64,000 bases of DNA. Source: Rhodanobacter sp. C06. Lineage in GTDB: Bacteria; Pseudomonadota; Gammaproteobacteria; Xanthomonadales; Rhodanobacteraceae. Where the stretch lies: positions 124,001-188,000 of the forward strand of contig NZ_MUNP01000043.1 of NCBI RefSeq assembly GCF_002001105.1, in the 5' to 3' direction. The position numbers and the translations under genes are program-made. Under the pieces are notes generated by a model. The model saw only the letters and a program-made list of their open reading frames with translations, did not search any database and had not been told where the DNA came from. Each line of letters opens with the position of its first letter. Positions within the stretch are counted from its first letter, which is position 1. This document shows positions 1 through 64,000 of the stretch, one piece after another.

Positions 1-1
1 C

Positions 2-580
2 GGCGCGCTGTTCTACATCCGCGCGTTCTCGGTGCCGTGGCTGGGCGGTCACGGCCACGGCGTGCTTACCCACCAGTTTCTCTACGACACCTACAGCGGT
101 GCGTGGGGCGCGGCCGGCGGCAACGGCCCGCTGCACATCGGCGGCGCCTTCAGCACCGTGCCGCCGTGGGGGCTGCCGCTGCTGAACACCCTGATCCTGC
201 TCACCTCCAGCGTCACCGTGACGATCGCGCACCATGCGCTGCGTGGCGGCCACCGCGGCCGGATCCTGCTGTTCCTCGGCCTTACCGTGCTGCTGGGCGC
301 AAGCTTCCTGTTCTTCCAGGCGCACGAGTACATGGAGGCGTACAAGGAGCTGAACCTCACGCTGCACAGCGGCGTCTACGGTTCCACCTTCTTCATGCTC
401 ACCGGCTTCCACGGCCTGCACGTGACCCTGGGCACGATCATGCTGGCGGTGATCTGGCTGCGCGTGCTGAAGGGGCACTTCAGCAAGGATCACCACTTCG
501 GCTTCGAGGCGGTGGCGTGGTACTGGCACTTCGTCGACGTGGTCTGGCTGTGCCTGTTCCTGTTCGTCTACATCCTGTAA
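2..580 (+). CDS. Cytochrome c oxidase subunit III (3' part, start lies before the window)
   Basis: COX3 is the third core subunit of heme-copper cytochrome c oxidase in the inner membrane. The frame is open from base 2 and gives 192 C-terminal residues; the family usually runs to about 270-300, so the N-terminus lies upstream. Five hydrophobic segments are visible. The COX3 signature is clear: a Gly-rich HGHG stretch, then AHEYMEAY, then the conserved Gly/His run around STFFMLTGFHGLHV, and a final helix with WYWHFVDVVWL. SURF1, heme A synthase and heme O synthase genes lie downstream, as expected for an aa3-type oxidase locus. No terminator is obvious in the 78-bp gap that follows. Confidence 0.96.
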   Translation, partial: GALFYIRAFSVPWLGGHGHGVLTHQFLYDTYSGAWGAAGGNGPLHIGGAFSTVPPWGLPLLNTLILLTSSVTVTIAHHALRGGHRGRILLFLGLTVLLGASFLFFQAHEYMEAYKELNLTLHSGVYGSTFFMLTGFHGLHVTLGTIMLAVIWLRVLKGHFSKDHHFGFEAVAWYWHFVDVVWLCLFLFVYIL

Positions 581-658
581 TCGCGAGAACGGCGGTTCTG
601 ATTCCCACGAGTCAGCACGGCTGAACCTTGCGCCGGGTCAGGCGCGCTTGTCGACGGC

Positions 659-2491
659 ATGGAGAGTGCGATGGAAAGCCGTTCGTCGCGATGGATGTGG
701 CTCGGCGCCTGCGCGTGGTTCGCCTGCGTCGGCGTGGTGCATGCCGACGGGTGCAAGCTGGCCAAGTACGGCACCTTGCCCGTGCAGATGGTCGGCGAAC
801 GGGCCACCACGCAGGTCAAGGTGAACGGTGTCGACACGTCGTTCATTCTCGACACAGGCGCGTTCTTCAACTTCATGTCGCGCGCCGAAGCCGGGGCATT
901 GAAGCTTCCGCTTTCACCCCCGCCCTACGACATGCGTATGCGCGGCATTGGCGGCTCGAGCGACGTGAAGGTCGCCCGGGTCAACGACTTCGGCATGCTC
1001 GACACGGTGTTCCACAACGTCCTGTTTCTGGCGGGTGGCTCGGATGCGGGACGCGGGGCGCTGGGCGCCAACATGCTCGACTCCGCGGACTTGGAGCTTG
1101 ATCTGGCGCATGGCAAGGTAACGCTGTTCCAGCCCGATGGTTGCCAAAAATCGGCGCTGGCCTACTGGTCGACGGGCCGCAATTACCAAGTCGCCGATCT
1201 GCATGCCGGCTACGGCAACGGGAGCGATCGGCGCAGTTTTGTCGACGTCACGATCAACGGCAGGAATTTCCGTGCCTTGCTGGACAGCGGCGCCACAGCC
1301 ACGTTGATCGACCGCCGCGCCGCTGAACGTGCGGGCATCGATCTCGACGAGTCCGGGGTCAAGGCGGGCCCCCGCATTCACGGCATCGGCGACAAGAGCG
1401 ATCAAACCTGGATCGTGCCGGTCGACAAGTTTTCGGTGGGAACCGAAACGATCCAGCACAGCCAGATGCTGGTGATGGACGGCAGGATCGGCGACGGCTC
1501 GACCGACATCCTGCTGGGCGTCGATTTCATGTTGGCCCATCACATCTACATCGCCAACAGTCAGAAGAAGATGTACTTCACCTACAACGGCGGCCGCGTG
1601 TTTTCGTTGGATACCGCGTCGATCGGAACCAACGAGCCGGCCGCCGCCGCGGCGAAGGACGCCGGCGACGAACCCAGGGCGGCGGCCGATTACGCGTTGC
1701 GCGGCCAGGCGCGCCTGGCGCGCGGCGAACTAGCCAATGCGCGCTCCGACCTGGATGCGGCCATCCGGCTCGACCCGAACAACGCCAACGATTACCTGAT
1801 CCGCGCCCGCGACCTGGCCGCGAGCAAGCAGCCCGATGCGGCCTTGGCCGACCTGGACAAGGCGATCCAGCTCGATCCGAAGAACTTCGACGCCTTGCTG
1901 ATGCGCGCCCGCATGCGGCATGCGAAAAAGGATTTGGCAGGCGCTGCGGCGGACGTCGCGGCGGCGCGTCCGCTCGCGCCGTCCGGTTCGATGCAGTCCT
2001 TTGCCATCGCCCAACTCTACGTTGCCATCGGACAGCCGGCCGAGGCGCTGCCGTTGCTGGACGACTGGATTCGCATGCATCGCGACGATGCGACGCTCGG
2101 CAACGCACTCAACGCACGCTGCTGGGGGCGTGCATTGGCCAATCAGTCGTTGAAGGGCGCGCTGCACGATTGCCGTGAGGCGATCAAACGCGACGGTGAT
2201 CGTCCGGCGTATCTGGACAGCCTCGGGCTCGTGTACCTGCGCATGGGCAACGACGCCGAGGCTATCCAGGCCTACCAGCTGGCGCTGGTCCATTTGCCCA
2301 AATCGGCATGGACGCACTATGGCCTGGGGTTGGCGGAGGCGCACAGCGGAAAGGCCGGCGCCGGCGAAGCCGAAATTGCCGTCGCACGCGCGCTCGACAA
2401 GACCATCGATGCACAGGTCGCCAGGTACGGCCTGCTTTCGGCGGGCGCGCCGGCAGCGACCTCCTCAGCGGGTGCGCCGCCCGCAAAATAG
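659..2491 (+). CDS. Secreted retropepsin-like aspartic protease with C-terminal TPR repeats
   Basis: This 610-residue protein starts with a signal-peptide-like segment (about 11-29, ending VVHA-D). Two aspartic-protease lobes follow, with DTG at 65-67 and DSG at 209-211; each is followed by a hydrophobic strand and a second Gly-rich motif (GIGG near 97; LLGVDF further on). The two lobes may form an intramolecular dimer like that of pepsin. From about residue 340 to the end there are at least five TPR-like helical pairs, for example around ARGELANARSDLDAAI. It sits between COX3 and the SURF1 gene, which is unusual. Starts at 659 or 671 both work. The substrate is unknown; a periplasmic location is inferred. 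Confidence 0.8.
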   Translation: MESAMESRSSRWMWLGACAWFACVGVVHADGCKLAKYGTLPVQMVGERATTQVKVNGVDTSFILDTGAFFNFMSRAEAGALKLPLSPPPYDMRMRGIGGSSDVKVARVNDFGMLDTVFHNVLFLAGGSDAGRGALGANMLDSADLELDLAHGKVTLFQPDGCQKSALAYWSTGRNYQVADLHAGYGNGSDRRSFVDVTINGRNFRALLDSGATATLIDRRAAERAGIDLDESGVKAGPRIHGIGDKSDQTWIVPVDKFSVGTETIQHSQMLVMDGRIGDGSTDILLGVDFMLAHHIYIANSQKKMYFTYNGGRVFSLDTASIGTNEPAAAAAKDAGDEPRAAADYALRGQARLARGELANARSDLDAAIRLDPNNANDYLIRARDLAASKQPDAALADLDKAIQLDPKNFDALLMRARMRHAKKDLAGAAADVAAARPLAPSGSMQSFAIAQLYVAIGQPAEALPLLDDWIRMHRDDATLGNALNARCWGRALANQSLKGALHDCREAIKRDGDRPAYLDSLGLVYLRMGNDAEAIQAYQLALVHLPKSAWTHYGLGLAEAHSGKAGAGEAEIAVARALDKTIDAQVARYGLLSAGAPAATSSAGAPPAK

Positions 2492-2609
2492 TGTGCCGCG
2501 CCAGACTTGCGCCAGCACGCACGCGGCTCCCGCGTCGCGATGACAACGTGCGCGCTGACGACCGGTTTTCATCGTCGTAGCGAACCGGCTGCCATGCCAG
2601 CAGCTACAA

Positions 2610-2825
2610 TCACTGGCCGACGTCGTGCGGCTGCAGCCAGCCCATCCAGATGCCGAACACGACCATGCCGATCAGCAGCAGCGACAGCGCGATGCGGCGG
2701 GTCAGCGCCCAGGCCATGCGCTTGTCGTTGTCCTTGTCGGTCATCATGTAGTACAGCGCCTGGGCGAGGCTGAAGATCACCACCAGCAGCAACACCACCA
2801 CCGCGTATTTGTAGATGGGGCCCAC
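2610..2825 (-). CDS. Twin transmembrane protein, DUF2909 family
   Basis: The product is a 71-aa membrane protein reading from a GTG at 2825 (VGPIYKYAVV...). It has two hydrophobic helices separated by a short charged loop, MMTDKDNDKR, and ends WLQPHDVGQ. The size and the two-helix pattern fit the DUF2909/twin-transmembrane family that accompanies cytochrome oxidase genes in Xanthomonadales and other proteobacteria. It lies head-to-head with surf1 (57 bp between starts), so a divergent promoter region is expected. An upstream in-frame extension exists but reads like noncoding sequence. The function is unknown; the context suggests oxidase assembly. Confidence 0.8.
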   Translation of the reverse strand: MGPIYKYAVVVLLLVVIFSLAQALYYMMTDKDNDKRMAWALTRRIALSLLLIGMVVFGIWMGWLQPHDVGQ

Positions 2826-2881
2826 GTGATTGATCCGGTCGAATGGGGTGCAGGGAGTATAGCCACGGCAGGTAGCGCATC

Positions 2882-3634
2882 GTGCTAGGTGGTTTCCGCC
2901 GCCCGCCATGGTGGGCGATCCTGCTGACCGCTGCCGCAGCCGTGCTTTTCGTGCGGCTGGGCTTCTGGCAACTGCACCGTGCCGACTACAAGGACGAGTT
3001 GCTGCGACGCTATGCCGCGGCGGCTGTCGCGTCGCCGCAGGACTTCGCCGCGGTGGCCGCGCGACCGCCGCCGGATGCCTATCCGCGGGTGCGGGTGCAG
3101 GGCCGCTACCTGGCCGACCGCGTCTACCTGTTGGACAATCCGAAGCACGATGATCGCGGCGGTGTGGAAGTCTACGTGCCGCTGCGCGTGCCGGGTGCCG
3201 ACCGCCTGCTGCTGGCGGACCTGGGTTTCCTGCCCGGCAACGGCACCGACCAGACGCCGCAGCTGCCGGCCCTGCCGGAAGGCGTGCAGGACTTGCACGG
3301 GCTCTATGTGCCGCCGCCGGGCCGTGGCTTCGAGATGGGCGGCAACGCGCTCATGCGACAGACACGCTGGCCGAAGAAGACGATCTACTTCGACCTGCGG
3401 CAGATCGCCGCCGACCTCGGCGCGAAGCTGTATCCGCGCGTGCTGAGCCTGGATGCGGACCCGGCCTCGATCTACGTGCGCGTGCACACGCTGGACTTCG
3501 GCGACATGCCGCCGGCGCGGCATCGCGCCTACGCGTTCCAGTGGTTCTCCTTCGCGATCGCCGTAGTGGTGATCCTGCTGGTGCTGAATCGCAAGCGCGG
3601 TTCGCGCAAATCCCGACCGACGGACTCCCGATGA
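2882..3634 (+). CDS. SURF1 family cytochrome oxidase assembly protein
   Basis: SURF1 proteins help insert heme a into oxidase subunit I. The 250-aa product has the family layout: an N-terminal transmembrane helix (about 10-26) followed by the LGFWQLHRA motif, a periplasmic domain with the VYVPLRV and DLGFLPGN motifs, and a C-terminal helix (about 222-240) ending in a basic tail. The start is GTG at 2882. The stop codon TGA overlaps the ATG of the next gene (ATGA at 3631-3634), so translation of the two is coupled. The gene belongs to the oxidase assembly cluster that continues through ctaA and ctaB. Confidence 0.93.
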   Translation: MLGGFRRPPWWAILLTAAAAVLFVRLGFWQLHRADYKDELLRRYAAAAVASPQDFAAVAARPPPDAYPRVRVQGRYLADRVYLLDNPKHDDRGGVEVYVPLRVPGADRLLLADLGFLPGNGTDQTPQLPALPEGVQDLHGLYVPPPGRGFEMGGNALMRQTRWPKKTIYFDLRQIAADLGAKLYPRVLSLDADPASIYVRVHTLDFGDMPPARHRAYAFQWFSFAIAVVVILLVLNRKRGSRKSRPTDSR

Positions 3635-4200
3635 ATGCCCTTGATCCCGCCGCGCTCCGCAAGAGTCGCCTGAAGCTGCTGCTGGTCGCCTCGATCTTCG
3701 CCGCGCCGTTCGTGCTGGCGCTGGTGCTCACGTTGAGCGGCTGGCAACCCGGTGCGCAGGGCAACGGCTTGCCGATCCTGCCGCAACGCAACTTCGCCCA
3801 GGAACAGCTGCCGGTGCGCCTCGCCGACGGCAAGGACTGGGCGTGGCGCGACAGCGAGCCGCGGCTGACCCTGGTGGCGCTGCCCGGGCCGGATTGCGCC
3901 GCGCGCTGCTATGCGACGTTGACCGCGATGGCCAAGAGCCGCGTGATGCTCAACCGCAACCAGTCGCGGCTGCGCCTGCTCTACGTGGGCACGCCGCCTG
4001 TCGACGAACAGCACGACGGCATGGCCAACTTCTGGCAGCTTGGCCAGGACGTGGACGGCAAGCTGGCGCAATGGCGACCGCAGCAACCGGACACGGTGAG
4101 CGCCGTGCTGGTGGAGTCCGACGGCACGGCGCTGGCGCGCTATCCTGCCGGTTTCGATCCCTCCGGCCTGTTCCGGGATCTGCGCAAGGTCATCAAGTAA
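3631..4200 (+). CDS. Membrane-anchored SCO-like (CxxxC) protein of the oxidase assembly cluster
   Basis: The 189-aa product has one N-terminal membrane anchor (about 14-35) and a periplasmic domain of about 150 residues. That domain carries CAARC (Cys89 and Cys93), a CxxxC spacing like that of the SCO/PrrC copper chaperones. The following lines (MLNRNQSRLRLLYVGT, a Gly-Thr-Ala-Leu-Ala-Arg strand, then DPSGLFRDLRKVIK) resemble a thioredoxin fold. It sits between SURF1 and CtaA, overlapping surf1 by 4 bp and ctaA by 1 bp. I infer a role in copper or thiol handling for oxidase maturation. I could not identify the third, His, ligand typical of SCO1. Confidence 0.78.
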   Translation: MNALDPAALRKSRLKLLLVASIFAAPFVLALVLTLSGWQPGAQGNGLPILPQRNFAQEQLPVRLADGKDWAWRDSEPRLTLVALPGPDCAARCYATLTAMAKSRVMLNRNQSRLRLLYVGTPPVDEQHDGMANFWQLGQDVDGKLAQWRPQQPDTVSAVLVESDGTALARYPAGFDPSGLFRDLRKVIK

Positions 4201-5354
4201 TGTCGTCGCGTGTCGTGCAAATCCTGCGCTGGCTGTCGTTGCTGGCGGCCGTGTTCGCGTTCGGGCTGGTGATGTTCGGCGCCTTCGTGCGCCTGTCCAA
4301 TGCAGGCCTGTCCTGCCCGGACTGGCCCACCTGCTACGGCGAGGCCACCTGGCCCAGCCACGCACAGGCGGTGGCCAAGGCCGATGCCGCATTCCCGGAT
4401 CGCCCGTATGAGGCGCACAAGGCCTGGCGCGAACAGGTACACCGCATGCTGGCCGGCACGCTGGGCGTGCTGGTGCTGGCGCTGGCGTTGCTGGCCGCAT
4501 GGCGACGGCGCTGGACCGTGCTGACGCTGGTAGGCAGTGCGGCGCTCGCCGCGGTGGGTGTGGTGATGTACATGCGCGGCGAGCATCACTGGTCGTCGCT
4601 GCTGGCGGTGTGCGCGATCGCGCTGCCGCTGGCCGCCGCGCTGGCGCTGCAACGGCCGGCGGCGTGGCGCATCTGCCTGGTGGCGCTGGGCGTGATCATC
4701 TTCCAGGCGATGCTCGGCATGTGGACGGTGACCCTGCTGCTGAAACCCGTCGTGGTGACCGGGCACCTGCTGGGCGGCATGACCACGTTCGCGCTGCTGG
4801 GCTACGCGGCGGTGCGCTTCGGCGGCGTGGGTGCGGCGGACGATGCGCTGGCAGGGCTGCGCAAGCTGGTGATCCTCGGCATCGTGCTGCTGGCCTGCCA
4901 GATCGCGCTGGGCGGCTGGACCTCGTCGAACTACGCGGCGCTGGCCTGCGGTTTCGGCGACGCGGCGTTCCCGAAGTGCCTCGGCCAGTGGTGGCCGCCG
5001 GGCGACTATCACCAGGGCTTCATCGTGTGGCGTGGCATCGGCGTGGATTACGAAGGCGGCATCCTCGACCAGGGCGCGCGCACCGCGATCCAGATGGTGC
5101 ACCGGATCGGCGCACTGGTGGTGTTCTGCTACCTCGGCTGGCTGTCGCATCGGCTGGCCCGGCGTGGGTTGCGCTGGTGCGGCATCGCCATCGGTGCAGC
5201 GCTGGTCTGCCAGGTGCTGCTGGGCATCAGCAACGTGCACTTCGGCTTGCCGCTGCCGGTGGCAACCGCACACAACGGCATGGCGGCGCTGCTGCTGTTC
5301 GCCCTCGTGGCGACGCTGGCGCGCACCCAGCGCAGGCAAGGCTGTGAGCCGTGA
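4200..5354 (+). CDS. ctaA: Heme A synthase (COX15/CtaA family)
   Basis: CtaA oxidises the C8 methyl group of heme O to give heme A in the inner membrane. The start is ATG at 4200, overlapping the preceding TAA by one base, with an AAGGT-like ribosome site just upstream. The 384-aa product begins with a helix ending in FGAFVRLSNAGLSCPDWPTCYG, the hallmark of the family. It has about eight transmembrane helices and conserved His residues in EQVHRMLAG, TGHLLGG, MVHRIGAL and ATAHNGMA. Length and topology match proteobacterial enzymes. It works with CtaB, encoded 0.5 kb downstream. Confidence 0.96.
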   Translation: MSSRVVQILRWLSLLAAVFAFGLVMFGAFVRLSNAGLSCPDWPTCYGEATWPSHAQAVAKADAAFPDRPYEAHKAWREQVHRMLAGTLGVLVLALALLAAWRRRWTVLTLVGSAALAAVGVVMYMRGEHHWSSLLAVCAIALPLAAALALQRPAAWRICLVALGVIIFQAMLGMWTVTLLLKPVVVTGHLLGGMTTFALLGYAAVRFGGVGAADDALAGLRKLVILGIVLLACQIALGGWTSSNYAALACGFGDAAFPKCLGQWWPPGDYHQGFIVWRGIGVDYEGGILDQGARTAIQMVHRIGALVVFCYLGWLSHRLARRGLRWCGIAIGAALVCQVLLGISNVHFGLPLPVATAHNGMAALLLFALVATLARTQRRQGCEP

Positions 5355-5851
5355 GGCCTGTCGGACGCTTGCAGCCGGCCCGGCATGCGAACATGGCGGC
5401 AGCGAACACGGGGGTGGCTGTGGGCAACGGTACGAGGGTCCTCGCGATACTGACCGGCTTGTCGTCGCTTTCCGCCGCATGGAGCGGAACGACGAACGCC
5501 CAGGAACGACCGCAGGCGGGGCGGGACGCCGGAAGGCTGGAAATGCGGCAGCAGGTACAGAATGAAAACCGCGCTTCGTTCGAGACGAAGGCCGCCGAGT
5601 CGTTGCGGCGCGCGCGGAAGCAACCCTTGATGACTCCGCAGGAGTCGACGGACGCTTTCCTGGCGCTGGATCGCAACCGCGATGGCTTTTTGAGCCGTTC
5701 CGAATTGCCGCCGGAGATGGTTATCCTGCGCTCGCAGTTCGACAAGTACGACACGGACCACGATCATCGCCTGTCGTATTCGGAATTCGCCAACTACACC
5801 GATGTCGTGCCGGACGAGCGTGGTTCTGCTGAGCGTGCCGGGCACGAATGA
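5351..5851 (+). CDS. Exported EF-hand domain protein
   Basis: The product is 166 aa if it starts at the GTG at 5351, which overlaps the ctaA stop; an ATG at 5393 is a good alternative. A signal-like hydrophobic stretch near residues 28-45 ends around TTNAQ. Two canonical EF-hand loops are visible: residues 107-118 (DRNRDGFLSRSE) and 134-145 (DTDHDHRLSYSE), both with Asp at positions 1 and 5 and Glu at 12, so Ca2+ binding is likely. The central region is Arg/Glu/Gln rich. It lies between ctaA and ctaB and is translationally linked to ctaA. A direct role in oxidase assembly is not established. Confidence 0.75.
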   Translation: MRPVGRLQPARHANMAAANTGVAVGNGTRVLAILTGLSSLSAAWSGTTNAQERPQAGRDAGRLEMRQQVQNENRASFETKAAESLRRARKQPLMTPQESTDAFLALDRNRDGFLSRSELPPEMVILRSQFDKYDTDHDHRLSYSEFANYTDVVPDERGSAERAGHE

Positions 5852-5863
5852 AGACCGCATCCA

Positions 5864-6784
5864 TTGCCGAGTGTCGCCGTGCCTTCTGTTTTCTCTGAAT
5901 ACCTGCAGTTGACCAAGCCGCGCGTGGTGGCGCTGCTGGTGTTCTGCGCGGTGATCGGCATGTTCCTCGCCGTACCCGGCATCCCGCCGTGGCGCGCGCT
6001 GGTGTTCGGCACGCTGGGCATCTGGCTGGCCTCGGGTTCGGCCGCTGCGTTCAACCACTTGATCGACCAGCGCATCGACAAGCTGATGGCGCGCACCGCC
6101 CGCCGCCCGCTGGCCACCGGCCATCTCAAGCCGTGGCAGGTGCTGGTGTTCGCGATCGCGATCGGCATCGTCTCGATGCTGGTGCTGGCGCTGCTGGTGA
6201 ACGGGCTCACCGCGTGGCTCACCTTCGCGGGCCTGATCGGCTACGCGCTGGTGTACACCGCCTACCTCAAGCGCGCCACGCCGCAGAACATCGTGATCGG
6301 CGGCTTGGCCGGCGCGGTCCCGCCGGTGCTGGGCTGGACCGCGGTGACCGGATCGCTGCATCCGTTCGCGCTGCAGTTGTGCCTGATCATCTTCGTGTGG
6401 ACGCCACCGCACTTCTGGGCGCTGGCGATCTTCCGCCGCGAGGACTACGCGCGCGCCGGCGTGCCGATGCTGCCGGTGACCCACGGCGTGGCCTACACGC
6501 GCTGGCAGGTGCTGTTCTACACCGTGCTGCTGGTGCTGGTGACCCTGCTGCCGGCGATCACCGGCTACAGCGGTTGGCTCTACCTCGGCGGCGCGGTGGT
6601 GCTGGGCGCGGGCTTCCTGTACTACGCGATCCGCCTGTTGAATCCGCCGGACGAGTTTTTCGCGATGCGCGTGTTCAAGTATTCGATCATCTACCTGATG
6701 GCGCTGTTCGCGTTCCTGCTGGCCGATCACTGGCTGGCCGAGCCGCTGCTGCACCAGGGCCTGGCGTTCCAGCGGCTGGGCTAG
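5864..6784 (+). CDS. ctaB: Protoheme IX farnesyltransferase (heme O synthase)
   Basis: CtaB transfers a farnesyl group to heme B, giving heme O. This UbiA-superfamily protein has about 300 residues and nine hydrophobic helices. The prenyl-diphosphate binding motif [20 protein letters not shown] is present, as are the second Asp-rich region ([16 protein letters not shown]) and the N-terminal [14 protein letters not shown] typical of CtaB. The start is TTG at 5864 or GTG at 5879; no strong ribosome site decides between them. It is the last gene of the oxidase assembly run. Confidence 0.95.
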
Positions 6785-6818
6785 CCCGATATTTCTCCGC
6801 CGATTCACGTTTCATGCG

Positions 6819-6847
6819 TTGACTCGATCGCTATCGCACCGCAAAAT
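6819..6847 (+). promoter_or_regulatory. Candidate sigma-70 promoter for the mgtA leader transcript
   Basis: TTGACT at 6819-6824 and CAAAAT at 6842-6847 are separated by 17 bp. They lie about 35 bp after the ctaB stop and in the same direction as mgtA. If used, the transcript has a leader of about 600 nt before the ATPase start at 7459. No other comparably good promoter is obvious nearer to mgtA. Confidence 0.4.
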
Positions 6848-7077
6848 ACGCGGGTCGCGCGATGTGTCACTCTCGCCGGCATCCTGTCCTGACTAACCAA
6901 GGCATATGGACGTTTACCCTAGTCGCAACGTCGACATCCGCTCGCATCGGGTGCCGGCAATGCATAACAAGCTGAACGCCTGCGGCAACCGCCAGCGGTC
7001 GGCCGGTACTTTCCTCGACTAGGAAACGCCGGCCCATCCTCGACGGCGTCGCACGCCGTAACCGAGGAGATGGGCCC
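6848..7077 (+). promoter_or_regulatory. Structured leader region upstream of the leader ORF and mgtA
   Basis: No gene is seen in this stretch. It holds two clear hairpins just before the small ORF at 7078. One is at 7001-7034, where GGCCGG pairs with CCGGCC and, inside it, TTTCC pairs with GGAAA. The other is at 7043-7059, where ACGGCGT pairs with ACGCCGT around a CGC loop. The second ends just upstream of the GAGGAG ribosome site of the small ORF, so folding could control access to it. I could not match the region to the M-box or the yybP-ykoY riboswitch. Confidence 0.4.
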
Positions 7078-7284
7078 ATGAAGCTCCTTCGCGATTTTCT
7101 CCGCCTGCGGACTCCCCGCCGCAGCCTGTTCGCCGTACGCCGCGATGCGCGGCGGCGTGTCTACGTCGTGACCGTGCCGGCACCGCTGGCTGCCCTGTCC
7201 GTCGAGCCGCCGCGGCACGCCGAGGCGCGTGCCGTCGTGCCGTTGTCGTCGCCGCGTCATCTGCAACTGGCATCCAGTCACTGA
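7078..7284 (+). CDS. Small Arg/Pro-rich ORF in the mgtA leader (possible leader peptide)
   Basis: A 68-codon ORF starts with ATG at 7078, preceded by GAGGAG about 8 bases upstream. The product begins MKLLRDFLRLRTPRRSLF and is rich in Arg, Pro, Ala and Val. It has no signal peptide or transmembrane helix and resembles no family I know. It lies 174 bp before mgtA and is followed, 28 bases after its stop, by a terminator-like hairpin. mgtA genes in enterobacteria are controlled through short Pro-containing leader ORFs, so a regulatory role is a reasonable inference. It could also be an ordinary small protein gene. Confidence 0.5.
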   Translation: MKLLRDFLRLRTPRRSLFAVRRDARRRVYVVTVPAPLAALSVEPPRHAEARAVVPLSSPRHLQLASSH

Positions 7285-7312
7285 TGCACGCGTGTGCGCC
7301 CCGCAGGTGCTG

Positions 7313-7335
7313 GCCTCCGCCAGTGTGGCGGAGGC
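7313..7335 (+). terminator. Perfect hairpin between the leader ORF and mgtA (candidate attenuator)
   Basis: GCCTCCGCCA pairs perfectly with TGGCGGAGGC (10 bp) around a GTG loop, followed by GCGGTTTGTGT. The stem has terminator shape, but the downstream T content is modest. It sits 28 bases after the leader ORF and 123 bases before mgtA. A second, weaker stem (CGGCGG/CCGCCG) follows around 7348-7370. It could act in intrinsic or Rho-linked attenuation; this is inference. Confidence 0.45.
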
Positions 7336-7458
7336 GCGGTTTGTGTCCGGCGGTCCGTGTGGCCGCCGTCGGCTCCACAGCGGACGTTCCACCCAGGTAG
7401 CCGGCCGACGCCGACACGCTGCCTCGGCGCGGAGCTTTTCGATCAACGGTAGCGACCC

Positions 7459-10095
7459 ATGAGCAAGTCCTTCTCCCGCCCGACCGTCAAGGTCGCTGCC
7501 CCCGCCCCGGCGCAGGTGCTTGCGGCACAGGAAGCGTTCCGCGACAACGACGCGTTGCTGGCCGCGCTCGAGACGTCCGTCCGTGGACTGGACGAGGAGC
7601 ACATCACCGAGCGCCTGCACCGCGACGGCGCCAACGAGGTCTCGCACGAGAAGCCGCCGCACTGGTCGCTGCAGCTGCTGCGCGCGTTCAAGAACCCCTT
7701 CATCATCGTGTTGCTGGTGCTGGCCGGCGTGCAACTGTTCGCCGACGACAGCGACCTTACCGGGCCGATCATCATCGCGGCGATGGTGGGCATCAGCGTG
7801 GTGCTGACCTTCACCCAGGAATACCGCTCCTCGCGCGCGGCCGAGGAGCTGAAGGCGATGGTGCGCAACACCGCCACGGTGACGCGGCAGGCCTCCGACG
7901 GCCACAGCGAGCAGATCGAGGTGCCGGTGGGCGAGCTGGTGGTGGGCGACATCGTGCATCTGGGCGCGGGCGACATGGTGCCCGCCGACCTGCGCCTGCT
8001 GTCAGCGAAGGATCTGTTCATCAGCCAGGCGATCCTCACCGGCGAGTCGCTGCCGGTGGAGAAGGTCGCACCCGCGCATGCGCACGGCGAGGGTGCGACC
8101 GGCAATCCGCTGGATCTGCCCACGGTCTGCTACATGGGCACGAATGTGATCTCCGGCACCGCCAGCGCAGTGGTGGTGGCCACCGGCACGCGCAGCTACC
8201 TCGGTTCGCTGGCGCACAGCATGACCGGCCAGCGCGTGCAGACCAGCTTCGACCGCGGCGTGAACTCGGTGAGCTGGCTCTTGATCCGCTTCATGGCGGT
8301 GATGGTGCCGGTGGTGCTGGGCATCCAGTGGTACAAGCAGGGCTTCTGGGAGGCCTTCCTGTTCGCACTGTCGGTGGCGGTGGGCCTCACGCCGGAGATG
8401 CTGCCGCTGATCGTCACCGCGAACCTCGCCAAGGGCGCGATCGCGATGTCGAAGCGCAAGGTGGTGGTGAAGCGGCTCAACGCGATCCAGAACTTCGGCG
8501 CGATGGACGTGCTGTGCACCGACAAGACCGGCACGCTGACGTTGGACAAGATCGTGCTGGAGCGCCACCTCGACCTCGACGGCGAGGAGTCCGACGAGGC
8601 GCTGGAATACGGCTACCTCAACAGCCGCTTCCAGACCGGACTGAAGAACCTGATGGACAAGGCGGTGCTGGAGCACCGCGACCTGGAGCCGACCGCGGCG
8701 CGCTACCGCGTGGTGGACGAGATCCCGTTCGACTTCCAGCGCCGGCGCATGTCGGTGGTGGTGGCCAACGGCGGCGCCGAGCACCTCTTGATCTGCAAGG
8801 GCGCGGTGGAGGAGATGCTGTCCACCTGTGCCTGGGCGCAGGTGGGCGGCACGGTCGAGCCCATGACCGACGAGCGCCGCCGCGAGATCAAGGCGATGAC
8901 GCACAAGCTCAACGAGGACGGCCTGCGCGTGTTGGTGGTGGCGATCCGTCGCGAACCGGCCGCCGAACGCGCCTGGAGCGTGGCCGACGAGAGCGGACTC
9001 ACCGCGGTGGGTTGCCTGGCCTTCCTCGATCCGCCCAAGGATTCGGCCGCCACCGCGATCGCCGCGTTGCACCAGCACGGCGTCGAGGTGAAGGTGATCA
9101 CCGGCGACAACGAGGCGGTGACGCGCAAGATCTGCCGCGAAGTAGGGCTGGACGTCAGCCATTCGGTGCAGGGCCGCGACATCGAGTCGCTGGACGAGAC
9201 CGCGCTGGACGAGCTGGTCAAGCGCACCACGGTGTTCGCCAAGATGTCGCCGTTGCAGAAGGCCAGCGTGGTGCGCTCGCTGCAGCGCCAGGGCCACACG
9301 GTGGGCTTCCTTGGCGACGGCATCAACGACGCGCCGGCGCTGCACGACGCCGACGTGGGCATCTCGGTGGACACCGCCACCGACATCGCCAAGGAGTCGG
9401 CCGACATCATCCTGCTGGAAAAGAACCTGATGGTGCTGGAGGAGGGCGTGCTGGAAGGGCGCATTACCTTCGGCAACATCATCAAGTACATCAAGATGAC
9501 CGCCAGCTCGAACTTCGGCAATGTGCTGAGCATGCTGATCGCGAGCGTGTTCCTGCCGTTCGTGCCGCTGCTGCCGTTGCAGATCCTGGTGCTGAACCTG
9601 CTGTACGACATCTCGCAGCTGTCGATTCCGTTCGACCGCATGGACGAGGAGTACCTGCGCCTGCCGCGCAAGTGGGACGCCAGCGACATCGGCCGCTTCA
9701 TGCTGTGGGTGGGGCCGTCGAGCTCGGTGTTCGACATCACCACTTTTCTGCTGCTGTGGTTCGTGTTCGGCGCGAACGGGCCGGCGCACCAGTCGATGTT
9801 CCAGTCCGGCTGGTTCATCGAGAGCCTGCTCACACAAACGCTGGTGGTGCACATGATCCGCACGCGGCGCATCCCGTTCCTGCAGAGCAGCGCGGCTGCG
9901 CCGGTGCTGGGCCTGACCACCGCGATCATCATCATCGGCATGCTGATCCCGTACACCGTGTTGGGCCACAAGCTCGGCATGCTGGAGATGCCGCCGGTGT
10001 ACTACGCGTGGCTGGCGGCCACCGTGGTGGCCTACTGCGCGCTGACCCAACTGGTGAAGGTGTTCTACATCCGTGGCTACGGGCGCTGGCTGTAG
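7459..10095 (+). CDS. mgtA: Magnesium-importing P-type ATPase (P-IIIB, MgtA/MgtB)
   Basis: This 878-aa pump imports Mg2+ across the inner membrane using ATP. P-type hallmarks are in order: TGES at 194-197 (actuator domain), PEMLPLIV in helix 4, the phosphorylated Asp355 in DKTGTLT, KGAVEEML and the ITGDNE region of the nucleotide domain, then GDGINDAPAL. The C-terminal helices match MgtA, including LNLLYDISQLSIPFD. The N-terminal KPPHWSLQLLRAFKNPF is also typical. The length is that of the family. It follows a long structured leader with a small ORF, which suggests Mg2+-linked post-transcriptional control. nptA-like transport follows after 87 bp. Confidence 0.96.
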   Translation: MSKSFSRPTVKVAAPAPAQVLAAQEAFRDNDALLAALETSVRGLDEEHITERLHRDGANEVSHEKPPHWSLQLLRAFKNPFIIVLLVLAGVQLFADDSDLTGPIIIAAMVGISVVLTFTQEYRSSRAAEELKAMVRNTATVTRQASDGHSEQIEVPVGELVVGDIVHLGAGDMVPADLRLLSAKDLFISQAILTGESLPVEKVAPAHAHGEGATGNPLDLPTVCYMGTNVISGTASAVVVATGTRSYLGSLAHSMTGQRVQTSFDRGVNSVSWLLIRFMAVMVPVVLGIQWYKQGFWEAFLFALSVAVGLTPEMLPLIVTANLAKGAIAMSKRKVVVKRLNAIQNFGAMDVLCTDKTGTLTLDKIVLERHLDLDGEESDEALEYGYLNSRFQTGLKNLMDKAVLEHRDLEPTAARYRVVDEIPFDFQRRRMSVVVANGGAEHLLICKGAVEEMLSTCAWAQVGGTVEPMTDERRREIKAMTHKLNEDGLRVLVVAIRREPAAERAWSVADESGLTAVGCLAFLDPPKDSAATAIAALHQHGVEVKVITGDNEAVTRKICREVGLDVSHSVQGRDIESLDETALDELVKRTTVFAKMSPLQKASVVRSLQRQGHTVGFLGDGINDAPALHDADVGISVDTATDIAKESADIILLEKNLMVLEEGVLEGRITFGNIIKYIKMTASSNFGNVLSMLIASVFLPFVPLLPLQILVLNLLYDISQLSIPFDRMDEEYLRLPRKWDASDIGRFMLWVGPSSSVFDITTFLLLWFVFGANGPAHQSMFQSGWFIESLLTQTLVVHMIRTRRIPFLQSSAAAPVLGLTTAIIIIGMLIPYTVLGHKLGMLEMPPVYYAWLAATVVAYCALTQLVKVFYIRGYGRWL

Positions 10096-10108
10096 CTTTG
10101 GCTTGACT

Positions 10109-10131
10109 CCCTCTCCCATCCGGGGAGAGGG
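10109..10131. repeat. CCCTCTCCC-type palindrome between mgtA and the Na/Pi cotransporter
   Basis: CCCTCTCCC pairs with GGGAGAGGG around a 5-base loop, within a sequence continuing as GTGCAGCGAGGGGC. Similar CTCTCCC palindromes are dispersed intergenic elements in xanthomonads. A related palindrome in this window is at 21090-21117. It may also act as a weak terminator for mgtA. Confidence 0.55.
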
Positions 10132-10182
10132 GTGCAGCGAGGGGCGGCCCTGCCGCATGCCTGATCCAGCCCGGAGCACATC

Positions 10183-11850
10183 ATGAATGGAACCCTGGTC
10201 CTGCTGGATATCGCAGGCTACGTGGCGCTGTTGCTGTGGGGCACCCACATGGTCACCAGCGGCGTGCTGCGCGGCTATGGCAGCGCGCTGCGCCGCTGGC
10301 TGGGTCGCTACCTCAGCCATCGTGCCGCCGCGTTCTGTTTCGGCCTGGGCATGACCGCGCTGCTGCAGAGCAGTACCGCCACCGGCATGATGGCCACTTC
10401 GTTCGCGGCAAACGGCTTCCTCGGCCTGGTACCGGGGCTGGTGGTGATGCTGGGCGCGAACGTGGGCAGCACGCTGGTGGTGCAGCTGCTGTCGTTCGAC
10501 ATCGCGCTGGTGGCGCCGGCGCTGGTGCTGCTGGGCTTCGTGGTGTACCGGCGCAGCGACGACGCGCGCTTCGAGAACCTGGGCCGCTGCGCGATCGGCC
10601 TGGGCCTGATGCTGCTGGCGCTGCACATGCTGGTGGTGTCGATGGGGCCGGTGGAAGGCACTGCCCTGCTGCGCACGGCGCTGCACAGCCTCGCCGGCGA
10701 GCCGGTGCTGGCCCTGCTGGTGGCGGCGCTGCTCACCTGGGCCTGCCATTCCAGCGTGGCGGTGGTCCTGTTGATCGCCTCGCTCGCCACCGCCCACGTG
10801 GTCGATGCGCAGGGCGCGCTGGCGCTGGTGCTGGGCGCGAACCTCGGTGGCACGCTGCCGGCGCTGTTCGACGCCAAAACCCCGGTGGCGCGCCGGCTGC
10901 CGCTGGGGAACCTGCTGGTGCGCGGCTTCGGCTGCCTGGTCTGTCTGCCCCTGCTGCGCCCGCTGGCCGCGCTGCTGGCGCATCTGGGCGACTCGCCGGC
11001 GCGCATGGCGGTGAATTTCCACACCGGCTTCAATCTCGCGCTGGCGCTGCTGTTCATTCTGCCGGTGCAGAAGCTGGCGCGGCTCCTGGTGCGGCTGCTG
11101 CCCGAGCCGCCGCAGCCGGCCGACGCCGGCGTGCCGCAATACCTGGACGCGGGCGCGCTGGACGCCGCCAACGTGGCGCTGGCGAACGCCGCGCGCGAAT
11201 CCATGCGCATGGCCGACATGGTCGAGAACATGCTGAAAGGCCTGGTCGAGGTGTTCGGCAAGGACGACCGCGTGCGCGCCGCCGCGATCGGCCGGATGGA
11301 CGCGATCCTCGACCGGCTCGGCGTGGCGATCCGCGAATACCTCGCCGAGTTGGGCAACGAGGCGCTGAACGCCGAGGATGGCGAGCGCAGCCAGGAGATC
11401 CTCGGCTTCGTGATCAACGTCGAGCACGTCGGCGACATCACCGCGAACAACCTGATGGAGTTCGCCGCGAAGAAGGCCGCGCGTGGCCAGGATTTCAGCG
11501 CCGACGACATCCAGGACCTGGCGCGCATGCACGCGCAGGTGATGGAAAGCCTGCAGCTGGCCTGGGCGGTGTTCCTGCGCAGCGACCGGCGCGCGGCGCA
11601 GCAGCTGGTGGCGCGCAAGGAAGTGCTGTGGCGGCTGGAAAACGAGATCTCCGAACGGCACATCCGCGCGTTGCGCGAGCGCCGCGACGACGGCGGCGCG
11701 GGCGATGTCTACTTGCGCATCCTGCGCGACCTGAAGCGCATCCACTCGCACCTGGCTGCGCTGGCCTATCCGGTGCTGGAGCGTGCCGGCCTGCTGCAGG
11801 ACCGGCTGCGTGCGCCTGCGCAGACCGGCGCAGGCGATGGGACGGGCTGA
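10183..11850 (+). CDS. Na/Pi cotransporter family protein with PhoU-like C-terminus
   Basis: This 555-aa protein belongs to the Na+/phosphate cotransporter II (YjbB/NptA-like) family. The N-terminal half (about 1-300) has eight or more helices with two repeats carrying the QSS motif: LLQSSTATGMM near 65 and the related CHSSVAVVLL near 190, each followed by a GANxGxT motif (LGANVGST, LGANLGGT). The C-terminal part (about 325-540) is helical and PhoU-like, with ENMLKGLVEVF and an EHVGDI motif. It probably moves phosphate, but the direction is not shown by sequence. The start is ATG at 10183. A perfect palindrome follows the stop. Confidence 0.9.
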   Translation: MNGTLVLLDIAGYVALLLWGTHMVTSGVLRGYGSALRRWLGRYLSHRAAAFCFGLGMTALLQSSTATGMMATSFAANGFLGLVPGLVVMLGANVGSTLVVQLLSFDIALVAPALVLLGFVVYRRSDDARFENLGRCAIGLGLMLLALHMLVVSMGPVEGTALLRTALHSLAGEPVLALLVAALLTWACHSSVAVVLLIASLATAHVVDAQGALALVLGANLGGTLPALFDAKTPVARRLPLGNLLVRGFGCLVCLPLLRPLAALLAHLGDSPARMAVNFHTGFNLALALLFILPVQKLARLLVRLLPEPPQPADAGVPQYLDAGALDAANVALANAARESMRMADMVENMLKGLVEVFGKDDRVRAAAIGRMDAILDRLGVAIREYLAELGNEALNAEDGERSQEILGFVINVEHVGDITANNLMEFAAKKAARGQDFSADDIQDLARMHAQVMESLQLAWAVFLRSDRRAAQQLVARKEVLWRLENEISERHIRALRERRDDGGAGDVYLRILRDLKRIHSHLAALAYPVLERAGLLQDRLRAPAQTGAGDGTG

Positions 11851-11865
11851 GCGCTCGGAGCTTGT

Positions 11866-11894
11866 GAAAAATTCCACGTCGTGCGGAATTTTTC
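11866..11894. terminator. Bidirectional-type hairpin after the Na/Pi cotransporter gene
   Basis: GAAAAATTCC pairs perfectly with GGAATTTTTC across a 9-base loop. Read on the plus strand, the second arm ends in a T run, as in an intrinsic terminator. It starts 16 bases after the stop at 11850. The rest of the gap to 12078 holds a second palindrome (CCGGCCA/TGGCCGG, 12033-12050) and no gene. Confidence 0.65.
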
Positions 11895-12078
11895 ATCGGC
11901 GCGTCCGGCGCGTGTGTGCACGCCATTCATGGCATGCCCCTTTGGGCCAGCCTTCGGCTGTCCAAATCCGCTCCTGGCAGATTTGTCCGTACGCGCCTCC
12001 GCGAATCAGTCACTTGCACGACTGCTCCGCGACCGGCCATCCGTGGCCGGCCCGAGAGTTTGAAAAATCCGCAAACCC

Positions 12079-12993
12079 TCAGCCCGCGGGACGCACGTCC
12101 AGCGTCATCGCATGGAAGTCCATCGTCACCACGCTGTGCGCGAAGATCGGGTTTCCCACGGTGGCCTCGAACAGGCCGTCGGGCTGGTGCACCGGGTTCT
12201 TGCCGTGCCCCGCGAAGTAGATCGTGGGGTCGGCGCCCAGCAGGCGATGGCCATCGAAGCCCAGGCTGCGGGCCGTCGAGGCCAGCATCTCGACGCCGTT
12301 GTCGGTGAAGTCGAACAGCTTGGGCGTGCCTTGCTTGTGCAGGCCCAGTTTGGCCAGCGCGGTGTCGTAGACCACCATCGTGCCGGTATACATGGTGTCG
12401 ATCTGTGCGTGGACCGGGTGGCCGTCCACGTCGAACGGCCCGCCCACCACGATGGGTGGGCCGTAGTGCCCGAAGTGGATCAGCTGCAGCGTGCCGGGAG
12501 CGTGCGCGGCCGGGGCGCCGGCGGCGACGGGCGCGGAAATCCGCAGCAGATGATGCGGGTAGTCGATCTGCAGGACGCGGTCCTTCAGCGCGGTATAGGC
12601 CAGCGTGCCGTCGGCGGGCAGGCGGGCGGGGCCGAAGCTCGCGGGGCCGACCACGGCGAAATGGACCGGGAGCTGTGTCGTGCCCAGCGTGAGCACGTGT
12701 CGTCCGCCGTCCTCGAAGCCGGGAACGGGTTTGCCGTGGGTCAATACCGGCTTGGGCTGCCACCTCATGGTCTTGGCGGCGCTGGCCAGCATCTGCGAGT
12801 CGACATCGCCGGTGTCCAGTGCCAGCGTGCGTGGCGGTCCGCCGTCGATGCCGGCCTGGAAGCAGATCAGGCCGGCGCAATCGTGGAACGGCACCGTCGC
12901 GGCGAACCTTGGCGCGCTGTCCGCGGCGCGGACTGGCGTGATCGGCAGCAGGGCGGCAAGTGCGGCGAGGGCAAGCAGAATCTTTCCGGACAC
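12079..12993 (-). CDS. Exported retropepsin-like protein with a degenerate second site
   Basis: The start is GTG at 12993 with AGGAG eight bases upstream; a longer frame continues upstream but reads through the DedA gene antisense. The 304-aa product has a signal peptide (about 4-24, ending VRA-A). The first protease-like motif is ALDTGDVDS (DTG at 60-62). A second motif appears as QIDTMYTGTM, where the Gly after Asp-Thr is missing, so activity is uncertain. Many beta strands and Gly/Pro turns fit a retropepsin fold. This is the second such secreted protein in the window (the other is at 659). It is preceded on the same strand by a dedA gene 116 bp away. Confidence 0.7.
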   Translation of the reverse strand: MSGKILLALAALAALLPITPVRAADSAPRFAATVPFHDCAGLICFQAGIDGGPPRTLALDTGDVDSQMLASAAKTMRWQPKPVLTHGKPVPGFEDGGRHVLTLGTTQLPVHFAVVGPASFGPARLPADGTLAYTALKDRVLQIDYPHHLLRISAPVAAGAPAAHAPGTLQLIHFGHYGPPIVVGGPFDVDGHPVHAQIDTMYTGTMVVYDTALAKLGLHKQGTPKLFDFTDNGVEMLASTARSLGFDGHRLLGADPTIYFAGHGKNPVHQPDGLFEATVGNPIFAHSVVTMDFHAMTLDVRPAG

Positions 12994-13109
12994 GGTCAGT
13001 ACTCCTGCATGGGGAGTCGACAGTTCATGGCGCCGGCGGCACCGGCACCAGTGCGGGAAGTCACCGGGCCATGCGCCGCTGCCGGCATCCGGCACGGCCA
13101 GCCGGGAGT

Positions 13110-13730
13110 TCAGTCGTCGCTGCCGATGCACCGGCGGCGATGGCGCCACCACAGCCAGGCCACGCACAGCAGCGCCAGCGCCAGCAGGAACCACATGCTG
13201 TTCTGTCCGCGCTGCATCCACTTCATCAGCCAGACGTGGTTGTCGGCGCCGAAATAGCCCAGGTACACCCACACCGGCACGCTGACCAGCGCGGCGATGC
13301 CGTCGATCAGCAGGAAGCGCAGCAGCGACACCTGGCGCGTGGTGCCGGCGGTGAGGTAGATGGTGGTGCGCATGCCGGGCAGGAAGCGGGCAGCGAACAG
13401 CACGCGGTTGCCATAGCGCGCGAACTTGTGCTGCACCACCTGGTAGCGCTCCGGCGTGAGCACGCGGGCGACCCAACGCCACTTGAGCATGCGCGCACCG
13501 TAATGATGGCCGAGCATGAACACGGTGGCGTCGCCCAGCAGCACGCCGACCATGCACAGCGCGAACATCGCGTGCACGTTGGCGTAGCCCAGGCCGGCGA
13601 TCACGCCGCCGGCGACCAAGGTGACGTCTTCCGGCAACGGCAGGCCGAGGCCGCAGATCGTCAGCGCGATCCACACCGCGACGTAGCCGTTCTCGGCGAA
13701 GATCGTGATCAGTCGTTCAAGCAGATCCAT
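13110..13730 (-). CDS. DedA family membrane protein (VTT/SNARE-associated domain)
   Basis: DedA proteins are inner-membrane proteins thought to flip or recycle lipid carriers and to support envelope integrity. The 206-aa product starts at 13730 (MDLLERLITIFAENGY) after an AGGGA-like ribosome site. It has the family motifs: GLPLPEDVTLVAGGVIAGLGY with its acidic residue in an N-terminal re-entrant region, the GARMLKWRWVAR stretch, and FAARFLPGMRTTIYLTAGTT with the conserved R..PG.R. Four to five hydrophobic helices are present and the C-terminus is basic. It lies 63 bp after dnaG on the same strand, in the place where rpoD is found in many genomes. Confidence 0.93.
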   Translation of the reverse strand: MDLLERLITIFAENGYVAVWIALTICGLGLPLPEDVTLVAGGVIAGLGYANVHAMFALCMVGVLLGDATVFMLGHHYGARMLKWRWVARVLTPERYQVVQHKFARYGNRVLFAARFLPGMRTTIYLTAGTTRQVSLLRFLLIDGIAALVSVPVWVYLGYFGADNHVWLMKWMQRGQNSMWFLLALALLCVAWLWWRHRRRCIGSDD

Positions 13731-13792
13731 CGGCGTCCCTGCGGCGCATGTGCGCGGATGATCCCACATTCGACGGAGCGGACGGCATCCGC

Positions 13793-15577
13793 TCAGTCCG
13801 GCGCGTCGACGGGCCGCACGCGCGCGGCCAGCAGTTCGCGCAGTTCGGCTTTCTCGGCGTCGGCCAGCGGGCCGCTGCGCATCTTCGCGTGCAGCGTCTC
13901 GCGGCGCAGCGCCACGGCCTGCTCGTCCATGCGTCGCAGGGCGTCCATGAACTCGATGCGTTGCGCCTCCGGCTCGCCTACCACGGCGGCGGCCATCAGC
14001 TTCTGCAGCGAAGGGTATTCCGGGCGTTCGGCGAAGTGTTCCACCAGCGTCGCCGGATTGATGCCGGGGCGGCTGCGCACCAGGTCCAGCAGTTCCGCAA
14101 GCAGGCCCACGCCGGGCTTGTCCAGGTTGAGGAAGCGGTAGGGTTTCTCCACTTGGTCGGCCACGCCGGGCTGGGCCAGCAGCAGGGCGATCGCACTGCG
14201 TACCAGCGAGCGCTGGGCCGTCGTCGGTCGCTGCACCGCGCGACGTGCGGCGGGGTCGGCTTGCAGGCGGGCGCTGGCGCCGCTGCGCTTTTCCAACTCC
14301 TGCGCCATCAGGTCGCGGAACGCACCGTCGGGCAGGCGGGCGATCAGCGGGCGTGCGCGCTCGGCGAGGCGGGCACGGCCATCGAGGCTGGCCATGTCCA
14401 CGTCGCGCGCCAGTTCATCGAAGAAATAGTCGGACAGCGGCGTGGCGTTTTTCAGGCGCTGCTCGAAGCCGGCCTTGCCTTCCTTGCGGACCAGCGTGTC
14501 CGGGTCCTCGCCGTCGGGCAGGAACAGGAAATACGCCTGGCGACCGTCGCGCAGCCGCGGCAGTGCGGCATCCAGCGCCTTCCACGCGGCGGCGCGGCCG
14601 GCGCGGTCGCCGTCGAAGCAGAACACCACGTCGGGCGCGGCGCGGAACAGCAGTTCGGTGTGCTCGGGCGTGGTGGCGGTGCCCAGCGTGGCCACCGCGA
14701 TCGGCAGGCCGGCCTGGTGCAGCGCGATCACGTCCATGTAGCCCTCCACCACCACGATGCGTTGCAGGTTCGCGTTCGCCTGCTTCACCTGCCACAGCGC
14801 GAACAGCTCGCGGCCCTTGTGGAACAGCGGGGTCTCGGGGGAGTTGAGGTATTTGGGGCCGTCACTTTTGCGCGCGTCCTGCGCGGGATCGAGAGCCGGC
14901 AATCCCTCGCCGGACTTTTGAATAATCCTTCCGCCGAACGCGATCACCCGCCCGCGACGGTCGAGGATGGGGAACATCAGCCGTTCGCGGAAGCGGTCGT
15001 ACTTGCTGCCGCGCTCGCCGGTGGAAACCATGCCGGCTTCGCCGAGCAGCTCCATTCGCCGCGGCGTGTTGCCCAGCGCCTTGGTGACGCCGTCGTAGCC
15101 GGCCGGCGCCCAGCCGAGGCGGAAGCGCGCGATGGTGTCGGCGTCGAGCCCCCGCTTCTTGCAATACGCCTGCGCCTCGGCGTTCTTCGGCAACTGCTCC
15201 TGGTACCAGCTGGCGCTGGCGTCGAGCAGGGCGTAGAGGTCGGTCTTGTCCTCGCGCGGGCGCTCGTCGCGGGCGCCCTCGCGCGGCACGGTGAGGCCCA
15301 CCGACTGCGCCAGTTCCTCCACCGCGTCGGGAAACTCCAGCCGCTCGTAATCCATCAGGAACTTGATCGCGCTGCCGTGCGCGCCGCAGCCGAAGCAGTG
15401 GAAGAACTGCTTGGCGGGGCTGACGTAGAACGAAGGTGTGCGTTCGTCGTGGAACGGGCAGCACGCAGTCCACTCGCGCCCGGCCTTCTTCAGCGGCACG
15501 CGCCGCTCGATCACGTCGACGATGTCGACGCGGGCAAGCAGTTCGTCGATGAAGCTGTCGGGAATCAGGCCGCGCAT
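13793..15577 (-). CDS. dnaG: DNA primase
   Basis: DnaG makes the RNA primers for DNA replication. The 594-aa product has the CHC2 zinc finger with ligands at Cys40, His43, Cys61 and Cys64, the same numbering as in E. coli. The TOPRIM centre has Glu278 (VVVEGYMDV) and the DGD motif at 322-324. The C-terminal helicase-binding region runs from about 430. A stretch of roughly 17 extra residues lies at about 221-238, just before PKYLNSPET, compared with the usual short loop. The gene is part of an rpsU-yqeY-dnaG set on the minus strand, but here yqeY is 1.8 kb away and rpoD does not follow. Confidence 0.96.
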   Translation of the reverse strand: MRGLIPDSFIDELLARVDIVDVIERRVPLKKAGREWTACCPFHDERTPSFYVSPAKQFFHCFGCGAHGSAIKFLMDYERLEFPDAVEELAQSVGLTVPREGARDERPREDKTDLYALLDASASWYQEQLPKNAEAQAYCKKRGLDADTIARFRLGWAPAGYDGVTKALGNTPRRMELLGEAGMVSTGERGSKYDRFRERLMFPILDRRGRVIAFGGRIIQKSGEGLPALDPAQDARKSDGPKYLNSPETPLFHKGRELFALWQVKQANANLQRIVVVEGYMDVIALHQAGLPIAVATLGTATTPEHTELLFRAAPDVVFCFDGDRAGRAAAWKALDAALPRLRDGRQAYFLFLPDGEDPDTLVRKEGKAGFEQRLKNATPLSDYFFDELARDVDMASLDGRARLAERARPLIARLPDGAFRDLMAQELEKRSGASARLQADPAARRAVQRPTTAQRSLVRSAIALLLAQPGVADQVEKPYRFLNLDKPGVGLLAELLDLVRSRPGINPATLVEHFAERPEYPSLQKLMAAAVVGEPEAQRIEFMDALRRMDEQAVALRRETLHAKMRSGPLADAEKAELRELLAARVRPVDAPD

Positions 15578-15720
15578 GGTTCCCGTAGTTTAGAGGGTCG
15601 ATCCTTCCCGGGGGCGAATCGGCCAGCAGGGGTGGCAGGCCGGCCAATCCGCCGGCCGAAGGCCGGTGGCGGCCGAGCCGCTGGTTAGCATGCAATGGGG
15701 TTACGGCGGAGGTGACAACG

Positions 15721-16356
15721 ATGACGGATGGTTCGGCAATGTGTTTTCGCGCGGCCACGGCGCAGGACGCGGCGGCCGCGGTGCCGTTGATCCACAGCTC
15801 CGGCCCCGCCGCGTTCGACTACGTGTTCGCGCTGCCGGGGCGCGGCGGCGCCCAGGCCTTCCTGCAGCGCGCCTTCGTCGATGGTGCCGGCGAGTTCGGT
15901 TGGCGCAACCACGTGGTGGGCGAGCTGGAGGGCGTGGTGGTGGCGGTGGGCGCAGGATTCGGCGGCGAGACGGCGCTCAAATTCACGCTGGCGACGGCGC
16001 GGCAGATCCTCGCGCATTATGGTCTGCGCCACGCGGCGGGGGTGATCGCGCGCGGGCTACGCGTGGAGCGGGTGATCCCGCCGCCTGCGCGCGGCATGCA
16101 CTACCTCGCCCACCTTGGCGTATCGCCGGTCCTGCGTGGGCAGGGCATCGGGCAAGCACTGATCGAGGAACTGATCCAGCGCGGCATGCAGGCGGGTCGT
16201 CGACGCATGGTGCTGGACGTGGCCGCGAGCAATCCGCGGGCGCAGGCGCTGTACGAGCGGCTGGGCTTTGCGGTGACGGGCGAGCGACGCTCCGCACTGG
16301 CCAATGCGCAGGGCGCGGTGCCGGATCACCGGCGGATGGAGCGGATGCCTGCTTGA
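15721..16356 (+). CDS. GNAT family N-acetyltransferase
   Basis: The start at 15721 is chosen because GGAGG lies eight bases upstream; an in-frame GTG at 15712 is also possible. The 211-aa product (from 15721) has the acetyl-CoA binding motif A: YLAHLGVSPVLRGQGIGQALIEELI (split by position: core RGQGIG), then a hydrophobic strand MVLDVAASNPRAQALYERLGF typical of GNAT motif B. The substrate cannot be told. It is inserted on the opposite strand between dnaG and yqeY, in a block of small accessory genes. Confidence 0.85.
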   Translation: MTDGSAMCFRAATAQDAAAAVPLIHSSGPAAFDYVFALPGRGGAQAFLQRAFVDGAGEFGWRNHVVGELEGVVVAVGAGFGGETALKFTLATARQILAHYGLRHAAGVIARGLRVERVIPPPARGMHYLAHLGVSPVLRGQGIGQALIEELIQRGMQAGRRRMVLDVAASNPRAQALYERLGFAVTGERRSALANAQGAVPDHRRMERMPA

Positions 16357-16596
16357 GGCTTGTCCCTTCTGCCTGCCGGACGAGGGCAGGACTGGCGAAG
16401 GCCGCTCGCCGGTCCGCGCTTTGCTCGGGGATGTCACGAGCACCCGCCGCGCACCCCGGTCTTCCCCGCCCCTCGAAGCCGATGCCATCCATGGCATCTC
16501 CCCGCGTCTTTCCGGAAGAGGGAAAGGGTGAATGCACCGGGCGGGTTCAAACTGCCGGCGTCGCGGCGAATGTGGCGCCGGCGATGTCTCCGGGCG

Positions 16597-16767
16597 TCAC
16601 AGGATATGGAACACCCCGATCACGGCCAGCACGGCGACCAGGAACAGGATCAGGAAGACCGCGAACAGGAACCGGGCGATGGTGCCGGTCACGCCGGCAA
16701 TGCCGCGGAAACCGAGCAGGCCGGTGACCAGCGAGATGATGGCGAAGATGATGGCCCACTTGAGCAT
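16597..16767 (-). CDS. Small DUF1328 (YtjA-like) membrane protein
   Basis: A 56-codon ORF on the minus strand starts with ATG at 16767, with AGGAG eight bases upstream. The product begins [20 protein letters not shown] and ends VIGVFHIL. It has two hydrophobic helices joined by [13 protein letters not shown], the pattern of the DUF1328/YtjA family of small stress-associated inner-membrane proteins. The 240 bp between it and the acetyltransferase gene hold only short palindromes (GATGCCA/TGGCATC at about 16480-16500). Confidence 0.88.
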
Positions 16768-16936
16768 GCGCTACTCCTGCGGCTGACGATCCGCCGCGTG
16801 CAAGGGGAAGTGGCCGCGGGCGGGGATGTGCGCGGCTCTTTGGTTGTAGCGGTGCGTTCGTGAACGCGATGCATCCGGCTTGCGCGTGGCCACCGCCCCC
16901 GGCAAGCTGCGGCGGCGATCGATTCGAGGGGCGGCG

Positions 16937-17227
16937 ATGCTGTTGACGGCAATGCGGATGCGCAGGCAGCGCACCATCGTACGCGCGTTCGAGCAGGCCG
17001 GTGCGCTCGCGGCGGACAGCGCGCGCAGGGCGGAGGAACTGGGCACGCGCGTGGACTTCGCCTGGCAGCAGCTGGCCAGCCTCGCCGTGCTGCGCAGCCC
17101 CGCCTCGGGGCGCTGGTTCCTGGATCGGCCCAATTGGCAGCGCCTGTGCCGGCGCCGCTGCGCGCTGGCGGTGGTGGCCGGCCTGCTGCTGGTGCTGCTG
17201 TTCGCGTACTCGATGAGCTGGCGCTGA
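16937..17227 (+). CDS. Hypothetical tail-anchored small membrane protein
   Basis: From the ATG at 16937 (GAGGGG upstream) the product has 96 residues. An Arg-rich, probably helical region (about 5-60; RAFEQAGALAADSARRAEEL) precedes a basic stretch (LCRRRCA) and a single C-terminal helix (ALAVVAGLLLVLLFAYSM) ending SWR. No family is recognised. It is divergent from the DUF1328 gene and converges on yqeY, with a perfect 13-bp inverted repeat between the two stops. An extended TTG start at 16880 would add 19 residues without improving the case. Confidence 0.55.
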   Translation: MLLTAMRMRRQRTIVRAFEQAGALAADSARRAEELGTRVDFAWQQLASLAVLRSPASGRWFLDRPNWQRLCRRRCALAVVAGLLLVLLFAYSMSWR

Positions 17228-17340
17228 CAGGTTGTCGAGAAACAGCCTGGCGGCGCGATCCATGGATGGATCGCACGCCAATCAAGCACGCCAGCGCTTG
17301 ATTGGCGGAGCCGAGGCCGGACACGCGCCGGGCTCGGCGA

Positions 17341-17372
17341 GTTGAGAAAGTGCAGGAAAGCACTTTCTCAAC
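17341..17372. terminator. Perfect 13-bp inverted repeat between convergent genes
   Basis: GTTGAGAAAGTGC pairs with GCACTTTCTCAAC around a 6-base loop. It lies 8 bp from the yqeY stop (17380, minus strand) and 114 bp from the plus-strand stop at 17227. Symmetry and position suggest a bidirectional terminator, although neither arm is followed by a long T run. Confidence 0.6.
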
Positions 17373-17379
17373 CCAAGGG

Positions 17380-17826
17380 TTACCCCGCCAGCTTCGCCTT
17401 GATGCGTGCCGAGACCTGGGCCATGTCGGCTCTACCGGCGGCCTGTTCCTTCACGGCGGCCATCACCTTGCCCATGTCGCGCGGCGAGCTGGCGCCGGTG
17501 GCGGCAATGGCCGCGGCGACCAGCGCATCCAGTTCGGCCGAATCGAGCTGGGCGGGCAGGTAGGTCTCGATCACCGTCATCTCGGCGCGCTCCACGTCGG
17601 CCAGGTCCTCGCGGCCGGCAGCGGCATACTGGCTCACCGAATCGCGGCGCTGCTTGAGCATCTTCTCCAGCACGGCCAGGGTCTGGGCGTCATCCAGCTC
17701 GATGCGCTCGTCCACCTCGCGCTGCTTGATCGCCGCCAGCACCAGCCGGATCACGCCGAGGCGTTGCTTGTCGCCGCCGCGCATGGCGGCCTTCATGTCG
17801 TCGGTGAGCTGCTGCTTGAGCGTCAT
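17380..17826 (-). CDS. GatB/YqeY domain-containing protein
   Basis: The 148-aa product, beginning MTLKQQLTDDMKAAMRGGDK, is a YqeY-like protein. The family shares the C-terminal tRNA-binding helical domain of GatB, but its role in vivo is not settled. The family motifs are present: RLGVIRLVLAAIKQREVDER near 21-41, then the RRDSVSQYAAAGREDLADVERAE region, then YLPAQLDSAELDALV. It follows rpsU on the minus strand, separated by a hairpin, as in many proteobacteria where the gene lies between rpsU and dnaG. Here dnaG is displaced by inserted plus-strand genes. Confidence 0.92.
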   Translation of the reverse strand: MTLKQQLTDDMKAAMRGGDKQRLGVIRLVLAAIKQREVDERIELDDAQTLAVLEKMLKQRRDSVSQYAAAGREDLADVERAEMTVIETYLPAQLDSAELDALVAAAIAATGASSPRDMGKVMAAVKEQAAGRADMAQVSARIKAKLAG

Positions 17827-17869
17827 GGCAGGCGTTCCGGTGGGTGGGGGTCGATTTTACGGAAACGGC

Positions 17870-17904
17870 GAAGCCGGCGTTGCCTTGCGGCAACACCGGC
17901 CTTC
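17870..17904 (-). terminator. Hairpin between rpsU and yqeY (candidate internal terminator)
   Basis: GAAGCCGGCGTTGCC faces GGCAACACCGGCCTTC across a TTGC loop, a 15-bp stem with two mismatches. No strong T run follows on the minus strand, so termination may be partial. In the E. coli macromolecular synthesis operon a partial terminator lies just after rpsU; the position here is equivalent. The remaining intergenic bases (17827-18008) contain no gene. Confidence 0.5.
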
Positions 17905-18008
17905 GTATCCGGATGCGGTCGGTGGCTGCGAGGGACCGCGCCAACCGTGTTGCTGAGCATGCGGCGCGAGCACGCCGCTGTCCGCCGGGAACCGGCGGAA
18001 CCGGGAAC

Positions 18009-18224
18009 TCAGTACAGCCGGGTCTTGCGCGAGACGTCGCGCGACAGGCGGCGCAGGTGGCGCTTCACCGCAGCGGCACGCTTGCGCTTGCGCTCCTGGG
18101 TCGGCTTTTCGTAGAACTCGCGCTTGCGCGTTTCGGCCAGGACACCGGCCTTCTCGCAGGTACGCTTGAAACGACGCAGCGCGATTTCGAACGGCTCGTT
18201 CTCGCGGACTTTGACGTTGGGCAT
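18009..18224 (-). CDS. rpsU: 30S ribosomal protein S21
   Basis: S21 is the small basic protein of the 30S platform that helps mRNA anti-Shine-Dalgarno pairing. The 71-aa product starts at 18224 ([19 protein letters not shown]) with CCGGAG upstream. It contains the family signature [25 protein letters not shown] (core FYEKPT) and a basic tail. Length and sequence are fully typical of gammaproteobacteria. A strong divergent-side promoter (TTGAAA, 18 bp, TATACT) lies at 18284-18313. It opens the rpsU-yqeY transcription unit. Confidence 0.97.
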
Positions 18225-18283
18225 GGATACTCCGGGTGGTAATCTGTCCCGCTTCCGGGACTGTTGAATACGGCGAGCCGCGA

Positions 18284-18313
18284 AGTATACCGTGCCTGAC
18301 GAGCAATTTTCAA
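18284..18313 (-). promoter_or_regulatory. rpsU: Sigma-70 promoter of rpsU
   Basis: On the minus strand TTGAAA (18313-18308) and TATACT (18289-18284) are separated by 18 bp, 60 bases before the rpsU start. On the plus strand the same TATAC bases form the -10 of TTGAAT (18264-18269), 16 bp, TATACC (18286-18291), which would drive tsaD. The two promoters overlap back to back. Confidence 0.6.
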
Positions 18314-19377
18314 AGCCGACCCCCACCCCCCGCCTGCCCGTAATCGGCAAGCCGGTGCTGGGCATCGAATCCTCCTGCGACGAGACCGGCGTGGCGATCC
18401 TGCGCTGGCAGCCGGAGGCGCCGGGCCAAGGCCTGCTGGCCCACGCCCTGTACAGCCAGGTGAAGCTGCATGCCGACTATGGCGGCGTGGTGCCGGAACT
18501 GGCCAGCCGCGACCACGTGCGCAAGCTGCTGCCGCTGGCGCGCGAGGCACTGAAGCAGGCCGGGCTGACCCCGGCCGATCTGGGCGGGGTGGCCTATACC
18601 GCGGGTCCCGGCCTGGTCGGTGCCCTGCTGGTGGGGGCGGCGGCCGGGCGGGCGCTGGCTTGGGCGCTGGGCGTGCCGGCCATCGGGGTACACCACATGG
18701 AGGGCCACCTGCTGGCTCCGCTGCTGGAGGACGACCCGCCGAAGCCGCCGTTCGTGGCCCTGCTGGTCTCCGGCGGGCATTCCATGCTGGTCGAGGTGAA
18801 GGCGATCGGTGAGTACCGCATCCTGGGCGACACCCTGGACGACGCCGCCGGCGAGGCCTTCGACAAGACCGCCAAGCTGATGGGCTTGCCGTACCCCGGC
18901 GGCCCGGCGCTGGCCAAGCTGGCCGAGCAGGGCCGGCCCGGCGCGTTCCGCTTCTCGCGACCGATGACCGACCGGCCCGGGCTGGATTTCAGCTTCTCCG
19001 GGCTCAAGACCCAGGTGTTGCTGGCCTGGCAGCATTCGGACCAGAGCGAGCAGACCCGCGCCGACGTCGCCCGCGGCTTCGAGGAGGCGATTGTCGACAC
19101 CTTGCTGATCAAGTGCCGCCGCGCGCTGCAGGCCACCGGCACCCATAGCCTGGTGATCGCCGGCGGCGTGGGCGCCAACCGCCGCCTGCGCGCGGAACTG
19201 GCCGCGGCGGGCGAGAAGGACGGCTTCCGCACCTATTTTCCGCGCCTCGCGTTCTGCACCGACAATGGCGCGATGATCGCGCTGGCCGGAGCGATCCGGC
19301 TGGCCGCGGGCCAGCATCAGGATGAGTCGGTGCAGGTCCATCCGCGCTGGGACCTGCAGAGCCTGCCAGCGGCATAG
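18292..19377 (+). CDS. tsaD: tRNA N6-adenosine threonylcarbamoyltransferase
   Basis: TsaD transfers the threonylcarbamoyl group to A37 of ANN-decoding tRNAs, working with TsaB, TsaE and TsaC. The product has the ASKHA-fold signatures: [14 protein letters not shown], then GVHHMEGH with the metal-binding His pair, [31 protein letters not shown], and [13 protein letters not shown]. From the GTG at 18292 it is 361 aa, about 20 longer than usual. A putative -10 box ends at 18291, so transcription would begin inside this extension. The GTG at 18355 gives a 340-aa protein of normal length and may be the real start. Neither start has a clear ribosome site. Confidence 0.95.
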
Positions 19378-19385
19378 CAGGATTC

Positions 19386-19456
19386 TGTAGGAGCGCCTTC
19401 AGCCGCGATGTCTTCCCGCCGACCTCGAAAGCATCGCGACTGAAGCCGCTCCTACA
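19386..19456. repeat. REP-like palindrome, GGAGCGGCTTCAGCCGCGA type
   Basis: The left arm TGTAGGAGCGCCTTCAGCCG continues to GCGATG; the right arm reads CATCGCGACTGAAGCCGCTC and ends CTACA. The two arms are imperfect reverse complements around a spacer of about 20 bases. It fills the gap between the convergent tsaD and rluF genes. Other copies are at 39882-39944 and, as a half element, at 50807-50829. Confidence 0.75.
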
Positions 19457-19468
19457 AAGGCAGCAACC

Positions 19469-20188
19469 TCACCACTGCGTGCGGCCGGGCAGCAGGCCCT
19501 TCAGCTCCGCGTCGGTGAGGTTGCGCCACTGGCCGGGCTTCAGGTGGCCGAGCTTCACGTTGACGATGCGCACCCGGCGCAGTTGCGTGACGCGGTAGCC
19601 GAACGCGGCCGCCATCAGGCGGATTTGCCGGTTCAGACCCTGGGTGAGCACGATGGCGAAGCCGAACTTCGCGATCCTGCGCGTGCGGCAGGGCTTGGTC
19701 ATCTGGCCGTGGATGCGCACACCCTTGGCCATGCCGGCGAGGAATTCCTCGGTGACCGGCTTGTTCACCGCCACCAGGTATTCCTTCTCGTGGTGGTTCT
19801 CCGCGCGCAGGATCTCGTTGACGATGTCGCCGTTGCTGGTGAGCAGGATCAATCCCTCGGAGTCCTTGTCGAGTCTCCCGATCGGAAAGATGCGCTGCGA
19901 GTGGTCGACGAAGTCCACGATGTTGCCGGCTATGCTCTGGTCGGTGGTGCAGGTGATGCCCACCGGCTTGTTCAGCGCGATGTAGACCGCCTTCTTCGCG
20001 GCCGGCGTGGCGGCCAGGATGCGCGCCTTGACGATCTCGCCGTCCACGCGCACCTCGTCGCCTTCCAGCGCCTTGGCGCCGGTGCCGACGACCTCGCCGT
20101 TGATGGTGACGCGGCCGGCCACCAGCCATTCGTCCGCTTCACGGCGCGAGCACAGGCCGGCTTCGCTGATGTATTTGTTGACGCGCAT
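19469..20188 (-). CDS. rluF: 23S rRNA pseudouridine(2604) synthase (RluF type)
   Basis: The 239-aa product has an N-terminal S4 RNA-binding domain (MRVNKYISEAGLCSRREAD, about 1-60) followed by an RsuA-type pseudouridine synthase domain. The catalytic Asp lies in IGRLDKDSEGLILLT. The following stretch NEILRAENHHEKEYLVAVNKP and the conserved QGLNRQIRLM are close to RluF rather than to RluB or RsuA. RluF modifies U2604 in 23S rRNA. A REP-like palindrome lies immediately upstream of the start. The exact target is inferred from subfamily resemblance. Confidence 0.85.
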   Translation of the reverse strand: MRVNKYISEAGLCSRREADEWLVAGRVTINGEVVGTGAKALEGDEVRVDGEIVKARILAATPAAKKAVYIALNKPVGITCTTDQSIAGNIVDFVDHSQRIFPIGRLDKDSEGLILLTSNGDIVNEILRAENHHEKEYLVAVNKPVTEEFLAGMAKGVRIHGQMTKPCRTRRIAKFGFAIVLTQGLNRQIRLMAAAFGYRVTQLRRVRIVNVKLGHLKPGQWRNLTDAELKGLLPGRTQW

Positions 20189-20204
20189 GAAAGCAGGCCT
20201 TTCC

Positions 20205-20282
20205 TGTAGGAGCGCACCCTGTGCGCGATGGCTTTCCGCGAGGCGTGGATCAAGAGCAATCGCGCACAGGGTGCGCTCCTAC
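20205..20282. repeat. REP-like palindrome, GGAGCGCACCCTGTGCGCGA type
   Basis: The arms GTAGGAGCGCACCCTGTGCG and CGCACAGGGTGCGCTCCTAC are perfect reverse complements, each extended by CGAT/ATCG-type bases, with a spacer of about 25 bases. It sits between the rluF start and the stop of the ABC permease gene. Near-identical copies are at 35575-35652 and 53301-53377. Confidence 0.85.
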
Positions 20283-20292
20283 GCAAATGCGA

Positions 20293-21072
20293 TTACGACC
20301 GCAGCCCCACGCCGCGCTTCAGCAGCTGCAGCCCGAACGCCGCGAGCGCCACCACGAAACCCAGCATCACCACGAACGCCACGCCCACGTGCACGTCGCT
20401 GATGCCGAGCACGCCGTAGCGGAACGCGTTGACCATGTACAGGATCGGGTTGATCCGCGAGATCGCCTGCCATGGCTCGCCCAGCATCTGGATCGAGTAG
20501 AACACGCCGCCGAGATAGGTGAGCGGGGTGAGGATGAAGGTGGGGACCAGCGCGATGTCGTCGAACTTCTTCGCATACACCGCGTTGACGAAGCCGGCCA
20601 GCGAGAAGATCACAGAGCCAAGCAGCACCGAGGCGAAGGTGATCAGCGGGTGCGCGATGTGCAGCGAGGTGAAGAACAGCGCGATGCCCAGCACCAGCAC
20701 GCCCACCGCGAGGCCGCGTGTCACCGCGCCGGTGACGTAGCCGGTGAGGATCACCCAGTTCGGCATCGGCGACACCAGCATTTCCTCCACCGCGCGGCTG
20801 AACTTGGCGCCGAAGAAGGAGCTGGAGATGTTGCCGTAGCTGTTCGTGATGATGCTCATCATCACCAGGCCCGGCACGATGTACTGCATGTAGGTGTAGC
20901 CGCCCTGGATCGTGCCGATGCGGCTGCCGATCAGCTTGCCGAAGATCACGAAGTACAGCGTCATCGTGATCGCGGGCGGGATCAGTGTCTGCGTCCAGAT
21001 GCGCAGGATGCGCACGATCTCGCGGCGCACGATGGTGTGGAGGGCGACCAGGTTGGCGGCGGCGTTGCTCAT
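20293..21072 (-). CDS. ABC-2 type transporter permease
   Basis: The 259-aa product, starting at 21072 (MSNAAANLVALHTIVRREIVR), has six hydrophobic helices. It has the ABC-2 permease pattern: a long charged N-terminus, QYIVPGLVMMSIITNSYGN, the SRAVEEMLVSPMPNWVILTGYV loop, and a final PLTYLGGVFYSIQMLGEPW motif typical of YadH/NodJ-like exporters. The partner ATPase is encoded just upstream (21129-22082). The substrate is unknown; E. coli YadGH is the nearest pair I recognise. A CTCTCCCCC palindrome separates the two genes. Confidence 0.9.
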   Translation of the reverse strand: MSNAAANLVALHTIVRREIVRILRIWTQTLIPPAITMTLYFVIFGKLIGSRIGTIQGGYTYMQYIVPGLVMMSIITNSYGNISSSFFGAKFSRAVEEMLVSPMPNWVILTGYVTGAVTRGLAVGVLVLGIALFFTSLHIAHPLITFASVLLGSVIFSLAGFVNAVYAKKFDDIALVPTFILTPLTYLGGVFYSIQMLGEPWQAISRINPILYMVNAFRYGVLGISDVHVGVAFVVMLGFVVALAAFGLQLLKRGVGLRS

Positions 21073-21089
21073 GCTTGTGCCCTTGGCTT

Positions 21090-21117
21090 CCTCTCCCCCA
21101 ACGCGCTGGGGGAGAGG
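21090..21117. repeat. CCTCTCCCCCA palindrome between ABC ATPase and permease genes
   Basis: CCTCTCCCCCA pairs with TGGGGGAGAGG around a 6-base loop. It is related to the palindrome at 10109-10131. Lying inside a two-gene unit, it could reduce or stabilise the distal transcript, or simply be a dispersed element. Confidence 0.6.
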
Positions 21118-21128
21118 GGGTATTCGCG

Positions 21129-22082
21129 TCACGCGGCTCGCACCTGCCCGTTGCGGCCCTGTTCCACCAGCCGCACGAACAGCTCCTCCAGCCGGTTCGT
21201 CTTGTTGCGCATCGAGGTCACCGTGATGCCGCGCGCGCTGAGCGCGGCGAACAGCGAGTTGAGGTCGTGGGTGCGGGCCATCTCCGCTTCCAGCGTGTGC
21301 TCGTCCATGCGGCGCAGCGTGACGCCGGGCAGCGCGGGCAGGCCGTCGGGCACTTGCGCGGCGTCGAGCACGAAGGTTTCCACGTCCAGCGTGGCGAGCA
21401 GGCGCTTCATCGTGGTGTTCTCCACGATCGTGCCGTGGTCGATGATCGCGATGTTGCGGCACAGCTGCTCGGCTTCCTCCAGGTAATGCGTGGTGAGGAT
21501 GACCGTGGTGCCGGCCGCGTTGATGCCGCTGACGAACTGCCACATCGAACGGCGGATCTCGATGTCCACGCCCGCGGTGGGTTCGTCGAGGATCAGCAGC
21601 TTCGGCTCGTTCATCATCGCGCGGGCGATCATCAGGCGCCGCTTCATGCCGCCGGACAGCATGCGCGCCTGGTGCTGGGCCTTGTCCCACAGGCGCAGTT
21701 CCTTCAGGTACTTCTCCGCGCGCTCGGCGGCGATCCTGCGCGGAATGCCGTAGAAGCCCGCCTCGTTCACGCAGATGTCGAACGGCTTCTCGAACTGGTT
21801 GAAGTTGATCTCCTGCGGCACCAGGCCGATCAACTTCATCGCCTCGTTGCGCTGCTTGTTGACGGAGACGCCGAACACCTGCGCGTCGCCCCCGCTGGAG
21901 TTCACCAGCGAGGAGAGGATGCCGATCAAGGTGGACTTGCCGGCGCCGTTGGGGCCGAGCAGGGCGAAGAAGTCGCCGGGTTGCACGGTCAGCGAGATGC
22001 CCTTGAGGGCCTCCACGCCGTTGCCGTAGGTCTTGCGCAGGTTGTCGACGACAAGCGCGGGGACGGAGCTCATGGGCTGCAC
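21129..22082 (-). CDS. ABC transporter ATP-binding protein (YadG-like)
   Basis: The product is 317 aa from GTG 22082, or 314 from ATG 22073. The ATPase signatures are complete: Walker A GPNGAGKST, Q-loop VPQEINFNQFE, signature LSGGMKRRLMIARAM, Walker B LLILDEPTAGVDIEIR, and switch His in LTTHYLEEAEQLC. A C-terminal extension of about 90 residues (from VENTTMKRLL) is typical of ABC-2 exporters of the YadG/DrrA class. It pairs with the permease encoded 56 bp downstream. The exported substrate is not known. Confidence 0.93.
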   Translation of the reverse strand: MQPMSSVPALVVDNLRKTYGNGVEALKGISLTVQPGDFFALLGPNGAGKSTLIGILSSLVNSSGGDAQVFGVSVNKQRNEAMKLIGLVPQEINFNQFEKPFDICVNEAGFYGIPRRIAAERAEKYLKELRLWDKAQHQARMLSGGMKRRLMIARAMMNEPKLLILDEPTAGVDIEIRRSMWQFVSGINAAGTTVILTTHYLEEAEQLCRNIAIIDHGTIVENTTMKRLLATLDVETFVLDAAQVPDGLPALPGVTLRRMDEHTLEAEMARTHDLNSLFAALSARGITVTSMRNKTNRLEELFVRLVEQGRNGQVRAA

Positions 22083-22168
22083 CGGAGGGGGTCAGCCTCT
22101 TATTATAGCGGGCCATCTTTCGCCGCCCGGTGCCGCCGGGTGCACACACCGTTTCCCGGAACCCGTTC

Positions 22169-22915
22169 ATGGCCGACCATTTCCAGCTACGCCTCGTCGA
22201 CAGCCGCATGCTGGCGCCCACCGTGCGCCACCTCGCGTTCGAGCGCGTGGACGGCCAGCCGCTGGCCTTCGTGCCGGGGCAGTTCCTGCAGGTCCATTTC
22301 CACTACGACGACGGCACGCCGACCAAGCGCAGCTACTCGGTGGGCACGGTGGGCGACGGTTCCTCGCCCGTGCAACGGGTCGAGATCGCGGTGAGCTACG
22401 TGGACGGCGGCGCGGCCACCAAGCTGCTGGGCGAGCTGCCGATCGGCGGCGTGATCGACGCCAGCGGCCCCTACGGCCGCTTCTGCCTGCAGGCCGGCGA
22501 CGTGCATCCGCGCTACCTGCTGCTCGCCACCGGCACCGGCGTCACCCCGTACCGCGCGATGCTGCCGCAGATCGAGCAGCTGCTGGCCAAGGGCGGCCGC
22601 GAAGTGGTGCTGCTGTACGGCGCGCGCAACGAGACCGAGCTGCTCTACGGCGAGGAATTCGAGGCCTTCGCCCAGACACATCCCGGCTTCACCTTCCACG
22701 GCTGCCTCAGCCGCCAGCCGCGCGCCGTGCCGCGCGCCTCCGACCGCAGCGGCCACGTGCAAGGCGTGCTGGCCGAACTGGCGCCGCACGAAGGCCGCGA
22801 CATCGCCTACCTCTGCGGCAACCCCAATATGGTCGACGCTGCCTTCGCGGCGCTCAAGGAATGCGGCCTGCCGGTGCCGCAGATCCGGCGGGAGAAGTAC
22901 ATCTCGTCGCGTTGA
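22169..22915 (+). CDS. Ferredoxin--NADP reductase
   Basis: This 248-aa flavoprotein exchanges electrons between NADP(H) and ferredoxin or flavodoxin. The FAD-binding part has PGQFLQVHF and the RSYSVGTV motif (RxYS), followed by GGAATKLLGELPIGG and GPYGRFCL. The NAD(P)-binding part has LLLATGTGVTPYRAML, LLYGARNETELLY and YLCGNPNMVDAAF. It ends in EKYISSR, a tail like that of subclass-II bacterial FNRs. The start is ATG at 22169. It is divergent from the ABC transporter unit (86-95 bp between starts). Confidence 0.9.
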   Translation: MADHFQLRLVDSRMLAPTVRHLAFERVDGQPLAFVPGQFLQVHFHYDDGTPTKRSYSVGTVGDGSSPVQRVEIAVSYVDGGAATKLLGELPIGGVIDASGPYGRFCLQAGDVHPRYLLLATGTGVTPYRAMLPQIEQLLAKGGREVVLLYGARNETELLYGEEFEAFAQTHPGFTFHGCLSRQPRAVPRASDRSGHVQGVLAELAPHEGRDIAYLCGNPNMVDAAFAALKECGLPVPQIRREKYISSR

Positions 22916-23076
22916 TGAAGATGGCCGCTTTCACGCCGATATGACGTCGGGCTCGGCACCGCGTTATATGAGGTAGCCAAGGCGGTGTTATTCCTGCACG
23001 CGCAGCTCACGGCAGTAAGGGTAAAGCAGCGGACTGGACTGGTGGCTGCGGCGAAGTCCGGCTCACATGTGCCATT

Positions 23077-23098
23077 TAGTGTGACGCACATCACGTTT
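23077..23098. promoter_or_regulatory. CRP/Clp-like binding site upstream of the orphan pilin gene
   Basis: TGTGA (23080-23084) and TCACG (23091-23095) are spaced by six bases, nine of ten matches to TGTGA-N6-TCACA. Flanking bases (TAG left, TTT right) partly extend the symmetry. In Xanthomonas the CRP homologue Clp binds this consensus. It lies about 210 bp before the gene at 23309. Confidence 0.5.
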
Positions 23099-23308
23099 CG
23101 CGACATGGGCTGCTTCAAACCGGTAAAGCCCAGGCGGAGCGCGCCGACAGCCACTCAAGGAACCCCGTAATGGCCGGGGGCACCTCGAGAGGTGAGCGGT
23201 GTGAAATGGTCAGTCGGTTTGTTGGCGGGGTGCCGCCGTTGCTGGGGAGCCATCCGTCGCGGATATGGTTGCGACGGGCAGGCTGGCAAGTCGGGAGCAC
23301 AAATCCTG
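23099..23308 (+). promoter_or_regulatory. Hairpin-rich leader before the orphan spore-coat-U gene
   Basis: The 393-bp gap 22916-23308 holds no convincing gene. Its second half has several stems: TGGGCT/AGCCCA, GGCG/CGCC, CCCC/GGGG near 23163-23180, a perfect CACCTC-GA-GAGGTG at 23181-23194, and GTCGC/GCGAC at 23256-23275. Together with the upstream CRP-like site this suggests a structured 5' untranslated region. I compared it by eye with the c-di-GMP-I riboswitch and the match was not good enough to call. Confidence 0.35.
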
Positions 23309-23761
23309 ATGAGGCGCCTGTCTTCTTCATCCATTGCATTTGCTCTGGTCCTTGTGCCCACGCTGGCCGGCGCCAACGAAGCCACCGGCACCTTGCGGAT
23401 ATCCTTGACCGTAGTGGCCTCATGCAGCGTGCGAACCCAGCCGCTGACTTTCGCCACGTACACGGCCGGTGGCTCGGCCACGGGCACCGCCACGCCGGGC
23501 GCCATTGACGTGAGTTGCACCCGCGGTATCCCGGCGGCCGTCTATCTCGACGGTGACCGCACGCTGGCTGGGCCGGCAGGCGCACGGGTGGCGTATACCG
23601 TGCAAGCGAACGGGCAGGCGTGGCCGGCCGGTGCATCGATTGCGGTGCTGGGCCAAGGGGCGCAGCCGATTCGCCTGCAGCTGTCCGGCAACGTGCCCGC
23701 GGGTCAGAACGTGACGCCGGGCGAGTATGCCGACGCGGCCGTGGTGCGCGTCGTCTACTGA
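23309..23761 (+). CDS. Spore coat U domain pilin-like protein (orphan, convergent with pilus operon)
   Basis: The start at 23309 gives a 150-aa protein with a signal peptide (RRLSSSSIAFALVLVPTLAGA). The mature part has the SCPU pattern: an N-terminal TGTLRISLTVVASCSV strand with a Cys, a second Cys (DVSCTRG), and a C-terminal PGEYADAAVVRVVY, the usual last strand. SCPU proteins are subunits of archaic (sigma-type) chaperone-usher pili. It is on the plus strand and ends 7 bp from the last gene of the minus-strand pilus operon. It has its own upstream region with a CRP-like site, so it may be regulated apart from the operon. Confidence 0.82.
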   Translation: MRRLSSSSIAFALVLVPTLAGANEATGTLRISLTVVASCSVRTQPLTFATYTAGGSATGTATPGAIDVSCTRGIPAAVYLDGDRTLAGPAGARVAYTVQANGQAWPAGASIAVLGQGAQPIRLQLSGNVPAGQNVTPGEYADAAVVRVVY

Positions 23762-23768
23762 GCGTTGT

Positions 23769-24740
23769 TCAGTAGTTCACGTCGATCTGGACGATGTCCG
23801 TGTACCTGTCGGGCGTGACGTCGGTACTGCTGGTGGTTTGGGCATGGACGGTCAGCGATTGCGCCGTGCCGGTGCCCGTGCCATGCACGCCATTGCCGGC
23901 AGCGGCGCGCGTGGCGGTGTTGCCCCAGACCTGGGTCAGGGCGGAATTCGAGTAGAGCTGATACTGCACGGTATCCGTGTTGCCCCCGGTTCCTTTCATG
24001 ATGCCAGCGCCGGCGGTATTGCCATCGAAAGGCAGCAGGCCCACGTTGTAGGGCTTCTTGTTCGGGCAGGTCACGGTGATGTTGTCGCTGCCGGTGACGG
24101 CGGCGGCGCCGGCCGCCACACCGCCCGCGCTGCCGAAGATCAGATTGGGTCCCGCGCTGACCACGCAGGCATTGCCCACTGTGGCTTGGACGTTGAGCGC
24201 GAAACTGGCGAACCGATAACCCGGCTCGGCGCCGCAACTGGATCCAGCGAGGTAGCCGAGCTTGGTTGTACCGAAGCTCGATTTATAGGTACCCGCTACC
24301 GCGCTGGTCTGATTACCGGGAATGTGGCCGTAGTAGGGGATGGTGCCGGTCAGCGTGGCACGTGCCGCTATCGATAGCGGTACTGATAGCGGGTGGGTCG
24401 CATCCCAGGTGTCGCTGGACAGTGGATCGGCGGAGAGGTTGAAGTCGAGGGTGCTGGCGCGTGGCCCCAATAACGCGGGTTGATTGGGCATGCCCGGCAT
24501 GCTCGGCGTGCCAATCGCCACGCACAGGGTGAATGCAACTGTGGCGGCACCGGCATTCTTGCAGTTGTAGCCGATGGAGCCGTTGTCGGATGCACCGGAA
24601 CCGGTGCTGACCTTGATGGTGCCGAAATTGAGGGTGGGGTGGGTGGCGGTGCAACTCACCTGCGCATGCACCCTTCCGGGCATCAGCAGGGTGCCAGCGA
24701 GCAGCAGCAACAGCATCAGCGGCAGTCGGAAAGGGCTCAT
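23769..24740 (-). CDS. Two-domain spore coat U protein (candidate pilus tip subunit)
   Basis: This 323-aa protein has a signal peptide (about 5-26, ending RVHA-Q) and two SCPU domains in tandem: about 28-165, starting VSCTATHPTLNFGTI, and about 170-323, ending DVTPDRYTDIVQIDVNY. Two-domain SCPU proteins such as CsuE form the tip adhesin of archaic chaperone-usher pili, where one domain binds and the other takes the donor strand. Its second domain is very similar to that of the upstream neighbour, including YQLYSNSALTQVWGNTA. Spacing to that gene is 9 bp. It is the last gene of the pilus operon. Confidence 0.85.
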   Translation of the reverse strand: MSPFRLPLMLLLLLAGTLLMPGRVHAQVSCTATHPTLNFGTIKVSTGSGASDNGSIGYNCKNAGAATVAFTLCVAIGTPSMPGMPNQPALLGPRASTLDFNLSADPLSSDTWDATHPLSVPLSIAARATLTGTIPYYGHIPGNQTSAVAGTYKSSFGTTKLGYLAGSSCGAEPGYRFASFALNVQATVGNACVVSAGPNLIFGSAGGVAAGAAAVTGSDNITVTCPNKKPYNVGLLPFDGNTAGAGIMKGTGGNTDTVQYQLYSNSALTQVWGNTATRAAAGNGVHGTGTGTAQSLTVHAQTTSSTDVTPDRYTDIVQIDVNY

Positions 24741-24749
24741 GCCGGCAAC

Positions 24750-25751
24750 TCAGTAGTTCACGTTGACCTGGACCGTGTCCGAATACGTGTCGGGCGTGAC
24801 GTCGGTGCTGCTGGTGGTCTTGGCGTAGACGTTCAGGGTCAGCGGCGAACCGGTGCCGCTGCCGGCCACGCCATTGCCCGTGCCGCCCACGACCGCAGTG
24901 TTGCCCCAGACCTGGGTCAGGCCTGGATTCGAGTAGAGCTGATACTGCACGGTGTTCGTGTTGCTGCCGGTACCTTTCATGGTGCCAAGCCCGGTTGTGC
25001 TGGTCACGTTCAGTGGCGCCAGGCCGACCGTATAAGGCGTGCCGACGGTGCAGGTGACGCTCAGCGTGGTGCTGCCCGGTGCGGTGGCCGTGCCGGCGGC
25101 GACGGCGCTGAAGGTGAGGTCGTTGGCCGCGACCGTGCAGTTCTTCTGCACCGTGGCGGAGACCAGGAACGGGAAAAACACGTTGATTTGGGGGCCGCCG
25201 CAGCTGCCGGGGGCCGTGTTGCCCTGGGCATCGTTGACCGTGACCGCCGTGTCGCCGTTCTGGTAGTTGTCGTTGTAGCTGCCCGCAGCCGCCGTGGTCT
25301 GTCCGTTGAGCACCTTGGCGTACAGCGTGGCCTGCGCATTGTTTGTGGATGCGCCCTTGGCGAGCGTGAGATTCACCATGAGGGGTGTAAGGGAGGAACC
25401 GAAATACGAGCTGCCCCAGACTTGGGTATACCCGGGATCCTGGTAAAGCTGGAAGTTCAGCTTGTTGCTGCCGCTGCTCATCTGGCGCGGATTGGTCTGT
25501 GCGCCACCGGGCTCGCCGATGCTGAAGCAGATCGTGGCCGAATGGGTCTTGTTGTCGGTGTTGGTGCACGAATAGGTCAGGGTGGCCGTGGTGGTGGTCT
25601 GGCTCGACAACGGGTTCACCGTGCCGAAGCTCACCGCAGTCATGCTGGCCGAAGTGCAGGTGATGCCGGCGGCATGTGCAGGCGCAACGTGGAGCAGGCC
25701 GCCGACGGCCAGCAGCAGGACGGCAAGAAAACGCAGCAGCGACTGGTTCAT
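24750..25751 (-). CDS. Two-domain spore coat U protein (second candidate tip/minor subunit)
   Basis: The ATG at 25751 overlaps the usher stop (ATGA), so its translation is coupled to the usher. The 333-aa product has a signal peptide (LLRFLAVLLLAVGGLLHVAPAHA, cut after AHA) and two SCPU domains. The first has Cys pairs typical of the fold (ITCTSASM, LTYSCTNTD). The second ends with the strand DVTPDTYSDTVQVNVNY. The first domain is less like the first domain of the neighbour at 23769 than the second domains are like each other. I infer a tip or adaptor subunit. Confidence 0.85.
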   Translation of the reverse strand: MNQSLLRFLAVLLLAVGGLLHVAPAHAAGITCTSASMTAVSFGTVNPLSSQTTTTATLTYSCTNTDNKTHSATICFSIGEPGGAQTNPRQMSSGSNKLNFQLYQDPGYTQVWGSSYFGSSLTPLMVNLTLAKGASTNNAQATLYAKVLNGQTTAAAGSYNDNYQNGDTAVTVNDAQGNTAPGSCGGPQINVFFPFLVSATVQKNCTVAANDLTFSAVAAGTATAPGSTTLSVTCTVGTPYTVGLAPLNVTSTTGLGTMKGTGSNTNTVQYQLYSNPGLTQVWGNTAVVGGTGNGVAGSGTGSPLTLNVYAKTTSSTDVTPDTYSDTVQVNVNY

Positions 25752-28138
25752 GGCATCACCTTGCGGCAGGTCAGCGGCCCGATCTGCGGGATGCCGCCGC
25801 CTTGCTTGCGGTAGTCGAAACTCGCGTGGCATACGCCGGTCGGCGTCGTCACGTCCAGCACGTTGCGCGTGTCCAGCGTATCCAGATAGACCGCGCCGTC
25901 GAAGCCGACCAAGGCCGGTTCGCCGGCATGCCCATGCAACCTTACCGCGCTGCCCACCGGCAGCGGCTTGCCGGCCTCGTCCATCAGGATGACGGAGGCG
26001 GCGCGCACGGGCACGATGCCGAACTTCACCAAGGTGCCGGCGCGATCGGTGGGCGTGGCGTCCGCGTTCACGCGTTCGATGCGCATGTCGGCCGGCAGGC
26101 TCATCGGATCGATGCTGAGCTTGTTGTTCTGATAGGCGTTGAGCGGGGTCACCAGCAGCATGCCCTTGCTGTCGGTGACACCCACCGGATTGTTCTGCAG
26201 GCTCACCGGCACCCCGGCCACGCCTTCGGCGGACACCACGGCGAAACCGGTGTTGATCTGCCGTGCCGCGAATACGTCGCCGCCCATCAGCACCAGCGCA
26301 CCCATCGCGCCCGCATAGCCGTAACGGGTGCCGCCGAGGTCATAGGCGCCGGCCTGCACCTGGCCGTAGCGGCCCAGATAATCCAGCTCGCCCTGGCCAC
26401 CATTCTGCCCGTCGCCCTGGCTCAGCGATGCACGCCAGCCCAGGCCGCCCTGGCTCGGCAGCGACTGCGTGGCGTTCAGCGCCAGGCCGGTGCGACCGTT
26501 CTCGCGTTGCAGGCTGCCGCTGACCGAGATGTTGTGGTCCAGCGCCAGCGTGATGATGGCGAAGGCGGTGCGGTTGCGCGAGTTGTCCAGGTCCTGGTTG
26601 ACGCTGAGGTTCAGCATGGCCCAGCGGCCCAGCGACTTGTACCAGTAGGCGCTGCCATAACGCTGCGCGGCCTGTTGCGGGATGGCCAGCTTGATGTAGC
26701 TGATGCCGAAATTGCCGATGCGATTGAAGTTGTAGCTGAAGTAGCCCTGCGTGCTGACGCGCGGCATGACCGAGCCGTACAGCGTGCCCAGGTCGCGGTA
26801 ATCGCCGCGGGTGCGGGTGCTGTTGAAGCCGGCATTGAAGCGCTCGTTGCTCCAGTTGTAGCCCAGGCTGTACTGCTCGCCGCTCTGGCCGTGGTATTCG
26901 CTGTGTGCCAGCGAGGCGGACAGCACGCCACCACGCTCGCCGAGCAGCCAGCTGCCGCCCACGCCGGCGTCGCCCAGCCCGGCGGTGAGCTCGGCGTGCG
27001 CTTCGGCGGTGAAATGGTTGCTGACGCCGTAGCGCCAGGTACCGCTGCCTACCGCGTCGTTGCCGTAGTCGAACGAATCCACGCCGTAGTTCTCGCGCAC
27101 CTTGCCGACTTCGACGGACCAGTCGGACAGGCCTTGGCGCAGCAACTGGTTCTCGCCGTACAGCGAGAAGTTGAGCGTGGTGGTCTGGCCCAATGCGTTG
27201 GTCAGCACCACCTGGGCGTTGCCCGCACCATTGATGTTGGGAATGGTGCTGAGCTGGAACGGGCCGGTGGGCACCTGTCCGCTGTACTGGCGCAGGCCGT
27301 TCACGTAGAGCTCGATGGACGAGGGCATCGTCGCCGAGCCGAGGAAGGCGGGCAGCGGTGCGGTGACCAGATAGGGCTGCAACGCGAAATTGGTGCCGAA
27401 CTGCACGCCGCCGATGCGCGTGGAGCGCGACCAGCTGAGGGCGTCGGTGAGGGTGTCGCCGAAACGCAGGGTCAGCAGGTGCTCGGGAAACGACATGCTC
27501 CAGCTGGTATCCAGGCGCACCGAGCGGTTCTGCGAACTGCCGTCGTCGGCGTGGTTGTCCTGCGTGAGCGAGGTGGTGCTGAACACGCCGGCGGCGTTGA
27601 ATGCGCGCAGTTCGGCGAAGGCGTTGAGGTTGCTGGTGCCGTGCGTGCCGTAGGTGCCGTAGAGGTTGTAATTCAGCAGTGCGCCGGGCGAGACGCTGGG
27701 CGTCGGCCGCTGGTTGGCGGCGGTGGAAAGCATCGTGGTGCCCAGCTTCAGCAGCTGCAGCGGTGCGGCGAGGTTCAGGGTTTGCTGGCTGGCGTCGTAG
27801 CTCACCTTCAGGCCTTGCAGGCTGTCCAGCCGCACCGGATCGGCGCTGCCTGCGGGCAAGGCGAAGCCGAGCTCGTGCAGGGTCGCCTGGCTGGCCCACA
27901 GCTGGCCGTCGCGGTAACCGAAATGGGCGAGACCGACATGGGTGCCGTTGAGGGTCACGTCGAGGTAGAGGTCGCTGGCGCCCGGGATGGTCTGGCCATT
28001 GCCATCGGCGAGCAGGGCCGGGGTCGCGGCATCCGGGTTCATCGCGGCATGGCTCGCGGGGATGAGCAGTCCCTGCAGCAACAGCCCCTTAAGGAGATCC
28101 GCTGGCCAGCGACAGGTTTTGCGTTGTCTTCTGACCAT
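25748..28138 (-). CDS. Fimbrial outer-membrane usher protein
   Basis: The usher is the outer-membrane pore that assembles pilins handed over by the chaperone. The 796-aa product starts at 28138 with a basic n-region and a hydrophobic segment ending PASHA. It then has an N-terminal domain (YLDVTLNGTHVGLAHFGYRDGQLWAS), a beta-barrel with many alternating strands (about 130-640), a plug within it (GSATMPSSIELYVNGLRQYSGQV), and C-terminal domains ending DYRKQGGGIPQIGPLTC. It lacks the long E. coli FimD-type N-terminus, as in archaic ushers such as CsuD. The start overlaps the chaperone gene by 50 bp. Confidence 0.93.
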   Translation of the reverse strand: MVRRQRKTCRWPADLLKGLLLQGLLIPASHAAMNPDAATPALLADGNGQTIPGASDLYLDVTLNGTHVGLAHFGYRDGQLWASQATLHELGFALPAGSADPVRLDSLQGLKVSYDASQQTLNLAAPLQLLKLGTTMLSTAANQRPTPSVSPGALLNYNLYGTYGTHGTSNLNAFAELRAFNAAGVFSTTSLTQDNHADDGSSQNRSVRLDTSWSMSFPEHLLTLRFGDTLTDALSWSRSTRIGGVQFGTNFALQPYLVTAPLPAFLGSATMPSSIELYVNGLRQYSGQVPTGPFQLSTIPNINGAGNAQVVLTNALGQTTTLNFSLYGENQLLRQGLSDWSVEVGKVRENYGVDSFDYGNDAVGSGTWRYGVSNHFTAEAHAELTAGLGDAGVGGSWLLGERGGVLSASLAHSEYHGQSGEQYSLGYNWSNERFNAGFNSTRTRGDYRDLGTLYGSVMPRVSTQGYFSYNFNRIGNFGISYIKLAIPQQAAQRYGSAYWYKSLGRWAMLNLSVNQDLDNSRNRTAFAIITLALDHNISVSGSLQRENGRTGLALNATQSLPSQGGLGWRASLSQGDGQNGGQGELDYLGRYGQVQAGAYDLGGTRYGYAGAMGALVLMGGDVFAARQINTGFAVVSAEGVAGVPVSLQNNPVGVTDSKGMLLVTPLNAYQNNKLSIDPMSLPADMRIERVNADATPTDRAGTLVKFGIVPVRAASVILMDEAGKPLPVGSAVRLHGHAGEPALVGFDGAVYLDTLDTRNVLDVTTPTGVCHASFDYRKQGGGIPQIGPLTCRKVMP

Positions 28139-28841
28139 TGATCAAGACCTCGAGAGTACCGCCCTGGGTGAACACGGCGGCGGGCGGCTTCAATGCCCAA
28201 TGCATGGTCGATCCGGGCAGCACATAGCCGAGCAGACCGGGATCGATCGTGGTGCGGTGGCCGGCGGCATCGACGAAGGACAACTCCGCCACCTGGGCGT
28301 GGCCGTTGCCGTGGTTGCTCACCACCAGCATGGCCTGCTGGCCCGTGCGCTGCAGGGTCCATTGCAGCTGTGGCGCCACGCTGGCCAGGCCGGCCGGTTC
28401 GACGAACACCGGCACCGAGTAATGCACCACGAAGTGCAGTCCGGGGGTGTTTGGCGCATCGACCGGCAACTCGTCGATGGCCAACCGGTAGGCATCCTCC
28501 ACCGCACCGGTTCCGCTGGGCGGCGCCCCGACCCGGATCACCCGGATCAACTGTTGACCGCCGGCCGGGATCTCCAGCATCGGCGGGCTGATGACCAGGC
28601 CCTGCGACGGCGTGCGCTGGTCGCCGGATGCATCCTGCGTCCAGTGGTACACGCGCACCTGCGCATGCACCACGCCGTCACCGGTGTTGCTGAGCCACAG
28701 GCCGTCGGCGTTCTGCACTGCCTTCAGGCTCAGGCTGGTGGGCGACACCTGGAGTCCGGTGGCCGCCGCCCAACTGCTCGCTGCCATGAGGCAGGCGAGC
28801 AGAGCGAATCGCCAGTTACGTCGCGGCAGTGCTCGGGTCAT
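28089..28841 (-). CDS. Periplasmic pilus chaperone (PapD-like)
   Basis: The 250-aa product has a signal peptide (FALLACLMAASSWAAA) and two Ig-like domains. Chaperone features include LQVSPTSLSLKAVQNADGLWLSNTGD at the start of domain 1, the edge strand with QQLIRVIRVG carrying the conserved Arg, and AYRLAIDELPV. This stretch is the family hallmark (YRLxxxELP). The Arg/Lys pair that anchors subunit C-termini in PapD appears to be represented by Arg in RVIRV. The gene lies between the major pilin and usher genes, 10 bp after the former, as in csu-type operons. Confidence 0.92.
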   Translation of the reverse strand: MTRALPRRNWRFALLACLMAASSWAAATGLQVSPTSLSLKAVQNADGLWLSNTGDGVVHAQVRVYHWTQDASGDQRTPSQGLVISPPMLEIPAGGQQLIRVIRVGAPPSGTGAVEDAYRLAIDELPVDAPNTPGLHFVVHYSVPVFVEPAGLASVAPQLQWTLQRTGQQAMLVVSNHGNGHAQVAELSFVDAAGHRTTIDPGLLGYVLPGSTMHWALKPPAAVFTQGGTLEVLINGQKTTQNLSLASGSP

Positions 28842-28851
28842 CGGTGGTCGG

Positions 28852-29379
28852 TTAGTAGTTCACGTTGATCGTGACGGTATCGGAATAGGTGTCCGGCTGC
28901 ACGTCGGTGGTGCCGGTGGCATTCGCGTAGACGGTGAAAGACTGGGCCTTGGCACTGGCCATGCCGGCACCCGCGCCCGACTCGCCGTTGCCCTTGGCGC
29001 TCGAGGTAGCGGTATTGCCCCAAGGCGTGGCACCACCGGCATCCTGATAGAGCGCGTAGGCGATGGTGGCCGGGTTGCCCGCTGTGCCCGCGAGGGCGCC
29101 GATGCCGGTCGTGGCGCCATTGCTCGGAGCCAAGCCGACGTTGAACGGGGTCTTGTTCGAGCAGTTGACCGTGAAGGTGCCCGGCAGGGTCGCGGTCGTG
29201 GTGCCGGCATTCACGGCAGCCAGGGTGATGTTGGAGGCAGCAGTAGTGTTCACCGCGCAGGTCGAGTTGACCTTCAGCGAAACCGTGAAGGTGCCGGTGG
29301 CAACGGTGGCGGTCGCACTGGTGCCGATGGCGCTGGCAGCCAGCAGGGCGGCGACGAGCAGGGACTTCTTGAGCAGCAT
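28852..29379 (-). CDS. Spore coat U domain major pilin (first gene of pilus operon)
   Basis: The ATG at 29379 has AAGGGAG nine bases upstream. The 175-aa product has a signal peptide (LLKKSLLVAALLAASAIGTSATA) and one SCPU domain: TGTFTVSLKVNSTCAVN with the first Cys, FTVNCSNKTPFNVGL with the second, and the C-terminal DVQPDTYSDTVTINVNY. Size and place match the major subunit CsuA/B of archaic chaperone-usher pili. It is rich in Ala, Thr and Ser. It leads an operon of pilin, chaperone, usher and two two-domain subunits. Confidence 0.88.
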   Translation of the reverse strand: MLLKKSLLVAALLAASAIGTSATATVATGTFTVSLKVNSTCAVNTTAASNITLAAVNAGTTTATLPGTFTVNCSNKTPFNVGLAPSNGATTGIGALAGTAGNPATIAYALYQDAGGATPWGNTATSSAKGNGESGAGAGMASAKAQSFTVYANATGTTDVQPDTYSDTVTINVNY

Positions 29380-29478
29380 TTGGATGACTCCCTTGGAGGG
29401 TGGGTTTAGGTTTCGCTGAGTCAATAAGCAACCGGCATGCCAAACACTGCACTTGCGCGCAGAGCCTTGTGGCGCCGC

Positions 29479-29496
29479 GCTTTTCGGGGGAAAAGC
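29479..29496. promoter_or_regulatory. Leader hairpin of the pilus operon
   Basis: GCTTTTC pairs with GAAAAGC around a GGGG loop, about 100 bp before the pilin start at 29379 (minus strand). The 338-bp gap 29380-29717 contains no gene. It carries this hairpin, a CRP-like sequence at 29550-29573, and the promoter and operator of the plus-strand operon. Confidence 0.35.
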
Positions 29497-29549
29497 CGGG
29501 GTGGGCAGCACAGGAAATCGCCAATCTCGCGCCGACTGGCGCGGTCAGC

Positions 29550-29573
29550 AAAATGCCGATTGCGTCACATTTT
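29550..29573 (-). promoter_or_regulatory. Imperfect CRP/Clp-like sequence upstream of the pilus operon
   Basis: On the minus strand AAAATGTGACGCA is followed by ATCGGCATTTT; the outer bases AAAATG and CATTTT are perfect reverse complements. The left half matches the CRP consensus AAATGTGA; the right half is poor. The TGTGACGCA core is the same as in the site at 23080. It lies about 170 bp before the pilin start. Function is inferred. Confidence 0.3.
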
Positions 29574-29648
29574 AACTGGTCAATTCTGCCAACGGCGTCG
29601 TGTATGCGTGGCCGATTCGGTCAAAAGTCAGGCGAATGTAAAGCACGC

Positions 29649-29677
29649 TTGACATGCGAGATATCTCGACCTAGGCT
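29649..29677 (+). promoter_or_regulatory. Promoter of the eight-gene operon
   Basis: TTGACA at 29649-29654 and TAGGCT at 29672-29677 are 17 bp apart. The -35 is perfect and the -10 weak, typical of a regulated promoter. A palindrome CGAGATATCTCG lies in the spacer (29658-29669). The predicted start of transcription falls in the operator at 29682-29701. Confidence 0.5.
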
Positions 29678-29681
29678 GCCC

Positions 29682-29701
29682 ATGTCAAGGCTGCTTGACA
29701 T
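29682..29701. promoter_or_regulatory. Perfect 8-bp operator-like palindrome
   Basis: ATGTCAAG and CTTGACAT are perfect reverse complements around GCTG. The palindrome begins just after the -10 box and ends 16 bases before the ATG at 29718, so a bound repressor would block transcription. The TTGACA of the -35 repeats the right half-site. The XRE protein encoded in the operon (31691-31891) is a plausible ligand. Confidence 0.5.
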
Positions 29702-29717
29702 ATTTGGGAGGGGTCGC

Positions 29718-30653
29718 ATGCGCACGGTTCGCAATACGGTCAAGACGGTGCTCCACATCCTGCTGGCGTCTTCGCTGCTCGTTGCCGGCAGCGCCTGGGC
29801 GGCGCCGGCGCAAGCGGCGGCCGCGGTCGGCCAGGTCGGCACGCTGAAGTTCGAGGTGCACGGTACGCACGGGCGGCCGGTGATCCTGATCCCGGGACTG
29901 GAGGGTGGTCCGTGGGTGTGGAAGGACACCATCGCCCGGCTGGAAAAGAACCATGTGGTCTACGCGGTGACGCTGGCCGGCTTCGACGGCATGCCGGCAC
30001 CGATGCGCAAGACCGGGCTGATCGATCAGGCCGACGCCTCGCTGCTGGCGCTGATCGAGCAGCAGCACATCGACAAGCCGGTGCTGGTGGGCCACAGCCT
30101 CGGCGGCACGCTGGCGCTGCGCTTCGCGGGCGAGCACGCGAAGCTGATTTCCGGTGTGGTGGCGGTGGACGGCCTGCCGATCTTTCCCGGCATGGACCGG
30201 GTGAGCGCCGAGCAGCGTCAGGTGATCGCCGAGCGCACGCGCACGCAGATGAGTGCGATGACGCCGGCGCAGTTCCAGGCGGCGGCGCTGGGCTACATGC
30301 AGCACGTCGGCGTGATCGATCCGAAGCTGGCGGAGCAGTACGCCCCGCTGAACGCGCGCAGCGACATCGCCGCCACCGCCGGGTACGCGGCGGAGGACAT
30401 GGCGGCCGACTATCGCCCGCTGCTGAAGCAGGCGGACGTGCCGATCCTGGAGATCTCGCCGTATTACGCGCCGGATTTCGCCCAGCCGCCGCTCAAGCTC
30501 AGCGAGGCGCAGAAGGCCGCGTACTACCAGGGCCTGCTGGCGGGTGCGCCAAACGCGAAAGTGGCGTCGATCGCGCCCGCGCGGCACTTCGCGATGCTGG
30601 ACCAGCCGGCGAAGTTCCAGCAGGTGCTGGACGATTTCCTGAAATCGCTCTGA
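29718..30653 (+). CDS. Exported alpha/beta hydrolase
   Basis: From the ATG at 29718 (GGGAGGGG upstream) the product is 311 aa. A signal peptide covers about 10-28, ending SAWA-AP. The hydrolase fold is clear: an oxyanion strand ILIPGLEGGPWVW near 57-68, the nucleophile Ser127 in GHSLGG, an Asp in VVAVDGLPI, and a C-terminal His in PARHFAMLDQP. The substrate is unknown. It is the first gene of an operon; the next start lies 10 bp beyond the stop. It is controlled by the promoter and palindrome described just upstream. Confidence 0.88.
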   Translation: MRTVRNTVKTVLHILLASSLLVAGSAWAAPAQAAAAVGQVGTLKFEVHGTHGRPVILIPGLEGGPWVWKDTIARLEKNHVVYAVTLAGFDGMPAPMRKTGLIDQADASLLALIEQQHIDKPVLVGHSLGGTLALRFAGEHAKLISGVVAVDGLPIFPGMDRVSAEQRQVIAERTRTQMSAMTPAQFQAAALGYMQHVGVIDPKLAEQYAPLNARSDIAATAGYAAEDMAADYRPLLKQADVPILEISPYYAPDFAQPPLKLSEAQKAAYYQGLLAGAPNAKVASIAPARHFAMLDQPAKFQQVLDDFLKSL

Positions 30654-30663
30654 GGGGGCGCCG

Positions 30664-31287
30664 ATGCGACGTTTCACGGAAAAGCAGTACCAGCGCCAGC
30701 TGATGATCGCGATGGTGCTGTACGTCGGCGTCATGCTGCTGGCGTGGCCGTCGGCGAAGACCACCGGCAGCGTGCCGCTGAAACTGGCGTTGGCCCTGCT
30801 GCCGGCGGCGCTGATGCTCTACGTGATCGGCCTGATGGCGCGGCGCATCCTGCACAGCGACGAGCTGGAGCAGCGCACGCACTTGGCCGCCCTGGGCGTG
30901 GCCACCGCGGTGGTGGGTGCGGCGAGCCTGGTCGGCGGCTTCCTTGCTGCGGCGAAGCTGGTGCAGCTGGACGGCACCGTGCTGATCTGGGTGTTCCCGC
31001 TGCAGCTGTTCGCTTATGGCGCCACGCGCTGGATTCTGAACCGGCGCTACGGCCACGACGGCGTCTGCGGCGAGGGCGGTTTTCCGTTCCGTTACCGCTT
31101 GCTGCTGATCCTCGCGCTGATGGCGGCGGTGGCGCTGGCCGCGTACTGGCGGCATGACGATTTCGATGTCGGCATGCTGGCCGGCATGGGTTCGGCGCTG
31201 GTGCTGGTGCTGGCGTGGCAGGGATGGCGGCACTGGCGGAAACGCCATGCGCCGCCCGGCGCCCGGGATGCGGGGCACGTGCGATGA
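30664..31287 (+). CDS. Four-helix-type membrane protein of unknown function (paralogue 1)
   Basis: The 207-aa product begins MRRFTEKQYQRQLMIAMVLYVG. It has about six hydrophobic segments. A charged loop carries ARRILHSDELEQRTHLAALGVA, followed by a Gly-rich helix (VGAASLVGGFLAA). The same HSDELEQR-like motif occurs in the next gene product, so the two are paralogues. I do not recognise a named family. The stop overlaps the ATG of the next gene by 4 bp. Context suggests membrane sensing or transport linked to the XRE regulator. Confidence 0.75.
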   Translation: MRRFTEKQYQRQLMIAMVLYVGVMLLAWPSAKTTGSVPLKLALALLPAALMLYVIGLMARRILHSDELEQRTHLAALGVATAVVGAASLVGGFLAAAKLVQLDGTVLIWVFPLQLFAYGATRWILNRRYGHDGVCGEGGFPFRYRLLLILALMAAVALAAYWRHDDFDVGMLAGMGSALVLVLAWQGWRHWRKRHAPPGARDAGHVR

Positions 31288-31694
31288 GCGGCCGCGACCC
31301 GAACCGCATGCTGCAGCGACGCTACCTGCGCGAGTTCCTGCCGGCCATGCTCGGCTACGTGTTCGTGCTGCCGATCTCGATCATCCTGCTGCTGCGTGTC
31401 GACCTGCCGACCGGGTGGAAGGTGGTGGTCGCCTTGCTGCCGGTGCTGCCGATGGCCTTCGTGGTGCGCGCGATGCTGCGGCACATGCTGCGCCAGGACG
31501 AGCTGCAGCAGCGCATCGAGCTGCAGGCGGTGGCGATCACCTGCGCGGTGATCGGCCTGGCCAGCTTCAGCCTCGGCTTCCTGCAGAACGTGCGCGTGCT
31601 GCCTTCGCCGACGTGGGCGATGTTGTGGGTGCTGCCGCTGATGATCGGCGTGTACGGCATGGTCCGCCTCCTGCTGGCGCGCCGCTACCGATGA
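31284..31694 (+). CDS. Four-helix membrane protein of unknown function (paralogue 2)
   Basis: The ATG at 31284 overlaps the preceding TGA. The 136-aa product has four hydrophobic helices. Its central loop RHMLRQDELQQRIELQAVAIT aligns with RRILHSDELEQRTHLAALGVA of the previous product, and both are followed by VIGLAS or VGAASLVGGF. It begins with a basic cytoplasmic tail (SGRDPNRMLQRRYLREFLPA). The stop overlaps the start of the XRE gene. Pairs of small four-helix proteins followed by short XRE regulators recur in bacteria, but I know no assigned function. Confidence 0.75.
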   Translation: MSGRDPNRMLQRRYLREFLPAMLGYVFVLPISIILLLRVDLPTGWKVVVALLPVLPMAFVVRAMLRHMLRQDELQQRIELQAVAITCAVIGLASFSLGFLQNVRVLPSPTWAMLWVLPLMIGVYGMVRLLLARRYR

Positions 31695-31891
31695 ACAACC
31701 AGGTGCGCGAATTGCGCGGCGAGCAGGGCTGGTCGCAGGCGGATCTCGCCGAGCGGCTGGAGGTGTCGCGGCAGACGGTTAACGCGATCGAGACCGGCAA
31801 GTACGATCCCAGCCTGCCGCTGGCGTTCAAGATCGCGAAGCTGTTTGGACGCCCGATCGAATCCATTTTCGAACCAGGAAGCGATGCATGA
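31691..31891 (+). CDS. Short XRE-family HTH regulator
   Basis: This 66-aa protein is almost only a helix-turn-helix domain: MNNQVRELRGEQGWSQADLA, then ERLEVSRQTVNAIETGKYDP as recognition region, then LPLAFKIAKLFGRPIESIF. The pattern is that of small Cro/XRE proteins (YozG-like) encoded next to membrane proteins. It may bind the palindrome at 29682-29701. It overlaps both neighbours by 4 bp. Such a short regulator has no sensory domain of its own; signal input would have to come from partner proteins or its level. Confidence 0.92.
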   Translation: MNNQVRELRGEQGWSQADLAERLEVSRQTVNAIETGKYDPSLPLAFKIAKLFGRPIESIFEPGSDA

Positions 31892-33459
31892 GCATGAACC
31901 CCAGGAAGCGCATGGCCGTCATCGTGGCCGTGGCCACCGCGATCTTCGCGGCCAACCACGCCAGGCGGCACTCGGCGGGGCATGAGGCAACGGCACCAGC
32001 GCAGGGCAAGACTGCCGCGCAAACGGAAGTGAAGCCGGCACCGCCGCGCACTTGGAAGCTCGGTTCGCTCACGCTGACGGCCTGCAGCCTGGGCCAGCCG
32101 AACAGTGGCCTGAGCACCGCGGCCTGGTGCGGCACGCTGGCGGTGCCGGAGAACCGCGCCGAGCCGCAGGGCCGCAGGATAGACCTGAAGCTGGCGGTGC
32201 TGCGCTCGAACGCGCAGGTCGCGAAGCCGGACATGCTGGCCTTCCTCGCCGGCGGCCCCGGGCAGGCGGCCACCGATTACGCCGGGCCGATCGCCGCGAT
32301 GCTGGAGCCGTTGCGCGCACACCGCGACATCCTGCTGCTGGACCAGCGCGGCACCGGCGGCTCGAATGCGCTGGACTGCAAGAGCGACGACAAGAGCACG
32401 GCGGGCGACGACACCGGCTTCGATCCCGCCAAGCTGCGCGCCGAAGCGGCGGCCTGCCTGAAGCAGGTGGAGACGCACGCCGATCCGCGCTACTACACCA
32501 CCACCGACGCGGTGCAGGACCTGGAGGACGTGCGCAGCGCGCTGGGCGTGCCGGAGTTCGACCTGGTCGGCGTCTCCTACGGCACGCGGGTGGCGCAGCA
32601 GTACGCCGGTCGCCATCCCGACGCGGTACGCAGCATCGTGCTGGACAGCACGGTGCCGAACAGCGTGGTGCTGGGCGAGGACTTCGCGCAGAACCTCGAC
32701 GATGCGCTGAAGGCGCAGTTCGCGCGCTGCGAGGACGATGCCGCCTGCAAGCAGCGTTTCGGCCATCCGTACCAGACCCTGGTCCAGCTGCGCGATGCCT
32801 TGCGCGCGAATCCGCACCCGGTCAGCTTCCGCGATCCGCAAACCTACCAGACGGTGCAGCGCGTGCTGAGCGAGGACGCGCTGGTCAGCGTGGTGCGCAT
32901 GTTCGCCTACACGCCGGCGACCGCCGCGTTGCTGCCGCTGTCGATCGACGCCGCCGCGCACGGCGACGTGGGTCCGCTGCTGGGGCAGGCCAAGCTGCTG
33001 ACCGTGGACATGGCCGACCTCGCCGGCAGCGGCATGTCGTACTCGGTGATCTGCAGCGAGGATGCCGACCTGCTCACCGCGCGCCCGCAGGACGCGGACA
33101 CCCTGCTCGGCAACCACATGGTCGACGCCTACAAGGCGATCTGTTCGGTCTGGCCGAAGGGCACGCGGCCGGCGGATTTCCACCAGCCGCTCGCGACCGC
33201 CAAGCCGGCGTTGCTGCTGGCCGGCCAGTACGACCCGGTGACGCCGCCGCGCTATGCCGAGGAGGTGGCGAAGCACCTGTCGAACGCCCGCGTGCTGCTG
33301 TTCAAGGGCCAGGGCCACAGCGTGCTGGCTGCGGGGTGCGGACCGCAGCTGGTGCAGCACTTCGTCGAGCAGCTCGATCCGAAGACGCTGGACGCGAGCT
33401 GCCTCGATCGCCTGCAAGCCACGCCGTTTTTCATCGACTTCAACGGAGCCACGCCATGA
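31888..33459 (+). CDS. Alpha/beta hydrolase, TAP/proline-iminopeptidase-like, exported
   Basis: The 523-aa product has an N-terminal hydrophobic segment (about 9-24) that may be a signal or anchor. Catalytic features: oxyanion GGPGQ at 122-126, then LDQRGTGGSN, nucleophile Ser230 in GVSYGTR, and a C-terminal domain with LLLAGQYDPVTPP (Asp) and GQGHSVLAAGCG (His). This is the TAP-like C-terminal arrangement of tripeptidyl aminopeptidases of Streptomyces type. Cys residues at 66 and 81 flank the first strand and may form a disulfide. It is coupled to the XRE gene upstream and to a tiny ORF downstream. Confidence 0.88.
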   Translation: MSMNPRKRMAVIVAVATAIFAANHARRHSAGHEATAPAQGKTAAQTEVKPAPPRTWKLGSLTLTACSLGQPNSGLSTAAWCGTLAVPENRAEPQGRRIDLKLAVLRSNAQVAKPDMLAFLAGGPGQAATDYAGPIAAMLEPLRAHRDILLLDQRGTGGSNALDCKSDDKSTAGDDTGFDPAKLRAEAAACLKQVETHADPRYYTTTDAVQDLEDVRSALGVPEFDLVGVSYGTRVAQQYAGRHPDAVRSIVLDSTVPNSVVLGEDFAQNLDDALKAQFARCEDDAACKQRFGHPYQTLVQLRDALRANPHPVSFRDPQTYQTVQRVLSEDALVSVVRMFAYTPATAALLPLSIDAAAHGDVGPLLGQAKLLTVDMADLAGSGMSYSVICSEDADLLTARPQDADTLLGNHMVDAYKAICSVWPKGTRPADFHQPLATAKPALLLAGQYDPVTPPRYAEEVAKHLSNARVLLFKGQGHSVLAAGCGPQLVQHFVEQLDPKTLDASCLDRLQATPFFIDFNGATP

Positions 33460-33625
33460 GCAAGCCCCAAGTGCCGGCCACGGCCATGCTGCTGGCCGCG
33501 GCTTTCGTCGCCGCCGCCGTGCTGGATGCACCGCATGTCATCACACAGGTTCTGCTGCCCTTGCTCGTCGCGTTTTCCGTGCTGGGCACCCGGCGCGGTG
33601 CCTGCTTCAAGCGGGGAGAACAGCC

Positions 33626-33629
<4 letters not shown>
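33456..33629 (+). CDS. 57-aa hydrophobic protein of unknown function
   Basis: A small ORF lies between the peptidase and the ABC ATPase, with 4-bp overlaps on both sides (ATGA at 33456, GTGA at 33626). The product begins MSKPQVPATAMLLAAAFVAA, has a hydrophobic stretch covering about residues 9-43, and ends in a basic Cys-containing tail, TRRGACFKRGEQP. It could be a small membrane subunit, a leader for coupling, or a secreted peptide. No family is recognised. Strict coupling on both sides is the best evidence that it is translated. Confidence 0.6.
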
Positions 33630-34356
<727 letters not shown>

Positions 34357-34360
<4 letters not shown>

Positions 34361-35562
34361 GTGCCATCCCATCGAAAGTGCGCCGCCCCGGCGCCATGCT
34401 CACCGTGTTCCTGAAGGAGGTGCGCGAGAACCTGCGCGACCGTCGCACGCTGACCAGCGCCTTCCTCACCGGCCCGCTGCTGGGCCCGCTGATCTTCGTG
34501 ATGCTGGTCAGCATGCAGGTCAACCGCGAGCTCAACAAGGCCGACCAGCCGCTGCACGTGCCGGTGGTCGGCGCGCAGTACGCGCCGAACCTGGTCGATG
34601 CGCTGAAGGAGGGCGGCATCGTGCCGGATGCGCCGGTGGCTGATCCGGGCAAGGCCGTGCACCAGCAGGATGCCGACGTCGTGCTGCGCATCGCCGCCGA
34701 CTACGGCAAGGCCTGGCGCAAGGGCGAGCCGGTGCAGGTGGAGCTGTTCTACGACTCCTCGCGGCGCGACACCGGCGGCGCGGTGGAGCGGGTGAGCAGG
34801 CTGGTGGAAACCTACGCCCGCCAGCAGGGCGCGATGCGACTGGTGGCGCGCGGCCTGTCGCCGGGCACGGCCTGGCCGGTGCAAGTGGCCCGGCGCGACC
34901 AGGCCACGCCGCAGTCGCGCGCGGTGCTGATGTTCGCGATGCTGCCGTACTTCTTCGTGATCACCTTGTTCATGGGCGGCATGTACCTCGCGATCGACCT
35001 CACCGCGGGCGAGCGCGAGCGGCAGTCGCTGGAACCGCTGTTCGCGAACCCGGTGGCGCGCTGGAAGATCCTCGTCGGCAAGCTCGCGGCGATCTGCGCG
35101 TTCTCGCTGGCCAGCCTCGCGATCACCTTGCTCGCGTTCGCGGTGGTGGGCCGCTTCATCCCCGCCGAGAAGCTGGGCATGGAGCTGGATCTCGGCTGGC
35201 ATTTCGCCGGTACCGTGCTGCTGCTGATGCTGCCGCTGGTGCTGCTGCTGGCTGCGCTGCAGACGCTGGTGGCCGCGTTCGCGAAGAGCTACCGCGAGGC
35301 GCAGACCTATCTCTCGCTGCTGCTGATGGTGCCGCTGATCCCCAGCGCACTGCTGGCCTTCCTGCCGATCAAGGCGCAGGCGTGGATGTACGCGGTACCG
35401 CTGCTGGGCCAGAACCTCGGCATCATGCAGCAGCTGCGCGGCGACGGCGTCAGTGGCGAACAGTTGCTCCTGTGCCTTGCCGGCACGCTGGCAGCGGCGC
35501 TGGTCGCGATGGGTATCACCGCGCAGCTGTACCGCTCGGAGAAGCTGGCGATCTCAGGCTGA
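34357..35562 (+). CDS. ABC transporter permease (NatB/YhaP-like)
   Basis: The 401-aa product has one N-terminal helix (about 36-54), a large extracytoplasmic domain (about 60-175), and five or six helices from about 190 to the end. The layout matches ABC-2 permeases of the NatB type, including the motif DLTAGERERQSLEPLFANPVARWKILVGKL (core GERERQSLEPL) typical of that class. It is the last gene of the coupled operon. A REP-like palindrome begins 13 bp after its stop. Confidence 0.92.
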
Positions 35563-35574
35563 TCTTCAGAGGCA

Positions 35575-35652
35575 TGCAGGAGCGCACCCTGTGCGCGATG
35601 GCTTTGGCCTCGATCAGCGACGAGGCCATCGCGCACAGGGCGCGCTCCTACA
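35575..35652. repeat. REP-like palindrome, GGAGCGCACCCTGTGCGCGA type (copy 2)
   Basis: AGGAGCGCACCCTGTGCGCG and CGCGCACAGGGCGCGCTCCT are reverse complements with one mismatch; inside, GATGGC and GCCATC extend the stem. It separates the convergent ABC permease gene and the hydrolase gene at 35657, ending only 4 bp before the stop of the latter. Confidence 0.85.
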
Positions 35653-35656
35653 ACCA

Positions 35657-36526
35657 TCAGGTTGGGTGTTGGCCTGAACCTGCGGCGTGACGCAACACCC
35701 ATTGCGCCACCGCCTGCGGGTGCTCCAGCTGCAGGTGGTGGCCGCCTTCCATGTGCTCGACGGCGATGCGCGGCACGCAGGCGGCGCGTGCCTGCATCGT
35801 CGCCGCAGGCAGGTAGGGCGTGGCCGGCTGCGACAGCAGCAGGGCGGTGGGTGCCTCGATGCCGGCGAGCAGGGCGTGGATCTGCGTTTCGGCCAGCCGC
35901 GCCGCGCTGGGCCGGACGAGGCGCGGATCGCTGCGCCATTGCCAGCCGCCCTCGGCTACGCGCAGGCCGCGTTCCACGATGGGGCGCGCGAATTCCGCAC
36001 GCAGGCCGCTGGCGATGGCGCGAGCGCTGATCGCCTGGTCCAGGTCACGGAACACGCGCAACGCCTTGCCGTCGGCCGGCGGCGCGGCCAGCGCGTCGCG
36101 GTAGCGCCGCAGCGTGTGGCCACCGTCGTCGCCGAGCGGGCCCAGGCCCTCGATCACGTGCAGCCGATCGATCCGTTCCGGCGCGGCGGCGGCCACCAGC
36201 GCAGCGATGCCGGCGCCCAGCGAATGGCCGAGCAGGCTGCAACGCGGCAGTTCCAGTGCGTCGAGCGCGGCCAGCACGGCGCGCACGTAGTCGAGGAAGT
36301 GGTAAGCGGCGCCCGCCGGCAGGTGGTCCGAGTGGCCGTGGCCTGGCAGTTCCAGCGCGATCACGCGGCAGCGTGGCGCGAGCAGCGGTGCCAGCGCGGC
36401 GAAACTGCCGGCATTGTCCAGCCAGCCGTGCAGGGCGAGCAGCGGTGGCGCGGCGGGATCGCCCCATTCCTGCGCGGCCAGCGCGAGATGGGGCAGTGCG
36501 ATGCGCCGTTCGCGCGGCGTGTTCAC
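35657..36526 (-). CDS. Alpha/beta fold hydrolase
   Basis: The GTG at 36526 overlaps the hemH stop (GTGA), giving a 289-aa cytoplasmic protein. Motifs: LLALHGWLDNAGSF (oxyanion region), LPGHGHSDH, nucleophile Ser in LLGHSLGAGIAALVA, and the final His in MEGGHHLQLEHP. The His-Gly-Trp-Leu-Asp-Asn motif is typical of serine hydrolase-like (SERHL/YbfF-like) proteins. The substrate is unknown. It is translationally coupled to ferrochelatase, but no chemical link is evident. Confidence 0.88.
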   Translation of the reverse strand: MNTPRERRIALPHLALAAQEWGDPAAPPLLALHGWLDNAGSFAALAPLLAPRCRVIALELPGHGHSDHLPAGAAYHFLDYVRAVLAALDALELPRCSLLGHSLGAGIAALVAAAAPERIDRLHVIEGLGPLGDDGGHTLRRYRDALAAPPADGKALRVFRDLDQAISARAIASGLRAEFARPIVERGLRVAEGGWQWRSDPRLVRPSAARLAETQIHALLAGIEAPTALLLSQPATPYLPAATMQARAACVPRIAVEHMEGGHHLQLEHPQAVAQWVLRHAAGSGQHPT

Positions 36527-37557
36527 ACCGGCCAGCCTTGCAGGTGGCGGCGCACCAGCGCGGCGAGGCTGTGCACCTGCCCCGCGCCGTCGTTGAGCGC
36601 AGGGATGTAGCGCAGCGACTCGCCACCGGCGGCGAGGAAGAAGTCGCGGTTCTGCAGCGCGATCTCCTCCAGCGTCTCCAGGCAATCCACCGCGAAACCG
36701 GGGCAGGCCACGTCGAGTTTCCGCACGCCCTCGCCGGCGAGCTGGCGCACGGTGGCGTCGGTGTACGGCGACAGCCAGGCCTCGCGGCCCACCCGCGACT
36801 GGAAGCTCACGAGCAGCTGCGATGCGTCGAGCTTCAGCCGTTCGCGCAGCAGGCGTGCGGTGGCGCGGCACTGCGCAGCGTAGGGATCGCCGAGGCGCAC
36901 GTAGCGCTCGGGGATGCCGTGGAAGGAGAGCAGCAGCTTGTCGCCGCGACCGTGTTCGCTCCACCAGCGCTCGATGCTCGCTGCCAGCGCCTCGATGTGG
37001 CCGGGATCGTCGTGGTAGTCGTTGACGAAGCGCAGCTCCGGTGGCCAGCGCAGCGCCTGCATCGCGTCGGCCACCGCGTCGATCACCGAGCCGGTGGAGG
37101 TGGCCGAGTACTGCGGGTACAGCGGCAGCACCAGCAGGCGGCGCACGCCTTCGCCTTGCAGCTGCGCGATGGTCGACGCCACCGCCGGCGCGCCGTAGCG
37201 CATCGCCAGCGCGACCCGCACACCGGTGCCCAGCTCCGCCTGCAGCGCGCGGGCCAGCGCCTCGCTGCGCCAGCGCAGCGGGGAACCTTGCGCGTCCCAG
37301 ATGCGGCCATAGGCATGCGCGGAGCGTCGCGGACGCAGGCGCAGGATCACCCCGTGCAGGATCGGCCACCACTTCCAGCGCGGGTAGTCGATCACCCGGC
37401 GGTCGGACAGGAATTCGGCCAGGTACGGTCGCAGCGCCTTGGCGGTGGGCGCCGTGGGCGTGCCCAGGTTGACCAGCAACACGGCAGTCTGAACGGATGC
37501 CGCTGCGTCAGGGACGGAATGGCCGGCGAGGCCGGTATAGTTGGCGAGGTCAGGCAT
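36523..37557 (-). CDS. hemH: Ferrochelatase
   Basis: HemH inserts Fe2+ into protoporphyrin IX, the last step of protoheme synthesis; protoheme feeds the CtaB/CtaA path encoded earlier in the window. The 344-aa product starts at 37557. Conserved features: LLVNLGTPTAPTAKALRPYL, MRYGAPAV, LPLYPQYSATSTGSV, the catalytic His in LLSFHGIPERYVRLGDPY, the SRVGREAWLSPYTDAT region, and CPGFAVDCLETLEEI. The length is slightly above the usual 320-340. It is divergent from the SYLF gene with 80 bp between starts. Confidence 0.97.
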   Translation of the reverse strand: MPDLANYTGLAGHSVPDAAASVQTAVLLVNLGTPTAPTAKALRPYLAEFLSDRRVIDYPRWKWWPILHGVILRLRPRRSAHAYGRIWDAQGSPLRWRSEALARALQAELGTGVRVALAMRYGAPAVASTIAQLQGEGVRRLLVLPLYPQYSATSTGSVIDAVADAMQALRWPPELRFVNDYHDDPGHIEALAASIERWWSEHGRGDKLLLSFHGIPERYVRLGDPYAAQCRATARLLRERLKLDASQLLVSFQSRVGREAWLSPYTDATVRQLAGEGVRKLDVACPGFAVDCLETLEEIALQNRDFFLAAGGESLRYIPALNDGAGQVHSLAALVRRHLQGWPV

Positions 37558-37637
37558 CGTGGCAGTGGCGGTGAAACTGCCGTGAGTCTGCCACAAGCGC
37601 GACGTGCATCCCCGCCACTTCGTCTACGGAGCTGCCC

Positions 37638-38330
37638 ATGTTCATGACATCCCTGTATCGCATGCTGCTGGTTGGCGCGGCCCTGCTGTTGCCGACGATG
37701 GCCGTGCATGCCGACGACGTTACGCCGTCGCAGCGTGCGCAAAACGCGGTGCGCGTGCTCAACGAGATCGAGCAGGCGCCGGACAAGGCGATCCCCAGCG
37801 ACCTGCTGAGGGACGCGCGGGCGATCGCGGTGATTCCCGACGTGCTGAAGGTCGGCTTCGTGTTCGGCGGCCGCCGCGGCGAGGGGCTGATCTCGGTGAA
37901 GAGCCCGGACGGCACCTGGTCCAACCCCAGCTTCATTTCCTTCGGCGGCGGCAGTGTGGGCTTCCAGATCGGCGTGTCGTCCACCGACGTGATCCTGGTG
38001 TTCCGCACCCAGCGCGGCGTGGATTCGATCGTCAACGGCAAGTTCACCATCGGTGCCGACGCCTCGGCCGCAGCCGGCCCGGTCGGCCGCACCGCCTCGG
38101 CCGCTACCGACCAGCAGTTGAAGGCGGAGATCTATTCCTACTCGCGCGCGCGCGGCCTGTTCGCCGGCGTGGCGCTGGATGGCTCGGTGCTGAAGATCGA
38201 CCAGGACGCCAACGCGGCGGTGTACGGCCCCGGCATCACTCCGCGGCGGATCTTCGAGGGCGGCGTGAGCAACGTGCCGCCGGCGGTGGTGAAGTTCCGC
38301 GATACGCTGGAAGAGTACACTTCCAAGTAA
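37638..38330 (+). CDS. Exported SYLF (YSC84/DUF500) domain lipid-binding protein
   Basis: The 230-aa product has a signal peptide (LLVGAALLLPTMAVHA, cut near VHA-D). The remainder is a SYLF domain, from TPSQRAQNAVRVLNEIEQAP to the end, with the motifs ARAIAVIPDVLKVGFVFGGRRGEGL (core VIPDVLKVGFVFGG), GSVGFQIGVSSTDVILVF, and the SYSRARGLFAGVALDGS stretch that gives the domain its name. SYLF domains bind phosphoinositides in eukaryotes; in bacteria the role is unclear. It lies upstream of tatA. Confidence 0.88.
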   Translation: MFMTSLYRMLLVGAALLLPTMAVHADDVTPSQRAQNAVRVLNEIEQAPDKAIPSDLLRDARAIAVIPDVLKVGFVFGGRRGEGLISVKSPDGTWSNPSFISFGGGSVGFQIGVSSTDVILVFRTQRGVDSIVNGKFTIGADASAAAGPVGRTASAATDQQLKAEIYSYSRARGLFAGVALDGSVLKIDQDANAAVYGPGITPRRIFEGGVSNVPPAVVKFRDTLEEYTSK

Positions 38331-38399
38331 CCGCCTTGTGCGAAGATCGGTGGTTCGCGGGCGGAGCCGTTTCCGCCCGGGATCGCCTCGAGGAACATC

Positions 38400-38660
38400 A
38401 TGGGTTTTGACAGCATCTGGCATTGGCTCCTGCTCCTGGTCATCGTGCTGCTGATCTTCGGCACCAAGAAGATCGGCAACATCGGCTCGGACCTCGGCAA
38501 TGCCGTGCGCGGCTTCAAGAAGGCCATGCACGGTGACGAGGACGAGAAGGCGAAGGAGTCGCAGCAGACGAAGGAACAGCTGCGCGCCGATCCGCCGCCG
38601 GCCTCGTCGGCGAACGCCGGCACGCAGGAACAGCCGCGCGACTCGCACGAGTCGAAGTAA
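38400..38660 (+). CDS. tatA: Sec-independent protein translocase subunit TatA
   Basis: TatA forms the translocation pore of the twin-arginine pathway. The 86-aa product has the N-terminal helix [18 protein letters not shown], the FGTKK hinge, an amphipathic helix ([18 protein letters not shown]) and a hydrophilic tail rich in Glu, Lys and Ser. It is followed after 21 bp by tatB and then tatC, the standard order. The start is ATG at 38400. Confidence 0.95.
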
Positions 38661-38681
38661 GCGCGGTCGGGCCTTGCGGCG

Positions 38682-39113
38682 ATGATCGAGATCAGCTTCG
38701 GCAAGCTGGTGCTGCTCGCGCTCATCGCGCTGATCGTGCTCGGCCCCGAGAAACTGCCCGGCGCGGCGCGCACCGCGGGCGCGTTGCTGCGCCGCGTGCG
38801 CAACGGCTGGGACAGCGTGCGCGCCGAGGTGGAGCGCGAGCTGGAAGTGGAAGAGATCAAGCGCGCCGCCCGCGAGGCCGCCGCGCGTGCCGAGTCGGCG
38901 CAGGCCGAATTCAAGGACAGCGTGCAGCAGGTGCGCCAGCCGCTCGAGGAAGCGGCTTCGACACTCAGGACCGCGACGACGCCGGAGCCGGTCATGCCGG
39001 CGCCGGCCACGCCGGTCGCGTCGGACATCGAGTCCGAGACGCAGCAGCAACTGCCGCCGAGCGAGCCTGCTGCCGCGCCGGCCGTGAAGGAGTCCGCGCA
39101 TGGCGGCCACTGA
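38682..39113 (+). CDS. tatB: Sec-independent protein translocase subunit TatB
   Basis: TatB forms the substrate receptor with TatC. The 143-aa product begins MIEISFGKLVLLALIALIVLGPEKLP, with the Glu and the GPEKLP hinge typical of TatB. A long charged helix follows (about 30-95, RNGWDSVRAEVERELEVEEI), then a Pro/Ala/Thr-rich tail. It overlaps tatC by 14 bp. Confidence 0.95.
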   Translation: MIEISFGKLVLLALIALIVLGPEKLPGAARTAGALLRRVRNGWDSVRAEVERELEVEEIKRAAREAAARAESAQAEFKDSVQQVRQPLEEAASTLRTATTPEPVMPAPATPVASDIESETQQQLPPSEPAAAPAVKESAHGGH

Positions 39114-39855
39114 CCCCGACGAACTCGGCGACGACTTGCAGCAAGGCCTGTTTTCGCACCTGATCGAGCTGCGCTCGCGCCTGCTCAAGGCGACCGCCTG
39201 CGTGCTGCTCGTGCTGGTGGCGCTGGTGCCGTTCGCGAACCGGCTGTATTCGGAACTGGCCGCGCCGCTGGTGGCGCGCCTGCCGCAGGGTGCGCACCTG
39301 ATCGCCACCGAGGTGGCCAGCCCGTTCATCACGCCGTTGAAGCTGGCGTTCTACGCCGCGCTGTTCATCAGCATGCCGGTGATCCTCTACCAGTTGTGGG
39401 CCTTCGTCAGCCCGGGCCTGTACAAGCACGAGAAGCGCCTGGCGCGCCCGCTGCTGGGTGCCGCGCTGGCGCTGTTCTACTGCGGCTGCGCGTTCGCCTA
39501 TTTCCTGGTGCTGCCGGCGGCGTTCCGCTTCCTCACCGCGGTGACACCCGCGGGCGTGGAGATGATGACCGACATCACGCATTACCTCGATTTCGTGATG
39601 CTGATGTTCTTCGCCTTCGGCCTGTGCTTCGAGGTGCCGGTGGCGGTGGTGATCCTCGCCGCGACGGGCATCGTCGACATCGCCAAGCTGCGCAATGCGC
39701 GGCGCTACGCGATCGTGGGCGCGTTCGCGGTGGCCGCGATCATCACCCCGCCGGACATCACCTCGATGATCATGCTGGCGATCCCGATGTGCCTGCTCTA
39801 CGAGCTGGGCATCCTGGCGGTGCGCTGGCTGCTTCCGGGCAAGGCGGCGGGCTGA
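39100..39855 (+). CDS. tatC: Sec-independent protein translocase subunit TatC
   Basis: TatC recognises twin-arginine signal peptides. The 251-aa protein has six transmembrane helices and the family motifs SHLIELRSRLLKA at the N-terminus, ASPFITPLKLAFYAALFISMPVILYQLWAFVSPGLY (core SPFITPLKLAFY, FVSPGLYKHEKR), and FEVPVAVVIL. The conserved Glu in HLIEL and ATEVASPF are present. It completes tatABC. A REP-like palindrome follows 26 bp after the stop. Confidence 0.96.
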   Translation: MAATDPDELGDDLQQGLFSHLIELRSRLLKATACVLLVLVALVPFANRLYSELAAPLVARLPQGAHLIATEVASPFITPLKLAFYAALFISMPVILYQLWAFVSPGLYKHEKRLARPLLGAALALFYCGCAFAYFLVLPAAFRFLTAVTPAGVEMMTDITHYLDFVMLMFFAFGLCFEVPVAVVILAATGIVDIAKLRNARRYAIVGAFAVAAIITPPDITSMIMLAIPMCLLYELGILAVRWLLPGKAAG

Positions 39856-39881
39856 GCGCCACCGGTTTGCGCGTGAGGGTT

Positions 39882-39944
39882 GTGCAGGAGCGGCTTCAGC
39901 CGCGACACGACGTCCTGCCGTCGCGGCTGAAGCCGTTCCTGCAC
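39882..39944. repeat. REP-like palindrome, GGAGCGGCTTCAGCCGCGA type (copy 2)
   Basis: GTGCAGGAGCGGCTTCAGCC followed by GCGAC pairs with GTCGC followed by GGCTGAAGCCGTTCCTGCAC; only one mismatch is seen in 25 bp. The loop is about 13 bases. It lies between the convergent tatC gene and the sulfatase gene. Confidence 0.85.
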
Positions 39945-39951
39945 CTCGTTC

Positions 39952-42144
39952 CTATGGTGTCGCGGTAGCAGGTGCGGCCGTCGTCGCCGCTGGCGCGGGC
40001 GACGAGCTGGCGGGCGCCGGCAGCGGTTCCACCTTGGTGCTGTCGCTGGGTCGCAGTGCCAGCCCGCCGTGCTTGTACAGGTCGCTGGCCACCTGGTAGT
40101 AGGCAATCGCGGTGTCCACCAGATCCTGCTTGATCGGCACCACGGGGGTAGCGTCGCCGGTGGCGAAGTCCGGCTTCAGCTGTTCCAGCCGCTTGCGCGG
40201 TTCGAGGATGGTTAGCGTGTCGCCGCGCACGTAGCCCAGCTTCTCGTAGGTGCCGGGGAAGGCGTGGCCTTGGTCCGGCGTGCGCTGGAACACGTCCTGG
40301 CCGAAGAAGCGCGAGCGATAGCTGAAGTCGAGCAGGCCGAGCAAGGTGGGCGGGATGTCGAGTTGGCCCATCAGCGCGTTCACGCGTTCCGGCTTGAATT
40401 GCTCCGGCGCGTAGATCCACAGCGGGATGTGGTAGCGGTTGATCGGGATGCTGGTCTTGCCCGCGCTGGAGGCGCAGTGGTCGGCGGTGATCACGAACAC
40501 CGTGTCGGCGAAGTAGGGCTTCGCGCGCGCACGCTTGATGAAATCCTCGATCGACCAGTCGGTGTAGGCCACCGCGCCCGGTCGCGACGGTGCCTGCCAC
40601 TTCACCCGTCCGGCCGGATAGGTGTACGGGCGGTGGTTCGAGGTGGTCATGATGTGCAGGAAGAACGGCTTGCCCTCGTCGTGGATCTTGTCCATCTGGC
40701 TCAGCGCCAGCGTGTACAAGTCCTCGTCGGACACACCCCACACGTTCTGGCTGTGGATCACCGCGTCCTTCGGGATCGCGCCGCGGTCCACCGTCTGGTA
40801 GCCGTTGTGGCTGAAGAAGTAGTTCATGTTGTCGAAGTAGCCGTAGCCACCGTACACGAACTGCGACACGTAGCCGCGATCATTGAAGATGCTGGCCAGC
40901 GAGAACAGGTTCTCGTTGCCCTTCTCGCGCACCAGCGAATCGCCCGGCGTGGGCGGCACCGACAGCGACAGCGCTTCCAGCCCGCGCACCGTGCGCGTGC
41001 CGTTCGCGTAGAGGTTGTCGAAGAAGATGCTCTTGTCCACCAGCGAGTCGAGGAAGGGCGTGAGGTGCTCGGTGTTGCCGAAGGTGCCGAGGTAGTCGCC
41101 GGACAGGCTTTCCACGCTGATCAGCACCACGTTGAGGTGCTTCTCCGGGCCGCTGGCGCGGATCTCGCGGGTGAGGTCGCGCGGGTCGTTGCTGACGAAG
41201 CTCGCGTTCGGGGCCTTGAGATCCTCGCGGATCAGCTTGAACGCCTCCGCGTCGGGCAGGCTGCGGTAGAACTTCTTGTAGTCGAGATGGCTGGAGCGGA
41301 ACGCCGCGAAGAACTGGTAGATGCCGTTGCCGGCCAGCTCGTTGACGTAGTTGTTGGCGCTGCGGTCCTTCATCTCGCCGTTGACCGCGGCCACCGAGAT
41401 CACGGTGAGCACCAGCCACACCAGTGGCACGCGGGCGCGCTGCATCAGCGTGCTGCCGTCGTCGCGCGCACGCAGGCCACGCCGGGAGAGTACGAACACC
41501 ACCAGCGCCAGCACCACCAGCAAGGCCAGCCAGGTGCCGACGGGGTAGGACTCGCGGATGTTGCCGATCACCTCGGTGGTGTAGACGAGATAGTCCACCG
41601 CGATGAAGTTGAAGCGCGAGCTGAACTCGTTCCAGAACACCAGCTCCGACGCCGCCACGAACAGCAGGCCGTACAGCAGGGCAAGGCCCAGGACGTACAG
41701 CCCCCACTGCCCGCTGGCGCGGCTGTAGGCCAGCGCAGGCAGCGGCAGGAAGAACAGGAACACCGGGATCAGCGGCCGCACGTCCTTCAGGTGCGCGTGC
41801 CACATGAGGTGCAGCACGCCGAAGCAGGCGGCAAACAGCAGCACCAGGATGGCGAGCCAGGCCAGCCAGCGCCCCAGCCCCGCCACCGTCGCGCGCCGGG
41901 TCGGTACCAGCCACAGGAACAGCACCATCGGCCACGCCAGGTACAGGTAGGTGACCAGGTCGTAGCCCAGCCCCACGCCGAACGCGTAGAGCCAGTGCAG
42001 CGGGTTCGGCGCCACGTTGCTGCCGGACATCACCAGCAGCACGACGCGGGTGACGAACGAGATCGCGAGATAGGTGATGCCCAGCCACCACAGCGGCCGG
42101 AACCGCTGGCGCAGCGGCGAAGAGTTGAACAGGGCGCGCGACAC
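39952..42144 (-). CDS. LTA synthase/MdoB-like membrane sulfatase (phosphoglycerol transferase family)
   Basis: From the GTG at 42144, with GGAG six bases upstream, the product has 730 aa (a GTG at 42186 would add 14). Five helices in the first 240 residues precede a periplasmic sulfatase-like domain: VVLISVESLSGDYLGTFGN with the metal-binding Glu, the nucleophile-position Thr in ANGTRTVRGLEAL, and VFVITADHCAS with the Asp-His metal ligands. This is the layout of LtaS and MdoB/OpgB. A role in adding phosphoglycerol to periplasmic glucans or other envelope sugars is inferred. The last 50 residues are Ala/Pro/Thr rich. Confidence 0.9.
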   Translation of the reverse strand: MSRALFNSSPLRQRFRPLWWLGITYLAISFVTRVVLLVMSGSNVAPNPLHWLYAFGVGLGYDLVTYLYLAWPMVLFLWLVPTRRATVAGLGRWLAWLAILVLLFAACFGVLHLMWHAHLKDVRPLIPVFLFFLPLPALAYSRASGQWGLYVLGLALLYGLLFVAASELVFWNEFSSRFNFIAVDYLVYTTEVIGNIRESYPVGTWLALLVVLALVVFVLSRRGLRARDDGSTLMQRARVPLVWLVLTVISVAAVNGEMKDRSANNYVNELAGNGIYQFFAAFRSSHLDYKKFYRSLPDAEAFKLIREDLKAPNASFVSNDPRDLTREIRASGPEKHLNVVLISVESLSGDYLGTFGNTEHLTPFLDSLVDKSIFFDNLYANGTRTVRGLEALSLSVPPTPGDSLVREKGNENLFSLASIFNDRGYVSQFVYGGYGYFDNMNYFFSHNGYQTVDRGAIPKDAVIHSQNVWGVSDEDLYTLALSQMDKIHDEGKPFFLHIMTTSNHRPYTYPAGRVKWQAPSRPGAVAYTDWSIEDFIKRARAKPYFADTVFVITADHCASSAGKTSIPINRYHIPLWIYAPEQFKPERVNALMGQLDIPPTLLGLLDFSYRSRFFGQDVFQRTPDQGHAFPGTYEKLGYVRGDTLTILEPRKRLEQLKPDFATGDATPVVPIKQDLVDTAIAYYQVASDLYKHGGLALRPSDSTKVEPLPAPASSSPAPAATTAAPATATP

Positions 42145-42245
42145 GGGCAGCTCCAGGCGACGAGGGAAACGAAGACGTGCCGGCACGGGGCAGGCCGGCG
42201 TCCATGCAGGCGTTATACCTGCATGGGCTTAGATGTTACATAGTT

Positions 42246-43466
42246 TCATTTCGGGAGGTCGGCGATCGCGGCAATGCGGGCCCGCTCCATCGCCGCGCCG
42301 ATCGCCGGCCCCGCGAGTCCCTGCGCCACGAACGGCGCCGCGGTCACCGCGGCCGCGGCCGCACGGGCGCGGCGCAGCCGGTCGGCCTGCGGGTAGTCGT
42401 CGCGCTCGTGGCCCAGCCGGCCGCGCTTGTCCGCGAGGCAGGCGGCGAGAAAGGTTTCCAGCCGTTCGGGCCGGCGCAGCGCGTCCAGCGCGGCCAGCAG
42501 TTTCAGCACCGTGGCGGCCTTCAGCTCCAGCGCGCGATGCGCGTTCAGGTGCTCACGGCAGACCAGTTCGGCCAGCGCCGCATGCTCGGCCGGCACCTTC
42601 AGCCGCGCCGCCAAGGCACGCAGCGGCGCCACGCCGCGCTGTTCGTGCATCACGTGCCGCGGCAGTTCGGCGGCCGGCGTCAGCGCCTTGCCGAGGTCGT
42701 GGGTGAGCGCGCAGAAACCCACGAGGTCGTCGCCTGGCGCGATCATCGCCGCAGCGTCCAGCACCATTTCCACATGGATGCCGGTGTCGATCTCGGGGTG
42801 GAACTCCGCACGCTGCGGCACGCCGTACAGCGCATCGACTTCCGGAAACAGCACGCGCAGCGCACCCGTCTCGCGCAGCACGCGCAGGAAGGCGGACGGC
42901 TGCTCCTCGGCCAGCGCCTTGCGCGTCTCCGCCCACACCCGTTCGGGCACCAGGTGATCCACCTCGCCGTCGGCCACCATCTGCCGCAGCAGCACCATGG
43001 TCTCGTCCGCCACGGTGAAGCCCAGCGGCGCAAAGCGCGCGGCGAAGCGCGCCACCCGCAGCAGGCGCACGGGATCTTCCACGAAGGCCGGCGAGACATG
43101 GCGCAGCACGCGCGCCGCGAGGTCGCGCACGCCGCCGTAGGGGTCGATCAGCGCGCCGTGTTCGTCCTGCGCGATCGCGTTGATCGTGAGGTCGCGCCGC
43201 GCCAGATCCTGCTCCAGCGTCACCGCGGGATCGGCGTGGAACTCGAAGCCGTGGTAGCCGCGCCCGCTCTTGCGCTCGGTGCGCGCCAGCGCATGTTCCT
43301 CGCCGGTTTGCGGGTGCAGGAACACCGGGAAATCCTTGCCCACCGGCTTGTAGCCCAGCGCCAGCAGGTCTTCAGGGCGCGCGCCGGTCACCACGTAGTC
43401 GCGGTCGCCCTCCGGCCGTCCCAGCAGCTTGTCGCGGACCGCCCCGCCGACGAGATAGATGCGCAT
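42246..43466 (-). CDS. cca: Multifunctional CCA protein (tRNA nucleotidyltransferase)
   Basis: The 406-aa enzyme adds or repairs the 3'-terminal CCA of tRNAs; the long form also has an HD phosphohydrolase domain. The start at 43466 gives [26 protein letters not shown], with the GGAVRD phosphate-binding and the DRD catalytic motif of class-II enzymes. Further motifs are [25 protein letters not shown] and, for the HD domain, [14 protein letters not shown] and [11 protein letters not shown]. Length and domain order match E. coli Cca (412 aa). It lies 102 bp upstream of the sulfatase start on the same strand. Confidence 0.96.
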
Positions 43467-43653
43467 GGCGGAATTGTGGCATGTGCGGCGTCGGGGTTGC
43501 GGATAAGGGAAACCTAAGCCCGGCGACCTAGGTTCAGGCGTGGCGTCGGTTGCATGACCCAATCGATGGTTGTGCACCACGGTCCATGCGATGCGTTTGC
43601 TACGCTTGTCACTCGGCGAATGGGGTTTGTGTCGTCATCCACAGGAGGTGTCT

Positions 43654-44235
43654 ATGAAGAAGCAGATCGGGGTTGTGATGTTGGCCGGCGCGCTGGCCAT
43701 GCTGGGAGGCACGGCGATGGCGTCTTCCGGTGCGCTCTCCGCACCCAAGCCCAAGGTCTTGGCGGTGCTGGTCCAGGTGGATGCACAGGGACACGTCACC
43801 AAGGCGCTGCCATCCCTGCCGTTGGACCCTGAATTTCAGCGCATGTTGGTCAAGACGCTGGATGGCTGGATCACCCGTCCCGCCAGCATCAAGGGCCACC
43901 CCGTGACCAGCCAAATGATCATCAACGTGGCTCTGCAAGCGAAGCCGCGCAAGGATGGCGATTACGACGCGAACTTTGCCTATGTGTCGAGTCTGCCATC
44001 GCCATATGGCGCGGCGGCACACTGGGTGTGGAGCAGCAACGGCAATCAGCTGGCGCTGGTGAGCGACTCTGGCACCACGAACATGGCGCATTGGCACCCG
44101 CAGCCCGAAGAGCGCTACAGCCAGTCCAGTTTTGCATCGAGCCGTACCTCGCAGAACATGCCCAGTTCAGCTAGTCAGCCGACCGCTGCTGGCAATGCCT
44201 CGGCCGGGTCAGGCACGACCAACAGCAAGCACTGA
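43654..44235 (+). CDS. Exported protein of unknown function
   Basis: The ATG at 43654 has a near-perfect AGGAGG five bases upstream. The 193-aa product has a signal peptide (KKQIGVVMLAGALAMLGGTAMA) and a mature part of about 120 ordered residues. Possible beta strands are seen (KVLAVLVQVDAQGHVTKALP and SQMIINVALQAKP), along with FQRMLVKTLDGWITRPA, reminiscent of energy-transducing TonB-like C-terminal folds but too weak to assign. The last 45 residues are rich in Ser, Thr, Ala, Gly and Gln. It converges on the lytic transglycosylase gene, with 89 bp between stops. Confidence 0.75.
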   Translation: MKKQIGVVMLAGALAMLGGTAMASSGALSAPKPKVLAVLVQVDAQGHVTKALPSLPLDPEFQRMLVKTLDGWITRPASIKGHPVTSQMIINVALQAKPRKDGDYDANFAYVSSLPSPYGAAAHWVWSSNGNQLALVSDSGTTNMAHWHPQPEERYSQSSFASSRTSQNMPSSASQPTAAGNASAGSGTTNSKH

Positions 44236-44324
44236 ACTTAGAAGATGGAAATCGGGAGGGTCTTCGCAGCGCGAAGGCTCGCCTGCCCCCTTATCATGTT
44301 GGGTACGATCGATCCATCGTCGCA

Positions 44325-46427
44325 TCAATGGTGGCTGCTGCCCGCAGTCGTCGGCGTGGCTCGGAAGCTGCCGCCCGTTGATGTCGCGATCGCCGGGGGC
44401 TGCATCGAACCGGCGGGTGCGGGTGGTGGCGCGGGGCAATCCACGGTCTTGCGCGGCGTCATGCCGTTCGGCAGCGCGTAAGGCTGCCCGATCGGGGTGA
44501 GCCGGTCGGACATCGGCAGCACCTTGCCGTGCAGGCGCCAGTCGTACATCACGCTGTAGTCCATCACGCGCGCCACGTATTCGCGGGTTTCCTTGTACGG
44601 GATGGTGGCGATGAACAGGTCGGGCGGTAGCGAACTGCGCGCGCTCACCCACTGGTCGACGCGGTTGGGGCCGGCGTTGTAGGCGGCGCTGGCGAGCCAG
44701 GGCGCGCCGTTGAAGCGCGCCGCCACCTGCGCCAAGTAGCGCGTGCCCAGCGCGATGTTCACCGCGGGGTCGTACAGGCTGTCGCCGCCGGTCCACGCCA
44801 GGCCGTTGCGCTTGGCCACCAGGGCGGCGGTGGCGGGCACCAGCTGCATCAGGCCGCGCGCGTCGGCACCGGAGCGTGCATCGCTCATCCAGGCGCTTTC
44901 AGCGCGCAGGATGCCGTAGGCCCAGGCGGGATCGATGCCGGCCTGCTCGGCCTGCGGCACCAGGCCGTCCTGGCTGGCCAGCGGGAAGCGCAGCGTGTAG
45001 TAGCGCATCGCGTCGTCGTGGTTGAGGGTGAACGCCGCGCGGTCGTACCAGCCGCGGGCGTCCGCCAGTTCGACGGCCAGAACCTGCGTGCGTTCGTCGG
45101 CGCCATCCAGTGCGCGCGACCATTCGCGCCGCGCCAGCTTCGGCAGGTCCACCGCGAACAGCTCGAACGCACGCAGCAGGCCGGGCTGCGCGAGCAGCGC
45201 CTGTTCCTGCTGCGGGTCGTCGGCATGGGTACGCGGGCAGATCGCGTAGGGTTGCTTGATCTGGTCGGCGGCGAGGAAGCCGAAGAAGGTGGTCGCATCG
45301 GCCAGTTCGGCGTAGATCGCCTGCGCCTGCTCGGTGTGGCCGGTGGCGGCCAGGGCGCGGGCGCGAAACCAGCGCCATTCGGCATCCTGCTGCTGCGCCG
45401 CCGGCATCGCCGCGATCGCCACCAGCACGGCCGGCCAGTCCTGCGCGGCCAGCGCGACGCGCACGCGCCATTCGCGGGTAGCGGCGGTCTGCGCAGCGGC
45501 GGGCAGGGCGATCAGGCGCTGCAGTGCGTTCGTGTCGAAGTCGGTGGCGTGGAACAGCGCCAGCGCGCGCAGGACCGCATTGCGTTGCGTGGTGCTGAAC
45601 TGGAAGCGCGTTTGCAGTTGCTGCCAGGCCGTGTCGGCGGCGGGCGTGTCGCGGCGCGCCTGGCGCTCCAGCGCCAGCGTGGCGGCCTGGCGCGCGCGCG
45701 CGGTGTCGGGCCAGCTCGCGGCAGCGGCCACGGCGGAAGCGGGATCGCGCAGCGCTTGCGCCAGCCACTGCGCTTCCTGGTTCTGCGGCGCGGGCAGCCA
45801 GTTGGCCAGCACGGCGATGGTGCCGCCCTTGCCGGCGTCGACGGCACGGTCGATGCGCGCCCACAGGCGCGGCGTGGTCAGCAGGCCCTGGTCGTGCGAG
45901 GTCTGCAGCACGGAGTCGCAGGCGCCGGGCAGTTCGGGCCGGGTCCACAGATCGGCGAGGTCGCGGTCGAAGTCCAGCGTGGCGCCGCCCGCCATGCGTG
46001 CCTGCAGCGCGTCGCAGGCGAGCGCGTCGCCCATGCCGGGCTGGTACAGCGCGAGGTAACCGCTCCAGTCCTGGCGCCGCGCGAGCTCCAGCAGGAAGTC
46101 GCGGCGCAGGTCTTGCGCGGGGATCAGGTCCGGATATTTCGCGAGATACGTCTGCACCGTGGCCAAGTCGGTCTGGCGGATGTCGTGCTCCAGTGCGGCG
46201 GCGGGCAGGTAGGGATAGAGCGGGTAATTGCGCAGCTTCGCGGCGTACGCGCGCCAGCCGTCGCCGCCCTGCTGGGCCGCGGCCCAGGCCTGCTTGAACG
46301 CGGCGCGCTGTGCTGCGGTCGGAGTGGCCGCGCGCGCACCGACGGCGACGAGCAGGGCGCCGCAACTCAACAGCAGGGCCGACAGGCGGGTGAGGGAATG
46401 GCGCCGCGGCGCTGCCTTCGCAAACAT
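44325..46427 (-). CDS. slt: Soluble lytic murein transglycosylase (Slt70-like)
   Basis: The enzyme cleaves the glycan strands of peptidoglycan in the periplasm. The start at 46427 is supported by AAGGAG six bases upstream; the open frame extends further but is unlikely to be coding. The 700-aa product has a signal peptide (about 13-35, ending ARA-A), a long superhelical domain (about 40-500), and a C-terminal SLT domain: YGILRAESAWMSDARSGADARGLMQL with catalytic Glu (core RAESAW, ARGLMQL), then ASAAYNAGPNRV. The last 60 residues are Pro/Ser/Thr rich and not part of the fold. Confidence 0.94.
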   Translation of the reverse strand: MFAKAAPRRHSLTRLSALLLSCGALLVAVGARAATPTAAQRAAFKQAWAAAQQGGDGWRAYAAKLRNYPLYPYLPAAALEHDIRQTDLATVQTYLAKYPDLIPAQDLRRDFLLELARRQDWSGYLALYQPGMGDALACDALQARMAGGATLDFDRDLADLWTRPELPGACDSVLQTSHDQGLLTTPRLWARIDRAVDAGKGGTIAVLANWLPAPQNQEAQWLAQALRDPASAVAAAASWPDTARARQAATLALERQARRDTPAADTAWQQLQTRFQFSTTQRNAVLRALALFHATDFDTNALQRLIALPAAAQTAATREWRVRVALAAQDWPAVLVAIAAMPAAQQQDAEWRWFRARALAATGHTEQAQAIYAELADATTFFGFLAADQIKQPYAICPRTHADDPQQEQALLAQPGLLRAFELFAVDLPKLARREWSRALDGADERTQVLAVELADARGWYDRAAFTLNHDDAMRYYTLRFPLASQDGLVPQAEQAGIDPAWAYGILRAESAWMSDARSGADARGLMQLVPATAALVAKRNGLAWTGGDSLYDPAVNIALGTRYLAQVAARFNGAPWLASAAYNAGPNRVDQWVSARSSLPPDLFIATIPYKETREYVARVMDYSVMYDWRLHGKVLPMSDRLTPIGQPYALPNGMTPRKTVDCPAPPPAPAGSMQPPAIATSTGGSFRATPTTAGSSHH

Positions 46428-46557
46428 GCAAACTCCTTGGTGATCCCTTGTGCCGATTGTAGTGGAAGCGCCTGAATGCACCGGCGCGCGCCGCGGCTTG
46501 CGCGCGCTGCGCGCCTGATAAGCTGGCGCACCTCGCTCCCGTTCGCGCAGGCTTGGC

Positions 46558-48165
46558 ATGTCGTTTTCTCCCTCGTCCCGCGGCCGTCGCCTCGTCGCCT
46601 GGCTGGCGCTGGTGTCGTTCGCCTTGGCCGGCGCAGCGTGGTGGTGGTGCAAGGGCCGTCCGGTGGAGCTGCCGGATGCGCCTTCGGCGCGCATCGCCTG
46701 CGTCTCCTACGCGCCGTTCCGCGAAGCGGGCGAAACGCCGCTGGATCCGCGTGCCTTTGTCAGCCCCGCGCGCATCGACGCCGACCTGCACGCGTTGTCC
46801 GAGCGTTTCGATTGCGTGCGCACGTACTCGCAGGGGCAGGGCCTGTCCGCGGTGCCGGGTATCGCGGCGCGCTATCACATGCAGGTGCTGATGGGCATCT
46901 GGCTGGATCGCGATGCCAAGGCGAACGCCGAACAGGTCGCGCTGGGCATTGCCACAGCGCGTGCGCATCCCGATGTGCTGCGCGGGGTGATCGTCGGCAA
47001 CGAGGTGCTGCTGCGCGGCGAGTTGTCGAGCAAGGAAATCGCCGGCTATCTGCGCGAGGTGCGCACGGCGCTGCCGGCGGACATTCCGGTGAGCTATGCC
47101 GACGTGTGGGAATACTGGCTGCGTCATCCGGAACTCGCCGGCGCGGTGGACTTCATCACCATCCACATCCTGCCGTACTGGGAGGACCAGCCGGTGCCGC
47201 CGGAGCGCGCGATCAGGCACGTCGAGGATGTCTACGCGAAGGTCGAGCAGGCGTTTCCGGGCAAGCGCGTGATGATTGGCGAGACCGGCTGGCCCAGCGC
47301 AGGCCGGCCGCGCCGCGATGCCGTGGCCAGCCGGGTGAACGAGGCGCGTTATCTGCGCGAATTCCTCCGCTACGCGGCCAGCGTGCATATGCCGTACAAC
47401 GTGATCGAGGCCTTCGACCAGCCGTGGAAGCGTGCGCAGGAGGGCACGGTAGGCGGCTACTGGGGCATCTTCGATGCGCAGGCGCGGCCGAAGTTCGCGA
47501 TGCAGGGGCCGGTGGTGGAGATCCCGCGCTGGTGGCTGGGCTGGCTGGCCGGCGCGGCCGGCGCGGCCCTGTTCGTGCTGGCCGGCCTGCGTCGCCGGCG
47601 CTGGGAGCGACGGCGTGGCTGGACGGCGCTGGGCCTGGCCGGTTTCGCCAGCGGCTGCGCGCTGGCCTGGCAATGGCGGCAGATGAGCTATGCCTGTCGC
47701 GATGACTGGGAGTGGATCGTTTCCATCGTTGCCTGCGTGGTCGCGCTGGTGACCGCGCTGCGGCTGGCGAGCTGGCTGGCTGGACGAGTGGCGGGCGCGC
47801 CATGCAAGCCGGCGCCGGCGGGGCGGCTGCGTTTCGTCTGGCTGTTCCTGCTGACGCTGTACGGCCTGTTGCTGGTGTTCGACGGCCGCTACCGCGACTT
47901 CCCGCTTGGCTTGTTCGCGCTGCCTTGCGCGGGTTATGCGCTGACGGCGTGGCTGAACGAGCGCGTGCGAACGCCCACGCGCGAGGCGTTGTTCCTCGCC
48001 GCATGGCTTCCACTGCTGGCCGCCGTGGTGGTGGTGCTGGAGCTGGGCGAAAACCCGTCGACTTGGCTGTGGCTGGCGCTCAACCTCGCCATCGCCGTGC
48101 CGGTGCTGCAGGCCGCATGGCAGGCGCGTGCCACCCGAGCGCGCGCAGGCGATATGCTCGGTTGA
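46558..48165 (+). CDS. Membrane-tethered GH17-family beta-1,3-glucanase-like protein
   Basis: The 535-aa product starts with a membrane anchor (about 11-30). The glycoside hydrolase family 17 TIM-barrel covers about 44-310: CVSYAPFREAGE, CVRTYSQGQGL, the acid/base Glu149 in IVGNEVLLRGEL, and the nucleophile Glu242 in MIGETGWPS. After that come six hydrophobic helices (about 315-530). Similar soluble-plus-membrane proteins in Pseudomonas and relatives act on periplasmic beta-1,3 glucans. Catalytic residues are intact. It is divergent from slt (130 bp between starts). The sulfatase at 39952 may act on the same class of polymer; this is inference. Confidence 0.88.
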   Translation: MSFSPSSRGRRLVAWLALVSFALAGAAWWWCKGRPVELPDAPSARIACVSYAPFREAGETPLDPRAFVSPARIDADLHALSERFDCVRTYSQGQGLSAVPGIAARYHMQVLMGIWLDRDAKANAEQVALGIATARAHPDVLRGVIVGNEVLLRGELSSKEIAGYLREVRTALPADIPVSYADVWEYWLRHPELAGAVDFITIHILPYWEDQPVPPERAIRHVEDVYAKVEQAFPGKRVMIGETGWPSAGRPRRDAVASRVNEARYLREFLRYAASVHMPYNVIEAFDQPWKRAQEGTVGGYWGIFDAQARPKFAMQGPVVEIPRWWLGWLAGAAGAALFVLAGLRRRRWERRRGWTALGLAGFASGCALAWQWRQMSYACRDDWEWIVSIVACVVALVTALRLASWLAGRVAGAPCKPAPAGRLRFVWLFLLTLYGLLLVFDGRYRDFPLGLFALPCAGYALTAWLNERVRTPTREALFLAAWLPLLAAVVVVLELGENPSTWLWLALNLAIAVPVLQAAWQARATRARAGDMLG

Positions 48166-48187
48166 TTCCATGGCGAGGATCGACAAC

Positions 48188-48871
48188 ATGCAACTGGACA
48201 AGCAACGCATCGTGGTGACCGGTGCCTTCGGCACCTTGGGCGCAGCAGTGGTGCGCGCCGCGCTGGACGCAGGCGCCGCGGTGGCGGCGATCGACCGCGC
48301 GCCGGTGCCGGCGAACCTGGGCGCGGCGCACGGCTTCGGCGGCGTGGACCTGGCCGACACCGCCGCGGCGAAGCATGCGATCGACGCCGCGGCCGAGGCA
48401 TTGGGCGGGCTCGACGCGCTGGTGAACATCGCTGGCACCTTCCGCTGGGAGACCCTGGCCGACGGCGATCCGGAAACCTGGGATCTGCTCTACCGGATCA
48501 ACCTGCGCACCGCGGTGGCGGCGAGCAAGGCCGCGCTGCCGCACCTGCCCGACGGGCGCGGGCGCATCGTCAACATTGGCGCGAACTCGGCGTTGAAAGC
48601 CGGCGCCGGCGTGGGCGCCTATACCGCGTCGAAGTCGGGTGTGATGCGCTTCACCGAGTCTCTGGCCGAGGAGCTGAAGCCGCGCGGCATCACCGTCAAT
48701 GCGCTGCTGCCCAGCATCATCGACACTCCGCCGAACCGTGCCGACATGCCCAAGGCGGATTTCAGCTGCTGGGTACGGCCGGAGCAGTTGGCGGGTGTGA
48801 TCGTGTTCCTGCTGTCGGATGCGGCCAGCGCGATCACCGGCGCGCTGATTCCGGTCACCGGGCGGGTGTAG
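48188..48871 (+). CDS. Short-chain dehydrogenase/reductase (SDR)
   Basis: The start at 48188 has GAGG nine bases upstream; 48170 is an alternative. The 227-aa product is a classical SDR: cofactor motif VTGAFGTLGAAV (TGxxxxxG), NIAG at about 83, Ser in NIGANSALKAG, and the catalytic YTASKSG. The VDLAD segment after the second strand suggests NAD(H) or NADP(H) use without deciding. The substrate is unknown. The gene ends 17 bp inside the convergent gene at 48855. Confidence 0.9.
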   Translation: MQLDKQRIVVTGAFGTLGAAVVRAALDAGAAVAAIDRAPVPANLGAAHGFGGVDLADTAAAKHAIDAAAEALGGLDALVNIAGTFRWETLADGDPETWDLLYRINLRTAVAASKAALPHLPDGRGRIVNIGANSALKAGAGVGAYTASKSGVMRFTESLAEELKPRGITVNALLPSIIDTPPNRADMPKADFSCWVRPEQLAGVIVFLLSDAASAITGALIPVTGRV

Positions 48872-49247
48872 TTGCCCCGACGTTGCTGCCTGTGCCCTGC
48901 GAATGCACCAGGCGCAGGCAGCCGACCAGCAGCGCCAGTGCACCCGGCTCGTAGTTGTAGAGCTGCAACGCAACCGCACCCAGCGCCGCCGCCAGCCACG
49001 CCAGCGCGCGCGAGCGGCGCAGCAGCGCCAGCACCGCGGCAACGAGCGCGATCACGCCATAGACGTCATGCAGAAAGCCCAGCACCAGCGCCTGGCGCAG
49101 CGCGCACCAGGCGGGTGCCTGCGCCGCCGTGCACAGCTGCGCCATCGCGGGTGGCTCGATCAGGCCGTAGCGCAGCCCCGCCGCGGCCAAGCCGACCAGC
49201 ACCAGCAGCAGCCACGGTGTCAGGGTGCGCAGCCAGCGGGCGCTCAT
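48855..49247 (-). CDS. Hypothetical membrane protein coupled to EEP nuclease gene
   Basis: The ATG at 49247 overlaps the stop of the upstream gene (ATGA). The 130-aa product has a basic start (MSARWLRTLTPW), then three to four hydrophobic helices, with a short periplasmic loop carrying two Cys (LCTAAQAPAWCALRQ), which may be disulfide-linked. No family is recognised. It overlaps the convergent SDR gene by 17 bp. The conserved-looking Cys-loop and translational coupling support that it is a real gene. Confidence 0.7.
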   Translation of the reverse strand: MSARWLRTLTPWLLLVLVGLAAAGLRYGLIEPPAMAQLCTAAQAPAWCALRQALVLGFLHDVYGVIALVAAVLALLRRSRALAWLAAALGAVALQLYNYEPGALALLVGCLRLVHSQGTGSNVGATTPAR

Positions 49248-50038
49248 CGACGGTCTCCGCGAGCAGGTGGGGTCGTGGGCAGGCGGATCTCCGCCGCCAG
49301 CGCGAGATGGTCGGAGAACGCCTGCGGCAGCGTCCATACCTTCTCCAGCGCCACCGAGGGCGAGACGAGGATGTGGTCCAGTGCGCGTTTCGGCTTCCAG
49401 CTGGGAAAGGTGGGCGTGGGCTGCATGGGTGGCTGCAGGCGCGTGCGGGCGAACAGCTGGCGCATCTCGGTGCTCCCGAGCTCGGTGTTGAGGTCGCCCA
49501 TCAGCACCACGTGCGGATGGTCCTGCAGGATCTCGGCGATGAAGCCCAGCTGGCGCGCGCGCGTGGGCGCACGCAGCGAGAGGTGGGCGATCATCACGGC
49601 GAGCGCGCCTTCGCCTTCGCCGAAGCGCACCAGCAAGGCGCCGCGGCCGTGGCCGGGCAACGGATAGTCGATCACCGCGCTGGGTTCGATGCGGCTGATC
49701 AGCCCGTTCGCGGTATGCGACAGCTTCGCCACCGGGCGGTTCGGCTGGTGGCTCCAGTACGGCATGCCGGCGGTTTCGGCGAGGTAGCGCGTCTGGTTGA
49801 GGAAGCCCGAGCGCAGGCTGCCGGCGTCGACTTCCTGCAGCCCGATCACGTCAAACTGCGGCAGCAGCGCGGCGAGGCGGTCGAGGTTGTCGATCTTGCT
49901 GCGCCCCGGCAATACCGCATTGAGGCTGCGGGTGACGTATTCGCTGTAGCGCTGCACGCTGGCGCCGGCGAGGATGTTGCAGCTCAGCAGGCGCAGGCGG
50001 TGTTCGGCGGCGGCGGGGACGGGGGCGGCACGGTTCAT
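49244..50038 (-). CDS. Endonuclease/exonuclease/phosphatase family protein
   Basis: The 264-aa protein has the EEP fold motifs in order: LRLLSCNILAG, FDVIGLQEVDAGS with the metal-binding Glu, NGLISR, VMIAHLSLRAP (His), VVLMGDLNTEL (Asp and Asn of the active site), and ALDHILVSPSV with FSDHLAL (final Asp-His). No signal peptide is evident. Substrates could be nucleic acid or phospholipid headgroups; the sequence does not decide. It leads a two-gene unit with the membrane protein at 48855. Confidence 0.9.
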   Translation of the reverse strand: MNRAAPVPAAAEHRLRLLSCNILAGASVQRYSEYVTRSLNAVLPGRSKIDNLDRLAALLPQFDVIGLQEVDAGSLRSGFLNQTRYLAETAGMPYWSHQPNRPVAKLSHTANGLISRIEPSAVIDYPLPGHGRGALLVRFGEGEGALAVMIAHLSLRAPTRARQLGFIAEILQDHPHVVLMGDLNTELGSTEMRQLFARTRLQPPMQPTPTFPSWKPKRALDHILVSPSVALEKVWTLPQAFSDHLALAAEIRLPTTPPARGDRR

Positions 50039-50107
50039 CAGGCTGCGTACGGTACACGCGAAAGGCCGCAGCGAACGTGAACGCCCGCGCGGCCAGCGTT
50101 CAGGCGA

Positions 50108-50770
50108 TTACTTGCCGCCCTTGTCCGCCTCGGCCAGTTCGCGCTTGGCCAGCCACTGTGCCACCGCGGACAGCTCGTCCAGGGTGTGCACGTTGGTGAC
50201 GCGGTACTTGCCGTCGATCACGATCGATGGCGTGCCGTCGACGCCCCACTTCTGGATCAACGCCAGGTCCGCCTTCAGCTTCGCGGTGGCGGCGTCGGAG
50301 GTGGCGAGGCGCATGAACTCGGCGCGGTTCACGCCTTCGCGGGCGTAGTAGTCGGCCAGTTCGTCCATCGTGTTGATCGGATAGTGCTGGGCAAACTTGG
50401 CCACGAACAGCTGCAGGTGGGTGCGATCCGCCACGCCCAGCTGCTTGGCTGCGTAGTAGGCGCGCGCGAACGGCAGCCACTCGGCGCTGAACGGCGCCGG
50501 CACCAGCTCGAACTTGACGCCCTTGGGCAGCGACTCCTTCAGCTTCTCGGCGATGGGCGCGAACTCGGCGCAATGGATGCAGCCGTAGGAGAACACCTCG
50601 GCCACCTCGACCTTGCCCTCATCGCTGTAGCGCTGGTGCGGGCCGGGCAGGGTCACGTACTGGTCGCCCTCGGTGTACGGGGCGGGCGTGCCGGATTGAG
50701 CGGTGCAGGCGCTGGCGAGCGCGAGGCCGACGAGCAGGGTGATGGTGCGCAGACGGGCGAGGTGCTTCAT
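50108..50770 (-). CDS. dsbA: Thiol:disulfide interchange protein DsbA (first copy)
   Basis: The 220-aa product oxidises cysteines of exported proteins. A signal segment (about 9-21) ends near ASAC, so it could be a lipoprotein (Cys22). The thioredoxin-like active site is CIHC at 64-67 in VFSYGCIHCAEF, and the cis-Pro loop is GVDGTPSIVIDG. It lies 55 bp downstream of a second dsbA on the same strand. Tandem dsbA genes are known in Xanthomonas. CIHC differs from the CPHC of E. coli, which would shift its redox potential. Confidence 0.93.
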   Translation of the reverse strand: MKHLARLRTITLLVGLALASACTAQSGTPAPYTEGDQYVTLPGPHQRYSDEGKVEVAEVFSYGCIHCAEFAPIAEKLKESLPKGVKFELVPAPFSAEWLPFARAYYAAKQLGVADRTHLQLFVAKFAQHYPINTMDELADYYAREGVNRAEFMRLATSDAATAKLKADLALIQKWGVDGTPSIVIDGKYRVTNVHTLDELSAVAQWLAKRELAEADKGGK

Positions 50771-50806
50771 CGAAGGATGCTCGGGGAGTGGTTTCAGGAA
50801 GAGGGC

Positions 50807-50829
50807 GTCGCGGCTGAAGCCGCTCCTAC
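50807..50829. repeat. Half REP element overlapping a dsbA stop codon
   Basis: GTCGCGGCTGAAGCCGCTCC followed by TAC is one arm of the GGAGCGGCTTCAGCCGCGA repeat. Its end (CTA, plus strand 50826-50828) is the TAG stop of the gene at 50826-51716. The repeat therefore supplies the stop codon and separates the two dsbA genes. Confidence 0.7.
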
Positions 50830-51716
50830 TTGCCGGCACCGGCGGCGGCTTCCTTGGCCACCAGCCACTGGGTCAGCTCGATCGCGCGTTGCACGGTGTG
50901 CACGTCTGAGGGCGAGAAGCGGTACTTGCCGTCCACCACGATGGTGGGCGTGCCGGGCACGCCGTAGGCCTTGATGAGGTCGTCGGCCTGCTTCATCTTG
51001 GTGTTGACCGAGAAGGAGTTGGCCACCGCCACGAATTCCTTGGGGTCCACGCCGTACTTCGCGTAGAACTTCGCGATGTCCTCGATCGTGGGCCACGCGC
51101 CCTTGGGCTTGGGGCGGCCGGTGTTGAGGTCGTAGGTGGCGGTCTCGCCGGTCTTCCAGGTGGCGTCGAACATCGCGTCCTGGGTCTTGGCGCGCACACC
51201 CAGCGCCTCGGCGGCGTAGAACGCGCGCTGGTACAGGGGCCAGTTCTCGTCGGGACGGAAGGCGGCGGGCAGGTAATGCACCACGGCATCCGCCGGCAGG
51301 CTCTTCTCGATCTGGTCCATCGCGATGTGGAAGCTGTTGCAGGCCGGGCAGGCGTAGGAGAACACCTCCACCACCTCGATCTTGTCGGTGGCGACGGCTT
51401 TGGGCTGGGCCGGGTCGATGCGGAAGTAATCCTTGCCCTCGACCCACTTGCCGTCGTCGACGAAGGGCGCGGCGGCGGGCGGGGTCGCGGCTGCCGTCGT
51501 TGCTGCGGCCGCGGGCGTGGCCGTGCTTGCCGCGGTGGTCGGCGCGGCACTGGCTGCCGGTGCCGGTGCGTTGGCGGTCGCGGGCGCAGCCGGTGCCGTC
51601 GCGGCGGTGCTGGTGGCCGCGGGCGTGGTCGGCGCGGCCGTGCCGTTGTCGCTGGAATGGCCGCAGGCGGTCAGCGCCAGCAGGGCGGCGCACAGGATAG
51701 CCAGACGCTTCAACAT
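50826..51716 (-). CDS. DsbA-like thiol:disulfide interchange lipoprotein with Ala/Thr/Pro linker
   Basis: The 296-aa product has a lipobox LTAC with Cys18 as lipid site. Residues 19-84 are almost wholly Ala, Thr and Pro, a flexible tether. The DsbA domain (about 88-296) has the active site CPAC at 123-126 in VFSYACPACNSFH and the cis-Pro loop GVPGTPTIVVDG. Compared with the neighbour (CIHC) the active-site dipeptide differs, so the two may have different partners. The stop codon lies inside a REP half-element. Confidence 0.92.
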   Translation of the reverse strand: MLKRLAILCAALLALTACGHSSDNGTAAPTTPAATSTAATAPAAPATANAPAPAASAAPTTAASTATPAAAATTAAATPPAAAPFVDDGKWVEGKDYFRIDPAQPKAVATDKIEVVEVFSYACPACNSFHIAMDQIEKSLPADAVVHYLPAAFRPDENWPLYQRAFYAAEALGVRAKTQDAMFDATWKTGETATYDLNTGRPKPKGAWPTIEDIAKFYAKYGVDPKEFVAVANSFSVNTKMKQADDLIKAYGVPGTPTIVVDGKYRFSPSDVHTVQRAIELTQWLVAKEAAAGAGK

Positions 51717-51787
51717 GGGTTACCTCGGTGGTGCGGGTACGCGGGACGCGGATGCGCAGACTTGTCGCCGGCGCATCCGGCGGAGGA

Positions 51788-52564
51788 TCAAGGCGTGGCT
51801 GCGGCCGGCTTCTGCAGGTCTTCCGCAGTGGCCGGATGCAGGCCTTCGACGTAGCTGGCCAGCGCGGCGATGTCGTCCGTACTCAGTTTCTGGGCAATCG
51901 CCGGCATGATTTGCGAGTGCGCATCCGTGCCCCAGCTGGTGCCGTCATGCCAAGCCTTCAGCGTGGCCTGGACGTACTGCGCGTGCTGGCTCTCCAGCTG
52001 TGGGTACATCGCGCCGGGATTGCCGCGGCCGTCGATGCTGTGGCAAGCCATGCAGGCGGGAATGCCGCGCTTGACGTCGCCCTCGCGGAACAGCTGCTGG
52101 CCGTGCTCGACCAGCGCCTGATCGGCCACGCCGGGCAGCGCGGTCTTGCTGGCGAAGTAGGCGCCGATGTCGTGCATGTCCTGTTCGGACAGCGGCGTGG
52201 CCATGCCCAGCATGATCGGGTTCTGGCGCCGGCCGCTCTTGAAGTTCTGCAGCTGGTGGACGATGTACTGCTCGCTCTGTCCGGCCAGCTTGGGGTATTG
52301 CGGATCGGTGGAGTTGCCGTCCATGCCGTGGCAGGCGCCGCAGGCGGCGGCCTTGGCCTGGCCCGCGGTGGCGTCGCCCGGCTTCGTCGCGGCTTCGGCG
52401 GCCGGCGCGGCAGCGGCGGGTTGGTCGGTCGTGGCGGCCGCGGCCGGTGCGGCTGTCGACTTGGCGGCATCCTGTGCCACCGCCGTGCCTGCAGCCAGGG
52501 CGAAGATCAGGACCGCGGCGGAACCCAGCGCGGCGGGTCGAGAACCTGCGAACCGAAAACCCAT
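51788..52564 (-). CDS. Diheme cytochrome c4
   Basis: Cytochrome c4 is a periplasmic electron carrier to terminal oxidases. The 258-aa product has a signal peptide (about 10-30, ending AVA-Q), an Ala/Pro/Thr linker (about 32-62) and two heme c domains. The heme-binding motifs are CGACH at 75-79 and CMACH at 171-175, with Met ligands plausible at IMLGMATP and QIMPAIAQ. It would feed the oxidase whose subunit III opens the window. It is divergent from engB (107 bp between starts). Confidence 0.93.
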   Translation of the reverse strand: MGFRFAGSRPAALGSAAVLIFALAAGTAVAQDAAKSTAAPAAAATTDQPAAAAPAAEAATKPGDATAGQAKAAACGACHGMDGNSTDPQYPKLAGQSEQYIVHQLQNFKSGRRQNPIMLGMATPLSEQDMHDIGAYFASKTALPGVADQALVEHGQQLFREGDVKRGIPACMACHSIDGRGNPGAMYPQLESQHAQYVQATLKAWHDGTSWGTDAHSQIMPAIAQKLSTDDIAALASYVEGLHPATAEDLQKPAAATP

Positions 52565-52671
52565 ACACTTCCCCTCTCAGAAACTGTCGAAGGCTGCCAC
52601 CGCTTGCCGGTACCGGCGCCACGGGCAGAAACCATCGGATTATCCCCGTGCCTTCGCGCTCCGGTCAAACC

Positions 52672-53304
52672 ATGCCCAATCCCCTGCAAGGCGCGCATTT
52701 CGTGCTCGCCGCCCACCGCATCAGCCAACTGCCCGCCGATACGGGCGCCGAGGTGGCGTTCGCCGGCCGCTCCAACGCGGGCAAGTCCAGCGCGCTCAAC
52801 GCGCTCACCAACCACAAGGGCCTGGCACGCACCTCGAAGACGCCCGGCCGCACGCAGCAGATGGTGGCGTTCGCGCTGCCGCCGCTGGTGCAGGGCGAGG
52901 GCGCGCCGCTGCTGGAGGCTCGCCTGATCGACCTGCCCGGCTACGGCTATGCCAAGGTGCCGCTGGAGATGCGCGAGCACTGGAAGCAGGAGATCGACGC
53001 TTACCTGCATCGGCGCCAGAGCCTGCGCGGCGTGGTGCTGATCGCAGACATCCGCCATCCGCTCAAGGAGTTCGACCGGATGATGCTGGATTTCTGCTTC
53101 GCCACCGGCCTGCCTTGCCACCTGTTGCTGACCAAGGCCGACAAGCTCTCGCGCAACCAGGCCGCGCAGGCGCTGGCGGCGATGCGCAAGAGCTTTCCCG
53201 ACGGCCTGCACGCCACTGCCCAGGTGTTTTCCGCGCCCGCCGGCACCGGCGTGGACGAGGCGCGCGAACGGGTGGTGGAACTGCTGAGTACGCCGCGGTT
53301 GTAG
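52672..53304 (+). CDS. engB: Ribosome biogenesis GTPase EngB (YsxC/YihA)
   Basis: EngB is an essential GTPase for assembly of the 50S subunit. The 210-aa product has G1 FAGRSNAGKSSALNALT, G2 with TSKTPGRTQ, G3 DLPGYGYAKVP, G4 LLTKADKLS and G5-like FSAPAGTG. The start at ATG 52672 (MPNPLQGAHFV) gives the normal length; the open frame continues upstream but runs into the cytochrome c4 start region. Its TAG stop (53302-53304) is part of a REP palindrome. Confidence 0.95.
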   Translation: MPNPLQGAHFVLAAHRISQLPADTGAEVAFAGRSNAGKSSALNALTNHKGLARTSKTPGRTQQMVAFALPPLVQGEGAPLLEARLIDLPGYGYAKVPLEMREHWKQEIDAYLHRRQSLRGVVLIADIRHPLKEFDRMMLDFCFATGLPCHLLLTKADKLSRNQAAQALAAMRKSFPDGLHATAQVFSAPAGTGVDEARERVVELLSTPRL

Positions 53305-53377
53305 GAGCGCACCCTGTGCGCGATGGCTCTGGCGCTGAACAAAACCAGAGACCATCGCGCACAGGGTGCGCTCCTAC
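53301..53377. repeat. REP-like palindrome, GGAGCGCACCCTGTGCGCGA type (copy 3)
   Basis: GTAGGAGCGCACCCTGTGCG and CGCACAGGGTGCGCTCCTAC are perfect reverse complements; the stem continues inward through CGATGG/CCATCG. The TAG at 53302-53304 in its first arm ends engB. It separates engB from the convergent gene at 53436. Confidence 0.88.
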
Positions 53378-53435
53378 GCGCGACATGCGGCGCGCATGCG
53401 CGGCAGATCGTCGCAGTCTGCGGGAAAGGCGCGAT

Positions 53436-53927
53436 CTAAGCCTCGAGGGCTTCCATGAACACCGCGCACAGCGTCTCCATGCCGGCGCGGTCCTCCGCGT
53501 CGAAGCGCGCCACGTGCGGGCTGTCCACGTCCCATACGCCGAGCAGGCTGCCGTCGGCCTGCACCAGCGGCACCACGATCTCCGATTGCGAGGCGGCGTC
53601 GCAGGCGATGTGGCCGTCGAACGCGTTGACGTCGCGCACCAGCTGCGTCTGCCGTGTCTGCGCCGCCGTGCCGCATACGCCACGGCCCAGCGCGATGCGG
53701 ATGCAGGCCGGCTTGCCCTGGAACGGTCCGACCACGAGTTCCTTGCCGTCGTACAGGTAGAAGCCGCACCAGTTGAGCCCGGGCAGGCTGTGGAATACCA
53801 GCGCGGAGAAGTTCGCCGCGTTCGCGATCAGGCTGGGTTCGCCGTGCAGGAGGCCCCGCGCCTGCTGCGCGAGGTCGGCATAGTGTTCGCGCTTGTTCGC
53901 GTAGGCCTGGGTTTTCACTTCGAACAT
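53436..53927 (-). CDS. msrC: Free methionine-(R)-sulfoxide reductase (GAF domain)
   Basis: The enzyme reduces free Met-R-O with thioredoxin. The 163-aa product is a single GAF domain with NWCGFYLYDGKELVVGPFQG (core NWCGFY), KPACIRIALGRGVCGTA and HIACDAASQSEIVVPL. The three catalytic-position cysteines are Cys75, Cys85 and Cys109; their spacing (10 and 24) equals that of E. coli fRMsr (Cys84, 94, 118). It converges on engB with a REP element between them. Confidence 0.92.
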   Translation of the reverse strand: MFEVKTQAYANKREHYADLAQQARGLLHGEPSLIANAANFSALVFHSLPGLNWCGFYLYDGKELVVGPFQGKPACIRIALGRGVCGTAAQTRQTQLVRDVNAFDGHIACDAASQSEIVVPLVQADGSLLGVWDVDSPHVARFDAEDRAGMETLCAVFMEALEA

Positions 53928-54076
53928 GGTGCGCTCGCAAGAGTCTGGCGTCGACCGGCTGCGGTGAGCCGAGGGAATGGCTTTTCGCCGCTGATCGCCC
54001 GAACGCAGTCCAGTCGAACGGCAAGAACGAAGCCGGAACCCGTATTATGCGCGGGTCGCACGGATGAGGGTGGGAC

Positions 54077-54748
54077 ATGAGCCTGGTCGAACATCGCGAA
54101 GGCATCGAGGCGGGACGACTGGACATGTTCGTGGACGGCGCGTTCGCGTTCACGCTGACCTTGCTGGCCATCGGCGGCGAAACCATCCCGAACACGGCGG
54201 AGAAGCTGCTGCATATCCTGGCCGGCGTACCGGCGGCGGCGGTCTGCTTCGCCCAGATCGCCTGGATGTGGCACGGTCACGTGCGCTGGCGCCACCTGTG
54301 CACGCGAACCTCGCGAACCGGTCTGCTGCTGTCGCTGACGCTGGTGTTCTTCGCGTTGATCTTCGTCTATCCATTGCACATGGTGTACGGCGCAGCGTTG
54401 TACGGCCTCAGCGGCGGCGTGCTCTCCAGTGACATCGCGCTGCAATCGCCTGCCGATGGGCGGATCATGTTCGCCTGCTACGGCCTCGCCTTTACGTGCA
54501 TGGCCGGCACCTTGGTCATGCTCTTTCGGCATGCCGCGCGTCTGGTGGACACCAGCGCCGAAGCACACCGGCAGGCCGGCATCCAGGCGTTGGTCTGGAG
54601 CATTCCGGCCGTGGTCGGAATGCTCTCGGCGCTGACCGCGCTGCTGGTTCCGGAAGGACTGTTGTCGCTGGCGGGCCTCGAATACATCCTGCTGGGCCTG
54701 ATCGGCCCGGCAATCATTTGGTACAAGCGCCGGCATCCCGTCGCATGA
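54077..54748 (+). CDS. TMEM175/DUF1211-like membrane protein
   Basis: The 223-aa product starts at ATG 54077 with GAGGGTGG upstream. Its first helix reads RLDMFVDGAFAFTLTLLAIG, close to the R..FSDGVFAI signature of bacterial TMEM175 K+ channels, although Phe-Ser-Asp is Phe-Val-Asp here. Six helices are predicted by hydrophobicity. A channel function is inferred from the motif and topology. The bioD start overlaps its stop (ATGA), an unusual pairing. Confidence 0.72.
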   Translation: MSLVEHREGIEAGRLDMFVDGAFAFTLTLLAIGGETIPNTAEKLLHILAGVPAAAVCFAQIAWMWHGHVRWRHLCTRTSRTGLLLSLTLVFFALIFVYPLHMVYGAALYGLSGGVLSSDIALQSPADGRIMFACYGLAFTCMAGTLVMLFRHAARLVDTSAEAHRQAGIQALVWSIPAVVGMLSALTALLVPEGLLSLAGLEYILLGLIGPAIIWYKRRHPVA

Positions 54749-55422
54749 GCACGGCGCTGTTCATCGCCGGCACCGACACCGGCATCGGCAAGACCCACGC
54801 CAGTTGCGCGTTGCTGCATGCGCTGCGCGCGGCCGGCCTGCGCAGCACCGGCATGAAGCCGGTGGCCAGCGGCTGCATCGAGACCATGCACGGCCTGCAG
54901 AACGAGGATGCGCTGGCGCTGCGCGCGGCCAGCAGCGCGCCGCTGCCGCCTTATTCGCGCAGCAATCCGGTGGCATTGCGCGAACCCTTGTCGCCGCATC
55001 TGGCGGCTGCACACGAGGGCGTGACGATCGCCTTGCCACCCTTGCGCGCCGCGTTCGACGCGCTGTGCGCCGAACACGACGTGGTGGTGGTGGAGAGCGT
55101 GGGCGGCTGGCGCGTGCCGCTGGCGCCTGGACTATTCGCCTCCGACATCGCGAAGGCGTGGGAGCTGCCGGTGGTCTTCGTGGTGGGGCTCAGGCTGGGC
55201 TGTCTCAGCCACAGTTTGCTCAGCGTCGAAGCCATCCTGGCCGACGGCTGCCGCCTCGCCGGCTGGATCGGCAACCGCATCGATCCGGCGATGGACGCGC
55301 TGGAGGAAAACCTCGCCACCTTGCGCGAGCTGCTGCCCGCGCCCTGCCTCGGCGTGCTGCCGCATGGCGTGGCGCCGGCGCAGGCGGTCGCCGCGCTCGA
55401 TCTGGCCCGGTTGCTCGCTTGA
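54745..55422 (+). CDS. bioD: Dethiobiotin synthetase
   Basis: BioD closes the ureido ring of biotin precursor DAPA with CO2 and ATP. The 225-aa product has the P-loop GTDTGIGKT at 9-17, the KPVASGC motif with the substrate-binding Lys, an Asp/Glu pair in NEDALALR, and VVVVESVGGWRVPL. The family reads EGAGG; here the middle is ESVGG. The size is typical. It overlaps the TMEM175-like gene by 4 bp. No other bio gene is nearby, so biotin genes are scattered in this genome. Confidence 0.94.
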   Translation: MSTALFIAGTDTGIGKTHASCALLHALRAAGLRSTGMKPVASGCIETMHGLQNEDALALRAASSAPLPPYSRSNPVALREPLSPHLAAAHEGVTIALPPLRAAFDALCAEHDVVVVESVGGWRVPLAPGLFASDIAKAWELPVVFVVGLRLGCLSHSLLSVEAILADGCRLAGWIGNRIDPAMDALEENLATLRELLPAPCLGVLPHGVAPAQAVAALDLARLLA

Positions 55423-55480
55423 ATTCACGTTCGGCATGCCGCGGCTTGCGCATGCTGGCGGGCATGCACAAGGGGGCGCC

Positions 55481-55831
55481 ATGAGCAGCCGCAACCACTA
55501 CTACCTTTCCATCGCGGATCTCGTCCATGCACGCGGCAGCGATCCCGCGCTGAGCTGGGACGGCGCGGGCCCCGCCGACTTCGCCGCCGCGCTGGAGGAG
55601 GCCTTGCACAGTCCGGCGCTGTTCGAGCACTGGCGCGCGCAGCAACCGGAGCCGGACGAGGTGGACCCCGCGCTGGGCGCCACCGATGCGCAGGCGCAGG
55701 TGCATGCCAAGGTGGCCGACCTGCATGTCGAGGTGGACGTGCTGACCAGTCTGCCGATGAGCCTGTTGCGCCAGCGCCTGAACTGGCTGATCGGTGCGGC
55801 GTGGCAGCTGCGCGACGTGCGCCAGGCATGA
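55481..55831 (+). CDS. Hypothetical protein, 116 aa
   Basis: The ATG at 55481 has AAGGGGG upstream. The product begins MSSRNHYYLSIADLVHARG and is acidic in the middle (EQPEPDEVDPALGATDAQA-like stretch at about 55-75), with no signal peptide or membrane helix. The end, LRQRLNWLIGAAWQLRDVRQA, is probably helical. No family is recognised. It lies 58 bp after bioD on the same strand. Codon use is like that of its neighbours. Confidence 0.65.
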   Translation: MSSRNHYYLSIADLVHARGSDPALSWDGAGPADFAAALEEALHSPALFEHWRAQQPEPDEVDPALGATDAQAQVHAKVADLHVEVDVLTSLPMSLLRQRLNWLIGAAWQLRDVRQA

Positions 55832-55953
55832 ATCGCGCGGCGGCCTGCGACGGTTCGCTGCGCTGCGGCTGGCAAAATCCGGTCCGGTGTCGTTAGAGTC
55901 GGCGGCTGCCGACTTTTCCGCCCGCAGCAGGGCGCACCGACCGGGAATACCGC

Positions 55954-58173
55954 ATGTTCCGTCCACGCATGATCGTCATCGCCACCAGCATCGCCCTCGC
56001 CGCCTGTTCGCAGGGCCCGCATGAGGCCGGCAAATCCGCGCCGGCCTCGGCTTCCACCGCACCGGCCAGTGCGGCCAGTGCCGCCGCGCCGGTGGCCGAT
56101 GCGAATGCCGTCAATCCGTTCTTCGCCGCCAGCACGCTGCCGTTCCAGGCGCCGCCGTTCGACAAGATCAAGGACAGCGACTACCAGCCGGCGATCGAGA
56201 AGGGCATGGCCGCCCAGCTCGCCGAGTGGCGGAAGATCGCCGACAACCCCGAGCCGCCCACGTTCGAGAACACCTTCGTGGCACTGGAGAAATCCGGTGC
56301 GCTGTTCAACCGGGTGATGGCGGTGTTCAACGGCGTCACCTCGGCCAACACCGACGACACGCTGCAGAAGGTGCAGGAAGAGGAGGCGCCGAAGCAGGCT
56401 GCGCACGACGACGCCAAGTACCTCGATGGCAAGCTGTTCGCGCGCATCCAGAAGGTCTACGACGAGCGCGCCACGCTGAAGCTCGATCCCGAATCGCTGC
56501 GCCTGGTCGAGGTGACCTACCGCGAGTTCGTGCAGCACGGCGCCAAGCTGTCCGACGCCGACAAGACCACGCTGAAGGCGCTCAACCAGCAGGAATCCAC
56601 GCTGGAGGCGCAGTTCAACAACAAGCTGCTTGCCGCCGCCAAGGACGGTGCGCTGGTGGTCGACGACAAGGCCAGGCTGGACGGCTTGTCCGACGAGGAT
56701 ATCGCCGCCGCCGCGCAGGCCGCCAAGGATCGCGGGCTCACCGGCAAGTGGGTGATCACGCTGCAGAACACCACCCAGCAGCCGGCGCTGCAGAGCCTCA
56801 AGGATCGCGCCACCCGCAAGGCGCTGTACGAGGCATCGTGGAACCGCGCCGAACTCGGCAACGCCGACGACACCCGCGACATCATCGAGCAGCTGGCGCA
56901 GATCCGCGCGCAGGAAGCGAAGCTACTGGGCTTCCCGAACTACGCCGCGTGGACGCTGCAGGACCAGATGGCGAAGACGCCCGAAGCGGTGATGGGCTTC
57001 ATGGACAAGCTGGCGCCCGCCGCCGTGGCGCGCGCGAAACAGGAAGCCGCCGACATCCAGGCGCAGATCGACAAGGACCAGAAGGCACTCAACCAGCCCA
57101 GTTTCAAGCTGGAGCCGTGGGACTGGCAGTACTACGCCGAGCAGGTGCGCAAGGCCAAGTACGACCTCGACGAGAGCCAGATCAAGCCCTACTTCGAGCT
57201 CGACAACGTGTTGCAGAATGGCGTGTTCTACGCCGCCAACCAGCTCTACGGGCTGACCTTCAAGGAGCGCCACGACATCCCGGTGTACAACCCGGACGTG
57301 CGCGTGTTCGAGGTATTCGACAAGGACGGCAAGTCGCTGGCGCTGTTCTACTGCGATTACTTCAAGCGCGACAACAAGCAGGGCGGCGCCTGGATGGACA
57401 ACTTCGTCCAGCAGTCGAAGTTGCTCGGCACGAAGCCGGTGATCTACAACGTCGCCAACTTCACCAAGCCCTCGGCCGGCCAGCCGGCGCTGCTGTCGAT
57501 GGACGACGTGGTCACCATGTTCCACGAGTTCGGCCACGGCCTGCACGGCATCTTCGCCGACGGGGAATACCCGAGCCTGTCCGGCACGCAGACCGCGCGC
57601 GACTTCGTGGAATTCCCGTCGCAGTTCAACGAGCACTGGGCCACCAATCCCAAGGTGTTCGCGAACTACGCGAAGAACTACCAGACCGGCGCGCCGATGC
57701 CGCAGGCGCTGGTCGACAAGATGAAGAAGGCCGGCATGTTCAACAAGGGCTACGACATGACCGAACTGGTGGCCGCCGCCATGCTCGACATGAACTGGCA
57801 CATGCTGGGCGCCGACGCGCCGAAGCAGGACGCCGACAAGTTCGAGGCCGCCGCGCTGAAGAAGGATGGCGTTGATCTTTCCTACGTGCCGCCGCGCTAC
57901 CGCTCCAGCTACTTCCTGCACATCTGGAGCAACGGCTACTCGGCCGGCTACTACGCCTACCTGTGGACGCAGATGCTCGCCGACGACGCCTTCGAGTGGT
58001 TCAAGGAACACGGCGAACTGACCCGCGCCAACGGCCAGCGCTTCCGCGACATGGTGCTCTCGCGCGGCAACAGCGAGGAACTGTCCAAGCTGTACAAGGA
58101 CTGGCGCGGCCAGGACCCCAGCATCGAGCCGATGCTGATCGACCGCGGGTTGAAGGAAGCGCCGAAGAAGTAA
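55954..58173 (+). CDS. dcp: M3-family zinc metallopeptidase (dipeptidyl carboxypeptidase-like), lipoprotein
   Basis: The 739-aa product has a lipoprotein signal (IALAAC, Cys18), an Ala/Ser/Pro linker to about 50, then an M3 peptidase. The catalytic HEFGH lies at 524-528 in MFHEFGHGLHGIF and a downstream Glu ligand is in DFVEFPSQFNEHW. DPxF-like N-terminal sequence (NPFFAASTLPFQAPPFDKI) and YNVANFTKP are typical of Dcp. Dcp-type enzymes release C-terminal dipeptides. Here the enzyme is expected on the periplasmic side, held by lipid. A strong terminator follows. Confidence 0.94.
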   Translation: MFRPRMIVIATSIALAACSQGPHEAGKSAPASASTAPASAASAAAPVADANAVNPFFAASTLPFQAPPFDKIKDSDYQPAIEKGMAAQLAEWRKIADNPEPPTFENTFVALEKSGALFNRVMAVFNGVTSANTDDTLQKVQEEEAPKQAAHDDAKYLDGKLFARIQKVYDERATLKLDPESLRLVEVTYREFVQHGAKLSDADKTTLKALNQQESTLEAQFNNKLLAAAKDGALVVDDKARLDGLSDEDIAAAAQAAKDRGLTGKWVITLQNTTQQPALQSLKDRATRKALYEASWNRAELGNADDTRDIIEQLAQIRAQEAKLLGFPNYAAWTLQDQMAKTPEAVMGFMDKLAPAAVARAKQEAADIQAQIDKDQKALNQPSFKLEPWDWQYYAEQVRKAKYDLDESQIKPYFELDNVLQNGVFYAANQLYGLTFKERHDIPVYNPDVRVFEVFDKDGKSLALFYCDYFKRDNKQGGAWMDNFVQQSKLLGTKPVIYNVANFTKPSAGQPALLSMDDVVTMFHEFGHGLHGIFADGEYPSLSGTQTARDFVEFPSQFNEHWATNPKVFANYAKNYQTGAPMPQALVDKMKKAGMFNKGYDMTELVAAAMLDMNWHMLGADAPKQDADKFEAAALKKDGVDLSYVPPRYRSSYFLHIWSNGYSAGYYAYLWTQMLADDAFEWFKEHGELTRANGQRFRDMVLSRGNSEELSKLYKDWRGQDPSIEPMLIDRGLKEAPKK

Positions 58174-58197
58174 GCGGCGTTCGTTGTTCGTAACAGG

Positions 58198-58220
58198 AAA
58201 GGCCGGCATTGCCGGCCTTT
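58198..58220. terminator. Intrinsic terminator after dcp
   Basis: AAAGGCCGGC pairs perfectly with GCCGGCCTTT around ATT, followed by CTTG on the plus strand; the mirror strand also has T residues. It is 25 bp after the dcp stop and 18 bp before the stop of the convergent gshA, so it may serve both. Confidence 0.8.
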
Positions 58221-58237
58221 CTTGTCGACGGGTTCGG

Positions 58238-59605
58238 TCAGTACGCGAACTCGCGGAACACCGGGTTCACGCTGCCGCCCCAGGCGCCGTGGAACAGTTC
58301 CAGCTTGCGTTCGGCCGGGGTCTGGTTCGCCTCGACGATCTCGAGCAGCGGTTCGAGGTAGATGCGCTCGTCGGCGCCGTTGCGATTGAGGCGAGCACGG
58401 CGTTGCAGGCCGTGGGCGGCGATCTTCAGCGCCTCGCCGGCGAGGTCGCGTACCGTGCCGTGGCGGAACGGCAGTTTCAGCGCCTGCTTCGGCACGTCGT
58501 CGCGGAGCGTATGGCGCTCGGCCATGGTGAAGTCCTTGACCAGGTTCCACGCCGCGTCCAGCGCCTCGTCGTCGTAGAGCAGGCCGACCCAGAACGCGGG
58601 CAGCGCGCACAGCCGGTTCCACGGGCCGCCGTCGGCGCCGCGCATTTCCAGGTACTGCTTGAGGCGCACCTCGGGGAAGGCGGTGGTGAGGTGGTCGGCC
58701 CAGTCCTTCATGGTCGCCTTGGTGCCGGGCAGCGCGGCGAGTTCGCCGGCCATGAAGCGCTTGAAGTCCTGGCCGGCGAGGTCGATGTACCTGCCGTCCT
58801 GGTAGCTGAAGTACATCGGTACGTCGAGGATGTAGTCGACGTAGCGCTCGTAGCCGAAGCCGTCGGCGAACACGAAGTCGAGCATGCCGGTGCGGTCGGC
58901 GTCGGTGTCGGTCCAGATGTGCGAGCGGTAGGACAGATAGCCGTTTGGACGTCCTTCCGTGAACGGCGAATCGGCGAACAGCGCGGTGGCGATCGGCTGC
59001 AGCGCGAGGCTGGTGCGGAATTTCTTGATCATGTCCGCTTCGGACGAGAAATCCAGGTTCACCTGCACGGTGCAGGTGCGCGTCATCATGTCCAGGCCGA
59101 GCGAGCCGACCTTGGGCATGTATTCGCGCATGATCTTGTAGCGGCCCTTGGGCATCCACGGCATCTCGTCGCGCCGCCACTTCGGCTGGAAGCCCATGCC
59201 GAGGAAACCCAGGCCCATGCCGTCGGCCACGGAGCGCACTTCCTCCAGATGCGAGTTCACCTCGCAGCAGGTCTGGTGGATGGTTTCCAGCGGCGCGCCG
59301 GACAGTTCCAGCTGGCCGGCCGGCTCCAGCGTGATGTTGGCCTTGTCGCGGGTGAGCGCGACCGGAATATCGCCTTCGCGGGCGATCTCCCAGCCGTAAC
59401 GCGCGGCGATGCCTTCGAGCAGTGCGCGGATGCCGCGCTCGCCCTCGAACGGCGGAGCGCGCAGGTCGTCTGTGCGGAAGCCGAACTTCTCGTGCTCGGT
59501 GCCGATGCGCCAAGCCTCGCGCGGCTTCTCGCCGGCGGCGAGGTAGTCGACCAGTTGCTGGCGCCCGGCGATGGGCGTGCTCTTGACGGCACTGGGTATG
59601 GACAC
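58238..59605 (-). CDS. gshA: Glutamate--cysteine ligase (plant/proteobacterial type)
   Basis: GshA makes gamma-glutamylcysteine, the first step of glutathione synthesis. The 455-aa product belongs to the class with plant enzymes, not to the E. coli class. Features: [12 protein letters not shown] (substrate-binding Glu), [20 protein letters not shown], the [10 protein letters not shown] region, [14 protein letters not shown] with the conserved Cys, and [19 protein letters not shown]. Length is normal. Glutathione links to the thiol systems encoded elsewhere in the window. Confidence 0.95.
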
Positions 59606-59726
59606 GGGCGCAACCTCGCGGTGGGGAGCATCGACTATGGAGCCGCCGCGCGGCCACGAAAAGGGGTTGACGGAAAATATTTGTACGCGGCGGTACAGGA
59701 GGTCGCCGCCGTGTCGCGCCAGCTGG

Positions 59727-60512
59727 TCAGTGGAAGGCGGCGGTAGCGGGTGCGCGGCAGGTCAGGCGCAGCACCAGTGCGTCGGGCAGGTGGTTGCGCT
59801 GGCCGATGCTGGCCAGCGTGGTGCCGGGTTTGCGGATGCGGCGGTCGTCCGCGCAGGCGTCGGCACCATGGTCGAGCAGGCGGCTCACGATGGGGGCGTC
59901 GCCGTTGACCACGGCTGCGGTCAAGGCATCGGCCACGTTCGGCGCCGCGCGTGCCATGACGTTGGCGTGGTGGTGGAGCAACACGTCGAGCGTGGCGGTG
60001 TCGCCGCACACGACGGCGAGCGGCAGGGCAGGGCCGACCAGGTTGCCATGGTTGTTCATGACGCCGGCCGACTGGAGCCCTTTCGCCACGCCGGGACCGA
60101 AGCGCGGGTCGTGTGCCATGGCGCTCACGGTCTGCGGGTAGAAGCTGCCTTTGAGAGGCGGCAGCCGTACCGGTTCGTCCACCGCGGCGCCGTCGTCCAG
60201 CAGGCCATCGACCACGGCCGGCTGGTAGGCGTTGGCTGCGGTGAGCATGGCGGCCTGGCGCCAATGCGCCTGCTCGGCCGCGGGCAACGCGGCGAGACCC
60301 TGGCGCACCTGCGGCAGCTTGCCGTCGATGGCATCGGCCATCACCGCCGCCACGGCGGGCGGGGCATCGTAGAGGTCGTGCTGCCAGAGTCCGCGGATCG
60401 TGGGCAATGCCTGCCGGCAGAGGTTGGCGCTGCTGGCGGGCGCCGGTTCCGCGGCGATGGCGGATTGCAGCGCGCAGAGCGCGCAAGCGATCAGGGCGAG
60501 ACGAGCAAGCAT
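59727..60512 (-). CDS. Exported ankyrin-repeat protein
   Basis: The 261-aa product has a signal peptide ([17 protein letters not shown], cut near IAA-E). From about residue 90 there are three or four ankyrin-like repeats, for example [40 protein letters not shown] and [19 protein letters not shown]. Repeats in secreted ankyrin proteins mediate protein binding; the partner is unknown. Two Cys near the start of the mature part and one near the end could pair. Located 121 bp downstream of... the gshA start region on the same strand, in a separate unit. Confidence 0.75.
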
Positions 60513-60641
60513 TCCGTGTTTCCTCGTGGGGCGGCTTTGGCCGGCCGCGCGCGACGAGTCTGGAACGGGATGCTGAGGCTGGCAAGTGATGCGGAAGGGC
60601 GAGGTGGTCGCGGTTTCGAAGCCAAAACCCTTGCCGAATGT

Positions 60642-60659
60642 CGGGAAAGTGCTTTCCCG
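60642..60659. terminator. Short hairpin downstream of rho
   Basis: CGGGAAAG pairs with CTTTCCCG around TG. It lies between the rho stop and the ankyrin gene start. The 270-bp gap 60513-60782 contains this hairpin, the larger repeat at 60705-60735 and no gene. Confidence 0.4.
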
Positions 60660-60704
60660 GACTTTCCCGGCCCGCCGAGTCCGGAAGGGCGCCGGACCCG
60701 GCTC

Positions 60705-60735
60705 CGCGGATCGATCGCTGGTCGATCGATCCGCG
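60705..60735. terminator. 13-bp perfect inverted repeat after rho
   Basis: CGCGGATCGATCG pairs with CGATCGATCCGCG around CTGGT, 47 bp past the rho stop (minus strand). It has the GC-rich stem of a terminator, but no T run follows on the minus strand. It may end or stabilise the rho transcript. Confidence 0.5.
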
Positions 60736-60782
60736 AGCGGTCCGTCCGTGGAACCCGCTGACCGGCTGGCTGCGCCAGTCGT

Positions 60783-62498
60783 TCAGCGCTTCATCGAATT
60801 GAAGAACTCGTCGTTGGACTTGGTGTTCTTCATCTTGTCGAGCATGAACTCCATCGCGGCCAGCTCGTCCATCGGGTGCAGCAGTTTCCGCAGGATCCAG
60901 ATCTTGGCCAGCATGTCCGGCTCGATCAGCAGGTCCTCGCGGCGGGTGCCGGAGCGGTTGATGTCGATCGCCGGGTACACGCGCTTCTCGGAAATGCGGC
61001 GGCTCAGGTGCACTTCCATGTTGCCGGTGCCCTTGAACTCCTCGTAGATCACCTCGTCCATCTTGCTGCCGGTGTCGGTCAGCGCGGTGCCGATGATGGT
61101 GAGGCTGCCGCCTTCCTCCACGTTGCGCGCGGCGCCGAAGAAGCGCTTGGGGCGCTGCAGCGCGTTCGCGTCCACGCCGCCGGTGAGCACCTTGCCGGAG
61201 CTGGGCACCACGGTGTTGTAGGCGCGGGCGAGGCGGGTGATGGAGTCGAGCAGGATCACCACGTCGCGCTTGTGTTCCACCAGGCGCTTGGCGCGCTCGA
61301 TCACCATCTCGGCCACCTGCACGTGCCGGACCGCGGGTTCATCGAATGTCGAGCTGATCACCTCGGCGCGCACGGTGCGGGCGATTTCGGTGACTTCCTC
61401 CGGGCGCTCGTCCACCAGCAGGATGATGACGTGCGCGTCGGGGTGGTTGTACTGGATCGCCTGCGCGATGTTCTGCAGCATCATCGTCTTGCCGGACTTC
61501 GGCTGCGACACGATCAGCGCGCGCTGGCCCTTGCCGATGGGGGCGATGAGGTCGAGGATGCGGCCGGTGATGTCCTCGCTCGAACCGTTGCCGCGCTCCA
61601 GCTTGAAGGCCTTGCGCGGGAACAGCGGGGTGAGGTTCTCGAACAGCATCTTGTTCTTGGACGCTTCCGGCGGATCGCCGTTGATATCGTCCACGCGCAG
61701 CATCGCGAAGTAGCGCTCGCCTTCCTTGGGGTGGCGCACGCGCCCGGTGATGTAGTCGCCGGTGCGCAGGTTGAAGCGGCGGATCTGGCTGGGGCTGACG
61801 TAGATGTCGTCGGGGCCGGCCAGGTAGGATTCGTCGGCCGAGCGCATGAAGCCGAAGCCGTCCTGCAGGATCTCCAGCACGCCCTCGGCCCAGATGCCGC
61901 CGCCGGAGCGGGCGTGCGCCTTGAGGATGGAGAAGACCACGTCCTGGCGGCGGGCGCGCGCCACGCCTTCCTGGATGCCCAGCGATTCGGCGAACGCGAT
62001 CAGCTGCGGCGCCTTCATGCGCTTCAGCTCGGTGAGGTTGATCAGGCGGTCGTCCGCACCCGGATCGGCGTTGTCGTCGTCCATCGGCAGGCCGTGCGGG
62101 TTGTTGTAGCGCGGGTTGTTGTTGCCACCGCCGCCGCCTTGCGGGCGCTGTTGCTGGTTGCGCTCGTGGCGGCGGCGCCGGCCGCGGCCCTCGCGCTGCT
62201 CGTTGTTGCGGTTGTTGCCGTTGTTCTGGCCTTGCCCCTGCGGGTTCTGCGGCTGGCCCGGCGCACGTGCCTCCGGTGCGCCGGCGGCTTCGCCGGCGGG
62301 CGCGGCCGGTGCGGCGGCGGGTGGCGGCACCGGTGCGGGTTGCTCGAACAGCGGCGCAGTGGTCGCTGCCGGTGCTTGCGCTTCGCCGGCGGCCGGCTTG
62401 GCGCCGCGCGACTGGCGACGCGGTGCGCGCGGACGCGACTCGGTCGGGTTCTCGGCGCCGCCGGCGTCGTTCGGGGTGGTGTTATCGGTATCGGACAC
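60783..62498 (-). CDS. rho: Transcription termination factor Rho with long N-terminal insertion
   Basis: Rho is the hexameric RNA helicase that ends transcription. The GTG at 62498 has GAGG nine bases upstream and gives 571 aa, about 150 more than E. coli Rho. Residues 20-152 are low complexity: first Pro/Ala rich, then Gly/Asn/Gln/Arg rich ([24 protein letters not shown]). The normal fold follows: Rho-N ([20 protein letters not shown]) near 153, cold-shock RNP1 DGFGFMR at 213-219, Walker A PKSGKT at 333-338, and [15 protein letters not shown]. An in-frame ATG-like start upstream (62555) is possible. trxA lies 157 bp upstream on the same strand. Confidence 0.96.
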
Positions 62499-62655
62499 GG
62501 GCAAACCTCGCGGGGCGCCGTTGGGAAACAGGAGGGAAGGTGTGCGTCGCGCCAAGGAGGGCGCAGGGGGATCGGGACGATCCCGGCAGACGCGGAAAGC
62601 AATCTAGCACCCGCCGCGCACGGCCGTAAAGCGCGCGGCGGGTGAAAAACGGCGC

Positions 62656-62982
62656 TCAGAGCGCCTTGTCGATCATCTGGGCCAGCTGACCCTTGCTGAC
62701 GGCGCCGATCTGGGTGGCCTCGACCTTGCCGTTCTTGAACACCATCAGGGTAGGGATGCCGCGCACGCCGTAGGTGCGGGGGGTCTTCTGGTTGTGGTCG
62801 ATGTTGATCTTCACGATGCGCAGCTTGCCCTGGTACTGGCCGGCCAGCTCGTCGAGGATCGGCGCGATGGCCTTGCACGGGCCGCACCATTCGGCCCAGA
62901 AATCCAGCAGCACGGGGGTGTCGGATTGCAGTACTTCCTGCTCGAAGGCGTCGTCGCTCACATGGGTAATCAGGTCGCTCAC
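62656..62982 (-). CDS. trxA: Thioredoxin
   Basis: Thioredoxin is the general cytoplasmic disulfide reductase; it would also serve the fRMsr at 53436. The GTG at 62982 has GGAG seven bases upstream and gives 108 aa, the length of E. coli TrxA. The active site is WCGPC with Cys33 and Cys36 in [17 protein letters not shown]; the cis-Pro loop [14 protein letters not shown] is present. It precedes rho on the minus strand and is divergent from rhlB, an arrangement known in gammaproteobacteria. Confidence 0.97.
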
Positions 62983-63175
62983 CGGGGTCTCCGAAAGGCG
63001 GGTGGAAGGAAGGTTTGGCGACCACGCGGCCAGCATCGGCTACACTGGGGTGCCCATGAAGCGCGGGTCGAACCGGGAAAGAGGGGTTTTGGCCATTGCG
63101 GCCCGGAACCTCATTGCAACGTAACTCGGGGCGCGATTCAAGCGATTCAAGGGCGGCAACGGACGGTTCCGTTGA

Positions 63176-63247
63176 CATAGGCGAGGCGGCTCAAGCGTTT
63201 GCGTAGCAAACGCGCAGATACGGGTCCGTCGAGTCGTTTCGCCTATG
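63176..63247. ncRNA. Candidate structured RNA or palindromic element between trxA and rhlB
   Basis: Bases 63176-63192 (CATAGGCGAGGCGGCTC) pair with 63231-63247 (GAGTCGTTTCGCCTATG) in a continuous 17-bp helix, 14 Watson-Crick and 3 G-T pairs. Inside it are a perfect 8-bp hairpin, GCGTTTGC-GTA-GCAAACGC (63195-63213), and a weaker ACG/CGT hairpin (63220-63229), together a three-way junction. A TTGACA box lies at 63172-63177. It is about 195 bp from both the trxA and rhlB starts. I do not recognise a known family. It could be a leader element, a small RNA or a REP-like DNA palindrome. Confidence 0.5.
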
Positions 63248-63442
63248 CCAGCGGGACTGCCGGTTGCACTGCAACCGTTTCGGCGCCCTCCGCGGCTTCG
63301 GAGCGCCGGCCGGCGAGCCTGCTCGCCGCCGTGCGCTGCGTACCGCCGCGCGCCGCTCATCCCACCGCTCCGTGTCCGCCTCCGGCGGCGGAGCCGGGCC
63401 GGCTTCGACGCCTGTGCCCGCATCCCACCGGCTTTTCCTTCC
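63248..63442 (+). promoter_or_regulatory. rhlB: Hairpin-rich 5' leader of rhlB
   Basis: No gene is seen here. Stems include CGGTTGCA-C-TGCAACCG (63261-63277) and CGGCGAG-CCTG-CTCGCCG (63311-63328). With the element at 63176-63247 they form a structured leader before the helicase start. DEAD-box helicase genes are sometimes autoregulated through such leaders. The trxA side of the gap (62983-63171) has a direct repeat GCGATTCAA GCGATTCAA near 63133-63150 and nothing else clear. Confidence 0.4.
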
Positions 63443-64000
63443 ATGTCGCAAACCGTACTCACCGATACCTTCTTCACCAACTTCGAACTTCATCCGCTGC
63501 TGCAGCAAGGCCTGGCTGACGCCGGCTTCACCCGCTGCACGCCGATCCAGGAACTGACCCTGCCGGTGGCGCTGGCCGGCCGCGACGTCGCCGGCCAGGC
63601 GCAGACCGGCACCGGCAAGACCTGCGCCTTCCTGGTCGCGCTGATGAACCGCCTGCTGACCACGCCCGCGGTGGCCGAGCGCAAGGACACCGACCCGCGC
63701 GCGCTGGTGATCGCGCCCACCCGCGAGCTGGCGATCCAGATCGACAAGGATGCCCGCGCCATCGGTGCACGCACCGGCCTGAAGACCGCGCTGATCTACG
63801 GCGGCGTGGACTACGACAAGCAGCGCCAGCAGCTGCACGACGGCTGCGACATCATCATCGCCACGCCCGGCCGCCTGCTCGACTACTACAAGCAGCAGGT
63901 GTTCGGCTTCAACGGCGTCGAGGTGATGGTGATCGACGAGGCCGACCGCATGTTCGACCTCGGTTTCATCAAGGACGTGCGCTTCATCTTCCGCCGCCTG
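63443..64000 (+). CDS. rhlB: DEAD-box RNA helicase RhlB (5' part, runs off the window)
   Basis: The ATG at 63443 opens a frame that continues to the window end (186 codons). RhlB unwinds RNA, often in the degradosome. The visible part has the Q motif [23 protein letters not shown] (core FTRCTPIQ), Walker A AQTGTGKT (motif I), PTRELAIQI (Ia), GG (in IYGGVDY), ATPGRLLD (Ib) and [13 protein letters not shown] (motif II). The start [17 protein letters not shown] is close to Xanthomonas RhlB. Divergent from trxA across a 460-bp structured region. Confidence 0.95.

Follow-up and report, generated by a model that had tools for sequence, protein, structure and literature searches.

Leader operators that depend on RNase III contain an RNA helix longer than about 20 bp, and the feedback element in the 5' UTR of E. 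coli rne is represented by Rfam family RF00040. The E. coli genes rne, pnp and rnc are all described as feeding back through their own mRNAs (PMC3997798, excerpt), and the action of the rne 5' UTR on its own gene is likewise reported (PMC10989929, excerpt). Among RNA helicases, CrhR of Synechocystis is described as autoregulatory (PMC3485376, excerpt), and the mRNA of E. coli rhlB is reported to be leaderless, its -10 box lying immediately before the start codon (PMC4681348, excerpt).

The window analysed here, a stretch of 64,000 nt from Rhodanobacter sp. C06, contains trxA on the minus strand and, diverging from it on the plus strand, a DEAD-box helicase gene, which we name rhlB after its relation to E. 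coli RhlB. A sequence-only reading had drawn attention to positions 63176-63247, where 17 continuous pairs enclose two hairpins, one of 8 bp and a smaller one. Folding confirms this arrangement, as well as its central location between the two genes, with a minimum free energy of -39.7 kcal/mol (z -6.8) that none of 200 shuffles equalled in stability. The limits given to the helix were wrong, since an A.C mismatch (63175/63248) is followed outwards by 11 pairs, a bulged A at 63163 and 3 more pairs. The 17-bp helix is hence the inner half of a plus-strand hairpin of 103 nt and 31 pairs (63160-63262), designated P1, with the conserved core CCGUUGACAUAGG / CCUAUGCCAGCGG (Table 1). The same reading had dismissed a simple terminator, and indeed there is no terminator-like site, that is, a GC-rich hairpin followed by a run of T, in 62980-63460. 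Helix length alone is only moderately surprising in such GC-rich DNA: shuffling the 444-nt region 300 times produced an uninterrupted helix of at least 17 pairs once, and the best ungapped 27-pair helix contains 18-24 pairs in 26 intergenic regions without P1 as compared to 22-26 in those with it. The case for P1 therefore rests on its conservation in relatives.

Table 1. Positions of P1 and neighbouring features in the window
Feature	Position	Strand	Remarks
P1, long hairpin	arms 63160-63192 and 63231-63262	+	17 + 11 + 3 pairs; fold, conservation, covariation, matches of model R1
P1 interior, variable	63193-63230	+	8-bp hairpin and small hairpin here; sequence, length and shape not conserved
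P2 helix	CGGCGC 63281-63286 with GCGCCG 63350-63355	+	encloses a variable domain
P3 hairpin	63367-63372 with 63389-63394	+	covarying
P4 hairpin	63395-63403 with 63410-63420	+	covarying; about 20 nt ahead of rhlB start
TACACT box, candidate rhlB -10	63041-63046	+	putative; no good -35
Candidate trxA promoter	63113-63150	-	putative; TTGAAT 63136-63141, 17 nt, TGCAAT 63113-63118
Second upstream TTGAAT of candidate trxA promoter	63145-63150	-	
rhlB, DEAD-box RNA helicase	63443-64000	+	ATG start, no Shine-Dalgarno

At the gathering score, Rfam 15 has no match in the window, the RNase E 5' UTR element included, in agreement with the earlier statement that no known riboswitch or leader could be recognised. 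A relaxed scan (E up to 5) of 62980-63480 returned only RF01718 (Polynucleobacter-1), at 13.6 bits against the 37 needed and E 1.4, and no paper on a rhlB leader RNA from this bacterial group was found in the open-licence literature. Like the rne 5' UTR element as described in the excerpts cited above, the predicted rhlB leader is structured and stands ahead of a gene for a core component of the RNA degradosome; unlike it, the gene encodes a helicase and not a nuclease, the structure is dominated by a 31-bp helix, and Rfam returns no match at threshold. With the double-stranded operators of E. coli pnp and rnc it shares a leader structure ahead of an RNA-decay gene, and, set against the length of such operators, P1 offers a helix of 31 pairs, interrupted by one mismatch and one bulge, upstream of rhlB in what is presumably a transcribed leader; the gene differs, and cleavage has been demonstrated for pnp and rnc, whereas P1 is known here from its sequence. 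With crhR it shares an association with an RNA helicase gene, and crhR is reported to control its own expression partly after transcription, but crhR is regulated by temperature and light in an unrelated lineage, and the excerpt of its description (PMC3485376) mentions no such helix. As regards E. coli rhlB, the helicase gene corresponds, but in place of the leaderless start reported there (PMC4681348, excerpt) a structured leader is conserved, and a TANNNT box lies within 16 nt of the rhlB start in only 1 of 71 relatives. P1 has the features of a cis-acting structured leader, namely covarying helices, one strand and a constant place 5' of one gene. A complex multi-helix leader ahead of a helicase gene might also be a temperature or ligand switch, the more so as CrhR, another bacterial RNA helicase, is reported to be temperature-regulated (PMC3485376, excerpt), but we consider this improbable, since P1 has no conserved loop or junction able to hold a ligand, a GC-rich helix of 31 bp would be unlikely to melt under physiological conditions, and no Rfam riboswitch matches.

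Compensatory changes, on which the sequence-only reading had made its RNA interpretation depend, are present in relatives. In alignment A1 (30 rows), scored against the consensus structure of A1 itself, pairing is kept in 98.6% of 780 cells, 25 cells are changed on both sides, and the pairing share, the number of doubly changed cells and the covariation score were each reached by none of 500 shuffles. Weaker measures from the same alignment were the number of pairs changed on both sides (5, as high in 16 of 500 shuffles) and of further pair types (49 of 500). Examples are CAUAGG/CCUAUG alongside CAUUGG/CCAAUG and GGCGA/UCGCC alongside GGUGA/UCACC, and in the wider set the outer half of P1 varies as well, with GUUGACAUAGG/CCUAUGCCAGC replaced by GCUGGCAUAGG/CCUAUGCCGGC. 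Because related sequences are not independent, counts on a tree are the better guide. On a FastTree phylogeny of rhlB and trxA with 73 of 74 sequences (L079, without trxA, was dropped), parsimony over 28 pair columns, with the mismatch column omitted and the anchored ATxGG/CCxAT pairs invariant by construction, gave 53 compensatory changes, 104 one-sided changes that keep the pair, 57 that break it and 38 others, while slid pairings on the same tree gave 2, 5, 5, 6, 7 and 13 compensatory changes.

Selection acts on this helix with a marked preference for one strand. Over 26 in-register columns of 74 sequences (mismatch column set aside), G-U cells on the rhlB-sense strand number 300 as compared to 16 A-C cells, the former occurring in 16 of these columns and the latter in 4. 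With the anchor columns excluded, G-U exceeds A-C in 73 of 74 sequences, with one tie, and in all 30 sequences of the first set it is the rhlB-sense strand that folds better. Such an asymmetry points to an RNA read toward rhlB, as an element acting as double-stranded DNA would be indifferent to the strand on which a G-T pair falls, and the earlier use of the G-T pairs as a sign of RNA selection is borne out accordingly. P1 starts upstream of the distal of the two -35-like hexamers of trxA, at a distance of about 10 bp, and its arms are near-palindromic, as might be expected of an operator or palindrome for a DNA-binding protein, for instance upstream of the trxA promoter, or of a dispersed repeat of REP/MITE type. 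We hold a DNA element of either sort to be highly improbable, given the strand asymmetry, a single copy in the genome and the fact that P1 stays intact in six loci (L037, L040, L049, L050, L052 and L055) in which about 30-270 nt of extra sequence changes its spacing to the trxA promoter block, which disfavours an operator for trxA at fixed spacing. In L040 and L049, which are Dyella-type, the sequence inserted between the trxA promoter block and P1 measures about 270 nt, contains long inverted repeats and resembles a MITE; the other four loci carry shorter inserts, about 30-60 nt, at the same point. Selection on RNA structure, as the sequence-only reading had proposed, is thus supported by covariation, strand bias and single copy number together.

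With regard to copy number, the check proposed earlier for a dispersed palindrome found P1 only once in its own genome by BLAST, and a REP/MITE-type palindrome was rejected on this ground. The core 11-mer occurs at three exact places in that genome, of which P1 alone gives a significant match to R1, a covariance model built from 30 sequences; leaving aside the reverse strand at P1 itself, the R1 matches that follow in rank have E values of 0.075 and 9.9. Among relatives, a BLAST search with a 123-nt query gave matches in 91 of 197 family genomes (E<=0.1), many of them through short pieces, and all 30 BLAST loci are flanked by trxA (minus) and, on the opposite side, by rhlB (plus). Scanning the genome collection with a pattern gave 46 places, which lie in Rhodanobacter, Dyella, Luteibacter, Fulvimonas, Frateuria and MAGs, 41 of them flanked by both genes and the other 5 by one of the two, with only rhlB (L078, L079) or only trxA (L059, L067, L071) in the readable flanks. 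Wherever flanks can be read, P1 hence lies between trxA and rhlB, at 105-199 nt from rhlB, whereas insertions as long as about 270 nt occur on the side of trxA. A search anchored on ATxGG/CCxAT covered 172 loci and found 136 copies, 74 of them distinct; 30 loci lacked the anchored hairpin and 6, being weak or chance model matches, lacked trxA and rhlB. This search missed the P1-bearing loci L053 and L133 (one genome) and L163, and also L067, which is cut at its end.

Under strict filters, with which some weak matches are lost, R1 at E<=0.01 matched 92 of the 233 genomes of the family, which represent 13 of its 26 genera, and, under the same kind of filters, 51 of 299 genomes drawn across the order at E<=0.1. 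Six of the matches among these 299 genomes fall outside the family (E 0.002-0.07), none beside an identified rhlB: in five, the rhlB gene is located about 1 Mb from the match or on a different contig, and in the sixth, G285, rhlB was not found in the genome and the region around the match lacks trxA and rhlB. The range among relatives is therefore narrower than had been guessed, with half of the genera of one family matched and the rest of the order giving no convincing match among the 299 genomes. Second R1 matches within single genomes are weak in G179 (E 0.0055), G165 (E 0.0099) and G000 (E 0.075). In G178 the second match is significant (E 5.9e-5) and was rejected as an unrelated REP-like palindrome between other genes, TGTAGGAGCCGATTCATCGGCGA...TCGCCGATGAATCGGCTCCTACA at about 1380-1465 of L198, scored by the P1 model; the ORF beside it reads by eye like a TolC-type outer-membrane efflux protein. 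At the place of P1 in G166 (L172) stands a hairpin of about 130 nt, which is not P1 and belongs to a three-copy repeat of that genome; its two further copies have 77-80% identity and it looks like a mobile palindrome. In G004, of the same genus and rated 99% complete, RhlB has no match at E<=1e-60. A protein tree, poorly supported at some of its nodes, places P1 almost entirely within one clade, some members of which are without it, and this suggests a single origin followed by several losses. With 13 of 26 family genera without a match and a decayed, visibly broken copy in L179, P1 must be dispensable. At the level of sequence, the comparison demonstrates a helix conserved as RNA in the sense of rhlB, at a fixed place upstream of that gene and largely in one clade, a branch of soil bacteria.

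What is kept within P1 is the paired core. When 102 distinct intergenic regions were rescanned without the anchor, P1 came out as the best helix in 74 of them, and in L040 and L049, which carry P1, the best helix is formed by the inserted repeat. The core reads AUAGG/CCUAU in 70 of 74 P1 helices and AUUGG/CCAAU in 2, with one broken core pair in each of L053 and L163, although this conservation is somewhat overstated, the loci having been found through similarity to sequence or model. The A.C mismatch is found in 60 of 74, the others having G-C, A-U, G-U, U.C or U.U. On the other hand, the interior is free: between AUxGG and CCxAU it spans 32 to 78 nt among the 74 distinct relatives, and the three-way junction described earlier is local to this sequence, is not conserved and was rejected as a defining part. 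Since the interior lengths are spread evenly over the three frames, P1 is not coding. An AUG in its 3' arm (CCUAUGCCAGCGG) opens a frame that runs into rhlB in the window, and an upstream ORF serving as a conserved N-terminal extension was rejected, the corresponding frame in relatives being 0, 1 or 2 with respect to rhlB and often closing early. A helix that is kept while its interior varies in length and sequence, and that is missing from some relatives inside the clade, could be a passive hairpin that senses nothing and protects the 5' part of the rhlB mRNA or shields it from divergent trxA transcription. Such a role is doubtful, as it leaves a nearly fixed sequence unexpected, and 72 of 74 helices keep one of the two core forms, even if the search by similarity favours conserved sequence. 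The nearly fixed core could instead reflect recognition by something other than RNase III.

Structure continues from P1 to the start of rhlB. The intergenic alignment comprises 71 of the 74 regions, L040 and L049 having been dropped for length and L079 for its missing trxA. In P2, 61-70 of the 71 sequences pair at five of the six pairs and 57 at the sixth; the pairing is well kept and the covariation modest. For P3 and P4, in 56 of the 71 sequences and with a structure taken from another alignment of the same sequences, hence not independent, 85.8% of 783 cells pair and 109 cells are doubly changed against a shuffled mean of 41, while slid pairings leave only 36-47% of cells paired. RNAalifold on the P3/P4 alignment A2 called no pairs, perhaps owing to shifted Luteibacter rows.

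Upstream of P1, the TACACT box has at least 97% identity in each of its six columns over the 71 aligned regions, GGCTACACT with up to 2 substitutions is found in all 71, and, judged by eye, 23 of the 26 listed loci that lack P1 have a TACACT, TAAACT or TACAAT box. We infer that this box is the -10 of the rhlB promoter. The block at 63113-63150 is strongly conserved, has a similar counterpart in several relatives that lack P1 and probably represents the promoter of trxA. A consensus sigma-70 scan of 62980-63460 called no promoter for either gene. If both candidates are used, as their conservation suggests, the predicted mRNAs would overlap by about 50 nt at their 5' ends; boxes resembling both candidates occur also in relatives without P1. 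Since the E. coli rhlB mRNA is reported to be leaderless (PMC4681348, excerpt), a long rhlB leader is an assumption here. A Shine-Dalgarno-like motif precedes rhlB in only 1 of 71 relatives, though the predicted mRNA is not leaderless.

The strong strand-specific structure of P1 with its nearly fixed core, the absence of a Shine-Dalgarno sequence in the other 70 relatives and the leaderless rhlB of E. coli (PMC4681348, excerpt) would also suit a free small RNA, that is, a stable trans-acting transcript, whether made from a separate promoter or released from the rhlB leader by cleavage. This is nonetheless quite unlikely, because no terminator-like site exists in 62980-63460, P3 and P4 carry structure on to the rhlB start, and the fixed core is paired and not an open loop, which would suit a protein better than base-pairing with a target. 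Overall, P1 is very probably a conserved cis-acting RNA of the rhlB leader, judging from the comparative data. As an element it is new as far as our searches go, and in kind it likely belongs to the known class of structured regulatory leaders.

How such a leader would act can be set out as follows. Transcription from a promoter around the TACACT box would give the rhlB mRNA a leader of about 390 nt. P1, P2, P3 and P4 would form in this leader, upstream of a start codon lacking a Shine-Dalgarno sequence. RNase III and/or the degradosome of RhlB and RNase E would recognise P1, with its 31 bp and nearly fixed core, and cut or open it, and this processing would set the stability or the translation of the rhlB mRNA, so that the RNA-decay capacity of the cell would feed back on the production of its helicase. 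This complete scheme, in which P1 is an operator read by RNase III or the degradosome and confers feedback control on RhlB, is the explanation we favour, but it is put forward tentatively, by analogy with rne, pnp, rnc and the helicase CrhR. A more specific and, in our estimate, unlikely version would make P1 a gauge of the degradosome: RhlB, recruited with RNase E, would open or fail to open P1 and thereby expose or hide RNase III/RNase E sites, such that the activity of the helicase itself, and not the amount of protein, would be measured on its own mRNA. No published case of an operator that gauges a degradosome helicase was found in the open-licence literature. If this gauge existed, it would be an operator built for the gene of the degradosome's helicase, replacing the leaderless arrangement reported for E. 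coli.

For the biology of the family, P1 represents a clade-limited RNA element without an Rfam match, whose paired core is strikingly conserved, and it probably helps to control the amount of RhlB, an enzyme of mRNA decay. Should the leader be real, the feedback through their own mRNAs reported for RNase E, PNPase and RNase III, all nucleases of E. coli (PMC3997798, excerpt), would be extended to the helicase of the degradosome, and a conserved rhlB leader would also be an RNA of natural origin on which to assay RhlB and RNase III. As compared to the leaderless arrangement reported for E. coli (PMC4681348, excerpt), such a conserved leader would constitute a lineage-specific layer of control over rhlB.
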